In this document: in pieces, positions 1 to 40,915 of the stretch
Layout: each line of letters opens with the position of its first letter
Position numbering within the stretch: position 1 is the stretch's first letter
Origin: Syntrophomonadaceae bacterium
GTDB taxonomy: Bacteria > Bacillota > Syntrophomonadia > Syntrophomonadales > Syntrophomonadaceae
NCBI GenBank assembly: GCA_018432955.1
Contig: JAHDSE010000036.1
Span: 1-40,915 of the forward strand
Direction: 5' to 3'
Length of the DNA stretch: 40,915 nt
Translations under genes and position numbers: made by a program
Notes under the pieces: generated by a model
What the model saw: only the letters and a program-made list of their open reading frames with translations
What the model was told of the DNA's origin: nothing
Database searches by the model: none

Positions 1-330
1 CCTGTAGTAGGTAAGATTTTTTCCGATACCATTGAAGTTGCAGCAGGATATCTGCTTATGCTGAAACAGGCCCTGGGGATTTTTGGGGTAATAATAGTAT
101 TTGGGATCATAGTTTTCCCGATTTTGAAAGTCGCTGCCATAGCCTTGATCTACAAAATATCTGCTGCAATTGTTGAACCATTGGGAGATGTTAAAACCGC
201 AGCCCTGCTGGAAAGCCTGAGTAAGCACCTGTTTTTGATCCTGGCAGCGGTTGCTTCGGTAGCCCTGATGTTTTTTATTATGATTGCCATAGTAGCAGGC
301 ATGTCCAATGGTCTGGGCATGCTCAGGTAA
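1..330 (+). CDS. spoIIIAE: Stage III sporulation protein AE, C-terminal part (cut by window start)
   Basis: The reading frame is open from base 1, so only the last 109 residues are present; the 5' part lies outside the window. SpoIIIAE is a polytopic membrane protein of the SpoIIIA-SpoIIQ channel that links mother cell and forespore during engulfment. What is visible are two strongly hydrophobic segments (about residues 20-50 and 75-100 of the fragment) separated by a short polar stretch, as in the C-terminal half of the family. The assignment rests on these features together with spoIIIAF, AG and AH directly downstream in the canonical order. The frame ends 22 bp before spoIIIAF, so the genes are almost certainly co-transcribed, in known relatives from a mother-cell sigma-E promoter upstream of spoIIIAA. 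Confidence 0.9.
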   Translation, partial: PVVGKIFSDTIEVAAGYLLMLKQALGIFGVIIVFGIIVFPILKVAAIALIYKISAAIVEPLGDVKTAALLESLSKHLFLILAAVASVALMFFIMIAIVAGMSNGLGMLR

Positions 331-352
331 AGACTCCACGGGGGTGATATCC

Positions 353-949
353 ATGGCACTATTTGCTGAAATAGTGAGGAATGTTCTGGTAATAGTGGTC
401 CTGGCAAGTTTTTTGGAATTGCTTCTACCTGATGGAGAAGTAAAACCTTTTGTTCGTTTTGCTATCGGGCTTTTTATTCTAATTGCAGTTCTAAATCCCG
501 TTCTTCAATATCTGTTTGCAGACCGTAATCTGAAGATTGAGCTCTGGGATTATCAGCTTAATTCTCAGGATGCATCAGACTTGATTGACAATGGTAAGGA
601 GATTAACCAAAAACTATTCGAGGGCAATAATGCCATGATAAAGGAAAAACTTCAGGGTCAAATAGGTGCTGTGGCTATGCTGGTGCCTGGGGTTGATTCG
701 GTGGAGACCCTGGTGGAGCTTGGGGAGGGGGGGGAACTCGAGAATATCTTAATTCTGGTAAGGAATGAAGGACCTTCACATGAAGAAGGCGACGATAAAA
801 AAGCAGATATAAAGGTATTTTCCGATGGCGGCAAAGCTTTAAGTGGGAAAGATGAGAAGCAGATTAAAGAGAAAATATTGACAGTAGTAAAAAACCTCTA
901 TGGTTTAGAGGATGTCCATATAGAAATAAAATTCAAGGAGGGGGAATAA
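353..949 (+). CDS. spoIIIAF: Stage III sporulation protein AF
   Basis: This is a membrane protein of the SpoIIIA channel complex, 198 residues from the chosen ATG. That ATG has GGGGTGAT about 5 bp upstream; the frame is open further upstream but without a better site. The N-terminus has two adjacent hydrophobic helices (about residues 5-25 and 32-52) with a short loop that includes the sequence LLPDGEVKPFVRF, typical of the family. The rest is a soluble, charged domain rich in Glu and Lys. It follows spoIIIAE closely and ends 1 bp before the ATG of spoIIIAG, whose AAGGAGGGGG ribosome binding site overlaps its 3' end. Sequence and gene order agree. Confidence 0.92.
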   Translation: MALFAEIVRNVLVIVVLASFLELLLPDGEVKPFVRFAIGLFILIAVLNPVLQYLFADRNLKIELWDYQLNSQDASDLIDNGKEINQKLFEGNNAMIKEKLQGQIGAVAMLVPGVDSVETLVELGEGGELENILILVRNEGPSHEEGDDKKADIKVFSDGGKALSGKDEKQIKEKILTVVKNLYGLEDVHIEIKFKEGE

Positions 950-950
950 T

Positions 951-1538
951 ATGCTGGATGAGTGGATAAGAAAAGGCAGCGGGGAGAAAAAAGACGTGAA
1001 AGAGTATCTGCAGGGAAAAAAATTCCGGTATTTATTGATTATTATTGCATGTTTGGGTTTACTTGCACTAATCTGGCCGATTAGCAGTACTGAAGAAAGT
1101 CCTGCTCCGGTAGCCAGGCAGGACCTGGAAGAGGAAGGGAGCATGGAAACGAAAATAAGCAGGGAATTGGAAAGCATCCTATCCCAAATAGAAGGGGCAG
1201 GAAGGGTCCGCGTCAGTATAAGTCTGAGCTCAGACGGACTGAAAAGCTATGCCACTAATATGAGAAATGAAAAAAGGGAAAGCGAGGAGATTGATCCCCA
1301 AAAGAACAATAAAAAGAGCAACGAGGAGAGTGTTGTCAGAGAATTGGCGGTAAGCTCGGGCAGCCCACTTTTGATTGAGAACAAGTCGCCTGAAGTACTG
1401 GGGGTGCTCGTTGTTGCTGATGGGGCACGGTCAGCAGTGGTAAGAGAAAAATTAAACCATGCTACGGCAACTTTATTAAACATAGCAGCTCACAAGGTAG
1501 TGGTAGTGCCGGGGAAGGAGGAAAGTAATGGTAATTAA
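951..1538 (+). CDS. spoIIIAG: Stage III sporulation protein AG
   Basis: This is a single-pass membrane protein of 195 residues. SpoIIIAG is known to form a large ring in the channel between mother cell and forespore. Visible here are a short basic cytoplasmic N-terminus, one transmembrane helix at about residues 25-45, a polar linker, then a ring-building domain starting near residue 65 (LESILSQIEGAGRVRVSISL), as in secretion-system ring proteins. A Lys/Glu/Asn-rich insertion at about 100-125 interrupts this domain, as is common in the family. The ATG follows a strong AAGGAGGGGG site. The 3' end overlaps spoIIIAH by 11 bp, which suggests translational coupling. Confidence 0.93.
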   Translation: MLDEWIRKGSGEKKDVKEYLQGKKFRYLLIIIACLGLLALIWPISSTEESPAPVARQDLEEEGSMETKISRELESILSQIEGAGRVRVSISLSSDGLKSYATNMRNEKRESEEIDPQKNNKKSNEESVVRELAVSSGSPLLIENKSPEVLGVLVVADGARSAVVREKLNHATATLLNIAAHKVVVVPGKEESNGN

Positions 1539-2064
1539 TTTTAGAAAGGCGGCTTTGGTTTTAGGGGGAATTCTTATCTTGTTATTGGTATCCATAAGTC
1601 TGCTGGGGGGAGAAGGTAAGGAGATTAAACAGCAGGAATCCAATCCGGGAGAGCAGGTACTGGCTACAGCCGAGATGGGAATAAAAGATGATAGCAAATC
1701 AGATAAGGAGAATGATTTTTTTGCTGAATACCGTTTGGAAAGGGAACGTGTGAGGGGAAGACAGATAGAAATGCTGCAGGAAATTATCAATAAGGAGTCC
1801 ACTGAAAAAGAGGCCCGGCTAGCGGCTTCTTTGCGTCTGGTAGAAATTTCAGAGTATATGGAAAGGGAAATGAAGATAGAGCATCTGGTGAAATCCCAAG
1901 GTTTTTCGGAATGTGTAGTGATAATACAGCCGGAAAGTTCAACACTGGTGGTACATGCTGATTCTCTAAGGCTGGACAAAGAAGAAGAACTGCGGAAAAT
2001 GGTAAGCCGCCTTATCCCTTGCAGTGAAGAGGATTTGTGTATTATTCTTAAAGAAGATGATTGA
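1528..2064 (+). CDS. spoIIIAH: Stage III sporulation protein AH
   Basis: SpoIIIAH is the mother-cell membrane protein that binds SpoIIQ across the intermembrane space; its ectodomain resembles YscJ/FliF ring proteins. The 178-residue product has one N-terminal transmembrane helix (about residues 7-27), a low-complexity linker, a helical stretch rich in Glu/Arg (about 65-115) and a small alpha/beta ring domain at the C-terminus (about 120-175). The start is preceded by GGGAAGGAGG and lies inside the end of spoIIIAG. It is the last gene of the operon; the next 276 bp are non-coding. Confidence 0.92.
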   Translation: MVINFRKAALVLGGILILLLVSISLLGGEGKEIKQQESNPGEQVLATAEMGIKDDSKSDKENDFFAEYRLERERVRGRQIEMLQEIINKESTEKEARLAASLRLVEISEYMEREMKIEHLVKSQGFSECVVIIQPESSTLVVHADSLRLDKEEELRKMVSRLIPCSEEDLCIILKEDD

Positions 2065-2173
2065 TATTGTTTTGTTCTGAAGCTTGAAAGTACAGTATAC
2101 AAGGAGCCAAAAGATTGAAATATAGCGACCTTGCTTTATAATATTAATAACAAAATTGCACTTGCTCCGATAG

Positions 2174-2215
2174 CCAGCTTGGTCTATAAGCTGGTACTCA
2201 GGCTACGGCCTGAGT
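2174..2215 (+). other. Two tandem hairpins in the gap after spoIIIAH
   Basis: The 2065-2340 gap has no gene. It holds two perfect stem-loops with only one base between them: CCAGCTT/AAGCTGG (2174-2180 with 2188-2194) and ACTCAGGC/GCCTGAGT (2196-2203 with 2208-2215, loop TACG). The second is followed by a weak T-rich stretch (CTATTTATATT). This is the likely end of spoIIIA operon transcription, but the T-run is poor. A further imperfect pairing, AAAAGTAAG at 2231-2239 with CTTACTTTT at 2274-2282, encloses 34 bases. Confidence 0.45.
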
Positions 2216-2340
2216 CTATTTATATTAAGAAAAAGTAAGTTTTTAGTAGACACTGACTTGATTGCTTGCTATGCTTACTTTTACAGCGGGATGCGTATTG
2301 CCTTTTATAATACACAGGCAGAGGGAGTTAGGATGTAGAT

Positions 2341-2757
2341 ATGAGTAAAATTAGAATTACTGATACCAGCCTTAGAGATGGGCACCAGAGCCTCTGGGCT
2401 ACCAGGATGTCTACTGATGATATGTTGCCGGTTCTGGATGATTTGGATAATGCAGGTTACTATTCGCTGGAAGTCTGGGGTGGGGCTGCTTTTGATATTT
2501 GCATTCGTTATTTAAACGAAGATCCATGGGAAAGGCTCAGAGTAATTCGGCAGCACATTAGAAAAACCAAACTGCAGATGCTTTTAAGGGGCCCTTTTTC
2601 CTCAGGTAGCCCTGAAATATTTTGAGTACCGAAAATCAAGAAGCAAATACTTTCCGGCGATGAGCTGCTGCAAGGACCTGTAGTTGAAAAAAGCCAGGCA
2701 ATTGACAAGCCGACCAAAAAGGCGAAAAAGAGAACAGCTAACATAGGAGATGATGAG
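2341..2757 (+). pseudogene. Remnant of a biotin-dependent carboxyltransferase subunit (PycB/OadA type), internally deleted
   Basis: The first ~85 codons are clearly the N-terminus of a pyruvate/oxaloacetate carboxyltransferase: they begin with the metal-site signature [12 protein letters not shown] and continue through [13 protein letters not shown] and LQMLLRG. An intact family member runs to roughly 450-650 residues, but here the frame hits TGA at 2623-2625. Beyond the stop, the same frame stays open to the accB ATG and reads like the end of such a protein (KIKKQILSGDELLQGPVVEK, then a Lys-rich tail). The simplest reading is a large internal deletion, with both ends kept in one frame and joined around 2600-2640. 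A ribosome binding site (GGGAG) still precedes the ATG. The gene directly abuts accB, so it probably once supplied the acceptor-specific subunit of the carboxylase. Confidence 0.8.
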
Positions 2758-3204
2758 ATGAACATTGATGAAATAAGAGAACTGATGCTATTGCTCGACA
2801 AGAGTAGTATTGCTGAACTGGAGTTGCACAAAGACGATGCAAAACTTATTTTGCGCAAGGCAAATGGCGAGAAAGAAAGTACAAGCACCAGGGTTGCTGC
2901 TGGAACAGCAGCACCTGCAGCTGTGGTCAATGAGAGCGAACTTGCCGAAGCAGTTTCGGAAAAAACAGTAGAGGTCATAGCGCCAATGGTGGGGACATTT
3001 TATGCAGCCCCTTCACCGGACTCGGCTCCATATGTTCAAGTGGGCGACCATGTTAAGCCCGGGCAGGTACTTTGTATTGTTGAAGCCATGAAGCTGATGA
3101 ATGAAATTAAGTCGGAAACGAGCGGAACCATTATCGATATCCTGGTGAAAAATGCTGAGGTGGTTGAGTACGGGCAGGTGATGTTCCTCATTGAAGAAGA
3201 TTAG
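2758..3204 (+). CDS. accB: Biotin carboxyl carrier protein
   Basis: This is the carrier that holds biotin, shuttling CO2 from biotin carboxylase to a carboxyltransferase. The 148-residue product has an N-terminal helical region ([10 protein letters not shown]...), an Ala/Thr/Pro-containing linker (about 40-70) and a C-terminal biotinyl domain (about 71-148). The biotinylation motif EAMKLMNE is at 109-116, with Lys112 the modified residue. The length matches AccB of acetyl-CoA carboxylase (about 150). It overlaps the ribosome-binding region of accC, with which it forms the usual accBC pair. The carboxyltransferase gene just upstream is broken, so the partner CT subunits must be encoded elsewhere if the complex works. 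Confidence 0.93.
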
Positions 3205-3214
3205 AGGTGGTAAT

Positions 3215-4570
3215 TTGTTTTCCAGGGTTTTGATAGCCAATCGTGGGGAGATTGCTGTGAGGATAATTAGAGCCTGTAAAGAACTGGGGATAAAGACTAT
3301 CTCAGTATATTCAACAGCCGATAAGGAAAGCTTGCACGTCAAACTCGCTGATGAAGCCGTATGTATTGGTGCAGCTTCTGCGGCACAGAGCTATCTGAAT
3401 ATTTCCAACATAATAGCAGCAGCCCAAAACACTGCTGCTGAAGCCATACATCCAGGCTATGGTTTCCTGGCTGAAAGTTCCTACTTTGCTGATTTATGCA
3501 GGACTAACAATATTAAGTTTATTGGTCCTGATCCAGAAGTAATTTATTTAATGGGGGATAAGGTAAAAGCCCGGGGAATTGCCATGAAAGCCGAAGTGCC
3601 ACTGGTACCTGGCAGTGAAGGAGCTCTGAATTCTTATCAAGAAGCAGCAATGCTGGCCAGGGAAATAGGTTATCCGGTAATGATAAAGGCATCTGCCGGC
3701 GGAGGAGGACGCGGAATGCGATTGGCACATAATGAAGAATCGCTGAAAGAGTCTATGGAAATGGCCAGAATGGAAGCCGGCGCGGCCTTTGGCAATGATG
3801 AAATATATATTGAGAAGTATATAGAAGAACCCCGGCATATTGAAATACAGATACTGGGTGACCAGTACGGAAATATCATTCATCTGGGGGAGAGGGATTG
3901 TTCTCTGCAGAGGCGCAATCAAAAACTCCTGGAAGAGGCCCCCTCAACTCTATTGGACAAAGACCTGCGGGAAAAAATGGGTAATATGGCAGTGAACATA
4001 GCCCGGGCAGCAAATTACCATAGTGCAGGTACGGTGGAGTTCCTGGTGGACAAGCAAAAAAACTACTATTTCATAGAAATGAATACCCGGGTTCAGGTAG
4101 AGCATCCGGTGAGTGAAATGGTAAGCGGTGTTGATATTGTTAAAGAACAGATCAGAATAGCTGCCGGGGAAGCTTTAGGGTATTCCCAGGAAGATATAGA
4201 AATAAGAGGCTGGGCCATGGAGTGCCGGATCAATGCAGAAGACCCGCAAAATGATTTTTGCCCATCGCCGGGAACTATCGGACAGTATCTTATACCAGGA
4301 GGTCCCGGGGTTAGAGTGGATTCTGCAGCATATTCAGGTTATACTATCCCACCCTATTACGATTCCATGATAGCTAAACTAATTGTCTGGGGGCAGAGCC
4401 GGGATGAGGTCATATCAAGAATGAAAAGGGCGCTTCGCGAATTTCAAATAGAAAATGTTAAAAGTACTATTCCTTTTCATCTCAGGGTATTGGATAACGC
4501 ATTTTTTCGGAGGGGAGAAGTATATACCAATTTCATTCAGCGCAGGATGACTGAGCGCTTTCATGAATGA
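3215..4570 (+). CDS. accC: Biotin carboxylase subunit
   Basis: The enzyme uses ATP to carboxylate the biotin on AccB with bicarbonate. The start is taken as TTG at 3215, 5 bp after AGAGGTGG, giving [16 protein letters not shown], the standard family N-terminus. The TTG at 3191 would add eight residues and lies inside accB. The 451-residue length is typical. Visible are the N-terminal biotin carboxylase domain (about 1-110), the ATP-grasp glycine loop GGGGRGM (about 161-167), HIEIQILGD, the [10 protein letters not shown] active-site strand (about 287-296) and the C-terminal domain ending near residue 445. It is co-transcribed with accB. Acetyl-CoA carboxylase is the default role; a pyruvate or other acyl-CoA carboxylase is possible given the neighbouring remnant. 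Confidence 0.93.
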
Positions 4571-4627
4571 TTTCCTTAAGAAAGTAAGATAATAGGAATA
4601 GCCCGGCAGAGTAGATGTTCAAAAGGT

Positions 4628-4657
4628 TTGATTGTTTGCTTTCAAATCTGTTAGAAT
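4628..4657 (+). promoter_or_regulatory. Probable sigma-A type promoter for the asp23 gene
   Basis: TTGATT (4628-4633) and TAGAAT (4652-4657) are separated by 18 bp, with an expected start about 25 bp before the asp23 ATG. The spacing and matches are good for a vegetative promoter. Found by eye only. Confidence 0.45.
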
Positions 4658-4688
4658 AATATATACAAATATGTGGAGGTGGATACTT

Positions 4689-5090
4689 ATGGAAAATCAG
4701 AAACCAGAAATTACCAATGAAATGGGTGCTATAAGGATAGCTGATGAAGTCGTTTCCACTGTTGCAGGCCTGGCTGCTGTAGATGTTGAAGGTGTTTTCT
4801 CTATGAGTGGCGGCTGGGGGACCGACCTGGTTGAAAAATTGGGCAAGAAGAACCTTAGCAAAGGGATAAAGGTTGAAGTAGTTGAAGATCAGACCACTAT
4901 AGACATTTATATAATAGTTGAATATGGCTATCCGATTCCCCGGGTTGCGGAAAATGTTCAAAATGATGTAAAAGTAGCCGTCGAGACTATGACCGGGTTA
5001 AAAGTAACCGCAGTTAATGTGCATATAGTATCGGTATCTATGAATAAGAAAGAAGCCGAAGACGAAGATACGGAAATCGAAGTGGACTAA
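4689..5090 (+). CDS. Asp23/Gls24 family envelope stress protein
   Basis: The product is a 133-residue protein of the Asp23 (alkaline shock) family (DUF322). Members form a membrane-associated network anchored by AmaP and respond to cell-wall stress. ATG 4689 is chosen because GGAGGTGG sits 6 bp upstream; an ATG at 4632 has no such site. The family pattern is visible: an ADEVVSTVAGLAAVDVEGV core near 20-40, and the repeat of short beta strands (GIKVEVVEDQTTIDIYIIVEYGYPIP) with NVNDV-type helix. The tail is strongly acidic. It follows accC, as in many Firmicutes, but has its own promoter. The AmaP gene follows, with a hairpin in between. Confidence 0.9.
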   Translation: MENQKPEITNEMGAIRIADEVVSTVAGLAAVDVEGVFSMSGGWGTDLVEKLGKKNLSKGIKVEVVEDQTTIDIYIIVEYGYPIPRVAENVQNDVKVAVETMTGLKVTAVNVHIVSVSMNKKEAEDEDTEIEVD

Positions 5091-5115
5091 AACGTGTATT
5101 ATCATGAAAGTAATT

Positions 5116-5140
5116 AACCCCCTGTACAAAACAGGGGGTT
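5116..5140 (+). terminator. Hairpin terminator or attenuator after asp23
   Basis: Perfect 10-bp stem, AACCCCCTGT (5116-5125) with ACAGGGGGTT (5131-5140), loop ACAAA, followed by ATCTGTATTATCTT. The T-run is imperfect, so partial read-through into amaP is likely. Confidence 0.6.
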
Positions 5141-5174
5141 ATCTGTATTATCTTATATGGGAAGAGGTGGTAAA

Positions 5175-5714
5175 ATGTCGGTAATGTGGCGTTTGGTTTT
5201 TTTCTTGTATAATCTGTTTTTTATGGCCCTGGGGGTTGTTATGGTAGCTGCAGCTATAGGAAGACCTGAACCTCTTGATTATCTTAAAATAGCGTTGGCT
5301 ACTCCCCAGAACCGGATAGTTTTTGGTGTAGTTGGAATATTGTTGCTTGTTCTGGCAGCAATATCTGTTTTCTCAAATTTAAAAAGAGAACCCAGGGTCA
5401 AGTCCGTCATAGTGGAGAGCAGTCTATCGGGACAGGTTTCCATAAGTGAAGAAGCTGTTAAGACTATTATTATGAAGGCAGTAAAAAAGGTGGAAGGGGT
5501 CAAAGAAATCAAACCGGAAGTCAGCAGTGGAAATAATGGAGTATCGGTATATCTGCACATGATGATTAACCCGGAATACAGTGTCCCGGAAATGAGTGCG
5601 AAGATACAGGAGATGGTGAAAGAATACTTGGAGGACATTGGAGGACTGCAGGTGGCTGAAATCAGGATTCTGGTTGATGATTTCACACCCGCTGTTAAGC
5701 CTTCCGGTAGTTAA
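5175..5714 (+). CDS. amaP: Alkaline shock response membrane anchor protein AmaP
   Basis: This 179-residue protein has two N-terminal transmembrane helices (about residues 5-28 and 45-65), followed by a soluble Asp23-like domain (about 80-170). In Staphylococcus, AmaP tethers Asp23 to the membrane, which fits its place right after the asp23 gene. The ATG at 5175 has GAAGAGGTGG upstream; the more distal ATG at 5157 would place the start before that site. It is followed after 15 bp by a small membrane protein of the DUF2273 family, which usually travels with this module. Confidence 0.85.
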   Translation: MSVMWRLVFFLYNLFFMALGVVMVAAAIGRPEPLDYLKIALATPQNRIVFGVVGILLLVLAAISVFSNLKREPRVKSVIVESSLSGQVSISEEAVKTIIMKAVKKVEGVKEIKPEVSSGNNGVSVYLHMMINPEYSVPEMSAKIQEMVKEYLEDIGGLQVAEIRILVDDFTPAVKPSGS

Positions 5715-5729
5715 AAGGGGGGAGCATTT

Positions 5730-5954
5730 ATGTGGGAAAAGATATTTGTCTTTATAATTCAAGAACATCGCGGCAAGACAATAGGTATAATACTCGGCTT
5801 GTTGGCCAGTATTCTTTTCATCAGCTATGGCTTTTGGCGTACCCTCTTTATTATCTTTTGTATTGCTTTAGGGTATTTTGTCGGCAAGAGGCTTGATGAG
5901 AACAAGAGTTTTGACCAGTGGTTGAAAAAGATGTTCAAAGATAGAGGACAATAA
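5730..5954 (+). CDS. DUF2273 family small membrane protein
   Basis: The product is 74 residues with two hydrophobic segments (about 17-34 and 38-52) around the pattern GILLGLLASILFISYGFWRT and a charged C-terminal tail ending in FDQWLKKMFKDRG. This matches DUF2273, a family with no proven function that is found beside amaP and asp23 genes. A GGGGGG-AG site precedes the ATG. It is probably part of the same envelope-stress module. Confidence 0.8.
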   Translation: MWEKIFVFIIQEHRGKTIGIILGLLASILFISYGFWRTLFIIFCIALGYFVGKRLDENKSFDQWLKKMFKDRGQ

Positions 5955-5971
5955 TTGGAAGGAAGATATGT

Positions 5972-6373
5972 TTGAGCAGGAGAAAAGCACGGGAAATTGC
6001 TTTTAAGGTTCTGTTTCAAGTGGATCAGGTCAGTGCCGAGCCCCAGCCCGCTTTTGAACTTCTTATAAAAGATGAAAGATTGGCTGAGAAGTACTGGGAA
6101 TTTTCCTGGGGATTGGTGACTGGTTGCCTGAAATATTTGGCAGATATTGACAAACGGCTGGCGGCTTATTCCAGAGATTGGGCAGTTGATCGGATGTCTT
6201 CTGTAGATAGAAATATTATGCGCATCGCAGGGTATGAGATATTGTTTATGGGGAATGATCATGCCATTATAGCCATTGATGAAGCGATAGAAATTTCCAA
6301 AAAGTATGGGGATGAGTCTTCAGCGAGTTTTGTCAATGCTATACTGGATCGGGTGAGGGCGGAACAAGCATGA
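5972..6373 (+). CDS. nusB: Transcription antitermination protein NusB
   Basis: NusB binds boxA RNA with NusE and supports antitermination of rRNA operons. The start is TTG at 5972 (MSRRKAREIAFKVLFQ, the family N-terminus), 6 bp after GGAAGGAAG; an ATG at 5968 is out of frame. The 133-residue product is all-helical with conserved YSRDWAVDRMSSVDRNIMRI (about 68-86) and the C-terminal AIDEAIEISKKYGDESSASFVNAILD stretch. Length is normal. It overlaps the next gene by 4 bp. Confidence 0.95.
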   Translation: MSRRKAREIAFKVLFQVDQVSAEPQPAFELLIKDERLAEKYWEFSWGLVTGCLKYLADIDKRLAAYSRDWAVDRMSSVDRNIMRIAGYEILFMGNDHAIIAIDEAIEISKKYGDESSASFVNAILDRVRAEQA

Positions 6374-7335
6374 GCATTTTCTTGGGAATTGACACCAGCG
6401 CCTATACGAGTTCCCTGGCTCTAGTGGACAAAGACCAGCATATACTTGCAGATGAAAGAATAATCCTGGAGGTTAAAAAAGGGAACCGGGGCTTGCGGCA
6501 ATCCGAAGCTCTGTTCCTGCACATAAAAAACCTCCCTTTTTTATTTGAGCGTGTTCATACATTGACCAAAAATCAGGAAATACAGGCGATAGGGGTCAGT
6601 GCCTGGCCACGCAGGCTTGATGGCAGTTATATGCCGGTATTTATGGCCGGGCATTCACAGGCCAGAGTCTTAAGTTCATTTTGGGGAATACCCCTTTTTG
6701 AAGTCAGCCATCAGGAAGTTCATATTATGGCTGGTATTAAAAACGAGCCGCTGCTTCTGGAAAAACCGGAATTTCTAGCCGTTCATTTTTCCGGGGGGAC
6801 TTCGGAGCTTCTTCATGTGAAAAAAGGAAAACAGCTTTTTCAGGAAATAGAGCTGCTTTCAGCAGGAAGCGATTTGCATGCCGGTCAGTTGCTGGACAGG
6901 GTCGGCGTTGCCCTTGGCTTGACTTTCCCAGCGGGAAAAGAGCTTGAAACACTGGCATGTGCTTCCAGGATATTCAGTATTCCGACCATACCTTCGGCAG
7001 TGAAGGACAGGTCATTTTCCTTTTCCGGGGCTGAGACCAGAGCTCTGACTTTGATAAAAGAGGGGTATCTGCCGGAGGATATAGCTTTTGCGCTTCTCAG
7101 AATGATTGCCAATACTCTGGAAAAGATTGTGCTAAAGGAGGCTCAGAGGCTGGATATTAAAGATATTCTTTTTGTAGGCGGAGTCATGGCTAATTCCCTG
7201 ATACGCAAGCGTCTTCGGGACAGGCTGGAACACCCGGCCGCAGGATTGAACCTGTATTTTGCCGAACCGTCCCTGAGTACCGATAATGCTGTAGGAGCAG
7301 CTTTACTGGCCTCATACCTGAGCACGGCAGAGTAA
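6370..7335 (+). CDS. TsaD/Gcp-like protein (Kae1/glycoprotease family paralogue)
   Basis: The 321-residue product belongs to the ASKHA-fold family of TsaD, the catalytic subunit that makes t6A on tRNA. The N-terminal phosphate loop is GIDTSAYTSSLAL (about 6-18). A metal-type HxxxH motif is present (His114-Gln-Glu-Val-His118). A second nucleotide loop reads VHFSGGTSELL (about 138-148), and the C-terminus has ILFVGGVMANSLIRKRL. It is shorter and more divergent than true TsaD, and a copy beside nusB is a known second paralogue in Clostridia, so I do not name it tsaD. It overlaps nusB by 4 bp (ATGA). The substrate is unknown. Confidence 0.75.
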   Translation: MSIFLGIDTSAYTSSLALVDKDQHILADERIILEVKKGNRGLRQSEALFLHIKNLPFLFERVHTLTKNQEIQAIGVSAWPRRLDGSYMPVFMAGHSQARVLSSFWGIPLFEVSHQEVHIMAGIKNEPLLLEKPEFLAVHFSGGTSELLHVKKGKQLFQEIELLSAGSDLHAGQLLDRVGVALGLTFPAGKELETLACASRIFSIPTIPSAVKDRSFSFSGAETRALTLIKEGYLPEDIAFALLRMIANTLEKIVLKEAQRLDIKDILFVGGVMANSLIRKRLRDRLEHPAAGLNLYFAEPSLSTDNAVGAALLASYLSTAE

Positions 7336-7353
7336 AACCAGCTTCGCATTTGC

Positions 7354-7843
7354 CAGAGACTGCACGTTTAATTAACCACGGGTTCGCTACGCTCACACAC
7401 GGATAAACACGGATTTTTCTGTTTTATAATGGAGTTCTACAATTTGAACTGATGGTTAATAAAGTACTTTCTTTCTATTTATTTAAAAGGTTGTGTCCAT
7501 AGTGAGGATTAAGCTTAGCGCAGGGGGGTAAAGGTGATAGATACGGTGACTGCATATATCTCTTATATTGTAGGGGTAATAGTCTGACGGGGTTGTTGTC
7601 ACATGACGCTGATTGTTTCCTGTATGTAGGGGCACCCCTTGCGGGTGCCAGGGGGCTGTGTATCAATATATTTTGAAAGCGAAACAAATTGGGGCACGTG
7701 CAAGGGGTGCCCCTACAACAGAAAACTTGTAAAACTATCATCTGAAATTCTGGTATTAACCAAACTTAAAACTATAAAAAGAATCTGTGTTTATCTGTGT
7801 GTGAGCAAAGCGAACCCGTGGTTAATTTAAGACGCAGTCTCTG
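7354..7843. mobile_element. Non-coding element with ~65-bp terminal inverted repeats (MITE-like)
   Basis: This fills most of the 544-bp gap before folD. The left arm (7354-7418) and right arm (7779-7843) are inverted copies with about nine mismatches. Both begin with the 10 bp CAGAGACTGC (inverted on the right) and carry the block TTAACCACGGGTTCGCT and an ACACGGATAAACACGG-like block (ACACAGATAAACACAG in the right arm). No open frame of note lies inside. No clear target duplication flanks it. The structure fits a non-autonomous transposable element or a large REP-like repeat. A second inverted repeat is nested in its centre. Confidence 0.7.
7626..7716. repeat. Inner inverted repeat nested in the MITE-like element
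   Basis: Seventeen bases, GTAGGGGCACCCCTTGC (7626-7642), are exactly inverted at 7700-7716. The left arm can also fold alone (GGCACCC/GGGTGCC, 7631-7637 with 7643-7649). Repeats of this GTAGGGGCACCCC kind recur in many bacterial genomes as intergenic palindromes. Its placement inside another repeat suggests insertion of one element into the other. Confidence 0.7.
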
Positions 7844-7879
7844 TCTACTGTGAAAAAACATACAACGGGGTGATTGTAA

Positions 7880-8749
7880 ATGGAAGTGATTAATGGTTCT
7901 GATATTGCTGCAGAAATAAGGCAGCAGCTCAAGGAAGAAAACCTGCGGGAGGGGATCAGTCCTTTACTGGCTATTATTGTAGTTGGTGATGATAAAGAGA
8001 GTCTGGTCTATGTAGGGCTGAAAACAAGTGCAGTAGAGGCTACGGGAGGAAAGAACCGGCTGCTTCAGCTTGATGCTGATATTGACAGAGAAGCCTTGCT
8101 GCAAAAGATAGAGAACCTCAACCAGGATGAAACAGTAGATGGGATTCTCTTGCAGTTGCCATTGCCACAACATTTGGAACTGTATCGGGATGAGTTTTTA
8201 AAGGCTATAGACCCAGAAAAAGATGTAGACGGCTTTAATCCTGAAAATATGGGCAGACTTATCTGTGGCAAGCCTGCTTTTATAAGCTGTGCAGCCCTGG
8301 CCTGTATGGACATTATCCGCCGGGCTGAGTTCCTGGCTTCCGGGAAAAATGCGGTTCTCATAGGAGATTCCTTCGATTTGATTATTCCCCTGGCGATACT
8401 CCTTCTGAAGGAAGGCCTTAAGGTGACGATGATTCCTGAGTATGAAGAAGAAATGAGCAGGGGGGCGGATATACTGGTAGTAGAAAAGGGCTTGCCGCAG
8501 ATGGTCAGAGGAGAATCCCTGGCTGAAGGCTCCCTGGTTATTGATGCCGGATTTCACTGGCATGCAGGTAGAAGCTGTGGTAATGTGGATAAAAATTCAC
8601 TTGTTGAGCGTGAGCTCTATCTGCTGCCTGTCCCGGGAGGATTGGGACCGGTATTGATAGCGAAACTGATGGAGAACCTTTCAATAGCTGCAAGAAAGAA
8701 CCAGCTTCCAAGAAGCCAGGAAGGATCAATCGGGAAAGAGAGCTTATGA
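7880..8749 (+). CDS. folD: Divergent FolD-like protein (methylene-THF dehydrogenase/cyclohydrolase family)
   Basis: By position (before xseA-xseB-ispA) and overall sequence this is FolD, which interconverts 5,10-methylene-THF, methenyl-THF and 10-formyl-THF using NAD(P). Of the 289 residues, the catalytic half is recognisable: YVGLK (Tyr44, Lys48), GILLQLPLP (Gln92) and KDVDGF (114-119). The C-terminal PGGLGPV is also kept. However, the usual PCTPxG motif reads ISCAALA (135-141), the dinucleotide loop GRSxxVGxP reads GDSFDLIIP (162-170), and VDVGIN reads IDAGFH. Loss of these suggests altered or lost NAD(P) binding, so dehydrogenase activity is doubtful. It starts at ATG 7880 after CGGGGTGAT and overlaps xseA by 4 bp. 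Confidence 0.8.
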   Translation: MEVINGSDIAAEIRQQLKEENLREGISPLLAIIVVGDDKESLVYVGLKTSAVEATGGKNRLLQLDADIDREALLQKIENLNQDETVDGILLQLPLPQHLELYRDEFLKAIDPEKDVDGFNPENMGRLICGKPAFISCAALACMDIIRRAEFLASGKNAVLIGDSFDLIIPLAILLLKEGLKVTMIPEYEEEMSRGADILVVEKGLPQMVRGESLAEGSLVIDAGFHWHAGRSCGNVDKNSLVERELYLLPVPGGLGPVLIAKLMENLSIAARKNQLPRSQEGSIGKESL

Positions 8750-9954
8750 AGGATTTTATCACTGTAAGTGAACTAAATGAGTACATAAACAGCCTGTTAT
8801 CGGAGGATCTTTTTCTCCGCAGCTTCTGGTTAAAAGGAGAGATTTCCGGATTCCGTCTCTATCAGCAGTCCGGGCACCTGTATTTTAATCTCAAGGACAA
8901 AGACAGTTCAGTGAACTGTGTAATGTTTAAAAGCCGTGCCCGTAAGGTGAATTTCCAACTGGAAGATGGTATGGAAGTCCTGCTGCGGGCTTCGGTTTCG
9001 GTTTTTGCCCGACAGGGACGATATCAGGTCTATGTAGAAGAGATGCAGCCTTATGGCCTGGGGGGCCTGTATTTACAGCTGGAAAAACTCAAGCGGGAAC
9101 TGGATGCCAAAGGCTATTTTAATGCAGAAAAAAAACAGGCTATTCCAGAGATGCCGTCTTGTGTGGGAATCGTTACCTCACAGGATGGTGCGGCTTTGAG
9201 AGATATTTTGAAGGTGATCAGGCAGAGGAACAGAGGCATAAGGATTTTACTGGTACATAGCACAGTACAGGGAGAAGGTGCTGCCCGCGAGCTGGCAGAA
9301 GGAATACGTTTATTAAATGAGCATGCTGAAGCCGAATTAATAATAATCGGCCGGGGAGGCGGGTCCTTGGAGGACCTTATGGCTTTTAACAGCGAAGAAG
9401 TAGTCAAGGCCATTTATGAATCCAATATTCCACTTATCTCAGCTGTGGGTCATGAAGTGGATTTCAGCCTCTCAGACCTGGCTGCAGATCTACGCGCAGC
9501 CACTCCTACTCAGGCTGCACAAATGGCTGTTCCTGATATTGCTTCCCTGAAAGAGGAGATAATAAAGTCCCGGCAGGGTTTGGAGCGGGCTATAAGCAGA
9601 AAGATACAGTATAACAGTGAATTATTGGACCGGATAATGATGAGGAAAGTATGGAAAGAATCCCGGGCCATGCTGGCTCAAAGGGAGGATATACTGCAAG
9701 AATTAATTAGAAGCCTGCTGAGGGCCATTAAGGATAAACAAAAGGGAAAAGAGCAAGGATTGTCGCTGCTGGCAAGCAGCCTGGATGCTCTGAGCCCCCT
9801 CAAAACCATGCAGAGAGGTTATGCACTGGTACGCAAGGACAGCTACTTGCTCAAGGATGGGGATGCTGTGGAAATTGGAGATGAATTGCAGCTTTCTCTG
9901 TGGAATGCTGAACTGGAAGTGGAGGTTAAAACAAAGGAGAGGGTTAAAAGGTGA
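8746..9954 (+). CDS. xseA: Exodeoxyribonuclease VII large subunit
   Basis: This is the catalytic subunit of exonuclease VII, which degrades single-stranded DNA in both directions. The 402-residue length is normal. The N-terminal OB-fold shows [24 protein letters not shown] (about 28-51). The catalytic domain carries [30 protein letters not shown] (about 199-214) and [27 protein letters not shown] (about 230-256). A long coiled-coil follows and the C-terminus has the usual [11 protein letters not shown]. It overlaps folD at ATGA and overlaps xseB by 4 bp, indicating a coupled operon. Confidence 0.96.
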
Positions 9955-10172
9955 AAAAACTAAAATTTGAAGATGCCCTGAAGAAATTGGGGGATATAGT
10001 CGATGAGTTGGAATCAGGCGAGTTGGAACTGGAGGATTCCATCAAAAAGTTTGAAGAAGGGATAAAGCTATCCCTCTTATGCCAGCAGGAACTGGAAAAA
10101 GCTGATGGGAAAATTCAACGTCTGATAAAGACTCTTGACGGCGAAATTGAAGTGCTGGATATTAATATATAG
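9951..10172 (+). CDS. xseB: Exodeoxyribonuclease VII small subunit
   Basis: The 73-residue small subunit binds the XseA coiled-coil. The GTG start at 9951 overlaps the end of xseA and is preceded by AGGGTTAAAAG. The family pattern is clear: [35 protein letters not shown]. Length is typical. The 127 bp to ispA hold no gene; a weak pairing of AAGCCTG (10227-10233) with CAGGCTT (10258-10264) is present there. Confidence 0.95.
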
Positions 10173-10299
10173 ATTTTTACATCTTTAATATAAAATGGCC
10201 GGACATCTTTGCTGTGATAGCTTATAAAGCCTGCGTGGATTTTTTGCGGTTTTATTTCAGGCTTATACTTGAGTTTTAGCTTTTGGGAAGGAGAAAAAT

Positions 10300-11205
10300 A
10301 TGGACTTTAACCTTGAACAATTTACCCGGGAAGTATTGTCACGAAAAAAATATGTCGATTCCTGTTTAAAAGAGTATCTGAACCCTGAAGATACCTATCC
10401 TGCACTTATACATGAAGCCATGCACTATGCTGTTTTTAATGGAGGAAAAAGGCTTAGACCCATTATGGTGCTGGAGGGAGCTGTCATTGCAGGAGGAAAA
10501 AAGGAAAAGGTAATGCCGGCAGCCTGTGCTATAGAAATGATTCACTCATATTCTCTGGTTCATGACGATTTGCCGGCTATGGATGATGATGATTTCCGCA
10601 GAGGAAAACCCACCTGTCATAAGGTTTTTGGCGAAGCCAATGCAATATTGACCGGTGATGCTCTCTTGACTGCAGCTTTTGAACTATTAGCCGGAACTAT
10701 AGATAAAGATGAGACAATGGCCGACAACCTGATAAGAGTGATTGCATTGATTTCTCGTGCCGCTGGAAGCCGGGGGATGATTGGAGGGCAGGTGCTGGAC
10801 CTGGAATCCGAGGGGAAAAACATTGACTATGAGACATTAAAGACCCTGCACACCTTGAAAACAGGTGAATTATTCCGGGCTTCATTAAAAACCGGTGCCA
10901 TATTGTGTGATATGGAGGAAAGCGGGCTGGAGGCATTGGATAATTATAGCCGGCATTTTGGACTGGCTTTTCAAATAAGTGATGATATCCTGGATGTCAA
11001 AGGTGATGAGAGCTTTACCGGCAAACCTGTCGGCAGTGATGAAAAAAACCTCAAAATAACCTATCCCAAACTTTTTGGCCTGGATAAGGCTTATGAATTG
11101 GCTCAAGAGAGCGTTAAGAACTGTATTGACAGTCTGAAAATATTCGGCAATGAAGCAGACTTCCTGCGCCAACTGGCCTGTTTTACCATAAAACGCAATT
11201 CATAA
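10300..11205 (+). CDS. ispA: Polyprenyl (farnesyl/geranyl) diphosphate synthase
   Basis: The enzyme condenses isopentenyl diphosphate with allylic diphosphates, making farnesyl diphosphate for undecaprenyl-P, quinones and related lipids. In the 301-residue product the first aspartate-rich motif is HDDLPAMDDDDFRRG (about 88-102), the second is DDILDVKGD (from 228), and NGGKRLRP (48-55) binds substrate. The ATG has AAGGAG 6 bp upstream. It is the last plus-strand gene before the minus-strand DUF1659 group, and dxs, which feeds the same pathway, lies further on after the OLE locus. Confidence 0.94.
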   Translation: MDFNLEQFTREVLSRKKYVDSCLKEYLNPEDTYPALIHEAMHYAVFNGGKRLRPIMVLEGAVIAGGKKEKVMPAACAIEMIHSYSLVHDDLPAMDDDDFRRGKPTCHKVFGEANAILTGDALLTAAFELLAGTIDKDETMADNLIRVIALISRAAGSRGMIGGQVLDLESEGKNIDYETLKTLHTLKTGELFRASLKTGAILCDMEESGLEALDNYSRHFGLAFQISDDILDVKGDESFTGKPVGSDEKNLKITYPKLFGLDKAYELAQESVKNCIDSLKIFGNEADFLRQLACFTIKRNS

Positions 11206-11268
11206 GACGCCATTTGCGGTTGACCAACAGGAAGCTATTAAAGTACTGGATACCACAGAATAAAAAAA

Positions 11269-11292
11269 GACCACGAGATTGCTCTCGTGGTC
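11269..11292 (-). terminator. Intrinsic terminator, strongest on the minus strand
   Basis: Nine-bp stem GACCACGAG (11269-11277) with CTCGTGGTC (11284-11292). Read on the minus strand it is followed by a run of seven T, so it ends the YvrJ transcript. It may also work for ispA on the plus strand, although the T-run there is absent. Confidence 0.8.
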
Positions 11293-11340
11293 ATAGAGCT
11301 TGATTAGAAAATAAATTGTGTCACTTGAATTCCTGCTTTA

Positions 11341-11562
11341 TCAGGTCGGAGGGCAGCTGCCAGACGGCTTGCGGTGTTCTGCAAGCGGAACCATCCCCTG
11401 GCTGTTCCGGTAAACCACATAGGGCAGGCTGATTATACACTCCCTTAGTTCAGCAATAGCCTGGGCAAGTTCTCCAAGTTTGCCTTCAATCCTTATCAAA
11501 AGATAAGCCGATACAGCTATGGGAAATCCCACATTGCCAATAATATTTAAAAGATCGTTCAT
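11341..11562 (-). CDS. YvrJ family small protein
   Basis: The 73-residue product starts with MNDLLNIIGNVGFPIAVSAYLLIRIEGKLGEL, the signature of the YvrJ family: one membrane helix then an amphipathic helix. ATG 11562 is chosen because GGAAGGAAGTG lies just upstream; an in-frame ATG seven codons earlier overlaps that site. The C-terminal ~25 residues look unstructured. YvrJ proteins commonly lie with DUF1659 and DUF2922 genes, both found about 420 bp upstream on the same strand. The function is unknown; a phage-holin-like role has been suggested from topology only. Confidence 0.75.
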   Translation of the reverse strand: MNDLLNIIGNVGFPIAVSAYLLIRIEGKLGELAQAIAELRECIISLPYVVYRNSQGMVPLAEHRKPSGSCPPT

Positions 11563-11649
11563 AACATAATCACTTCCTTCCATTTGAACTTTCCTGCCAG
11601 TGCATATCCTAAAAAAACAAGCAAACAGGTATAAAAACAGTTGAAAAAC

Positions 11650-11691
11650 GAGACGCGAGACGCTAGACGTAAAACGTTAGATGTGAGACGT
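11650..11691. repeat. Six degenerate 7-bp tandem repeats
   Basis: GAGACGC GAGACGC is followed by TAGACGT, AAAACGT, TAGATGT and GAGACGT in unbroken 7-bp register. The surrounding 11584-11944 gap has no convincing gene; it continues with a pyrimidine-rich tract near 11720-11790. A short open frame across it mirrors the repeat and is not credible as a gene. Confidence 0.6.
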
Positions 11692-11944
11692 AAGGATATG
11701 CGGGCTATTAAGCTTAAACCCTTTAACCTGCACCTTTCCCCTTACCCCTTTTACTCGAAACCTTGCCTTCCTTCTTCCTTTGCCCTTGCCATAATTGCTT
11801 TCAGGCACTCCTGTTGTTTGCTTACTATTTAAAATAATATTGAAGTCTGCTTTTGTTGTTCAGGATGGTAATTATAAAGTACACGGTTTTTCTGCCTGTC
11901 CAGCCTGTCAATAAGCTTTCAGGGCGAGCAAAAAGGGGAGAGAT

Positions 11945-11973
11945 CTGGTGGGCAGAATTTTCCTGCCCACCAG
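11945..11973 (-). terminator. Strong hairpin just after the DUF2922 gene
   Basis: Perfect 11-bp stem CTGGTGGGCAG (11945-11955) with CTGCCCACCAG (11963-11973), loop of 7. On the minus strand it lies 10 bp beyond the DUF2922 stop, and a TTTTT follows only after about 12 bases. It is probably a terminator or an RNA-processing/attenuation stem that separates this pair from yvrJ. Confidence 0.55.
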
Positions 11974-11982
11974 AATTGAAAA

Positions 11983-12207
11983 CTAAATCAGCTCAATATC
12001 TGATTTATCAGTCACTACCAGCCGGGCCCCGATTTTACCGGTTATTTCACCACCGGTACCAGAGAAAATATTCTTGTCCACAATGTTGTCCATTGCAGCC
12101 CCTACTTCGGCACCAGTCAGAGGGTCCTTGGCATCATAGACCTTGATGCGGTGGGTTTTATTGAGCTCGGTGGAAAAATCCATTTCCAGTATTCTCTGAG
12201 TGCTCAC
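11983..12207 (-). CDS. DUF2922 family protein
   Basis: This is a 74-residue protein with the DUF2922 pattern: LEMDFSTELNKTHRIKVYDAKDPLTGAEVGAAMDNIVDKNIF. It has no signal peptide or membrane helix. It starts at GTG 12207, after a clear AAAGGAGGAG site. It lies 37 bp downstream of the DUF1659 gene, its constant partner in Firmicutes. The biochemical role of both is unknown. Confidence 0.85.
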   Translation of the reverse strand: MSTQRILEMDFSTELNKTHRIKVYDAKDPLTGAEVGAAMDNIVDKNIFSGTGGEITGKIGARLVVTDKSDIELI

Positions 12208-12244
12208 CTAAACTCCTCCTTTCACAAAAATTTTTGCTCAAGTC

Positions 12245-12457
12245 CTAATTGCCGTCATCTTCCAGTTCCGCTGCTTCCCGGCGCTCCACATAGTCCAGGG
12301 TTTTAGACTGCAGGCCCAGGATACTTTCGGAAACGCTGAACACATCCGCATCAGTAGCAGCCGTCTTGATATTTTTGAAGTAGCGTTTGACAGTACTGTT
12401 CCCATCCTGCAAGACCTGCACCAGCTCAGAAGACAGAGGGGTCTTAACTATTGCCAT
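12245..12457 (-). CDS. DUF1659 family protein
   Basis: The 70-residue product shows the DUF1659 core FKNIKTAATDADVFSVSESILGLQSKTLDYVERRE, predicted alpha-helical and soluble. It starts at ATG 12457, with AGGAGGTG and a second AAAGGA upstream. It is the first gene of a minus-strand pair with DUF2922, facing away from the OLE/oapA locus. Its function is unknown. Confidence 0.85.
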   Translation of the reverse strand: MAIVKTPLSSELVQVLQDGNSTVKRYFKNIKTAATDADVFSVSESILGLQSKTLDYVERREAAELEDDGN

Positions 12458-12484
12458 TTCCTTTACACCTCCTTGTGGTTTTTA

Positions 12485-12567
12485 AGGAAGCCGCAGCCCG
12501 GCCTGGAATTAGACAGGTAGGCTTTTTGCGAGCTGTTTCTGGAGTAGACCGGCGGGCTGTGCTTCCT
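12485..12567 (-). other. Long imperfect stem in the leader of the DUF1659-DUF2922 genes
   Basis: AGGAAGC (12485-12491) and CAGCCCG (12494-12500) pair with GCTTCCT (12561-12567) and CGGGCTG (12553-12559), giving 14 bp with a small internal loop around a 50-nt interior. It sits 28-110 bases upstream of the DUF1659 start, so it would be in that gene's 5' untranslated RNA. I cannot match it to a known riboswitch. Confidence 0.4.
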
Positions 12568-12653
12568 GTCCCGATTATAGAGCGGCTGATGGCAACTAAT
12601 GAAACAGCAGTTAATTGAGAAAACCTTCTTGCGAAAAAGCCGAAATAAAAACC

Positions 12654-12670
12654 CCGGCTATGATAGCCGG
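12654..12670 (-). terminator. Short terminator-like hairpin on the minus strand
   Basis: CCGGCTA/TAGCCGG with a 3-base loop; on the minus strand it is followed by GGTTTTTATTT. It would stop any transcript entering the DUF1659 leader from the OLE side. A second hairpin, AAACCCATC/GATGGGTTT, lies at about 12770-12793. Confidence 0.5.
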
Positions 12671-12853
12671 TGCAAGTTATAAAAATGGAGAGGATAAACG
12701 GTTTTTTTAAAAACAAATTAGATTAGGATAAGAATTAGGGGAGAGGATACAATTCCGCACCCATATTTTAAACCCATCAAATTCGATGGGTTTAAAAAGC
12801 AGGTAGGGCTAAACACCTTAACTGCCCTGTCAGATACTTTGCGTCCGGGTGAC

Positions 12854-12882
12854 TGGAAAGGGAAGTGTTTTAGTGATATAAT
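12854..12882 (+). promoter_or_regulatory. Probable promoter of the OLE RNA / oapA transcript
   Basis: An extended -10 box, TGATATAAT (12874-12882), lies 17 bp after TGGAAA (12854-12859, 4 of 6 match to TTGACA). Transcription would start near 12889, just before the closing helix of the OLE RNA. A dedicated promoter is expected because minus-strand genes separate OLE from ispA. Confidence 0.55.
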
Positions 12883-12888
12883 GTCTTA

Positions 12889-13490
12889 ATGAAAAGTAAC
12901 TGGCAAAAGGTTGCAGTATTCTAGTCAGCCCTATCAGTTTCGAAGACGGGCCTAAAAATCCGTAAAGGGCACATCGATGAAGCTTCTGGTGGCGGCTTCT
13001 GACGCCCAGTCAGGGGTCGTTGCTGGGAGTTAAGGGCGTAGGGGCAATCCGCAAAGGCATGCGGGCATGACCCCTGCACCTGTGGAGGCCAGGTATGGTT
13101 AAACAGTATACCTGGAAAACCTGCATTCCGGTTAAAGCTGGGTGTAGTGTAGCCTGCCTTGCGTGGCGGCGGCGAATAGACTTTTTGGGGGTGAGGGATG
13201 TCCCGGCCAGGATATGCTCGCCTGTTTTGAAACCGTGTGCTGCAAAAGAGGCTAGAGCCTGATGTGGGCTGTTGAGGAAAACTCCTAGACTGTGTGCTTT
13301 CAGCACGGTTTATTGAGGATTAAAGTGTGAACTTAGTGGTAATCCAGCCCTACCTTTGGTGACGGGGTGGAGCAGTCGTAAAGGGAAACCGCCCATTTGG
13401 CAACATTTGGGAGAACTGCTGGGAAAACCTGCTGGACCTATGTCGCAGCGTTTACTCGATAAACAACCTTTTGCCGGAACTGTTATAAGG
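12889..13490 (+). ncRNA. ole: OLE RNA (ornate large extremophilic RNA)
   Basis: This is a gene-free ~600-base stretch between ispA and dxs that is directly followed by the gene for an OapA-type membrane protein. That is the known genomic setting of OLE RNA, and the length matches (~610 nt). It is clearly a folded RNA. GGCAAAAGGTTG (12902-12913) pairs perfectly with CAACCTTTTGCC (13464-13475) and closes the molecule. Internal stems include CAGGGGTC/GACCCCTG (13011-13018 with 13069-13076) and CCAGGTAT/ATACCTGG (13089-13096 with 13108-13115). A GNRA-rich 3' domain near 13270-13440 is also present. OLE RNA forms a membrane ribonucleoprotein with OapA and other partners and affects stress tolerance and Mg2+ handling in Bacillus halodurans. 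Ends are approximate; no terminator separates it from oapA. Identification is from context and folding, not a covariance search. Confidence 0.85.
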
Positions 13491-13633
13491 GGTGACACAA
13501 GCGGACACAAGGGGGACACAAGGGGACGGTTCTTTTGTGTCATGCTAATGACACAAAAGAACCGTCCCCTTTTGTCCCCCTTTTGTCCCCCTTGTGTCCC
13601 CCTTGTGTCCTTGTCACCGTCCCCTTGTGTCAC
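13489..13633. repeat. Large REP-like palindrome with degenerate GTGTCCCC repeats
   Basis: A perfect 22-bp inverted repeat (13521-13542 with 13549-13570, loop TGCTAA) has arms that start AGGGGACGGTTCTTTTG. It is flanked on both sides by short units of the form GGGGGACACAA (left) and TTGTGTCCCCC (right), so the whole block is an imperfect palindrome of about 145 bp. Palindromes of this GGGACGGTTCTTTTGTGTCA type are common intergenic repeats in Clostridia. It sits between the OLE RNA 3' end and oapA. Confidence 0.8.
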
Positions 13634-13656
13634 CCTTGACGGAGGATATAGCATAA

Positions 13657-14229
13657 TTGAGTGGCTATATTAAGAAAAGTAATTTAATATCAGGATTGAT
13701 AGTAGCCTTTTTTACTTTTTTTATTGCTTTGCTGGTCAGCCTCGGTTCTGAGGCACTGGTACAGGCTGTCAACAATGTAATAGTGGCTGTCATTCTTTTG
13801 CTTTTTATAATTTTCCTGGGGATATTTTTTGATATTATTGGAACAGCTGCTACAGCTGCAGAAATGCCGCCTTTTAATGCCAGGGCGGCAAAAAAAGTAT
13901 TTGGAGCCAAACAAGCGGTTAAACTAAGTGGAAACGCAGACAAGGTTGCTAATTTTTGCAATGATGTAGTGGGAGATATAGCCGGCACTCTAAGTGGAGC
14001 TATTGGTGCCGGAATTGTTATAAGCCTGGCAGGAGAAATTGATTATGTGGATTTGGTTTTAACAGGTGCTGTAATGACCAGTATGATTGCTGCGCTGACT
14101 GTGGGCGGCAAGGCCATTGGTAAAAGTATTGCGTTAAATAATGCTAATAGTATAATCTTTAAAGTAGCGATGATAATGGCTTGGGTTGAAAACTTCAGCG
14201 GCACTGAATTGTTTGAGAACAGAAAGTGA
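13657..14229 (+). CDS. oapA: OLE-associated membrane protein OapA
   Basis: This 190-residue polytopic membrane protein has hydrophobic helices at about residues 10-32, 38-60, 105-130 and 133-155. A basic, Ala-rich cytoplasmic loop (about 65-100; NARAAKKVFGAKQAVKLSGNADKVANFCNDVVGD) lies between the second and third. In Bacillus halodurans OapA binds OLE RNA and brings it to the membrane; position right after the RNA and before dxs matches. The start is TTG 13657, 11 bp after GGAGG, giving MSGYIKKSN. Translation may depend on read-through from OLE and across the REP palindrome. It ends 7 bp before dxs. Assignment is from topology, loop sequence and neighbourhood. Confidence 0.82.
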   Translation: MSGYIKKSNLISGLIVAFFTFFIALLVSLGSEALVQAVNNVIVAVILLLFIIFLGIFFDIIGTAATAAEMPPFNARAAKKVFGAKQAVKLSGNADKVANFCNDVVGDIAGTLSGAIGAGIVISLAGEIDYVDLVLTGAVMTSMIAALTVGGKAIGKSIALNNANSIIFKVAMIMAWVENFSGTELFENRK

Positions 14230-14236
14230 GATATTT

Positions 14237-16150
14237 ATGCAGGGGATTCTTGATTCTATCAACTCGCCACGAGATTTAAAAAACCTCGAATTTAAAGATA
14301 TGAGTCAATTGGCTGCCGAGATAAGACAGCTTTTAATTAAAAGCGTTTCTGAATGCGGTGGTCACCTGGCTGCTAATCTGGGTGTAGTGGAGATTTCTAT
14401 TGTGCTTCATTATATCTTTAATACTCCTGATGATAAGATTATCTGGGATGTAGGTCACCAGAGCTATGTGCACAAGATTCTGACCGGCAGACAGGAAAAG
14501 ATGAGTTCACTTCGGCAGTTCGGGGGTATGAGCGGCTTTCCCCGTTTTGATGAATCATCCCATGATTCTTTTAATACCGGTCATAGCAGTACATCTATTT
14601 CTGCAGCTCTGGGTATGGCTATAGCCCGTGATATTAAAGGAGAAAACCACTCGGTTATTGCTGTAATCGGCGATGGGGCGCTAACAGGCGGTATGGCTTT
14701 TGAAGCTCTCAATCATGCTGGACATGAAAGCAGAGACCTGCTGGTTATACTCAATGACAATGAAATGTCTATATCCAGAAATGTTGGTGCCATGTCCGCT
14801 TATCTTAATCGTCTGAGGACAGATCCTTCTTATTCAAGAACTAAAGAGGAAATCGAAGCAGCCCTGAGCAGAATTCCGGGAATTGGACCCAATATTGCCC
14901 GGGCAGCAAACAGATTTAAAGATACCCTGAAGTATTTCCTGGTTCCAGGCATATTGTTTGAAGAACTGGGTTTTACCTACATAGGCCCGGTAAACGGACA
15001 CAGCCTGGAAGAATTAAAATTGGTATTAAGCAATGCCAGAAGAATGAAAGGTCCCATCCTGGTGCATACCATAACTCAGAAGGGAAAAGGATATGAACCC
15101 GCCAGCAATCATCCTGATGTATTTCATGGAATAGGTCCTTTTGATGTGAGAACCGGAAATACCCCGCAAAAAGCCATTAAAACCTATACGGAATTTTTTG
15201 GTGATTTTCTGGTACAACAGGCAAAAGAAGATAAAAGTATTGTAGCGATTACGGCAGCCATGACCAGTGGTACGGGGCTGGATGAGTTTTCCCGGACTTT
15301 CCCGGAACGTTTTTTTGATGTGGGCATTTGTGAACAGCATGCGGTGACTATGGCAGCCGGCATGGCCAGGCAGGGACTAAAACCCGTAGTTGCCATATAT
15401 TCTACTTTTGTGCAAAGGGCTTATGACCAGATTATTCATGATGTGGCCATGCAGAATCTCCCGGTAGTTTTTGCTATAGACAGAGCAGGGCTGGTTGGAG
15501 AAGATGGGCCGACCCATCATGGGGTTTTCGATTTATCTTTTTTGAGAAATGTTCCTAATTTGACTATAATGGCACCATCAAATGAAAATGAATTACTGGA
15601 TATGTTGTATACTGCTTTCCGTATTAACGGCCCGGTGGCTATCAGATACCCACGCGGAGCGGGTGAAGGAGTGAAGATTTCTGCTAAACGCAGTATTCTG
15701 GAGCCAGGCAAGTTCAAGGAAATATCCCGTGGGGAAAAACTGGCTATAGTGGCTATTGGACGGGGAGTCAGCATCGGCAGGGAGGTAATGCGGGTTCTGG
15801 CTGAGAGGGGATTCAATGCCATGCTTGTGGATGCCAGGTTTATTAAGCCTCTGGATCAGGAGTCATTGCTCAAACTGGCGCGCAATAATTATCTGGTGAC
15901 TATAGAAGACAATTGTCTGGCAGGCGGCTTTGGCAGTGCTTTGCTGGAGGTGCTGGCAGATAATAATATAGAATGCGAGCTATTGAGAATCGGAATTGCC
16001 GATGAATTTGTGGAGCATGGGAAAGTGGATTTGCTGTTTGATTATTTGAATATGGACCCGGAGTCAATTGCAGATAGAATTATCAGCAGGTGGCCGGCTA
16101 TCCTGGGTAAGAAAGAAAAATGGGAGTTGCTCAAATTTGGCGAAACTTAG
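14237..16150 (+). CDS. dxs: 1-deoxy-D-xylulose-5-phosphate synthase
   Basis: The enzyme joins pyruvate and glyceraldehyde-3-phosphate with thiamine diphosphate, the entry step of the methylerythritol phosphate pathway. ATG 14237 gives a 637-residue protein that starts MQGILDSINSPRDLKNL; a longer frame into oapA is ignored. Visible are GGHLAANLGVVEISIVLHY, the thiamine motif GDGALTGGMAFEALNHAGH, the transketolase pyrimidine domain with EQHAVTMAAGMA and the AIDRAGLVGEDGPTHHG loop, and the C-terminal domain. Length is normal. It overlaps tlyA by 14 bp. Confidence 0.96.
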   Translation: MQGILDSINSPRDLKNLEFKDMSQLAAEIRQLLIKSVSECGGHLAANLGVVEISIVLHYIFNTPDDKIIWDVGHQSYVHKILTGRQEKMSSLRQFGGMSGFPRFDESSHDSFNTGHSSTSISAALGMAIARDIKGENHSVIAVIGDGALTGGMAFEALNHAGHESRDLLVILNDNEMSISRNVGAMSAYLNRLRTDPSYSRTKEEIEAALSRIPGIGPNIARAANRFKDTLKYFLVPGILFEELGFTYIGPVNGHSLEELKLVLSNARRMKGPILVHTITQKGKGYEPASNHPDVFHGIGPFDVRTGNTPQKAIKTYTEFFGDFLVQQAKEDKSIVAITAAMTSGTGLDEFSRTFPERFFDVGICEQHAVTMAAGMARQGLKPVVAIYSTFVQRAYDQIIHDVAMQNLPVVFAIDRAGLVGEDGPTHHGVFDLSFLRNVPNLTIMAPSNENELLDMLYTAFRINGPVAIRYPRGAGEGVKISAKRSILEPGKFKEISRGEKLAIVAIGRGVSIGREVMRVLAERGFNAMLVDARFIKPLDQESLLKLARNNYLVTIEDNCLAGGFGSALLEVLADNNIECELLRIGIADEFVEHGKVDLLFDYLNMDPESIADRIISRWPAILGKKEKWELLKFGET

Positions 16151-16943
16151 ACTGGATCTCCTTTTACATATGAAAGGCATGGCTGCCAGCAGGGAAAAGG
16201 CCAGAGCAATGATATTAGCCGGTGAAGTAAAAGTAAACGGTCTTTGCCTGGACAAACCAGGAAGCAGTGTTGATGAGGAAGCTGAAATAACAGTGGAACC
16301 CTCCAGGCCAAAGTATGTAAGCCGGGGAGGATTTAAGCTGGAAAAGGCTATAATGGATTTTGGAATCGATTTTTCGCAAAAAACGGTACTGGATGTAGGA
16401 GCTTCAACCGGAGGTTATACTGATTGCGCTTTGAAAAATGGAGCCAAAAAGGTATATGCTCTGGATGTCGGTTATGGACAATTGGACTGGACCCTTAGAA
16501 ATGATCCCCGGGTAGTGAATATCGAAAGGACCAATATACGCTATTTCTCTGCGGAGGATCTGGGTGAAAAGCTTGATATTGTAACTATAGATGTCTCCTT
16601 TATTTCTACTGCGCTGGTTTTTCCTGTAATCAAAGGGTTCTTGAAAGATGATGGCTTGGTGATATCTCTTGTAAAACCCCAGTTTGAAGCTGGCCGAGAA
16701 AAGGTGGGCAAAAAAGGTGTGGTAAGAGATCCTGAAGTTCACCAGGAGGTGCTTCGCAATTGTATTGATTACGCCCGCAAAGAGAATCTTCACTGTAGTG
16801 CTGCGACTTTTTCGCCTATCAAAGGTCCCAAAGGTAATATGGAATTCTTTATTCTCTTGAAGAAACAGGCTGAGCCTGGTATTGATATTGAAGAAATGGC
16901 GGCTTTAACAGTCAAAAGAGCTCACATTTTCTTTGGAGGTTAG
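16137..16943 (+). CDS. tlyA: TlyA family rRNA (cytidine-2'-O)-methyltransferase
   Basis: This is the predicted 2'-O-methyltransferase of 16S and 23S rRNA (YqxC in Bacillus). The start is TTG 16137 (MAKLRLDLLLHMKGMAASREKA), inside the end of dxs and 10 bp after GGGAG. The 268-residue product has an N-terminal S4 RNA-binding domain (about 1-65) and a FtsJ-type Rossmann domain with the SAM loop VLDVGASTGGYTDC (about 83-96) and YALDVGYGQLDW. Conserved KPQFEAGREKVGKKGVVRDPEVH follows. An ATG at 16170 would remove part of the S4 domain. The usual dxs-tlyA-nadK-argR-recN order is kept. Confidence 0.93.
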   Translation: MAKLRLDLLLHMKGMAASREKARAMILAGEVKVNGLCLDKPGSSVDEEAEITVEPSRPKYVSRGGFKLEKAIMDFGIDFSQKTVLDVGASTGGYTDCALKNGAKKVYALDVGYGQLDWTLRNDPRVVNIERTNIRYFSAEDLGEKLDIVTIDVSFISTALVFPVIKGFLKDDGLVISLVKPQFEAGREKVGKKGVVRDPEVHQEVLRNCIDYARKENLHCSAATFSPIKGPKGNMEFFILLKKQAEPGIDIEEMAALTVKRAHIFFGG

Positions 16944-16949
16944 CAAAAA

Positions 16950-17339
16950 GTGACAATACTGCTGGTCAACAACAGGTTTAATGAAAGGACTGAAATAAAG
17001 GCACGGGAAATAGCAGAAAAACTTAAAGCCAGGGGAATCGAGGTTGCCATTGATAATGGCCCTGATACTTATTATTCGGCCGATATTGATGGTATCGTTG
17101 TTCTGGGTGGAGATGGTACTGTTCTAAGGGCGGCCCGTCAGTACGGGCAAAGAAAAAAGCCGGTTATGGCAGTTAATATGGGTACAGTAGGTTTTTTAAG
17201 CAGTATAGATCTGAGCGAATTTGATACATACATAGAGGCTTTTATTCAGGGTAAATATCTGATTGATGAGAGGATAATGCTCGACGTCAGTATTTTTAAG
17301 CAGGATACATTGTTACAAAGGGTTATTTGCCTGAATTAG
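16950..17339 (+). CDS. nadK: NAD kinase, N-terminal part (frame ends at in-frame TAG)
   Basis: NAD kinase phosphorylates NAD to NADP. This 129-residue piece carries the N-terminal domain, with the catalytic motif VVLGGDGTVLRAAR (about 50-63) and VNMGTVGFLSSI (about 75-86). It stops with TAG at 17337-17339 exactly where the conserved NE/ND motif should continue: the frame reads VICLN, stop, MVIKSGTPRM, and intact homologues read LN(D/E)xVIKSG. A single G-to-T change in a GAG codon would explain it. The start is GTG 16950, just after AGGTTAGCAAAAAG. The other half follows in the same frame. Confidence 0.85.
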   Translation: MTILLVNNRFNERTEIKAREIAEKLKARGIEVAIDNGPDTYYSADIDGIVVLGGDGTVLRAARQYGQRKKPVMAVNMGTVGFLSSIDLSEFDTYIEAFIQGKYLIDERIMLDVSIFKQDTLLQRVICLN

Positions 17340-17783
17340 ATGGTAATAAAATCCGGAACACCCCGGATGCTTGAGTTTAGTCTGGACATTGACGGTAAGA
17401 TGGCATTGAATTATCAGGGGGATGGCCTTATTATAGCTACTCCTACAGGATCAACTGCTTATTCGCTTTCTGCCGGGGGACCAATTTTGGAGCCTGTAAT
17501 GGAAAGCCTGCTGCTTACTCCCATTGCTTCACATATGCTAAACAGGAGGCCGCTGGTACTTAGTTCCAAAAGAATTCTTTCTTTATCCTTACCGAAATCT
17601 CAGAAGATAATAATTTCAATGGATGGACAGGTTTCGATAGAGCTCAGCCAGGAGTCATGGATAGAGCTCAAGCAAGCCAGAGAAAAATTGCAGCTGCTTA
17701 AATTCAATGACCTGAGCTTTTTTCCAAGCATAAACGGCGAATTCAGAAAGCCGGCCAAAGAATTACCGGGAAAAGATGAATGA
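17340..17783 (+). CDS. nadK: NAD kinase, C-terminal part
   Basis: This frame begins with ATG directly after the TAG of the upstream half, in the same reading frame. The 147-residue product holds the C-terminal beta-sandwich of NAD kinase, with GDGLIIATPTGSTAYSLSAGGPIL (about 27-50), PIASHMLNRRPLVL and SMDGQVSI. It has no own ribosome binding site, though TAGATG could allow termination-reinitiation. Without the GGDG domain and the acidic residue of the NE/D motif it cannot work alone. Together the two pieces have the length of a whole NAD kinase (about 277). A true mutation, readthrough or a sequence error are all possible. Confidence 0.8.
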   Translation: MVIKSGTPRMLEFSLDIDGKMALNYQGDGLIIATPTGSTAYSLSAGGPILEPVMESLLLTPIASHMLNRRPLVLSSKRILSLSLPKSQKIIISMDGQVSIELSQESWIELKQAREKLQLLKFNDLSFFPSINGEFRKPAKELPGKDE

Positions 17784-17855
17784 TTCAGTTTTTGACCATA
17801 TCCTGGCAGGAATGTTTTCGGGATAAGCGAGATTAGTATAAGAGGGTATTATTTT

Positions 17856-18437
17856 ATGAGCAAAGGGATTTTAAAAAACGCTGTTCAAATATCTCATATG
17901 ATAGTTGCAGAAGTGGTGGCAAAAGGGGATACCGTTGTTGATGCCAGCTGCGGCAGGGGAAAAGATACCCTTTTCCTGGCCAATTTGGTAGGGGAAAATG
18001 GCAGGGTATATACTTTTGATATTCAGGAACCAGCTATTGAGTCTACACGGGATTTGCTGCTCGAAAATGGTCTTTTGGAGCGCGTTGTTCTATTGCAGGA
18101 AGACCATAGAAATATCTCTCAATATGTGAACAGCGGAGTAAAAGCCTGCATGTTCAATCTGGGCTATCTGCCAGGGGGAGATCATAATATTAAAACTGAA
18201 GCCGACAGTACCCTGGAGGCTCTAAAAGGAAGCCTGGATATCCTTGCCCAGAGAGGTATTATAACTCTGGTTTTCTATCCGGGACACCCCGGGGGGCAGA
18301 TAGAAATGGATTTGATTAGAGATTATTTATCAGGGCTTTCGCAGCAGGATTTCGAGATAAGTGAAATTCGCTTTATTAACCAGACCAATGATCCCCCACA
18401 AGTTATTATTGTGGAAAAGCTTCATGGAGGTATCTAA
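17856..18437 (+). CDS. mnmM: tRNA (mnm5s2U34)-methyltransferase, YtqB/MnmM family
   Basis: This 193-residue class I SAM methyltransferase has the SAM loop VVDASCGRGKDTLFLANLVG (about 27-46), an acidic strand end VYTFDIQEPAI and the active-site-like sequence CMFNLGYLPGGDHNI (about 104-118), typical of the YtqB/MraW-like family. YtqB of Bacillus (MnmM) adds the methyl group of mnm5s2U at the tRNA wobble base; the present name is by family. The ATG follows AAGAGGG. Its stop codon is directly followed by the argR ATG. Confidence 0.78.
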   Translation: MSKGILKNAVQISHMIVAEVVAKGDTVVDASCGRGKDTLFLANLVGENGRVYTFDIQEPAIESTRDLLLENGLLERVVLLQEDHRNISQYVNSGVKACMFNLGYLPGGDHNIKTEADSTLEALKGSLDILAQRGIITLVFYPGHPGGQIEMDLIRDYLSGLSQQDFEISEIRFINQTNDPPQVIIVEKLHGGI

Positions 18438-18887
18438 ATGAAGTCCCAGAGGCATTTTAAGATAATGGATATTATCAGCAGTGAACGTGTTGCTACCCAG
18501 GAAGAACTGTGTGAAGTGCTGAAAAGAAATAACTATAATGTCAGCCAGGCTACTGTGTCCAGAGACATAAAGGAAATGCAGCTGCTCAGGCTTCCAGATG
18601 CTGAAGGTTATCGCTATGTGCTTCCGGAAAATAATACAGGTATTTCGCAGCACAGAATAAAAAGGGTTTTTAAAGATTCAGTAATGACCCTCGATTTTTC
18701 CGAGAATCTTATTGTGATAAAGACCTTGCCCGGGACAGCTCACTCGGTAGCTTCCTTGATAGATTTCTCGGAACAAGCACATATTCTTGGCACTGTTGCA
18801 GGTGATGACACTATATTTGTTGCGGTCAAACCCAAGAAGGCGGTTAAAGGGGTAATGAAATATTTTGAGAATTTGTTGAGTGAATGA
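18438..18887 (+). CDS. argR: Arginine repressor ArgR/AhrC
   Basis: This is a hexameric regulator of arginine biosynthesis and catabolism genes. The 149-residue product has an N-terminal winged helix (about 1-70) containing the recognition segment NVSQATVSRDIKEMQL (about 34-49). The C-terminal oligomerisation and arginine-binding domain carries GTAHSVASLID and GTVAGDDTIFVAV (about 118-130). Length is normal. It abuts mnmM and lies 80 bp before recN, the classical Firmicute order. Confidence 0.95.
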   Translation: MKSQRHFKIMDIISSERVATQEELCEVLKRNNYNVSQATVSRDIKEMQLLRLPDAEGYRYVLPENNTGISQHRIKRVFKDSVMTLDFSENLIVIKTLPGTAHSVASLIDFSEQAHILGTVAGDDTIFVAVKPKKAVKGVMKYFENLLSE

Positions 18888-18967
18888 GAACTAAAGTCCC
18901 AGAAGAATTTCTTTGTAAAAGGCTAAACTAATAATTCATAATTCAAAAACTACCTAGAGGGGATATT

Positions 18968-20644
18968 ATGCTGGAGGAGATTTATCTTAATAACTTTGTG
19001 CTTATTGATGAATTGCGCCTGGAGTTCGATAGGGGATTGAATGTATTAACAGGTGAAACCGGTGCCGGAAAGTCTATAATAATTGATGCTGTGGGACTAA
19101 TCATTGGCGAACGCCTGAAAAATGACTATTTACGGGACAACAGCCGCAAGGCAGTGGCTGAAGCAGTTTTTAACATAAGCAAAAACCAGGCTGCGTCTGC
19201 CTTTTTAATGGAAAATGCCCTGCTTGATGAGGAAGAAGAACAGGTAATTATAAGCCGGGAGATTTCTCCTTTGGGAAGAAGTTCAGCCCGGCTTAATGGT
19301 CGTAATGTTAGCTTGGGGATGCTTAAGCAATTATCTCCTTTGCTCCTGGATATACACCTGCAACATGAGCATTTATCCCTCCTGCATCCCGAAAGGTACC
19401 TCATGTATGTAGACAGCTTTGCACCTGAGAGTCCGGTCTTTCTCAAGAAAATCGAGGCACTTTTCCTGGCATTACAGGCAAAACGAGCAGAATTGTTAGA
19501 GTTAAAAGCCAGTGAGCAGGAAAAAAACCAAAAAATTGATTTTCTGGATTTCCAAATTGGAGAAATTGAAGGGGCAGCTTTACAGTCCGGCGAAGAGGAG
19601 GAATTGCTGGCTTTAAAAACCCGCATAGAAAATGCCCAAAAACTCAGTGAAGGAAGTCTGTATCTCCAGCAAATCCTCTACAACGGGGAGCAGGGTCAAA
19701 ATGCTTACGATCTGATTTCATCTGCCATTGATACCGCAACAGTTCTTAAGGAGGATGAATATTTTTCTTCAATTCTGCCTGTGCTGGAAGAAATATATTA
19801 TTCTCTGGAGGATATTGCCAGAGGATTGGGCTCCTTCAGCAGTTCGCTGGATTTTGAAGCAGGTATTCTGGAAAAGACCGAAGACCGTTTATATGAGATT
19901 AGAAAATTGAAGAAGAAATACGGTGACAGTATTGAAGGTATTTTGAAATATCTGGAAAATGCCCGGCGGGAAAGGGCTTTGCTGGAAAGAAGCCAGGAAG
20001 AAGAGGGGGAACTGGAAAAGGAAATCGAAAAAATAAATGAGGACTATTGCCTGGAGGCGGCGAGGCTGACAGAGATAAGGGGAAAAGCAGCGCTTCGTTT
20101 GCAGGAAATCGTCAATAATGAGTTGATAGAATTGAACCTGCCCAATATAAGATTTGAGATAGCTGTAGAACCCAGAGATAAAGCGTGTATTTCCGGGCTG
20201 GATCGGGTAGAATTCATGTTTTCTCCTAACCCCGGTGAAGAGCTGCGCCCTGTTTCCAAAATTGCCTCCGGTGGAGAGATATCACGCTTTGTTCTGGCGA
20301 TGAAAGAGGCTCTGGCAAAGGCCTATGATGTGCCAACCCTGATCTTTGATGAAATAGATGTGGGAGTGGGAGGCACTTCATTGATGGCTATGGCTGCCAA
20401 GCTCAGCCAGCTTTCCTGCAGTCATCAGCTAATTCTGGTAACCCATTCTCCACAAATTGCTGCATATGCCAGGCAGCATTATTTGATTGAAAAAAGCGTT
20501 TATGAAGGGAAAACATTTACTACAGTAAAAGTACTGGACAAGGAAGAGAAAATAAAAGAAATCGCCCGTATGATGTCCGGCGATAATTATTCCGCACTAA
20601 CCCTCCAGCATGCCAGGGAACTGGTGGAAAAGGGATCCTGCTAA
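18968..20644 (+). CDS. recN: DNA repair protein RecN
   Basis: This is an SMC-like ATPase that acts early at DNA double-strand breaks. The 558-residue product has Walker A GETGAGKSIIID (about 30-41), a long central coiled-coil (about 160-370), the ABC signature region KIASGGEISRFVLAMKEAL and Walker B LIFDEIDVGVGG (about 455-470). It ends with VTHSPQIAAYA and GDNYSALTLQHARELV. ATG 18968 follows AGAGGGGAT. The gene is complete. In most Clostridia spoIVB and spo0A come next; here 15 kb of other DNA intervenes. Confidence 0.96.
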   Translation: MLEEIYLNNFVLIDELRLEFDRGLNVLTGETGAGKSIIIDAVGLIIGERLKNDYLRDNSRKAVAEAVFNISKNQAASAFLMENALLDEEEEQVIISREISPLGRSSARLNGRNVSLGMLKQLSPLLLDIHLQHEHLSLLHPERYLMYVDSFAPESPVFLKKIEALFLALQAKRAELLELKASEQEKNQKIDFLDFQIGEIEGAALQSGEEEELLALKTRIENAQKLSEGSLYLQQILYNGEQGQNAYDLISSAIDTATVLKEDEYFSSILPVLEEIYYSLEDIARGLGSFSSSLDFEAGILEKTEDRLYEIRKLKKKYGDSIEGILKYLENARRERALLERSQEEEGELEKEIEKINEDYCLEAARLTEIRGKAALRLQEIVNNELIELNLPNIRFEIAVEPRDKACISGLDRVEFMFSPNPGEELRPVSKIASGGEISRFVLAMKEALAKAYDVPTLIFDEIDVGVGGTSLMAMAAKLSQLSCSHQLILVTHSPQIAAYARQHYLIEKSVYEGKTFTTVKVLDKEEKIKEIARMMSGDNYSALTLQHARELVEKGSC

Positions 20645-20938
20645 ACCATCCCCATTGTCCCCCGACTGTCCTCTTAGCTGTTCACATTCTTCTGCAACAC
20701 AACTTATATCCTCACTCTGAACTCTTTCTCAACCCGGCTGCTTTACAGTTTTTGACTGCGGCAATATGTTCAAAAAGCATGCGTGCGGCTTCAGACAGCT
20801 TTTGAACAGCTTAATGAGCGTAAGTCCCAAAAACTTTAGCTACAGAATTTTATTTATAAATATTTTAAAAATGCTTTATTGCCAGTTTAAAAACCTCTTT
20901 TAAAATGAGTTGTAAATAATAAGAGGAGGTTGTTACAA
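20645..20938. other. Gene-free stretch after recN with one inverted repeat
   Basis: No open frame or terminator with a T-run is convincing. TGTTCAAAA (20767-20775) pairs with TTTTGAACA (20800-20808) around a 24-base loop. The last 80 bp are very AT-rich and could hold the promoter of the next operon, but no clean -35/-10 pair stands out. This is the left edge of the accessory region. Confidence 0.4.
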
Positions 20939-21589
20939 ATGAATAAAATCAAGCTTATGTATGATATTGCCAGAACAATGAGAGACCAGGATAATCTTGA
21001 CGGTAACGTGAAGCTTAGCCTGGTGAAGGATGGTTCTGAGGTTTTCCGGCTGGACAGTGAATTCAGCCGGAACTTTGCAAGCAGACGGGGTAAGGCCAGC
21101 ATTTCCACAGTTCTGGACCATGAAGGAAAACAGTTCCATCATGAGAGCAGTACTGAATTCAATATGGATCATGATGAGAAAAATGAGACCCATGGCTGCA
21201 AAAAACATCGGCTCTTTCATGAAAATCATTGGGGAATGCATGGCGGAGGCTTAAAGAATAGGCTGGATATAATTCTGACAGTGCTGAATGCATTAAACAA
21301 TATGAAAGTTTTGGAGCAGGAAGATAAAAGCATATGGCTGTCCCTTGATTTAAACGAGATTCCCGAAGATTTAAAAGAAGCTTGCCATAATTGCATGATG
21401 TCCAGGCATCATGCCCGGGCAGGACTTTTTGAAGGCTCTCCTGTCATGGAAAAGGGCAGCCTGGAATGCAGGATCAACAAGGATTGCCAAATAGAGGACA
21501 TCACTGTAAAACTGGAGGGGAAACTTCAAGGGAAAAACCAGTCTGCTAATGATTTAACCCTTGATGCAGCTCTTGCTTTTGACAGGTAG
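20939..21589 (+). CDS. Histidine-rich protein of unknown function
   Basis: I do not recognise the family. The 216-residue product starts at ATG 20939, 8 bp after AGAGGAGGT. It has no signal peptide or membrane segment. Residues 61-101 contain nine histidines, one Cys and several Asp/Glu (with the short runs FHHES, NMDHDE and HENHWGMHGGG). A further CHNC plus HH lies at 149-158. These look like metal ligands. The flanking parts (1-55 and 105-215) are ordinary mixed alpha/beta sequence. It begins an apparent operon with a small membrane protein and a His-rich sensor kinase plus response regulator, which suggests metal binding or sensing. This is an inference from composition. Confidence 0.6.
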   Translation: MNKIKLMYDIARTMRDQDNLDGNVKLSLVKDGSEVFRLDSEFSRNFASRRGKASISTVLDHEGKQFHHESSTEFNMDHDEKNETHGCKKHRLFHENHWGMHGGGLKNRLDIILTVLNALNNMKVLEQEDKSIWLSLDLNEIPEDLKEACHNCMMSRHHARAGLFEGSPVMEKGSLECRINKDCQIEDITVKLEGKLQGKNQSANDLTLDAALAFDR

Positions 21590-21638
21590 AATCCAGAACT
21601 CGTACAAATAATCAATAGAGTTCGCTGGCATTGTCCAA

Positions 21639-21671
21639 CCGGCCTTACCGGGTGATACTTTGTGAGGCCGG
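21639..21671 (+). other. Hairpin ahead of the small membrane protein gene
   Basis: CCGGCCT (21639-21645) pairs with AGGCCGG (21665-21671) between the His-rich gene and the next ribosome binding site, whose AAGGAGGT begins 6 bp after the stem. It could modulate translation or act as a partial terminator (no T-run follows). Confidence 0.4.
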
Positions 21672-21691
21672 TAATTAAGGAGGTTAAAGCA

Positions 21692-21874
21692 ATGGGGAAT
21701 ATAATATGCGGATTGCTTTTTATTGGGGCTCTGGCCTACCTGACTTATAGGCTGTACTGTTTCTTTGCCAGAGATGAAATAATCAACTGTTTCGGGGAAC
21801 ATTACCGGTGGAAGGACGAAGAGGGGGCTAGAAACAAGGCCAATCGGAAGAAGACAAACAAAAATGTGCAGTAG
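21692..21874 (+). CDS. Small single-pass membrane protein, unknown
   Basis: The 60-residue product has one N-terminal transmembrane helix (about residues 2-24, MGNIICGLLFIGALAYLTY) then a charged tail rich in Lys, Arg and Asn. ATG 21692 has a perfect AAGGAGGT 7 bp upstream; earlier starts would include the site itself. No family is recognised. It lies between the His-rich protein and the sensor kinase and may be an accessory of that signalling pair. Coding potential is supported mainly by the strong ribosome binding site and spacing. Confidence 0.6.
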   Translation: MGNIICGLLFIGALAYLTYRLYCFFARDEIINCFGEHYRWKDEEGARNKANRKKTNKNVQ

Positions 21875-21933
21875 AATGATATTATAGATACAGAGATCTG
21901 CTGAAAAAACCTATGGAAGATGGGAGCGCGGAA

Positions 21934-23109
21934 ATGCTAACTGATAACGAAGATAAATTTTTTAGTACAAAAATCCATCGCCATCATCACCAGGAAATTC
22001 ATAAACGTTGGCATCACCAGCATCAGGAGTTTCATCAATACCATAAATACCTGAGGCTTACTCGTCCGCTGCTTCTAATATTTAATGTACTGATAATCTA
22101 TCTCCTGTTTATCTGGGTGGGATATAAAGCCATTGGCATCATTTTGGCCGTTTTCATAACTATCAAGGAAATAATATATCTATTTTTTCTGTGGCGTTTG
22201 GAAAAAAGAATATTTCAACCTATCGAAAGGCTTAATTTGGGAGTACAGGAAATAGCCATGGGTAATTACAATGTAAGCATAGAGAATGATGTCGAAAATG
22301 AAATCGGCTTGCTGATAGATTCCTTCAACGACATGACTCGGAAATTGAGAGCCGCTGAAAAGTTAAAGCAGGATTATGAAGAGAACCGTAAAAGTTTGAT
22401 TGCCAATATATCACATGATTTGAAAACTCCCATAGCTTCCATTCAGGGATATATTGAGGCCATAAGTGAAGGAACGGTAAGGTCCCCGGAGAAGATGGAT
22501 AAATACCTTAAAATCATCACTCACAACACCGCTTATGTGAATAAGCTGATTGACGACCTGCTACTGTTTTCCCAACTTGATATGAATAAACTCGACTTTG
22601 ATTTTGAGGAGATAAAGTTTAATGCTTTTATAGATGATCTCATAGAAGAGTTTCAGCTTGAGCTGGAGGAAAGAAATTCCTGCCTATGCTATCTGAATAA
22701 ACTGGAAGGGGATTGCCTGCTTTATATCGATCGCAAAAGGTTTTGCCAGGCTATGCGCAATATTATCGGTAATGCGGTTAAATACGGACCAGAGAAGGAT
22801 TTAGTTGTCATAATTGAAGTGTACCGGCAAGATGATTATATAAAGATAGCTATAAAAGACAACGGTTCTGGTATTCCGGCAGATAAGCTGGAACATATTT
22901 TTGAACGCTTTTATCGTATTGACAGCGAGCGGACCAAGGACTTGATGAGTACCGGATTAGGTCTGGCTATAGCCAGAGAATTGATTGAAGCCCATGGAGG
23001 AAAGATTGAGGCTGCCAGCACAGAAGGAAAAGGCTCCTGCTTTACCATATCGCTTCCCGGTCATGATCAGGATAGGAGCAATGCCGATGAAACGTATTCT
23101 GGTAATTGA
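21934..23109 (+). CDS. HAMP-type sensor histidine kinase with His-rich N-terminus
   Basis: This is an inner-membrane sensor kinase of 391 residues. Start ATG 21934 is preferred (GGGAG 7 bp upstream) over ATG 21913. Unusually, residues 15-37 hold ten histidines in a row of mixed Gln/Lys (the short motifs RHHHQ, WHHQHQ and FHQYH). Two transmembrane helices (about 44-63 and 66-87) follow, with almost no extracellular loop, then a HAMP domain (about 88-140). The phospho-acceptor is His161 (ANISHDLKTP). ATP-binding boxes NIIGNAVKYG, DNGSGIP and TGLGLAIAREL are present. The His cluster lies on the cytoplasmic side by the positive-inside rule, which points to sensing of internal metal. The response regulator gene overlaps its end by 23 bp. 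Confidence 0.92.
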   Translation: MLTDNEDKFFSTKIHRHHHQEIHKRWHHQHQEFHQYHKYLRLTRPLLLIFNVLIIYLLFIWVGYKAIGIILAVFITIKEIIYLFFLWRLEKRIFQPIERLNLGVQEIAMGNYNVSIENDVENEIGLLIDSFNDMTRKLRAAEKLKQDYEENRKSLIANISHDLKTPIASIQGYIEAISEGTVRSPEKMDKYLKIITHNTAYVNKLIDDLLLFSQLDMNKLDFDFEEIKFNAFIDDLIEEFQLELEERNSCLCYLNKLEGDCLLYIDRKRFCQAMRNIIGNAVKYGPEKDLVVIIEVYRQDDYIKIAIKDNGSGIPADKLEHIFERFYRIDSERTKDLMSTGLGLAIARELIEAHGGKIEAASTEGKGSCFTISLPGHDQDRSNADETYSGN

Positions 23110-23773
23110 AGATGATCTTAATATTGCCGAACTGCAGCGTGATTATTTACAGATGAGCGGATATAAAGTGGATATTGTCCAGGATGGGGAACAGGGATTG
23201 CAAAAGGCTATATGCGGCGATTATGATTTGCTTATTGTTGATTTAATGCTGCCCGGCATGGGTGGTTATGAAATCATAAAGGTGATTCGGGAAAAGCGCG
23301 AAATACCATTGATAATTGTTTCCGCCCGAAGCGAAGACATTGATAAAATAAGGGGGCTGGGCCTGGGCGCGGATGATTATCTGACCAAGCCTTTCAGTTT
23401 AGCTGAGCTTACTGCCCGGATAAAATCTCATATAACGCGCTACCAACGATTGACCGGAAAAAAGATCGGCCCTGAAATAATTAACCATGGGGGGCTGGAA
23501 TTAAATACTGCCTCACGCAAAATATTCGTAAATGGCAAGGAAATTAAAATGACGGCCAAAGAATATGAATTACTGCTGTTTTTGGCCTGTAACCCTAACA
23601 TTGTTTTTAGCAAAGGGCAGCTTTACGATGCGATATGGGGGGAGAATTACTTTGGAGATATAGCTACAGTACCTGTTCACATACAAAGGATAAGAAAGAA
23701 AATCGAGAAAGATCCCGCAGTTCCTCAATACATAGAAACCTTATGGGGTAGTGGTTATCGCTTTAATTCGTAA
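23087..23773 (+). CDS. OmpR/PhoB family response regulator
   Basis: The 228-residue transcription regulator pairs with the preceding kinase. ATG 23087 is chosen because GGATAGGAG is 7 bp upstream; longer frames run back into the kinase. The receiver domain has Asp9/Asp10 and the phospho-acceptor Asp52 (LLIVDLMLPGMGG), and ends with the Thr-Lys-Pro-Phe of DDYLTKPF. A winged-helix domain (about 130-228) follows, with KEYELLLFLACNP and VHIQRIRKKIE. Targets are unknown; its own operon is the likely one. Confidence 0.93.
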   Translation: MKRILVIEDDLNIAELQRDYLQMSGYKVDIVQDGEQGLQKAICGDYDLLIVDLMLPGMGGYEIIKVIREKREIPLIIVSARSEDIDKIRGLGLGADDYLTKPFSLAELTARIKSHITRYQRLTGKKIGPEIINHGGLELNTASRKIFVNGKEIKMTAKEYELLLFLACNPNIVFSKGQLYDAIWGENYFGDIATVPVHIQRIRKKIEKDPAVPQYIETLWGSGYRFNS

Positions 23774-23999
23774 GAAGATACACAAAAAACATGACATATC
23801 CGTACCATCCATTGCATTGGAGAGTGGATAATGAGGAGCACTGTTTGGCGGTACTCCATAAAGCACAAGTGTGCTGGTGATAATGAAATAGCATCTCTTG
23901 CAGCACGTTTCCGAGAATTTAACAGATGGGGTGTAGCTTTAATGTGCAAAAACAGAAATAAATTTATTGTTGGCAATAAAGAGTGACAAGGTGCAAATA

Positions 24000-24368
24000 A
24001 TGGATGAAAAATGCATTTTCTGCAATCAGGAAGGAATTATCCTGGAAAACCAACTGGCCTGGGCTTGTTACGACAAATACCCGGTCTCTCCCGGGCATGT
24101 GCTTATAATCAGCAAGCGGCATGTTCAAAGCATTTTTGACACTACCCGGGAAGAGCGGCAGGCACTTAATGAATTATTGGAAGAGGCTAAAAAGTTCCTG
24201 GATATCAAATACCAGCCGGATGGATATAATATTGGGGTGAATTGCGGAGAAGTAGCCGGACAGACGATAATGCACCTCCACATTCACCTGATACCGCGCT
24301 ATCAGGGTGATATTGACAACCCCCGGGGCGGGGTGCGTGGAGTAATACCTGATAAACGGATTTACTAG
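24000..24368 (+). CDS. HIT family protein (histidine triad nucleotide hydrolase)
   Basis: The 122-residue protein has the triad motif HLHIHLIPRY (about 92-101) and an N-terminal CIFC (residues 5-8) that may bind zinc together with later residues. Family members split nucleoside phosphoramidates or dinucleotides. ATG 24000 follows AAGGTG. The 226 bp between the response regulator and this gene show no feature. The C-terminus GGVRGVIPDKRIY is typical of the Firmicute branch. Confidence 0.9.
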   Translation: MDEKCIFCNQEGIILENQLAWACYDKYPVSPGHVLIISKRHVQSIFDTTREERQALNELLEEAKKFLDIKYQPDGYNIGVNCGEVAGQTIMHLHIHLIPRYQGDIDNPRGGVRGVIPDKRIY

Positions 24369-24483
24369 CTGTTTTTTTGGGGTATTTGCTTTATATTAAT
24401 ACGGTATCATTCAGATCCGGGAAGAACATATCAATTTTGATACAACATAAGATAATAATTTGAGAGCGGGGGGAGGTATATAA

Positions 24484-25302
24484 ATGAATTCTCCGTTCGT
24501 TTTGAGCTATGAAAGGAGTTTATTATTGTCTCAGCCGTTACGGGAATCCATTATCAAAAGTATTGTTCAATCCATGCAGCTTCCGGTATCGGGTTCTGGT
24601 TTGGATATAGGATGCGGCTTGGGCGATACTACTTTTGCACTGGCAGAAGCTCTGGGATCTGAGGGAAGAGTTGTTGGCCTTGATGCCGAAGAAGAATTTC
24701 TGCAAAGAGCTCGATGCTTGCTGCAAAATAAATTTGCAATCAAGGAACGGATTGCTTTTGTCCAAGGTGATGCTAAAGAATTGCCCTTTGCAGATAAAAG
24801 CTTTGATTGGGCCTTTAGCATGGATTGTGTTGGAGCGATACCCGTTGATCAGCTAATCTTGCTCAAGGAAGTCAGCCGGGTGGTGAAACACGGAGGAAGG
24901 GTCTGTCTGGCGATATGGTCTTCCCAGATCTTGCTGCCGGGATATCCGTTGCTGGAGGCCCAGTTAAATGCCACTTCGGCCGGCATTGCTCCCTTTGCAG
25001 CCGGGATGACTCCTGAGAGACATATCATGCGGGCATCAGCTTGGTTCCGACAAGCAGGTTTTACAGATATCCGGGCCCAGACTTTACTGAGTGATGTTTG
25101 TCCACCTTTAAGCAACGAAAAAATTGCTGCACTAACTGATCTTTTCACAATGCGCTGGGGAAACTGTGAAAAGGAAGTGGCGCCGGAGATCTGGCAAAAT
25201 TACCAGCGCCTCTGTAATCCCAATTCAGATGATTTCATATTGCATAATCCTGATTATTATGCGTTTTTTACCTATTCGCTTTTTTCGGGGCGGGTTATGT
25301 AA
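24484..25302 (+). CDS. Class I SAM-dependent methyltransferase
   Basis: This 272-residue protein of the UbiE/methyltransferase-11 type has the SAM loop GLDIGCGLGDTTFALAEALG (about 39-58), the acidic GLDAEEEFL (about 65-73) and the motif LPFADKSFDWAFSMDCVGAIP (about 100-120). The C-terminal half lacks known substrate motifs, so the substrate is unknown. ATG 24484 follows GGGGGAGG. The gene stands alone, with 114 bp before it and about 230 bp after, including C-rich tracts near 25420-25445. Confidence 0.85.
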   Translation: MNSPFVLSYERSLLLSQPLRESIIKSIVQSMQLPVSGSGLDIGCGLGDTTFALAEALGSEGRVVGLDAEEEFLQRARCLLQNKFAIKERIAFVQGDAKELPFADKSFDWAFSMDCVGAIPVDQLILLKEVSRVVKHGGRVCLAIWSSQILLPGYPLLEAQLNATSAGIAPFAAGMTPERHIMRASAWFRQAGFTDIRAQTLLSDVCPPLSNEKIAALTDLFTMRWGNCEKEVAPEIWQNYQRLCNPNSDDFILHNPDYYAFFTYSLFSGRVM

Positions 25303-25461
25303 TATAAATATCGGCAAGGGGAAAATAAACATGTATGAATTCAATAGAATTCCTGATTAATCTCGTGAAAACTGGACTTGATAAGGAAGCAAAAAGAACG
25401 TCCCTTTGCTTCTCGCGCCCCCCCCCTTTGTTTTCCTCGCCCCCTGGCTCAGCTTCTTTTC

Positions 25462-25517
25462 ATAGCTAAAATAAATTGACGGTATAGCTAAAATATATTA
25501 AAATAATAGCTAAACTA
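25462..25517 (+). promoter_or_regulatory. Three 12-bp direct repeats at exact 22-bp spacing (likely operators)
   Basis: ATAGCTAAAATA occurs at 25462-25473 and 25484-25495, and as ATAGCTAAACTA at 25506-25517. The 22-bp period puts all three on the same face of the helix. They straddle the promoter of the Phd-Uma2 gene, as expected for an autorepressor with a Phd/YefM DNA-binding domain. Confidence 0.65.
25476..25504 (+). promoter_or_regulatory. Promoter of the Phd-Uma2 fusion gene
   Basis: TTGACG (25476-25481) and TAAAAT (25499-25504) are 17 bp apart, a good vegetative promoter. The -35/-10 interval contains the second operator repeat and the third lies just past the -10. Confidence 0.7.
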
Positions 25518-25535
25518 AAGAATAGAGGTGGGCTT

Positions 25536-26270
25536 ATGCGTGTCAATACCACAGATTTGCAGAATGCTTTCGGGAAATATCTTTCCCTGGTGGAAAAGGA
25601 AGATATTATTATTAGCAAAAACGGGAAAAACGTGGCCAAAATGGTTCACTACAGTGAACCTGATTATTATCTGGTTCACGAAGAAGCAAAAGGTTATAAA
25701 AGCACTAAAAAAATCAGCTATGAAGAATATATGGAATTGGTTGATTCCTCTGAGCAGAGGTATGAACTTATTGATGGAGAGATTTATCTCCTGGCTTCAC
25801 CGAGTTTTAGACATCAGATTGTGGTTAACGAAATATCAGGTCATTTTTATAACTATTTTAAAGGAAAGCCCTGTCGCTCAGTAACAGCGCCACTGGATGT
25901 GAGGCTTTTCGGTTTTGCGACCAAGTTTGAAGAAGATCCCAATGTCGTCCAGCCGGATATTGTTGCTATTTGTGATCTGGAAAAGGTCAACGAGTCCGAC
26001 AAATATGAGGGTATACCCACACTTGTGGTGGAAGTATTGTCACCATCGAATAGAGGCAAGGATATGGCTATTAAATTAAATCTATACATGAAAAGCGGTG
26101 TTAAGGAATACTGGGTGGTAAATCTTGAAAACAGGAGTATTTTGCAGTACTCTTTCTCTGCCGAAAGAGACATAGAAAGCTTAAAAATTCTGGGGGAGAA
26201 AGATACCATACAATCAAGTGCTTTTACAGGGCTTAAGATATCCCTGGGAGATATCTTTGCTGAAGTCTAG
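25536..26270 (+). CDS. Phd/YefM-like antitoxin domain fused to Uma2-type (DUF820) nuclease domain
   Basis: Two domains are visible in 244 residues. Residues 1-40 (MRVNTTDLQNAFGKYLSLVEKEDIIISKNGKNVAKM) match the DNA-binding part of Phd/YefM antitoxins. Residues 62-240 match Uma2, a PD-(D/E)xK-fold putative endonuclease: RYELIDGEIYLLASPS, QPDIVAI (Pro140-Asp141), VVEVLSPSNRGKD (Glu166), KLNLYMKSGVKEYWVVN. ATG 25536 follows GAGGTGGG. Iterons around the promoter suggest self-repression. The gene has no separate partner, so the fusion itself may be a one-gene toxin-antitoxin-like unit. The biological role of Uma2 proteins is unknown. Confidence 0.8.
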   Translation: MRVNTTDLQNAFGKYLSLVEKEDIIISKNGKNVAKMVHYSEPDYYLVHEEAKGYKSTKKISYEEYMELVDSSEQRYELIDGEIYLLASPSFRHQIVVNEISGHFYNYFKGKPCRSVTAPLDVRLFGFATKFEEDPNVVQPDIVAICDLEKVNESDKYEGIPTLVVEVLSPSNRGKDMAIKLNLYMKSGVKEYWVVNLENRSILQYSFSAERDIESLKILGEKDTIQSSAFTGLKISLGDIFAEV

Positions 26271-26407
26271 CTGCCCCCTGTGAGGAATAGGCTTACATAT
26301 ATCTGTAAAAAAAACATTTTGCCAGTTAATTTATTCTTATTTATAATTATTGATAATAATAAACAGCTTGTTCAAAGCGATATTATTTAGTGGTAGGAGG
26401 TTATATT

Positions 26408-27097
26408 TTGCTCAGGGAACAGGATAATCTATCTGGCTTATTTGTGATAATTGCCTGTCTTTTTGTTAGTTCTTTATTACTATCCAATATCATAGCGGGT
26501 AAACTTATTAGCATTGGGGGTATGACACTGCCGGGAGCAGTAATCTTATTTCCACTGGCTTATATTTTTGGAGATATTCTTACCGAAGTTTATGGTTATG
26601 GCCGGACCAGGATGGTTATTTGGACAGGTTTTGCCTGTAACATTTTGATGGTAGGGGTTTTTACCCTGCTTATGGCTATACCCTCCCCAGATTTTTTCGA
26701 AGTCGAAGAGGCTTTTGCAATAGTCCTGGGTATGACCCCGCGTATTGTTATGGCTTCACTTCTGGCTTATCTGGCCGGAGAATTCGCTAATGCTTATGTG
26801 CTGTCGCGTATGAAAATATTGACCAGGGGAAGATGGCTATGGACCCGCACGATTGGTTCTACCCTGATCGGGGAAGGGCTGGATACAATAATTTTTATTA
26901 GCGTCTGTTTTGTGGGAATAGTGCCGCATGGGATTCTGATGCAGATGGTGCTTTACCAGTACCTTTTTAAGGTTGCCTTTGAACTCTTGGCTACTCCGTT
27001 AACTTATATTGTGGTAGCTTATTTGAAACGCAGGGAAGGTACCGATATCTACGACCATGGGATTAGCTATAATCCTTTTCAGTTAGAAGATATATAG
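26408..27097 (+). CDS. Queuosine precursor transporter (YhhQ/COG1738 family)
   Basis: This 229-residue integral membrane protein has about six helices. It shows the family pattern LLLSNIIAGKLISI, AVILFPLAYIFGDILTEVYGYGR (about 52-74) and the C-terminal SRMKILTRGRWLWTRTIGSTLIGEGLDTIIFI (about 134-165). Such proteins take up preQ1/preQ0 or queuine for tRNA modification. TTG 26408 is taken as the start because TAGGAGG sits 7 bp upstream; GTG 26390 would contain that site. I looked for a preQ1 riboswitch in the 120-bp leader and did not see one. Confidence 0.85.
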   Translation: MLREQDNLSGLFVIIACLFVSSLLLSNIIAGKLISIGGMTLPGAVILFPLAYIFGDILTEVYGYGRTRMVIWTGFACNILMVGVFTLLMAIPSPDFFEVEEAFAIVLGMTPRIVMASLLAYLAGEFANAYVLSRMKILTRGRWLWTRTIGSTLIGEGLDTIIFISVCFVGIVPHGILMQMVLYQYLFKVAFELLATPLTYIVVAYLKRREGTDIYDHGISYNPFQLEDI

Positions 27098-27258
27098 CAG
27101 AGGTGAAGCTATTATAAACAAAAGAATTAATAAGGAGTATACAATGCATAGAGTATTAGTCATAAGATCTGTACAGGTAGAATGATACATCGACCTGAAG
27201 ATGTAGTGAGACAAGAAGACTTTCTTAATCCGGGAAGATTCAAAGAAAAGAAAAAGAA

Positions 27259-27387
27259 GCTTGATTCCAGCCTGCTTACCTGGTCGTGGAGTTCCGCTTG
27301 CCGGGCTTCGTAAATCATTCTGGCTTTCTTATCCTGGCTGATTATTTCCAGAAGGTTAAAAGCCTTTTTAATCAATAAGTAGATAAG
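27259..27387 (-). pseudogene. C-terminal remnant of an Rpn/PD-(D/E)XK nuclease-type transposase
   Basis: On the minus strand, 43 codons read LIYLLIKKAFNLL, then EIISQDKKARMIYEARQAEL, then HDQVSRLESS. This matches the C-terminal helix of Rpn family (recombination-promoting nuclease) proteins, whose usual ending is close to ISQDKELRxLYEARExALHDExSRLE. The frame is stopped just upstream by TGA and beyond Ser-Ser it is out of register. No catalytic core remains. Confidence 0.55.
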
Positions 27388-27401
27388 TCAGTAACCTGAC
27401 C

Positions 27402-27710
27402 TTAGTTATACCGGTTATAAATTGTTTTTCCTACTTTGCTGATATGCTCTGACAAATCATAGTTCTCAATCTTGTCAAGTATCAACAAATCAAGGTGATA
27501 AGGTAAATCAAGGTCATCAAGCTTTACGCCTATTTTAAGTAAATCATCCATATTCAAATCTTTACCTCTTAAAGCCAGATCGATATCGGAGCCTTGCTGG
27601 TAGTTTCCCATAGCTCGCGATCCATATATAATAACTTCTTCTACCTTGTGCATATTTGCAAAAATATTAATCATTTGTCTTATTATATCTTCAGTTAATC
27701 CATATTGCAT
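27402..27710 (-). CDS. mntA: MntA-type nucleotidyltransferase antitoxin
   Basis: The 102-residue minimal nucleotidyltransferase has the motif GSx10DxD: Gly30-Ser31 and Asp42-Ile-Asp44 (IIYGSRAMGNYQQGSDID), plus HLDLLIL near 76. In characterised HepT/MntA pairs, MntA uses ATP to AMPylate the HEPN toxin and block it. ATG 27710 follows GGGGAGG inside the end of the toxin gene, so the pair is translationally coupled (16-bp overlap). Toxin first, antitoxin second is the usual order for this family. Confidence 0.9.
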   Translation of the reverse strand: MQYGLTEDIIRQMINIFANMHKVEEVIIYGSRAMGNYQQGSDIDLALRGKDLNMDDLLKIGVKLDDLDLPYHLDLLILDKIENYDLSEHISKVGKTIYNRYN

Positions 27711-28135
27711 TTTTTAGCCTCCCCGTGTTGAAGATCATTCATTTTAATTAACAGTTTGTTAAATGCTTCATAATATGAATCACTGATTAAATTAATCATT
27801 TCTTCCGCTGTACTTTCATCATAAACATGACTCGTAATATTCCGGCTCTGAAGCATTTTCATCCAGAGTTCCCCATCCTCCAGCAGACCCAGCTGAAAAG
27901 CTTCCCTGGTCGCATCTCTTGAACCGTAGATTTGGATATTACCTCTGCTTTTCAAAAAGTCTTTCAGGGTTTTCCATGCCAATTCATGTGTATACTCAAA
28001 AGCCTGAATCATTCCCTGTTTTTCAAGGTTGGAGAAAGGTCGCGTCTTTTTAAGCTCCACAGCTTCCTTAAGCTGCTGCAGTGCTTTCCTATAATTGTTA
28101 AACCGTTGTTCCCAACGAACGTCTTTGCTTTCCAT
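27695..28135 (-). CDS. hepT: HepT-type HEPN toxin (HI0074-like RNase)
   Basis: This is the all-helical partner of MntA, 146 residues from ATG 28135, which has GGAGGG 9 bp upstream (a TTG six bases earlier is too close to the site). It carries the HEPN catalytic motif RX4HXY: Arg98, His103 and Tyr105 in SRNITSHVY. The tyrosine is the known AMPylation target in this family. The AFEYTHELAWKTLKDFLKSRG stretch is typical of HI0074 relatives. It is predicted to cut or inactivate RNA/tRNA when released. Remnants of a nuclease gene lie on both sides. Confidence 0.88.
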   Translation of the reverse strand: MESKDVRWEQRFNNYRKALQQLKEAVELKKTRPFSNLEKQGMIQAFEYTHELAWKTLKDFLKSRGNIQIYGSRDATREAFQLGLLEDGELWMKMLQSRNITSHVYDESTAEEMINLISDSYYEAFNKLLIKMNDLQHGEAKKCNMD

Positions 28136-28219
28136 TGCCAATACCCTCCAGACAAATACGGATTTAGTGCATTTTCAAAGAAACAGAGGCGCGTTCCTTG
28201 TGCTTCCCTGACATTAGCT

Positions 28220-28297
28220 TTACCCCTCGCTGACACAGCTTACAGAAAGAACAGCAGTATAGCTTACCGTATCTTGTTTTAGAGTATTTCTTGCCAC
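28220..28297 (-). pseudogene. Possible N-terminal stub of an Rpn-like nuclease gene
   Basis: On the minus strand, AGAGGTGGT precedes a GTG start giving 25 residues (MARNTLKQDTVSYTAV...). A TATAAT lies upstream. The start resembles Rpn-type N-termini (Lys-rich, then a short Tyr/Asp segment), but the rest is missing. Together with the C-terminal remnant at 27259-27387 on the same strand it may be the two ends of one gene with the HepT/MntA pair between them. Weak; it could equally be a random short frame. Confidence 0.2.
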
Positions 28298-28517
28298 GAA
28301 TACCACCTCTAATAGTATTATATCATTCATGTACATTTAATATAATCATTTAGTTATACACATATTGCTTTAAGTTTTTATACGCACAATTATAAGCAAG
28401 CAGTCATGCTTATATGCAAGTTACGTGTTTTAAAGAGATTCAACAAACGGCAATATTAATACTTCCGTGCCTTTTTTATTTAGGACGGGTTCAGCTATTC
28501 TTTATTTCCTTATCTAG

Positions 28518-29135
28518 CAGCACTACCCCAAATATATAAGCTGTGGAGAATTTGTTAATCAAAGTGAGACAATCTTCAGCAGCGGTGGTATATACTTTTG
28601 GGTTAACGAATGTGCCGAAGGGTGGATGCGTTATCCTGCTGAAAGCAAATGGTATGGGGTTTCAATATGTTTTGAGGAGTCGTTCCTGGATTCTTTTTTA
28701 AAAATACCCGGTGTCATCTTTGATATGGCAATGTTCAAGGAAATGCTTAAAGACAATAATACAGGGCTGGAATTTAAAATTTCAAAACTGCCGGAATTGG
28801 AATTGGTGTTTTACCAAATCCTTAATTGTCAATATAAAGGTGTTTCAAGAAGCCTTTACCTGGAAAGCAAAGCTATTGAAATAATTTCATTATTTATGGA
28901 AAAAGAATTTTTTAGCCGGCGAAGAGAAACCGCAAAGATCAATTTGTTATTACAGGACCGGGAAAAACTGCATGCAATTAAAGAAATTATTATTGAGAAT
29001 ATGCTGGAACCCTTGAGCATAACAGAGTTAGCCCGCAAAATAGGCATGAATACTTATAAATTGAAAATTGGCTTTAAAGAAATCTATGGAACCACTATTT
29101 TGAATTATCTGCGGGATATGCGTATGGAAACTTAA
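28518..29135 (+). pseudogene. AraC family regulator remnant, truncated at both ends
   Basis: The frame is open from 28518 (preceded by TAG) and the readable text continues upstream of the first ATG at 28626: SSGGIYFWVNECAEGWMRYP, then AESKWYGVSICFEESF. This is mid-domain sequence, so the N-terminus is gone. The C-terminal part has the first HTH of AraC (IIENMLEPLSITELARKIGMN) and the start of the second (YKLKIGFKEIYGTTILNYLRDMRME), then stops where about 30 more residues are normal. The DNA-binding unit is incomplete, so I call it non-functional. The gap 28298-28517 is AT-rich and empty. Confidence 0.75.
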
Positions 29136-29217
29136 TTCTGTTTAATTCATTTTTTACTACCTGGGCTATTTTGGCAGTGCCACCAGTTGCCGAAAAATAT
29201 GCCACTAATACCTTCAT
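29136..29217 (-). pseudogene. N-terminal fragment of a flavodoxin
   Basis: On the minus strand, ACAGGAGGTG stands before an ATG at 29217, and the frame reads MKVLVAYFSATGGTAKIAQV, then VKNELNRIK, the FMN phosphate-binding N-terminus of a flavodoxin. It meets the AraC remnant head-on near 29135, where flavodoxin sequence stops. Only about 29 of the ~150 codons remain. The promoter/leader side is intact. A deletion or inversion probably joined the two fragments. Confidence 0.65.
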
Positions 29218-29350
29218 GCCCGGCACCTCCTGTAAATCAAATATTATTAAGACTTTTGGACAAAGAATAATTATCTTTGAAAACTATAAATCCGGCAAGT
29301 ATTCCCAGTAATAATGTTTCATAACATGGCTAATATATTACAAAAAAAAT

Positions 29351-29463
29351 CTGCTGCACCTACAAAAGAGAGGGTTAGCCCCGGACGGACTCAACCATAG
29401 TAGCAACGATGATTTAAACACCCGCCGGTAGGTGGGAACCTGGTTGAGAAACGGAGGCAGCAG
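29351..29463 (+). ncRNA. Structured RNA of unknown class, ending in a terminator
   Basis: A compact fold is supported by three nested perfect pairings. CTGCTGC (29351-29357) with GCAGCAG (29457-29463) closes a multi-branch structure. Inside it, CTCAACCA (29390-29397) pairs with TGGTTGAG (29441-29448), and CCCGCC with GGTGGG (29421-29426 with 29431-29436). GGG/CCC at about 29372-29382 makes a further small stem. An intrinsic terminator follows 21 bp later. The layout is that of a riboswitch with attenuator or a small regulatory RNA. It does not match the consensus of the riboswitch classes I can recall. No gene follows at once; the TetR gene starts 340 bp on. Confidence 0.55.
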
Positions 29464-29484
29464 AGTAGCTGTCGGTATTATTTC

Positions 29485-29512
29485 AAAAGCCCGGATTTAT
29501 CCGGGCTTTTTT
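29485..29512 (+). terminator. Intrinsic terminator after the structured RNA
   Basis: AAAAGCCCGGA (29485-29495) pairs with TCCGGGCTTTT (29500-29510), loop TTTA, followed by more T. This is a textbook Rho-independent terminator. Confidence 0.85.
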
Positions 29513-29616
29513 ATGGCTTTACCTGATCCCCCATAAGCAGTCGGGTATCTCCGTATTTCCGAAAAATGACCAGAGAGTCATAAAAGTATATTCGAAACTA
29601 AATTAAACTGCTGAAG

Positions 29617-29662
29617 TTGACAGGGAGGATGGACTATAATAAAATGACTATATAGTCATTTT
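29617..29662 (+). promoter_or_regulatory. Promoter with palindromic operator of the TetR-ABC operon
   Basis: TTGACA (29617-29622) and TAAAAT (29640-29645) are 17 bp apart. A perfect 22-bp palindrome (29641-29662; its core is TGACTATATAGTCA) overlaps the -10 and the start region, so the TetR protein probably represses its own operon there. A half site, AAAATGACTATTATTG, recurs near 29803. The start site would be about 200 bp before the TetR ATG. Confidence 0.7.
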
Positions 29663-29851
29663 AGATCGTCAGAAGGCGAATTTCCGCGTCTGCTCAAAAG
29701 CCGTCTAATCAACGTACCCCGTATACGTCTCAATCGCGGCATTGGCTAATTTTTTGCCCTTCACCTTTTTTTGCTTGCTCTGACAGCTTATTTGACAAGC
29801 TGAAAATGACTATTATTGATCCACTTGGATAAGAGAAAGGTTGAGTAAAAA

Positions 29852-30508
29852 ATGCCCAGGGAAGCCTTCTTTAACTTAAAAACGGAAAAAAGAGAACGCA
29901 TTGTAGATGCAGGTATAGATGAATTTGCCGAGTATGGCTATCAACCGGCTTCCATTTCACGAATAGTGGAAAGGGCGGATATAGCCAAGGGGAGTTTTTA
30001 TCATTATTTCGAAGATAAAAAGGATCTTTTCAAATATATTCTCCAGCTTCTGGGTGATATGAAGCTCAAGATTCTGGGACCTGTTTTAATGGAAGCGGGG
30101 TCGAGAGATTTTTTTGATACTGTCCGGGATATGTATCTAAATAGCATTCGATGGGTACTCCAGGAACCCAAGCTGATGAGAATTTCACAAAGCGTAATGC
30201 TTGACAGGGAACTGAGAAATGAAGTCCTGGAAGATAATCAGCAGAAAGCTATAAACTATTATTTGTCTCTCATTAATATCGGAGTTGCCAGGGGAGATCT
30301 GCGGCAGGATTTAGACCGGGAGTTGACGGCTCATATCTTGCTGGTACTGCAGTTTGCGATGGTGGATATCTATTATGAAAAACACGGGCAGGAGATAGAA
30401 GAAACTGCATTTATGTCTCTGGCAGAAAAAATTCTTAATACTATTGCGATAGGTATCAGAAATAATCAGCCATCCAGGAGGGAGCTACTATGGACAGAGA
30501 AGCTATAA
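29852..30508 (+). CDS. TetR/AcrR family repressor
   Basis: The 218-residue regulator has an N-terminal helix-turn-helix domain (about 12-58), with IVDAGIDEFAEYGYQPASIS and IAKGSFYHYFEDKKDLFKYI, and a C-terminal ligand-binding domain. It heads an operon with an ABC ATPase, an FtsX-type permease and a HlyD protein, and probably senses a compound that the pump removes. The ATG is preceded by AAAGG-TTGAG. Its end overlaps the ATPase start by 19 bp. A TGACTATATAGTCA palindrome upstream is the likely binding site. Confidence 0.9.
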   Translation: MPREAFFNLKTEKRERIVDAGIDEFAEYGYQPASISRIVERADIAKGSFYHYFEDKKDLFKYILQLLGDMKLKILGPVLMEAGSRDFFDTVRDMYLNSIRWVLQEPKLMRISQSVMLDRELRNEVLEDNQQKAINYYLSLINIGVARGDLRQDLDRELTAHILLVLQFAMVDIYYEKHGQEIEETAFMSLAEKILNTIAIGIRNNQPSRRELLWTEKL

Positions 30509-31200
30509 TGCGGCTTGATGAGGTTAAAAAAACTTATATTATGGGAGAAGTCAGTGTAGAGGCTTTAAAAGAAACTACTTTTGAAATATTTAACAGAGAA
30601 TTACTGGTTATTCTGGGGCCCAGCGGTTCTGGAAAGAGTACCCTGCTAAACCTTGTTGGAGGTATGGATAAACCTACAGCAGGGAAGATATTATTTCAGA
30701 ATAAAGATTTGGCACAGGTAAGCGACAAGGAACTTACGCTATTTCGCCGCCAGGAAGTGGGCTTTGTTTTTCAGTTTTACAATCTGATAGCGGATTTGAC
30801 TGCAGAGGAGAATATAGCCCTGGCTGCTGAACTGGTGAATGATCCTTTGCCTGTCGATGACGTGCTGCGGGAAGTAGGGCTGGACGATCGGCGGGAGCAT
30901 TTTCCTGCACAACTTAGCGGTGGTGAACAGCAGAGGGTTTCTATTGCCAGGGCCATAGTAAAAAAGCCGCAGTTCTTGTTATGTGATGAACCTACCGGGG
31001 CTCTGGACTATGAAACAGGAAAAATAATACTGGGATTACTGGCTGAAATCAGTCGTGAAGGTCACAGCTCAGTGATCATTGTTACGCATAATACAGCTAT
31101 TGCTGCTATGGCTGATCGCGTGGTAAGGATGCGCAGCGGAGAGATAGTAGAGCTTATCATCAATGCTGAGCCTTTGCCACCCGAAAGGATTGAATGGTAA
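30490..31200 (+). CDS. ABC transporter ATP-binding protein (MacB/LolD type)
   Basis: This 236-residue ATPase has Walker A GPSGSGKST (43-51), the Q-loop, signature LSGGEQQRVSIARAI (about 143-157), Walker B FLLCDEPTGALD (about 162-173) and the H-loop VTHN (about 196). The type belongs to the mechanotransmission exporters that pair with FtsX-like permeases. ATG 30490 follows GGAGGGAG inside the end of the TetR gene. Its own end overlaps the permease gene by 7 bp. Export of a drug, peptide or lipid is possible; the substrate is unknown. Confidence 0.93.
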   Translation: MDREAIMRLDEVKKTYIMGEVSVEALKETTFEIFNRELLVILGPSGSGKSTLLNLVGGMDKPTAGKILFQNKDLAQVSDKELTLFRRQEVGFVFQFYNLIADLTAEENIALAAELVNDPLPVDDVLREVGLDDRREHFPAQLSGGEQQRVSIARAIVKKPQFLLCDEPTGALDYETGKIILGLLAEISREGHSSVIIVTHNTAIAAMADRVVRMRSGEIVELIINAEPLPPERIEW

Positions 31201-33584
31201 TGAGTCCTTTAAACCGCAAGCTGGGAAGAACTATAAAAACCACCCGCGGACAATTTATTGCCCTGGTAGCTATTGTAATGGTAGGGGTAGTAATCTTTAT
31301 TGCCATGAACACAGCCTTCTATAACCTGAGCCGATCCCAGGAGGAATTTTACGACGACAAGAATTTTGCTGACTACTATTTTCATGTGGTTAAGGCTCCT
31401 CTTACTATAACAAAGCAGATCAAAGAGATTAATGGTATTATCCAGGTTACCGGACGTATTCAAAAGGATGTACCTCTGGTAAAAGACAAAGGGGGGCGGT
31501 CAGTTGCTCGTTTGACCAGTTATCCTCTGCCCATGGAGAAAGAGATAAATCAGATCCATCTTTTAAGTGGGAGGCTTTTTGATGACAGCACTGATGGTGT
31601 GCTGGTTGATCCGCAGCATGCACAGGCCAAAAGCTTGAGTCCAGGGGATAGATTGGAAATAATTGTTGAAGGCAAGAAAGTGTCTTTGAGCATGATAGGG
31701 ACGGCAACTGGACCGGAGTTTATCTATCCTTTGAAAGATGCTTCTACAATGTTTCCTGACCCGGAAAACTTTTGTATTATTATGGGACCCCACGAACAGG
31801 TGGAACAGCTCGTAAATATGGAGGGGCAGATAAACCAGGTGCTTGTCAAGCTGGCGCCGGGAGCTGATGAAGAACAAATTGCCAGTAAGATTGAAAAGAT
31901 CCTGGAGCCTTATGGGAACCTGGCCAGTTATCCCCGCAGTGATCAGCTGAGTAATGCTACTATGCAGATGGAATTGGACGGACTGGAAAGCAGTTCTCGG
32001 TTTTTGCCCATGATATTTTTTATCCTGGCTGCTGCCATACAGTTTATTTTGCTCAACCGTCTGATAAAATCACAGCGGCTGGAAATAGGAATAATGAAAG
32101 GCCTGGGGTACAGTAACCGCCAGATTATGTTACATTTTATCGGATATGCGCTTGCAGTAACTACTGCTGGTTTTGTTCTGGGAGCATTACTGGGCATTAT
32201 TAGTGCTTCAGCTATTGCAGATATGTATGCTCTCTTCTTCAACCTTCCTGAAAGTATTGGAGGGATAAACGGGGCTGCCGTTTTTTGGAGCTGGTTTGTG
32301 ACTTCGCTCCTGGGAGTAGTTTCTGGTTTACTGGCATCATGGAGTGTAATAAAGATACATCCTGCCGAGGCTATGCGCCCGGATCCCCCCAGGGGCGGGA
32401 GTAGAACCTGGCTCGAAAGATGGGACTTTTTATGGGGACGGCTGCATACCTCATGGAAAATGAGTGTCCGTTCTATTTCGCGCAACCGTTCCCGCTTTGC
32501 AGTTACAGTTCTGGGAGTAATAGCAGCTGTATCTATTATGATTCTGGGCTTGTTCGCCGACGATTCTGTGGATTATATGATGGATCAGCATTTTACCAGG
32601 GAAACTCGTTATGACTATATTGTACATTTTACTCAGCCGGTAAAAGGCAACGAGCTCATGAACTGGTTACAGTGGGAAGAAGTGTATCAGCTGGAGTCTG
32701 CTCTGGAGGTGCCGGTTGCAATATCTGCCCTGCAGGCTGATGAAGAAATGGCGAAATCAGAAGATGAACTAATAAGCGGCCTGGAAAAGCAGTTTGGGTT
32801 GAGGGGTATTTTTAATGAAGACGGCAAAGCTCTGGCTGTTCCAGAGGAAGGAATATTATTAAGCGAGCGAACGGCAAGAAAACTGGGAATTGGTGTTGGT
32901 GATTATATTAGAGTGGAAAGCAAGCTGGGGATAGGTCCTTCCAGAGAGTCCAGCCTCAAAGTAGTGGCTGTAAACAAGCAACTCATGGGAGGAGGTTCTT
33001 TTGTTTCTCTGGAAACAGCTAACCGCATCCTTCAGGAAAAACAACTGGTGAGTGCTGTAATGCTGAAGGTTGATATAAATAAAAGCGAAGCGTTGGAGAA
33101 ACGTCTCAATGATATTCCTGGCGTAGCCAGTGTTGTCAGTAAAGATAAAGAGATAGACAGCATTATGCGATTGATGGACAGTATGCTCTACTTTATCGGG
33201 ATAATGCTGTTTTTTTCCGTGATTCTTGTTCTGGCTATTGTCTATAATTCATCTATAATGGGTTTTAATGAAAGGAAAAGAGAATTAAGTTCTTTAAGGG
33301 TTATGGGGCTCAGCGAAAGGGAAGTGTCTTCTCTTTTATTCAAGGAAACCTGTATTCAATCTGCGCTGGGGATAATGCTGGGGCTTCCTGCCGGCAGATT
33401 ACTGGGGGAGCTGTATATGACTGCTGTCAATACCGACCTTTTTTACATGCCGGTGATCATTTATCCCCAGACCTATCTTATTGCTGGTCTGGTAGCTGTG
33501 GGATTTGTTCTTCTTGGTCATTATTTTGTTATAAGAAAAGTAAAGGAGCTGGATATGGTGGAGGTTTTGAAAAACCGTGATTAA
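31194..33584 (+). CDS. FtsX-like ABC transporter permease, two-module
   Basis: This 796-residue protein is built of two repeats, each with a membrane helix, a MacB-like periplasmic/extracellular domain and a bundle of three FtsX helices. The first has helices near 20-40, 275-300, 320-345 and 360-385. The second starts near 430-450 and ends with three helices near 665-790. The EIGIMKGLGYSNRQIMLHFIG (first) and ELSSLRVMGLSEREVSSLLF (second) coupling sequences are both clear. It works with the ATPase encoded upstream and the HlyD protein downstream, as in an export complex. Start ATG 31194 is near AAAGG; ATG 31200 is an alternative. Confidence 0.9.
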   Translation: MVMSPLNRKLGRTIKTTRGQFIALVAIVMVGVVIFIAMNTAFYNLSRSQEEFYDDKNFADYYFHVVKAPLTITKQIKEINGIIQVTGRIQKDVPLVKDKGGRSVARLTSYPLPMEKEINQIHLLSGRLFDDSTDGVLVDPQHAQAKSLSPGDRLEIIVEGKKVSLSMIGTATGPEFIYPLKDASTMFPDPENFCIIMGPHEQVEQLVNMEGQINQVLVKLAPGADEEQIASKIEKILEPYGNLASYPRSDQLSNATMQMELDGLESSSRFLPMIFFILAAAIQFILLNRLIKSQRLEIGIMKGLGYSNRQIMLHFIGYALAVTTAGFVLGALLGIISASAIADMYALFFNLPESIGGINGAAVFWSWFVTSLLGVVSGLLASWSVIKIHPAEAMRPDPPRGGSRTWLERWDFLWGRLHTSWKMSVRSISRNRSRFAVTVLGVIAAVSIMILGLFADDSVDYMMDQHFTRETRYDYIVHFTQPVKGNELMNWLQWEEVYQLESALEVPVAISALQADEEMAKSEDELISGLEKQFGLRGIFNEDGKALAVPEEGILLSERTARKLGIGVGDYIRVESKLGIGPSRESSLKVVAVNKQLMGGGSFVSLETANRILQEKQLVSAVMLKVDINKSEALEKRLNDIPGVASVVSKDKEIDSIMRLMDSMLYFIGIMLFFSVILVLAIVYNSSIMGFNERKRELSSLRVMGLSEREVSSLLFKETCIQSALGIMLGLPAGRLLGELYMTAVNTDLFYMPVIIYPQTYLIAGLVAVGFVLLGHYFVIRKVKELDMVEVLKNRD

Positions 33585-33677
33585 TGTTAATGATAATATT
33601 CCACTGCAAAAAATTAGACCTAGGTCAACGCAAATTTATTATGAATATGCTGATTTGAAAAGCTTTAAAACAAAGAA

Positions 33678-33738
33678 TCCGGCACTCAGCCCACTCTCAA
33701 CGCGGATTAACGAGACTATAGCATTGATGAGTGCCGGA
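33678..33738. repeat. Inverted repeat in the permease-hlyD gap
   Basis: TCCGGCACTCA (33678-33688) is inverted perfectly as TGAGTGCCGGA (33728-33738), enclosing 39 bases. The gap (33585-33832) has no gene; direct AT-rich words (AATTCAAAA) recur at its end, before a GGGGAGGAGGG site at about 33785. Confidence 0.55.
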
Positions 33739-33832
33739 CTATCATAATTCAAAAATAAAATCAAGAATTCAAAATTAATAATAAAGGGGAGGAGGGACTG
33801 GTTCCAGAACTTAAGTGGGAACCGGAAAATTA

Positions 33833-34984
33833 ATGAAAAAAAAGCTTATGGCAGGCGCAGGGGCTCTGGTAGTTATTGCCCTGACAGCAGTAGTAGTACT
33901 TACAGGTGGCACTGAAGTTGATACTGTTCAGGTAAAAACGGGAGACCTGATCAGAACCGTAGAGGAAACTGCCTATGTAAAGGCATTGAATGACTGCCAG
34001 ATTCAAGCCTTGCAGCCTGGAAGAATTCTCGAAGTCTATGTTGAATCCGGTGATGAAGTGGAAGAAGGGCAACAGATTTTATTGCAGGAGAACCTGGATT
34101 TAAGTTCTGAACTGGAATCCGTTAAAGCCGGATTGACTGAAGCTGGCGCTAAACTGCAGGCCGGGAAGGTGGCCTTGAACAGTGCTCAATTGGGACTGAA
34201 TCAGAGCCAAAAGGATTTAGAGAGAAAGGAAGAGTTGCTGGCTGCAGGAGCTATCTCTCAGCAAGATTATGACAGTGCTGTCCTGGCTCTGTCCAATTTG
34301 CAAAGGGCAGTGGCCGAACAGGAGGCTTATGTGGAAAGCCTGGTAGCACAAAAGAACAGTCTGGGCAAAATGCATGAGGACGTTTTCTCCAAGACAGAGG
34401 AATTGCTGGTTAAAAGCCCGCAAAAAGGGACTGTTCTGGAGATTCCAATGGAGAAAGGACAGGTTCTGAGTCCGGGCACCATGATTGCCAGGATAGGAGA
34501 GGCAGGGGCCCTGGAAGTAGAGGTTGATATATTAAGTGATGATCTGGCTGAGATAGAGCTGGGACAAAATGCTATAATATCTGCTCCGGTACTGGGAGAC
34601 AAAGAATTGCCCGGGAAGGTCAAAAAGATAGCCCCGCAGGCCCATGAGAAGACCTCTGCTCTTGGTGTAGTCCAACGGCGGGTAAAAGTCATTATTTCTC
34701 TGGATGATAGTACTAAGCTGCGGCCGGGCTACGAGGTGCGCGTAAGTATTGAGACCAGAAGAAAGCCAGATGTTTTAGTATTGCCGAGGGAAACTGTACT
34801 CAGCGGAAAAGACGGAGTTTATAAAGTAATGGCTGTAGTCAACGGCAAAGTGAAGCAGCAGCAGATTCAAATTGGCCTGAAGAACCAGGACTTTGTGGAG
34901 ATTATTGAGGGGCTCCAGGAGGGAGATATTGTCATACGCGATGCCAGTATGGATCTAGCTGAGGGGAAAAGGGTTAAAATCTAA
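33833..34984 (+). CDS. HlyD/RND-type periplasmic adaptor (membrane fusion protein)
   Basis: A 383-residue protein with an N-terminal signal anchor (about 5-22), a first half-lipoyl motif (about 55-80; IQALQPGRILEVYVESGDEVEEGQ), a coiled-coil hairpin (about 85-185), the second lipoyl half (SPQKGTVLEIPMEKGQVL) and beta-barrel and C-terminal domains. In a Gram-positive it would span to the cell wall and gate the FtsX permease. ATG 33833 is chosen as start; GTG 33815 adds six residues. It is likely the last gene of the TetR-regulated operon. A 248-bp gap with an inverted repeat separates it from the permease gene. Confidence 0.9.
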   Translation: MKKKLMAGAGALVVIALTAVVVLTGGTEVDTVQVKTGDLIRTVEETAYVKALNDCQIQALQPGRILEVYVESGDEVEEGQQILLQENLDLSSELESVKAGLTEAGAKLQAGKVALNSAQLGLNQSQKDLERKEELLAAGAISQQDYDSAVLALSNLQRAVAEQEAYVESLVAQKNSLGKMHEDVFSKTEELLVKSPQKGTVLEIPMEKGQVLSPGTMIARIGEAGALEVEVDILSDDLAEIELGQNAIISAPVLGDKELPGKVKKIAPQAHEKTSALGVVQRRVKVIISLDDSTKLRPGYEVRVSIETRRKPDVLVLPRETVLSGKDGVYKVMAVVNGKVKQQQIQIGLKNQDFVEIIEGLQEGDIVIRDASMDLAEGKRVKI

Positions 34985-35110
34985 GGTGAACGAAAGGCAG
35001 CTTTATTGTAAGATGAGATTATGCTTCTACAGTGAACTTCTTCTAACGGCATTGCTTAAGAGTTCCCCGCATCTACCTGTGTTTATTTGTTAAAATCAAT
35101 AAAAATATAA

Positions 35111-35147
35111 AAAAACCTTCTGGATATATAAATTCCAGAAGGTTTTT
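35111..35147. terminator. Bidirectional terminator between hlyD and hsp20
   Basis: A perfect 14-bp inverted repeat, AAAAACCTTCTGGA (35111-35124) with TCCAGAAGGTTTTT (35134-35147), loop of 9. Runs of A and T at its ends serve both convergent genes. Confidence 0.85.
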
Positions 35148-35226
35148 CTGGCAACCAGCCTATAAACCCAGCATAGAAACAATGCATCCAATACCTGGTT
35201 TGGCCCCGGCTTTTCCAGTTTGAATA

Positions 35227-35658
35227 CTAATCAATGTTGATGCGATAGCTGTCAGGCTCAGTTTCCTTTAACTTGGGAAGAATTATTTTTAGAATCCCGT
35301 CTTTATAATCCGCCTTTACACCTTCGTTATCGACATTCTCTACATAAAAGCTTCTGCTGATACTGCCCTGCTTTCTTTCCCGTCGAACATAATTTTCGTT
35401 TTCTTCTTTTACTTCATCCTCCTGTCTGGCAGAAATAGTCAGAGTATTGTTTTTCAATTCCACATTAATCTGTTCTTTATTCATTCCGGGAAGTTCAGCT
35501 TCTACAATGTATTCTTTCTTGTTTTCCTTGATATCAGCTCTGATATCCATACCCAGGCCAGACCAAAGATCGCTGTCAAAAAAATCCCTCAACATTTCTC
35601 TGCCAAAATCACCGGGAAGCATGTGCCTTCTTCTTCTGAAGGGCGTCAAATCAAACAT
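35227..35658 (-). CDS. Small heat shock protein, Hsp20 family
   Basis: This 143-residue alpha-crystallin-type chaperone holds unfolded proteins. ATG 35658 is chosen because AAGGAGG stands 8 bp upstream; a longer frame has no such site. The N-terminus is MFDLTPFRRRRH. The alpha-crystallin domain (about 40-135) has ADIKENKKEYIVEAELPGMNKEQINVELKNNTLTISA and the C-terminal KADYKDGILKIILPK. It faces spoIVB divergently. I see no CIRCE inverted repeat in the short 5' region. Confidence 0.93.
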   Translation of the reverse strand: MFDLTPFRRRRHMLPGDFGREMLRDFFDSDLWSGLGMDIRADIKENKKEYIVEAELPGMNKEQINVELKNNTLTISARQEDEVKEENENYVRRERKQGSISRSFYVENVDNEGVKADYKDGILKIILPKLKETEPDSYRINID

Positions 35659-35825
35659 AGCTAAAACCTCCTTTTTTAAACCTTTTGAAAACAATTTTTT
35701 TCTATTATGCAATAAATTATACATTAATAGTCAAAGAAGGTCAAATAATTCTGCTGGTATATTTCCAGTTCTTGATGGAAAAAATATCTGATATTGAATA
35801 TTTGCGCTCAAGGAGGTTGAAAATA

Positions 35826-37127
35826 TTGCCCAGGATTCGCCCGCTGATTGGAATTGTACTGTCTATCCTTCTAATTGCCTTATGTTTCATGCCTCAGAGC
35901 AGAATACTATTAGGTTTGCCTGAATGCCATAAAATGGTAGTAGGGGAATCGAGCGAAATACTTATTGATTTGCCAGGCCAGCTTGATGATAAAATCCAAA
36001 TGCAGGTGATGGGAAATTCCCAGAGTGTTTTTGCATCTCCTGAAGATCCGGCAATTACTGTTAATAAAAAGCCTCTGGGCTATGAGATAACTGCACTCAA
36101 GCCGGGGAAGATAAATGTTAAGTTCAAGTTATTGGGTATCCTTCCTATAAAATCTATGGCTATTGAGTCGGTTCCCAGCAGGCGGGTTGTTCCTGGAGGG
36201 CATTCCATAGGCGTTTTGCTGCAATCACGCGGGATAATGGTAGTTGGTTTTGCACCGGTTCTTGGAAGCAATGGGGAAAAACAATATCCGGCACGGGAAG
36301 AAGGTGTTGAGATAGGAGATTTGATCCTTGAAGTTGATAACAAGGCTTTGAGCACTGAAAATGAATTAGCCCAAATAATTGACGAAAAAGAGGGGACAGA
36401 ACTGCTTCTGGGAATAAAAAGAAAGGATAAATTTCTTTCTATTCCAGTTGAAGCCGTGTTTTGTCCGGAGACCCAGAGACATCGAATAGGTTTATATGTA
36501 CGTGATGGTATCGTGGGAGTGGGAACCCTGACTTTGTGGGAACCGGATACTGGTACATTTGCGGCGCTGGGTCATATTATTATTGATGCTGATACCCGAC
36601 AAAGCATAGATGTTCTGCAAGGAGAAATTGTCAGTGCTTCCATTCAGAGTATAAAAGCAGGAAAACCGGGAAAACCGGGCGAGAAGATTGGCGTTTTCAA
36701 GCAGAACGGAAGTATTTCGGGTACTATCAAAAAAAACAGTTATTTCGGTATTTATGGCAGTACCCAAAACGATGTTGAGAATCCATTAAAGCAATATTCC
36801 ATGGAAGTCGCTTATTCTCATCAGGTAAAAGAAGGCCCGGCTCAAATATACACGGTAATAAATGCTGAAGATATCGAGACATTTGATGTAGTAATAGAAA
36901 AAGTATACCCGGACAGAAAAAATGGAAAAGGGATGGTAATCAGGGTGACAGATCCTCGTTTGTTGACGGTTACCGGAGGAATAATTCAAGGCATGAGCGG
37001 CAGCCCGATTATTCAGGATTCAAAGATAGTCGGAGCTGTGACCCATGTCTTTTTAAATGATCCTGAACGCGGATATGGCGTTTTTATGGACAATATTCTA
37101 TCAGAAATGCCGGCAAAGAAAAAGTAG
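35826..37127 (+). CDS. spoIVB: SpoIVB serine peptidase (S55), sporulation
   Basis: SpoIVB is secreted by the forespore and cuts SpoIVFA, releasing active sigma-K. The start is TTG 35826 (MPRIRPLIG), 9 bp after AAGGAGG; ATG 35775 would add 17 residues and has no site. The 433-residue product has an N-terminal membrane helix (about 5-22), a PDZ domain (about 105-190; GIMVVGFAP, GDLILEVDNKALS), and a peptidase domain with His250 (AALGHI) and the catalytic serine motif GMSGSPI (about 389-395). Length is like Bacillus SpoIVB (426). Here it lies directly before spo0A, as usual, but not after recN. Confidence 0.94.
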   Translation: MPRIRPLIGIVLSILLIALCFMPQSRILLGLPECHKMVVGESSEILIDLPGQLDDKIQMQVMGNSQSVFASPEDPAITVNKKPLGYEITALKPGKINVKFKLLGILPIKSMAIESVPSRRVVPGGHSIGVLLQSRGIMVVGFAPVLGSNGEKQYPAREEGVEIGDLILEVDNKALSTENELAQIIDEKEGTELLLGIKRKDKFLSIPVEAVFCPETQRHRIGLYVRDGIVGVGTLTLWEPDTGTFAALGHIIIDADTRQSIDVLQGEIVSASIQSIKAGKPGKPGEKIGVFKQNGSISGTIKKNSYFGIYGSTQNDVENPLKQYSMEVAYSHQVKEGPAQIYTVINAEDIETFDVVIEKVYPDRKNGKGMVIRVTDPRLLTVTGGIIQGMSGSPIIQDSKIVGAVTHVFLNDPERGYGVFMDNILSEMPAKKK

Positions 37128-37138
37128 CAGGAAAAACT

Positions 37139-37325
37139 TTCGACAAATCTCGATTAAAGAATAATTAATGTAGAGGACCTGGAATGCAATATTTATATGA
37201 TTATTATAATTAAATGGAAGACAAAACTATTGTATTTATCTGTATTATCATGTTATTGAATGCAGTATTATAGGCTAATTTAGCGGAAAAAAAAAGCAGG
37301 AAATATTTGCTGTGCCGTCGAAAAG
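37139..37325 (+). promoter_or_regulatory. Putative 0A boxes and sigma-H-like promoter ahead of spo0A
   Basis: TTCGACAA (37139-37146) is the exact reverse complement of the Spo0A box TTGTCGAA. CGTCGAA (37316-37322) matches 6 of 7 bases of TGTCGAA. GCAGGAAAT (37296-37304) and GTCGAAAAG (37317-37325), 12 bp apart, resemble sigma-H -35 and -10 elements, so the second box would overlap the -10. Autocontrol of spo0A by such boxes is known in Bacillus. Seen by eye only. Confidence 0.4.
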
Positions 37326-37380
37326 CGATTATAAATAATTGATTTGAAATAAAATCAGGGATGAGGGGGAGTAATTCTGT

Positions 37381-38184
37381 ATGTTAAATGAATCAAATCG
37401 GATTAAGGTTCTTGTTGCTGATGATAACCAAGAATTTTGCGGAATAATAAAAGACTATTTTTCCGGTCAGGATGGTTTTGAAGTGGTAGCTATTTGCTCA
37501 AATGGCACAGAGGTACTGGATGAGCTCAAAAAAAATGAGGTAGAGGTGCTTATTCTTGATCTTATTATGCCTTACATGGACGGGATAGGAGTACTGGAAA
37601 ACCTAAATAAGATGGAAATTGACCCACGGCCAAAAGTGATAATTTTAACAGCCTTTGGACAGGAAAATATTACCCAGAAGGCAGTTCAACTCGGAGCTGA
37701 TTATTATATCTTAAAACCCTTTAATTTACAGGTCCTTGGTGACCGGGTCAAACAGGTAGTGCGAGATATTAAACCTGGCAGAACGGAAAATCGTAACACT
37801 ATGACTGTCAACAGCCCTGTCTTTCATCCAAAGAATATGGAAGTGGAAGTAACCAGGGTCATCCATGAAATCGGTGTGCCTGCACATGTAAAAGGATACC
37901 AATATCTTCGTGATGCAATAATGCTGGTCGTAGATGAGATAAACTATTTGGGGGCGGTAACCAAAGAACTGTATCCGGCTATTGCACAGAAGTATGACAC
38001 TACGCCCAGTAGAGTCGAACGGGCTATACGGCATGCCATAGAATTGGCCTGGGACAGAGGTGACCTGGATAGGATTAATAAAATTTTTGGCTACACTATC
38101 AGCGGGGAGAAAGGAAAACCTACGAATTCTGAGTTTATTGCTATCATTGCTGATAGGTTGAGGTTGGAGAATAAAGTTAGCTAG
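37381..38184 (+). CDS. spo0A: Sporulation master regulator Spo0A
   Basis: The 267-residue response regulator starts sporulation when phosphorylated. The receiver domain has Asp14/Asp15, phospho-acceptor Asp60 ([13 protein letters not shown]) and Lys-Pro in ILKPFNL. The effector domain (about 150-265) has the conserved helix-turn-helix with [25 protein letters not shown], the DNA-contact sequence of Spo0A. Length is normal. ATG 37381 follows GAGGGGGAG by 7 bases. A terminator ends it. Confidence 0.97.
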
Positions 38185-38223
38185 AAACAAAGGCTCTCAA
38201 AAATTATCAATGATTGCTTTTTT

Positions 38224-38248
38224 AAAAAGAGGGTGCTGCCCTCTTTTT
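38224..38248 (+). terminator. Intrinsic terminator after spo0A
   Basis: AAAAAGAGGG (38224-38233) with CCCTCTTTTT (38239-38248), loop TGCTG, then further T. Confidence 0.88.
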
Positions 38249-38387
38249 TCCGTATGTTTTAAATTATTCAAAAGCGGATAATTATTGCTTTATTTTTATT
38301 TATTTTGACTATATGCTAAGATAGATGGCGAAATGGGTAATTTGCCATGCAGTCTTTTATTTGTATCCGGGGGTGTTCTTGAATATT

Positions 38388-39506
38388 ATGATAAAAGGAA
38401 GGGCACGGCTTGATCGCCGTACCAAAAATCTGGTTAAACGACTAAAAAAAAGTGATATAGCCATAATAGCCCATGACGATATTGACGAAGTTGCTGCCAA
38501 TTCCTTAATAGAAATTAAGCCACAGGCCATTATCAATGCCTGTCCGTCAATTACCGGTCGTTATCCTGCTAAAGGTGCCTATAAGATTTTAAAGGCAGGA
38601 ATACCCGTGCTGGATGCGGTCGGAGAGGAAATATTTGAGGAGATTAAAGAAGGTATTTCCCTGAGTATCAAAGGGAGCCAGGTTTTCTGGGGGAATAGGC
38701 TGGTGGCTGAGGGACAGCAACTCAGGCTTGCTGATGTAGCAATAAAGTTGAAGCAGGCCAATGAAAATATTCAGGTGGAGTTGGACAACTTTGTTGAAAA
38801 TACCCTGGAATACGCCAAAAAAGAAAAGGATATTCTTCTGGGTAATCTAAGTGTACCGGATTTAAAGACCAGAATATTGAACCGCCATGTATTGATTGTT
38901 GTGAGGGGCAGCAGTTATAAGGAAGACCTGAAAACCATTAATTCCTATATACAGGAAGAAAAACCGGTTCTGATAGGAGTGGATGGAGGAGCCGATGCTC
39001 TTTTGGAATTTGGTTTGATACCTGATATTATTGTAGGTGATATGGATAGTGTTTCGGATAAAGCCCTGTCCAGCGGTGCTGAAATTATAGTACACGCTTA
39101 TTCCAATGGTTCTGCTCCCGGTTTACAGAGAGTTGAATCTATGGGGGTACCGACGAGTATATTTGCCATGCCGGGAACCAGTGAAGATCTGGCTATGATA
39201 CTCGCCTGGGAATATGGAGCCAGTCTGATAGTTGCTGTTGGCAGTCACTCGAATATGATCGATTTTCTGGAAAAGGGGCGAAAAGGAATGGGAAGCACCT
39301 TTCTGGTAAGGCTTAAGGTGGGTTCCATTCTGGTGGATGCCAGGGGAGTAAGCCAACTTTACCAGCAGAGCCTGCAGAGCAGGTATTTGGCTCAGTTGTT
39401 TCTGGCGGCACTGGTTCCTATTAGCGTAATCCTGTGGGTTTCTCCTGCTACCAGGCCATTTTTTGATTTGCTTGTTTTACAATTGAAATTATTTTTGGGA
39501 ATATAA
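38388..39506 (+). CDS. steA: SteA-like protein with thiamin pyrophosphokinase-type catalytic fold
   Basis: The product is 372 residues from ATG 38388 (MIKGRARLDRRTKNLVKRL), the usual family start; longer frames include unlikely sequence. Residues 1-330 are soluble, including INACPSITGRYPAKGAYKIL and a TPK-like core GVDGGADALLEFGLIPDIIVGDMDSVSD (about 205-232). One transmembrane helix is near the C-terminus (about 345-365). SteA with SteB supports the cell-wall hydrolase RipA and septation in Corynebacterium; in Firmicutes the pair is uncharacterised. The steB-like gene follows after 20 bp. Confidence 0.8.
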   Translation: MIKGRARLDRRTKNLVKRLKKSDIAIIAHDDIDEVAANSLIEIKPQAIINACPSITGRYPAKGAYKILKAGIPVLDAVGEEIFEEIKEGISLSIKGSQVFWGNRLVAEGQQLRLADVAIKLKQANENIQVELDNFVENTLEYAKKEKDILLGNLSVPDLKTRILNRHVLIVVRGSSYKEDLKTINSYIQEEKPVLIGVDGGADALLEFGLIPDIIVGDMDSVSDKALSSGAEIIVHAYSNGSAPGLQRVESMGVPTSIFAMPGTSEDLAMILAWEYGASLIVAVGSHSNMIDFLEKGRKGMGSTFLVRLKVGSILVDARGVSQLYQQSLQSRYLAQLFLAALVPISVILWVSPATRPFFDLLVLQLKLFLGI

Positions 39507-39526
39507 TTATTGAGTGGTGACAATTA

Positions 39527-40423
39527 ATGATTGATTTGCGATATCATATAGCTTCTATAGTGGCAGTTTTTTTGGCCCTGGGTTTGGGGGTGCTCATTGG
39601 CAGCACTATTGTAGGCGATAACTTGATAGTCGACCAGCAGAAAAAGATGCTGGATCGTTTGGAAACCCAGTTTTATGTATTACGGGAACAGGAGAATATA
39701 TTGAACGAGGAGAATCAATACCAGAAAAAGATTATTGCAGACTATGAGAATTACAGTCAGCTGCTGTTGCCGGCACTGCTCAAGGAACGTCTCACTGGAT
39801 ACAATGTTGCCATTGTGGTTACCGGGAGCCAGGATATTCCTGCGGGAATGTTAAATGCTTTATCGGTAGCAGGAGTCAATGTAGTATCCAAAACTGTAGT
39901 GCTGGCAAATCTAAGCCTGGATGATCCTGAATTATGCAGAAAGCTTATAGATTTTTACGGACTTGATGCCGGGGCTGACCGGGATTCATTGAGAAATCAC
40001 ATTGCTGTGAGTGCTGCTTCTATAATAATGAATCAGGGCGATGCTGGTGCATTGGCCTTTCTCCAGCAGAACGAACTGGTGAAATTTAATGGCGACAATA
40101 CTATTATGCCTAACGGGCTTATAGTTCTGGGAGGCTCAAACAATTTGGATACCTTTTTTGCCAACAGCTTTGACCAGTCTTTGATTGATTTTGCGCTTAA
40201 TACTGGTTGTAAAGTATTTGGTGTAGAAAGCTCAGAAGTAAGCTATTCTTACATGGAGAATTATCAGAAGAAAAATATAAGTACTGTAGATGACATTGAT
40301 CTGAGCCCTGGACAGATATCACTTGTTTTTGCTATGGAAGGAGAACCAGGGCATTATGGAATAAAAAGCACTGCCCAGAAATTTATGCCATCCTTACCCC
40401 TGGAGTCTATCAAAGGCAATTAA
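39527..40423 (+). CDS. steB: SteB/MctB-like (DUF3186 copper-transporter family) protein
   Basis: The 298-residue protein has an N-terminal membrane helix (about 10-30; IASIVAVFLALGLGVLIGSTI), then a coiled-coil (about 35-75; DQQKKMLDRLETQFYVLREQENILNEE) and an extracytoplasmic alpha/beta domain. It was named after mycobacterial MctB (copper transport), but the SteA-adjacent copies match SteB of Corynebacterium, a partner of SteA. ATG 39527 is the start of MIDLRYH, the family N-terminus. A glycosyltransferase follows. Confidence 0.78.
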   Translation: MIDLRYHIASIVAVFLALGLGVLIGSTIVGDNLIVDQQKKMLDRLETQFYVLREQENILNEENQYQKKIIADYENYSQLLLPALLKERLTGYNVAIVVTGSQDIPAGMLNALSVAGVNVVSKTVVLANLSLDDPELCRKLIDFYGLDAGADRDSLRNHIAVSAASIIMNQGDAGALAFLQQNELVKFNGDNTIMPNGLIVLGGSNNLDTFFANSFDQSLIDFALNTGCKVFGVESSEVSYSYMENYQKKNISTVDDIDLSPGQISLVFAMEGEPGHYGIKSTAQKFMPSLPLESIKGN

Positions 40424-40450
40424 AGAAAATAAGGCTATAGAGGTATGATT

Positions 40451-40915
40451 ATGCAAAGCGTAAGTGTAGTAATCCCTGCATATAATGAAGGAAAGAGAAT
40501 AAAAAGCACTTTAAGAGCACTAAAGCTGTTAAAGATTATAAACAAAATAATAGTTGTCAATGATGGCTCCACTGACAATACTGCTGCTCTGGCCAGGGAA
40601 GAAGGAGCATTTGTGCTGGATTTGAATCCCAACCGGGGCAAGGGGGGGGCTATGAATGCTGCTTTGCCCCTAATAGACACTGAGATCATAGTGTTCCTTG
40701 ATGCAGACCTGGGCCAATCAGCGCAAGAAGTGGAAAAAATAATCCAGCCGGTAATGGCCGGAGATACTGACCTGTGTATAGCTGCATTTCCTCCTCCGCT
40801 TAAAAAAGGAGGTTTTGGAATTGTGAAGGGAACTGCCTCCTGGATACTCAGAAAGGTAGGGGATTTCGAAGCAAATTCACCCTTAAGCGGACAGCGGGCT
40901 ATGAACCGGAAGGCA
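40451..40915 (+). CDS. Family 2 glycosyltransferase (cut by window end)
   Basis: This frame is open to the end of the window (155 codons), so the protein is incomplete. ATG 40451 follows TAGAGGT by 6 bases and gives MQSVSVVIPAYNEGKRIKST; ATG 40445 is an alternative in the same frame. It has VVNDGSTDNT (about 37-46) and the DxD-like FLDADLG (about 79-85), typical of GT-A family 2 enzymes that move sugars to lipid or wall carriers. It lies 27 bp after steB and is likely part of the same operon. Confidence 0.88.
   Translation, partial: MQSVSVVIPAYNEGKRIKSTLRALKLLKIINKIIVVNDGSTDNTAALAREEGAFVLDLNPNRGKGGAMNAALPLIDTEIIVFLDADLGQSAQEVEKIIQPVMAGDTDLCIAAFPPPLKKGGFGIVKGTASWILRKVGDFEANSPLSGQRAMNRKA

Follow-up and report, generated by a model that had tools for sequence, protein, structure and literature searches.

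A full-length OLE RNA gene (ole), followed on the same strand by the gene of its protein partner OapA, was identified in a 40,915-nt stretch of DNA from a Syntrophomonadaceae bacterium, which was analyzed as a whole and is called the window below. OLE RNA is a large bacterial noncoding RNA that likely acts at the cell membrane under stress. The locus is a sound but ordinary full-length new example of this known class, and its identification is correct and well supported; useful details are a covarying closing helix, a likely promoter shared with most of the compared relatives, and a hairpin that separates ole from oapA. For OLE RNA, the literature already describes an own promoter, the P1 stem and oapA.

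The explanation that we regard as nearly certain is that 12892-13486 would be transcribed into full-length OLE RNA, likely from its own extended -10 promoter, that the ends of this RNA would be joined by a predicted 14-bp P1 helix, and that a dimer of the RNA together with OapA, OapB and OapC would form a membrane-bound ribonucleoprotein acting in stress adaptation. Its dimer, membrane placement and stress role are carried over from published work on Halalkalibacterium halodurans, C. acetobutylicum and C. botulinum. The coordinates of all features are given in Table 1.

Table 1. Features of the ole locus and its surroundings (window coordinates)
Feature	Position	Strand	Evidence
ispA, farnesyl diphosphate synthase	10300..11205	+	NF045485, 359 bits
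YvrJ gene	11341-11583	-	Pfam match above cut-off; between ispA and ole
DUF2922 gene	11983-12207	-	Pfam match above cut-off; between ispA and ole
DUF1659 gene	12245-12457	-	Pfam match above cut-off; between ispA and ole
Predicted ole promoter	12854..12882	+	TGGAAA, 17-nt spacer, extended -10 TGATATAAT; predicted start about 12889
ole, full-length OLE RNA	12892..13486	+	RF01071, model 1-616
Closing helix P1, 5' arm	12900..12913	+	Complementarity 12/12 plus two added pairs; covariation
Closing helix P1, 3' arm	13464..13477	+	Complementarity, covariation
REP-like composite palindrome (putative)	13490..13638	.	Inverted-repeat arms, fold energy, genome copies of core
oapA, four-helix membrane protein, OLE partner	13657..14229	+	S. 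wolfei identity, weak CNNM match, hydrophobicity
dxs	14237..16150	+	TIGR00204, 835 bits; first in-frame ATG as start

The window encodes a complete and conserved OLE RNA

When the window was subjected to cmscan, the Rfam OLE model RF01071 was matched over its entire length (1-616 of 616) with 476.7 bits (E 5.4e-137; gathering score 50 bits), which bears out the sequence-only reading: this had placed an OLE RNA here and named an Infernal search with the Rfam model as the check. The match covers 595 bases, corresponding to the class length of about 600 nt, and was the sole Rfam match at gathering threshold within the window. There is one copy of ole in the source genome. Among the compared genomes, OLE was present in 50 of 61 (source genome counted) and in none of the 14 control genomes.

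The window OLE was aligned with 53 others (54 distinct sequences). It keeps 222 of the 224 columns with a conservation of 95% or more among the others and deviates at 13081 and 13162 only, a retention equalled by several other relatives. Its nearest sequences are those of L006 (85%) and of L019, L062 and L016 (83%). The model alignment is gapped in one stem (model positions 203-231), which was taken for P7; for the part of OLE RNA from J6/7 to P8, variation is described in the Figure 1 legend of PMC12265935. The same paper names an A-rich P4 loop, the P5.1/P6.1 kissing loops and a symmetrical P9 loop as dimerization loops. Candidate sequences for these elements, assigned from its text, not from the figure, are present in the window, namely CCTAAAAAT at 12951-12959 (P4 loop), GCC at 13004-13006 with GGC at 13056-13058 (P5.1/P6.1), and GGCC at 13205-13208 (P9 loop). 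No paper on OLE RNA with Syntrophomonas was found in a literature search that covered few subscription journals.

The ends of OLE RNA form a covarying closing helix

For comparisons between loci, 95 loci were collected, of which 76 contained the 5' OLE motif in a pattern search; one of them (L034) is a second copy of the window and was dropped, leaving 75. A 3' anchor was also found in 69 of these, yielding 48 distinct arm sets, while L002, L005, L027, L049, L051 and L081 were left aside for want of this anchor. For the promoter count the 75 loci were reduced to 58 distinct upstream stretches. Outside the counts stand L037, L052, L054, L085, L090, L091, L093, L094 and L095, where the covariance model finds OLE and the patterns miss it, as well as the OLE-carrying genomes G043 and G059. 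On L054, a distant relative, a c-di-AMP riboswitch (RF00379, 92.7 bits) was noticed at 1160-1295, about 200 nt downstream of OLE and on its strand; a link between c-di-AMP and OLE has been proposed (PMC11332333).

The perfect pairing of the block ends that had been noticed earlier was recovered: 12902-12913 and 13464-13475 are complementary at 12 of 12 positions, and the helix grows by a U12901-G13476 wobble and a C12900-G13477 pair to 14 pairs. When the block was shuffled 20,000 times at the mononucleotide level, no shuffle had a 12-bp Watson-Crick helix joining its terminal 40-nt segments. Folded without constraints, 12889-13487 (z -4.64) has the closing-helix ends paired; in the Rfam consensus they are unpaired.

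The covariation check that had been suggested for this helix was carried out on the 48 distinct arm sets, which stem from related loci. Pairing was 11.40 of 12 positions for the true arms and fell to 9.19 of 12 when 3' arms were swapped among loci (sd 0.21; maximum of 2000 permutations 9.98). The 3'-arm offset (6 to 10 nt) was picked by best pairing, with true and exchanged arms treated alike. Two-sided changes were seen at pair 3 (U-A/G-C), pair 5 (G-C/U-A) and pairs 6 and 7 (A-U/G-C), and one locus, L053, has a poorly pairing helix (7/12). The closing helix is thus real and covarying. As such it was already known, because P1 is named in PMC12265935, where it is assigned to domain 2 of OLE RNA.

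The predicted ole promoter is shared by most related loci compared

An exact extended -10 element, TGATATAAT, is located at 12874-12882, as the sequence-only reading had reported together with a start near 12889. Its -35 element, TGGAAA, is weak (4/6), and -35 and -10 together match at 10 of 12 positions. A consensus scan of 11200-14300 returned 7 promoter-like sites against 4.3 +/- 2.2 expected, which is not significant alone, and the window by itself therefore proves little about the promoter. Support for the predicted promoter comes from the relatives. Exact TGNTATAAT occurs no more than 60 nt upstream of the closing helix in 46 of the 58 distinct loci; its rate in the rest of the upstream sequence (4 in 83,292 bases) would predict 0.14. 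In 34 of these 46 loci the distance from the end of the motif to the helix is 17 to 20 nt, and 12 of the 58 lack the exact -10. The compared loci are related, so that these counts are not independent events. A CTGGAA-like -35, a motif chosen after inspection, is correctly spaced in 20 of the 46 motif loci, compared with 0 to 3 in windows further upstream, and TTGACA was found as -35 in 0 of the 46.

The minus-strand genes that had been described between ispA and ole were confirmed by Pfam matches as YvrJ, DUF2922 and DUF1659 genes (11341..12457). None of the three was matched in any further OLE or OapA locus of the comparison; in Syntrophomonas wolfei subsp. methylbutyratica (L055) and in L060, different opposite-strand frames are found upstream of ole. 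A loopless 16-nt inverted repeat (12766-12797, 94% complementary) lies in the space that separates the minus-strand genes of the window from the ole promoter and is possibly a transcription boundary.

It had been argued that ole needs its own promoter here owing to these minus-strand genes. This explanation of the promoter as a local answer was rejected: ispA lies on the same strand within 300 nt upstream in 35 of the 58 distinct loci, and 26 of these 35 carry the same -10 motif. The motif is likewise found in 15 of the 16 loci without an ispA match in the examined flank, a group that is in part due to the shortness of the flanks (1.5 kb in many loci), and in the remaining 7 loci ispA is further off. 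Since the motif is kept in ispA-adjacent loci, the promoter of the window seems to be the usual ole promoter of the group, and ole apparently retains a start of its own irrespective of what stands upstream.

Transcription of ole by read-through from upstream genes would have a precedent in H. halodurans, whose cluster, with oapA as immediate neighbor of ole, is transcribed as a single polycistronic RNA (PMC12265935). For the window we judge it very unlikely, as the upstream genes lie on the opposite strand and the extended -10 recurs in 46 of the 58 distinct loci. An own extended -10 promoter, with relatives as its evidence, likely drives ole. It is not new in kind, because an own ole promoter has already been reported for H. 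halodurans (PMC9723947). H. halodurans resembles the window in its own ole promoter, its adjacent oapA and its OapB and OapC (YbxF) partners; it differs in that its cluster is also made as one long RNA, whereas ole in the window is flanked by minus-strand genes and a palindrome.

A REP-like palindrome separates ole from oapA

The adjacency of ole and oapA that had been put forward stands, but a palindrome in between had gone unreported. At 13503-13588 it has 41-nt arms that are 95% complementary and enclose a 4-nt loop, to which outer repeats are added, and the stretch 13488-13656 folds with -108.2 kcal/mol (z -12.71). The closing helix and the oapA start are 181 nt apart. Over the 50 loci in which this gap could be delimited on both sides the median is 34.5 nt, and the gap of the window is the third longest. 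We read the palindrome as a REP-like insertion, and the gap would be this long because a palindrome of a dispersed family was inserted between the two genes. Its core, GGGGACGGTTCTTTTGTG, has 23 matches in the genome at up to 2 mismatches (reversed control: 0), and these copies sit in many places as long hairpins. In the 111 other loci compared the exact core was not found, and a literature search on the repeat core gave nothing related.

Three Y1-type transposase matches were detected in the source genome. On contig C63, a 254-aa frame resembling REP-associated tyrosine transposases (REP_Tyr_transpos, 69 bits) has its start at a distance of 53 nt from a copy of the core. In its dispersed palindromes and Y1-type transposase matches the family is like REP elements with their REP-associated tyrosine transposases; unlike in those systems, the candidate transposase scores below the cut-off of 80 bits. 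The short enterobacterial REPs have shorter arms than the palindrome of the window.

Ten loci with gaps of at least 68 nt were folded between ole and oapA. Strong folds were also obtained for L026 (z -5.8) and L020 (z -3.0), whose sequences are unlike the window palindrome; z was near -2 for L007, L089 and L038, and no strong fold was obtained for L074 (z -1.4), L010 (z -1.3), L017 (z -0.6) and L043 (z 0.1). The locus of S. wolfei subsp. methylbutyratica resembles the window in its full model match, closing helix, extended -10 and the order of oapA and dxs behind ole, and has other opposite-strand genes upstream; what sets the window apart are its minus-strand YvrJ, DUF2922 and DUF1659 genes and the palindrome before oapA.

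The palindrome might instead be the native intrinsic terminator of ole and not a mobile-type repeat, as it lies directly 3' of the RNA and a pattern scan called 13522-13569 terminator-like. Against this stand the tail TTTTGTCCCC, which is a poor U-run, the usual gap of about 35 nt, and a core that recurs 23 times in the genome, largely as long hairpins, and in exact form in none of the 111 other loci; we hold this view to be improbable. The palindrome would form a hairpin of about 50 pairs in the transcript, which would probably terminate OLE RNA or shield its 3' side and, through less read-through, would probably weaken co-expression of oapA with ole; the long gaps of other relatives that lack a strong fold speak against this part of the reading.

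As a general terminator, a U-run after the closing helix proved a dead end, with TTTTT within 30 nt in 21 of 53 loci. Rfam matches to miRNA-like families over 13471-13625 were rejected, since they are below gathering scores and reflect the long palindrome.

OapA is encoded next to ole, and likely OapB and OapC elsewhere in the genome

The TTG-started gene of a four-helix membrane protein that had been noted behind the RNA is oapA. Its start codon, TTG at 13657, follows a GGAGG (13641-13645), and the 190-aa product contains four hydrophobic regions and is 79% identical to a Syntrophomonas wolfei protein. TTG was also the extrapolated oapA start in 29 of the 55 distinct loci with an OapA match. 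The CNNM match of OapA is weak (23.3 bits; cut-off 28.4); similarity of OapA to CNNM proteins has been published (PMC11332333). A strong MpfA-type CNNM protein of 458 aa is additionally encoded on L033 (contig C47), alongside OapA; such proteins are reported to anticorrelate with OLE, though some species have both (PMC11332333). Behind oapA, the listed open reading frame of dxs begins at TTG 14186. Further downstream, the NAD kinase gene (16950-17783) contains an in-frame TAG (17337-17339) that parts the N-terminal from the C-terminal domain, either a real interruption or an assembly error.

In two loci of one genus, L048 (genome G032) and L050 (genome G017), dxs is the next gene after ole and no oapA match lies in between, and in L050 no other ole-strand frame of at least 50 aa was found between ole and dxs. 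Both genomes encode an OapA relative, 53% identical to that of the window, on a different contig (L122, L123). Two more OapA relatives of the same similarity (L079, L080) come from Syntrophomonadaceae draft genomes, and in the DNA examined around them no OLE was found. Therefore, ole and oapA need not be neighbors.

The source genome is 67% complete, and its named relatives probably place the organism in or near Syntrophomonadaceae. The same draft genome likely encodes OapB and OapC, both by homology only: an OapB homologue at L119:1711-1992, found through its position near infA, matches PDB 7k9b (E 1.7e-9), and a YbxF/OapC homologue at L032:1501-1803 matches PDB 4lck (E 8.1e-13). In OLE-carrying genomes the pair of OapB and OapC is common, not universal. 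Two Pfam KOW matches were rejected as OapB: the first sits in a ribosomal protein cluster, and the second, a 209-aa frame, is presumably NusG. An L7Ae protein on contig C69 was rejected as OapC; it stands between ylxR- and infB-like genes and is YlxQ-like.

With these data it can be asked whether the locus is a decaying OLE relic, that is, a silent, non-functional copy left after separation from ispA and arrival of the palindrome. A repeat-family element inserted behind the RNA, the lost ispA neighbor and the two departures from the conserved core would fit such a history. Against it stand a conserved core as well kept as in several relatives, an intact closing helix and promoter motif, an open oapA frame with its high identity to that of S. 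wolfei, and the OapB and OapC homologues, so that we give the relic almost no credence. The family match, the covarying helix, the intact core, the adjacent oapA and the OapB and OapC homologues agree with a full-length OLE RNA.

Discussion

A wider generalization, which we offer tentatively and consider rather doubtful, would apply to the Syntrophomonadaceae as a whole. In this family ole would be an independent unit with a dedicated promoter (CTGGAA-type -35 and extended -10), and its link to oapA would be loosening in two ways, in the window by a transposase-mobilized hairpin that came to serve as the 3' boundary of the RNA, and in the sister genus (G017, G032) by relocation of oapA. OLE RNA and OapA, which are co-transcribed elsewhere, would then come from separate transcripts.

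Among bacterial RNAs whose biochemical role is still sought, OLE RNA is one of the largest and best conserved. At its near-fixed spacing from the closing helix, the predicted promoter allows the 5' end to be tested across a family of syntrophic anaerobes. A natural experiment on whether OLE RNA and OapA must share a transcript would be offered by the hairpin before oapA, together with the displaced oapA of the sister genus.
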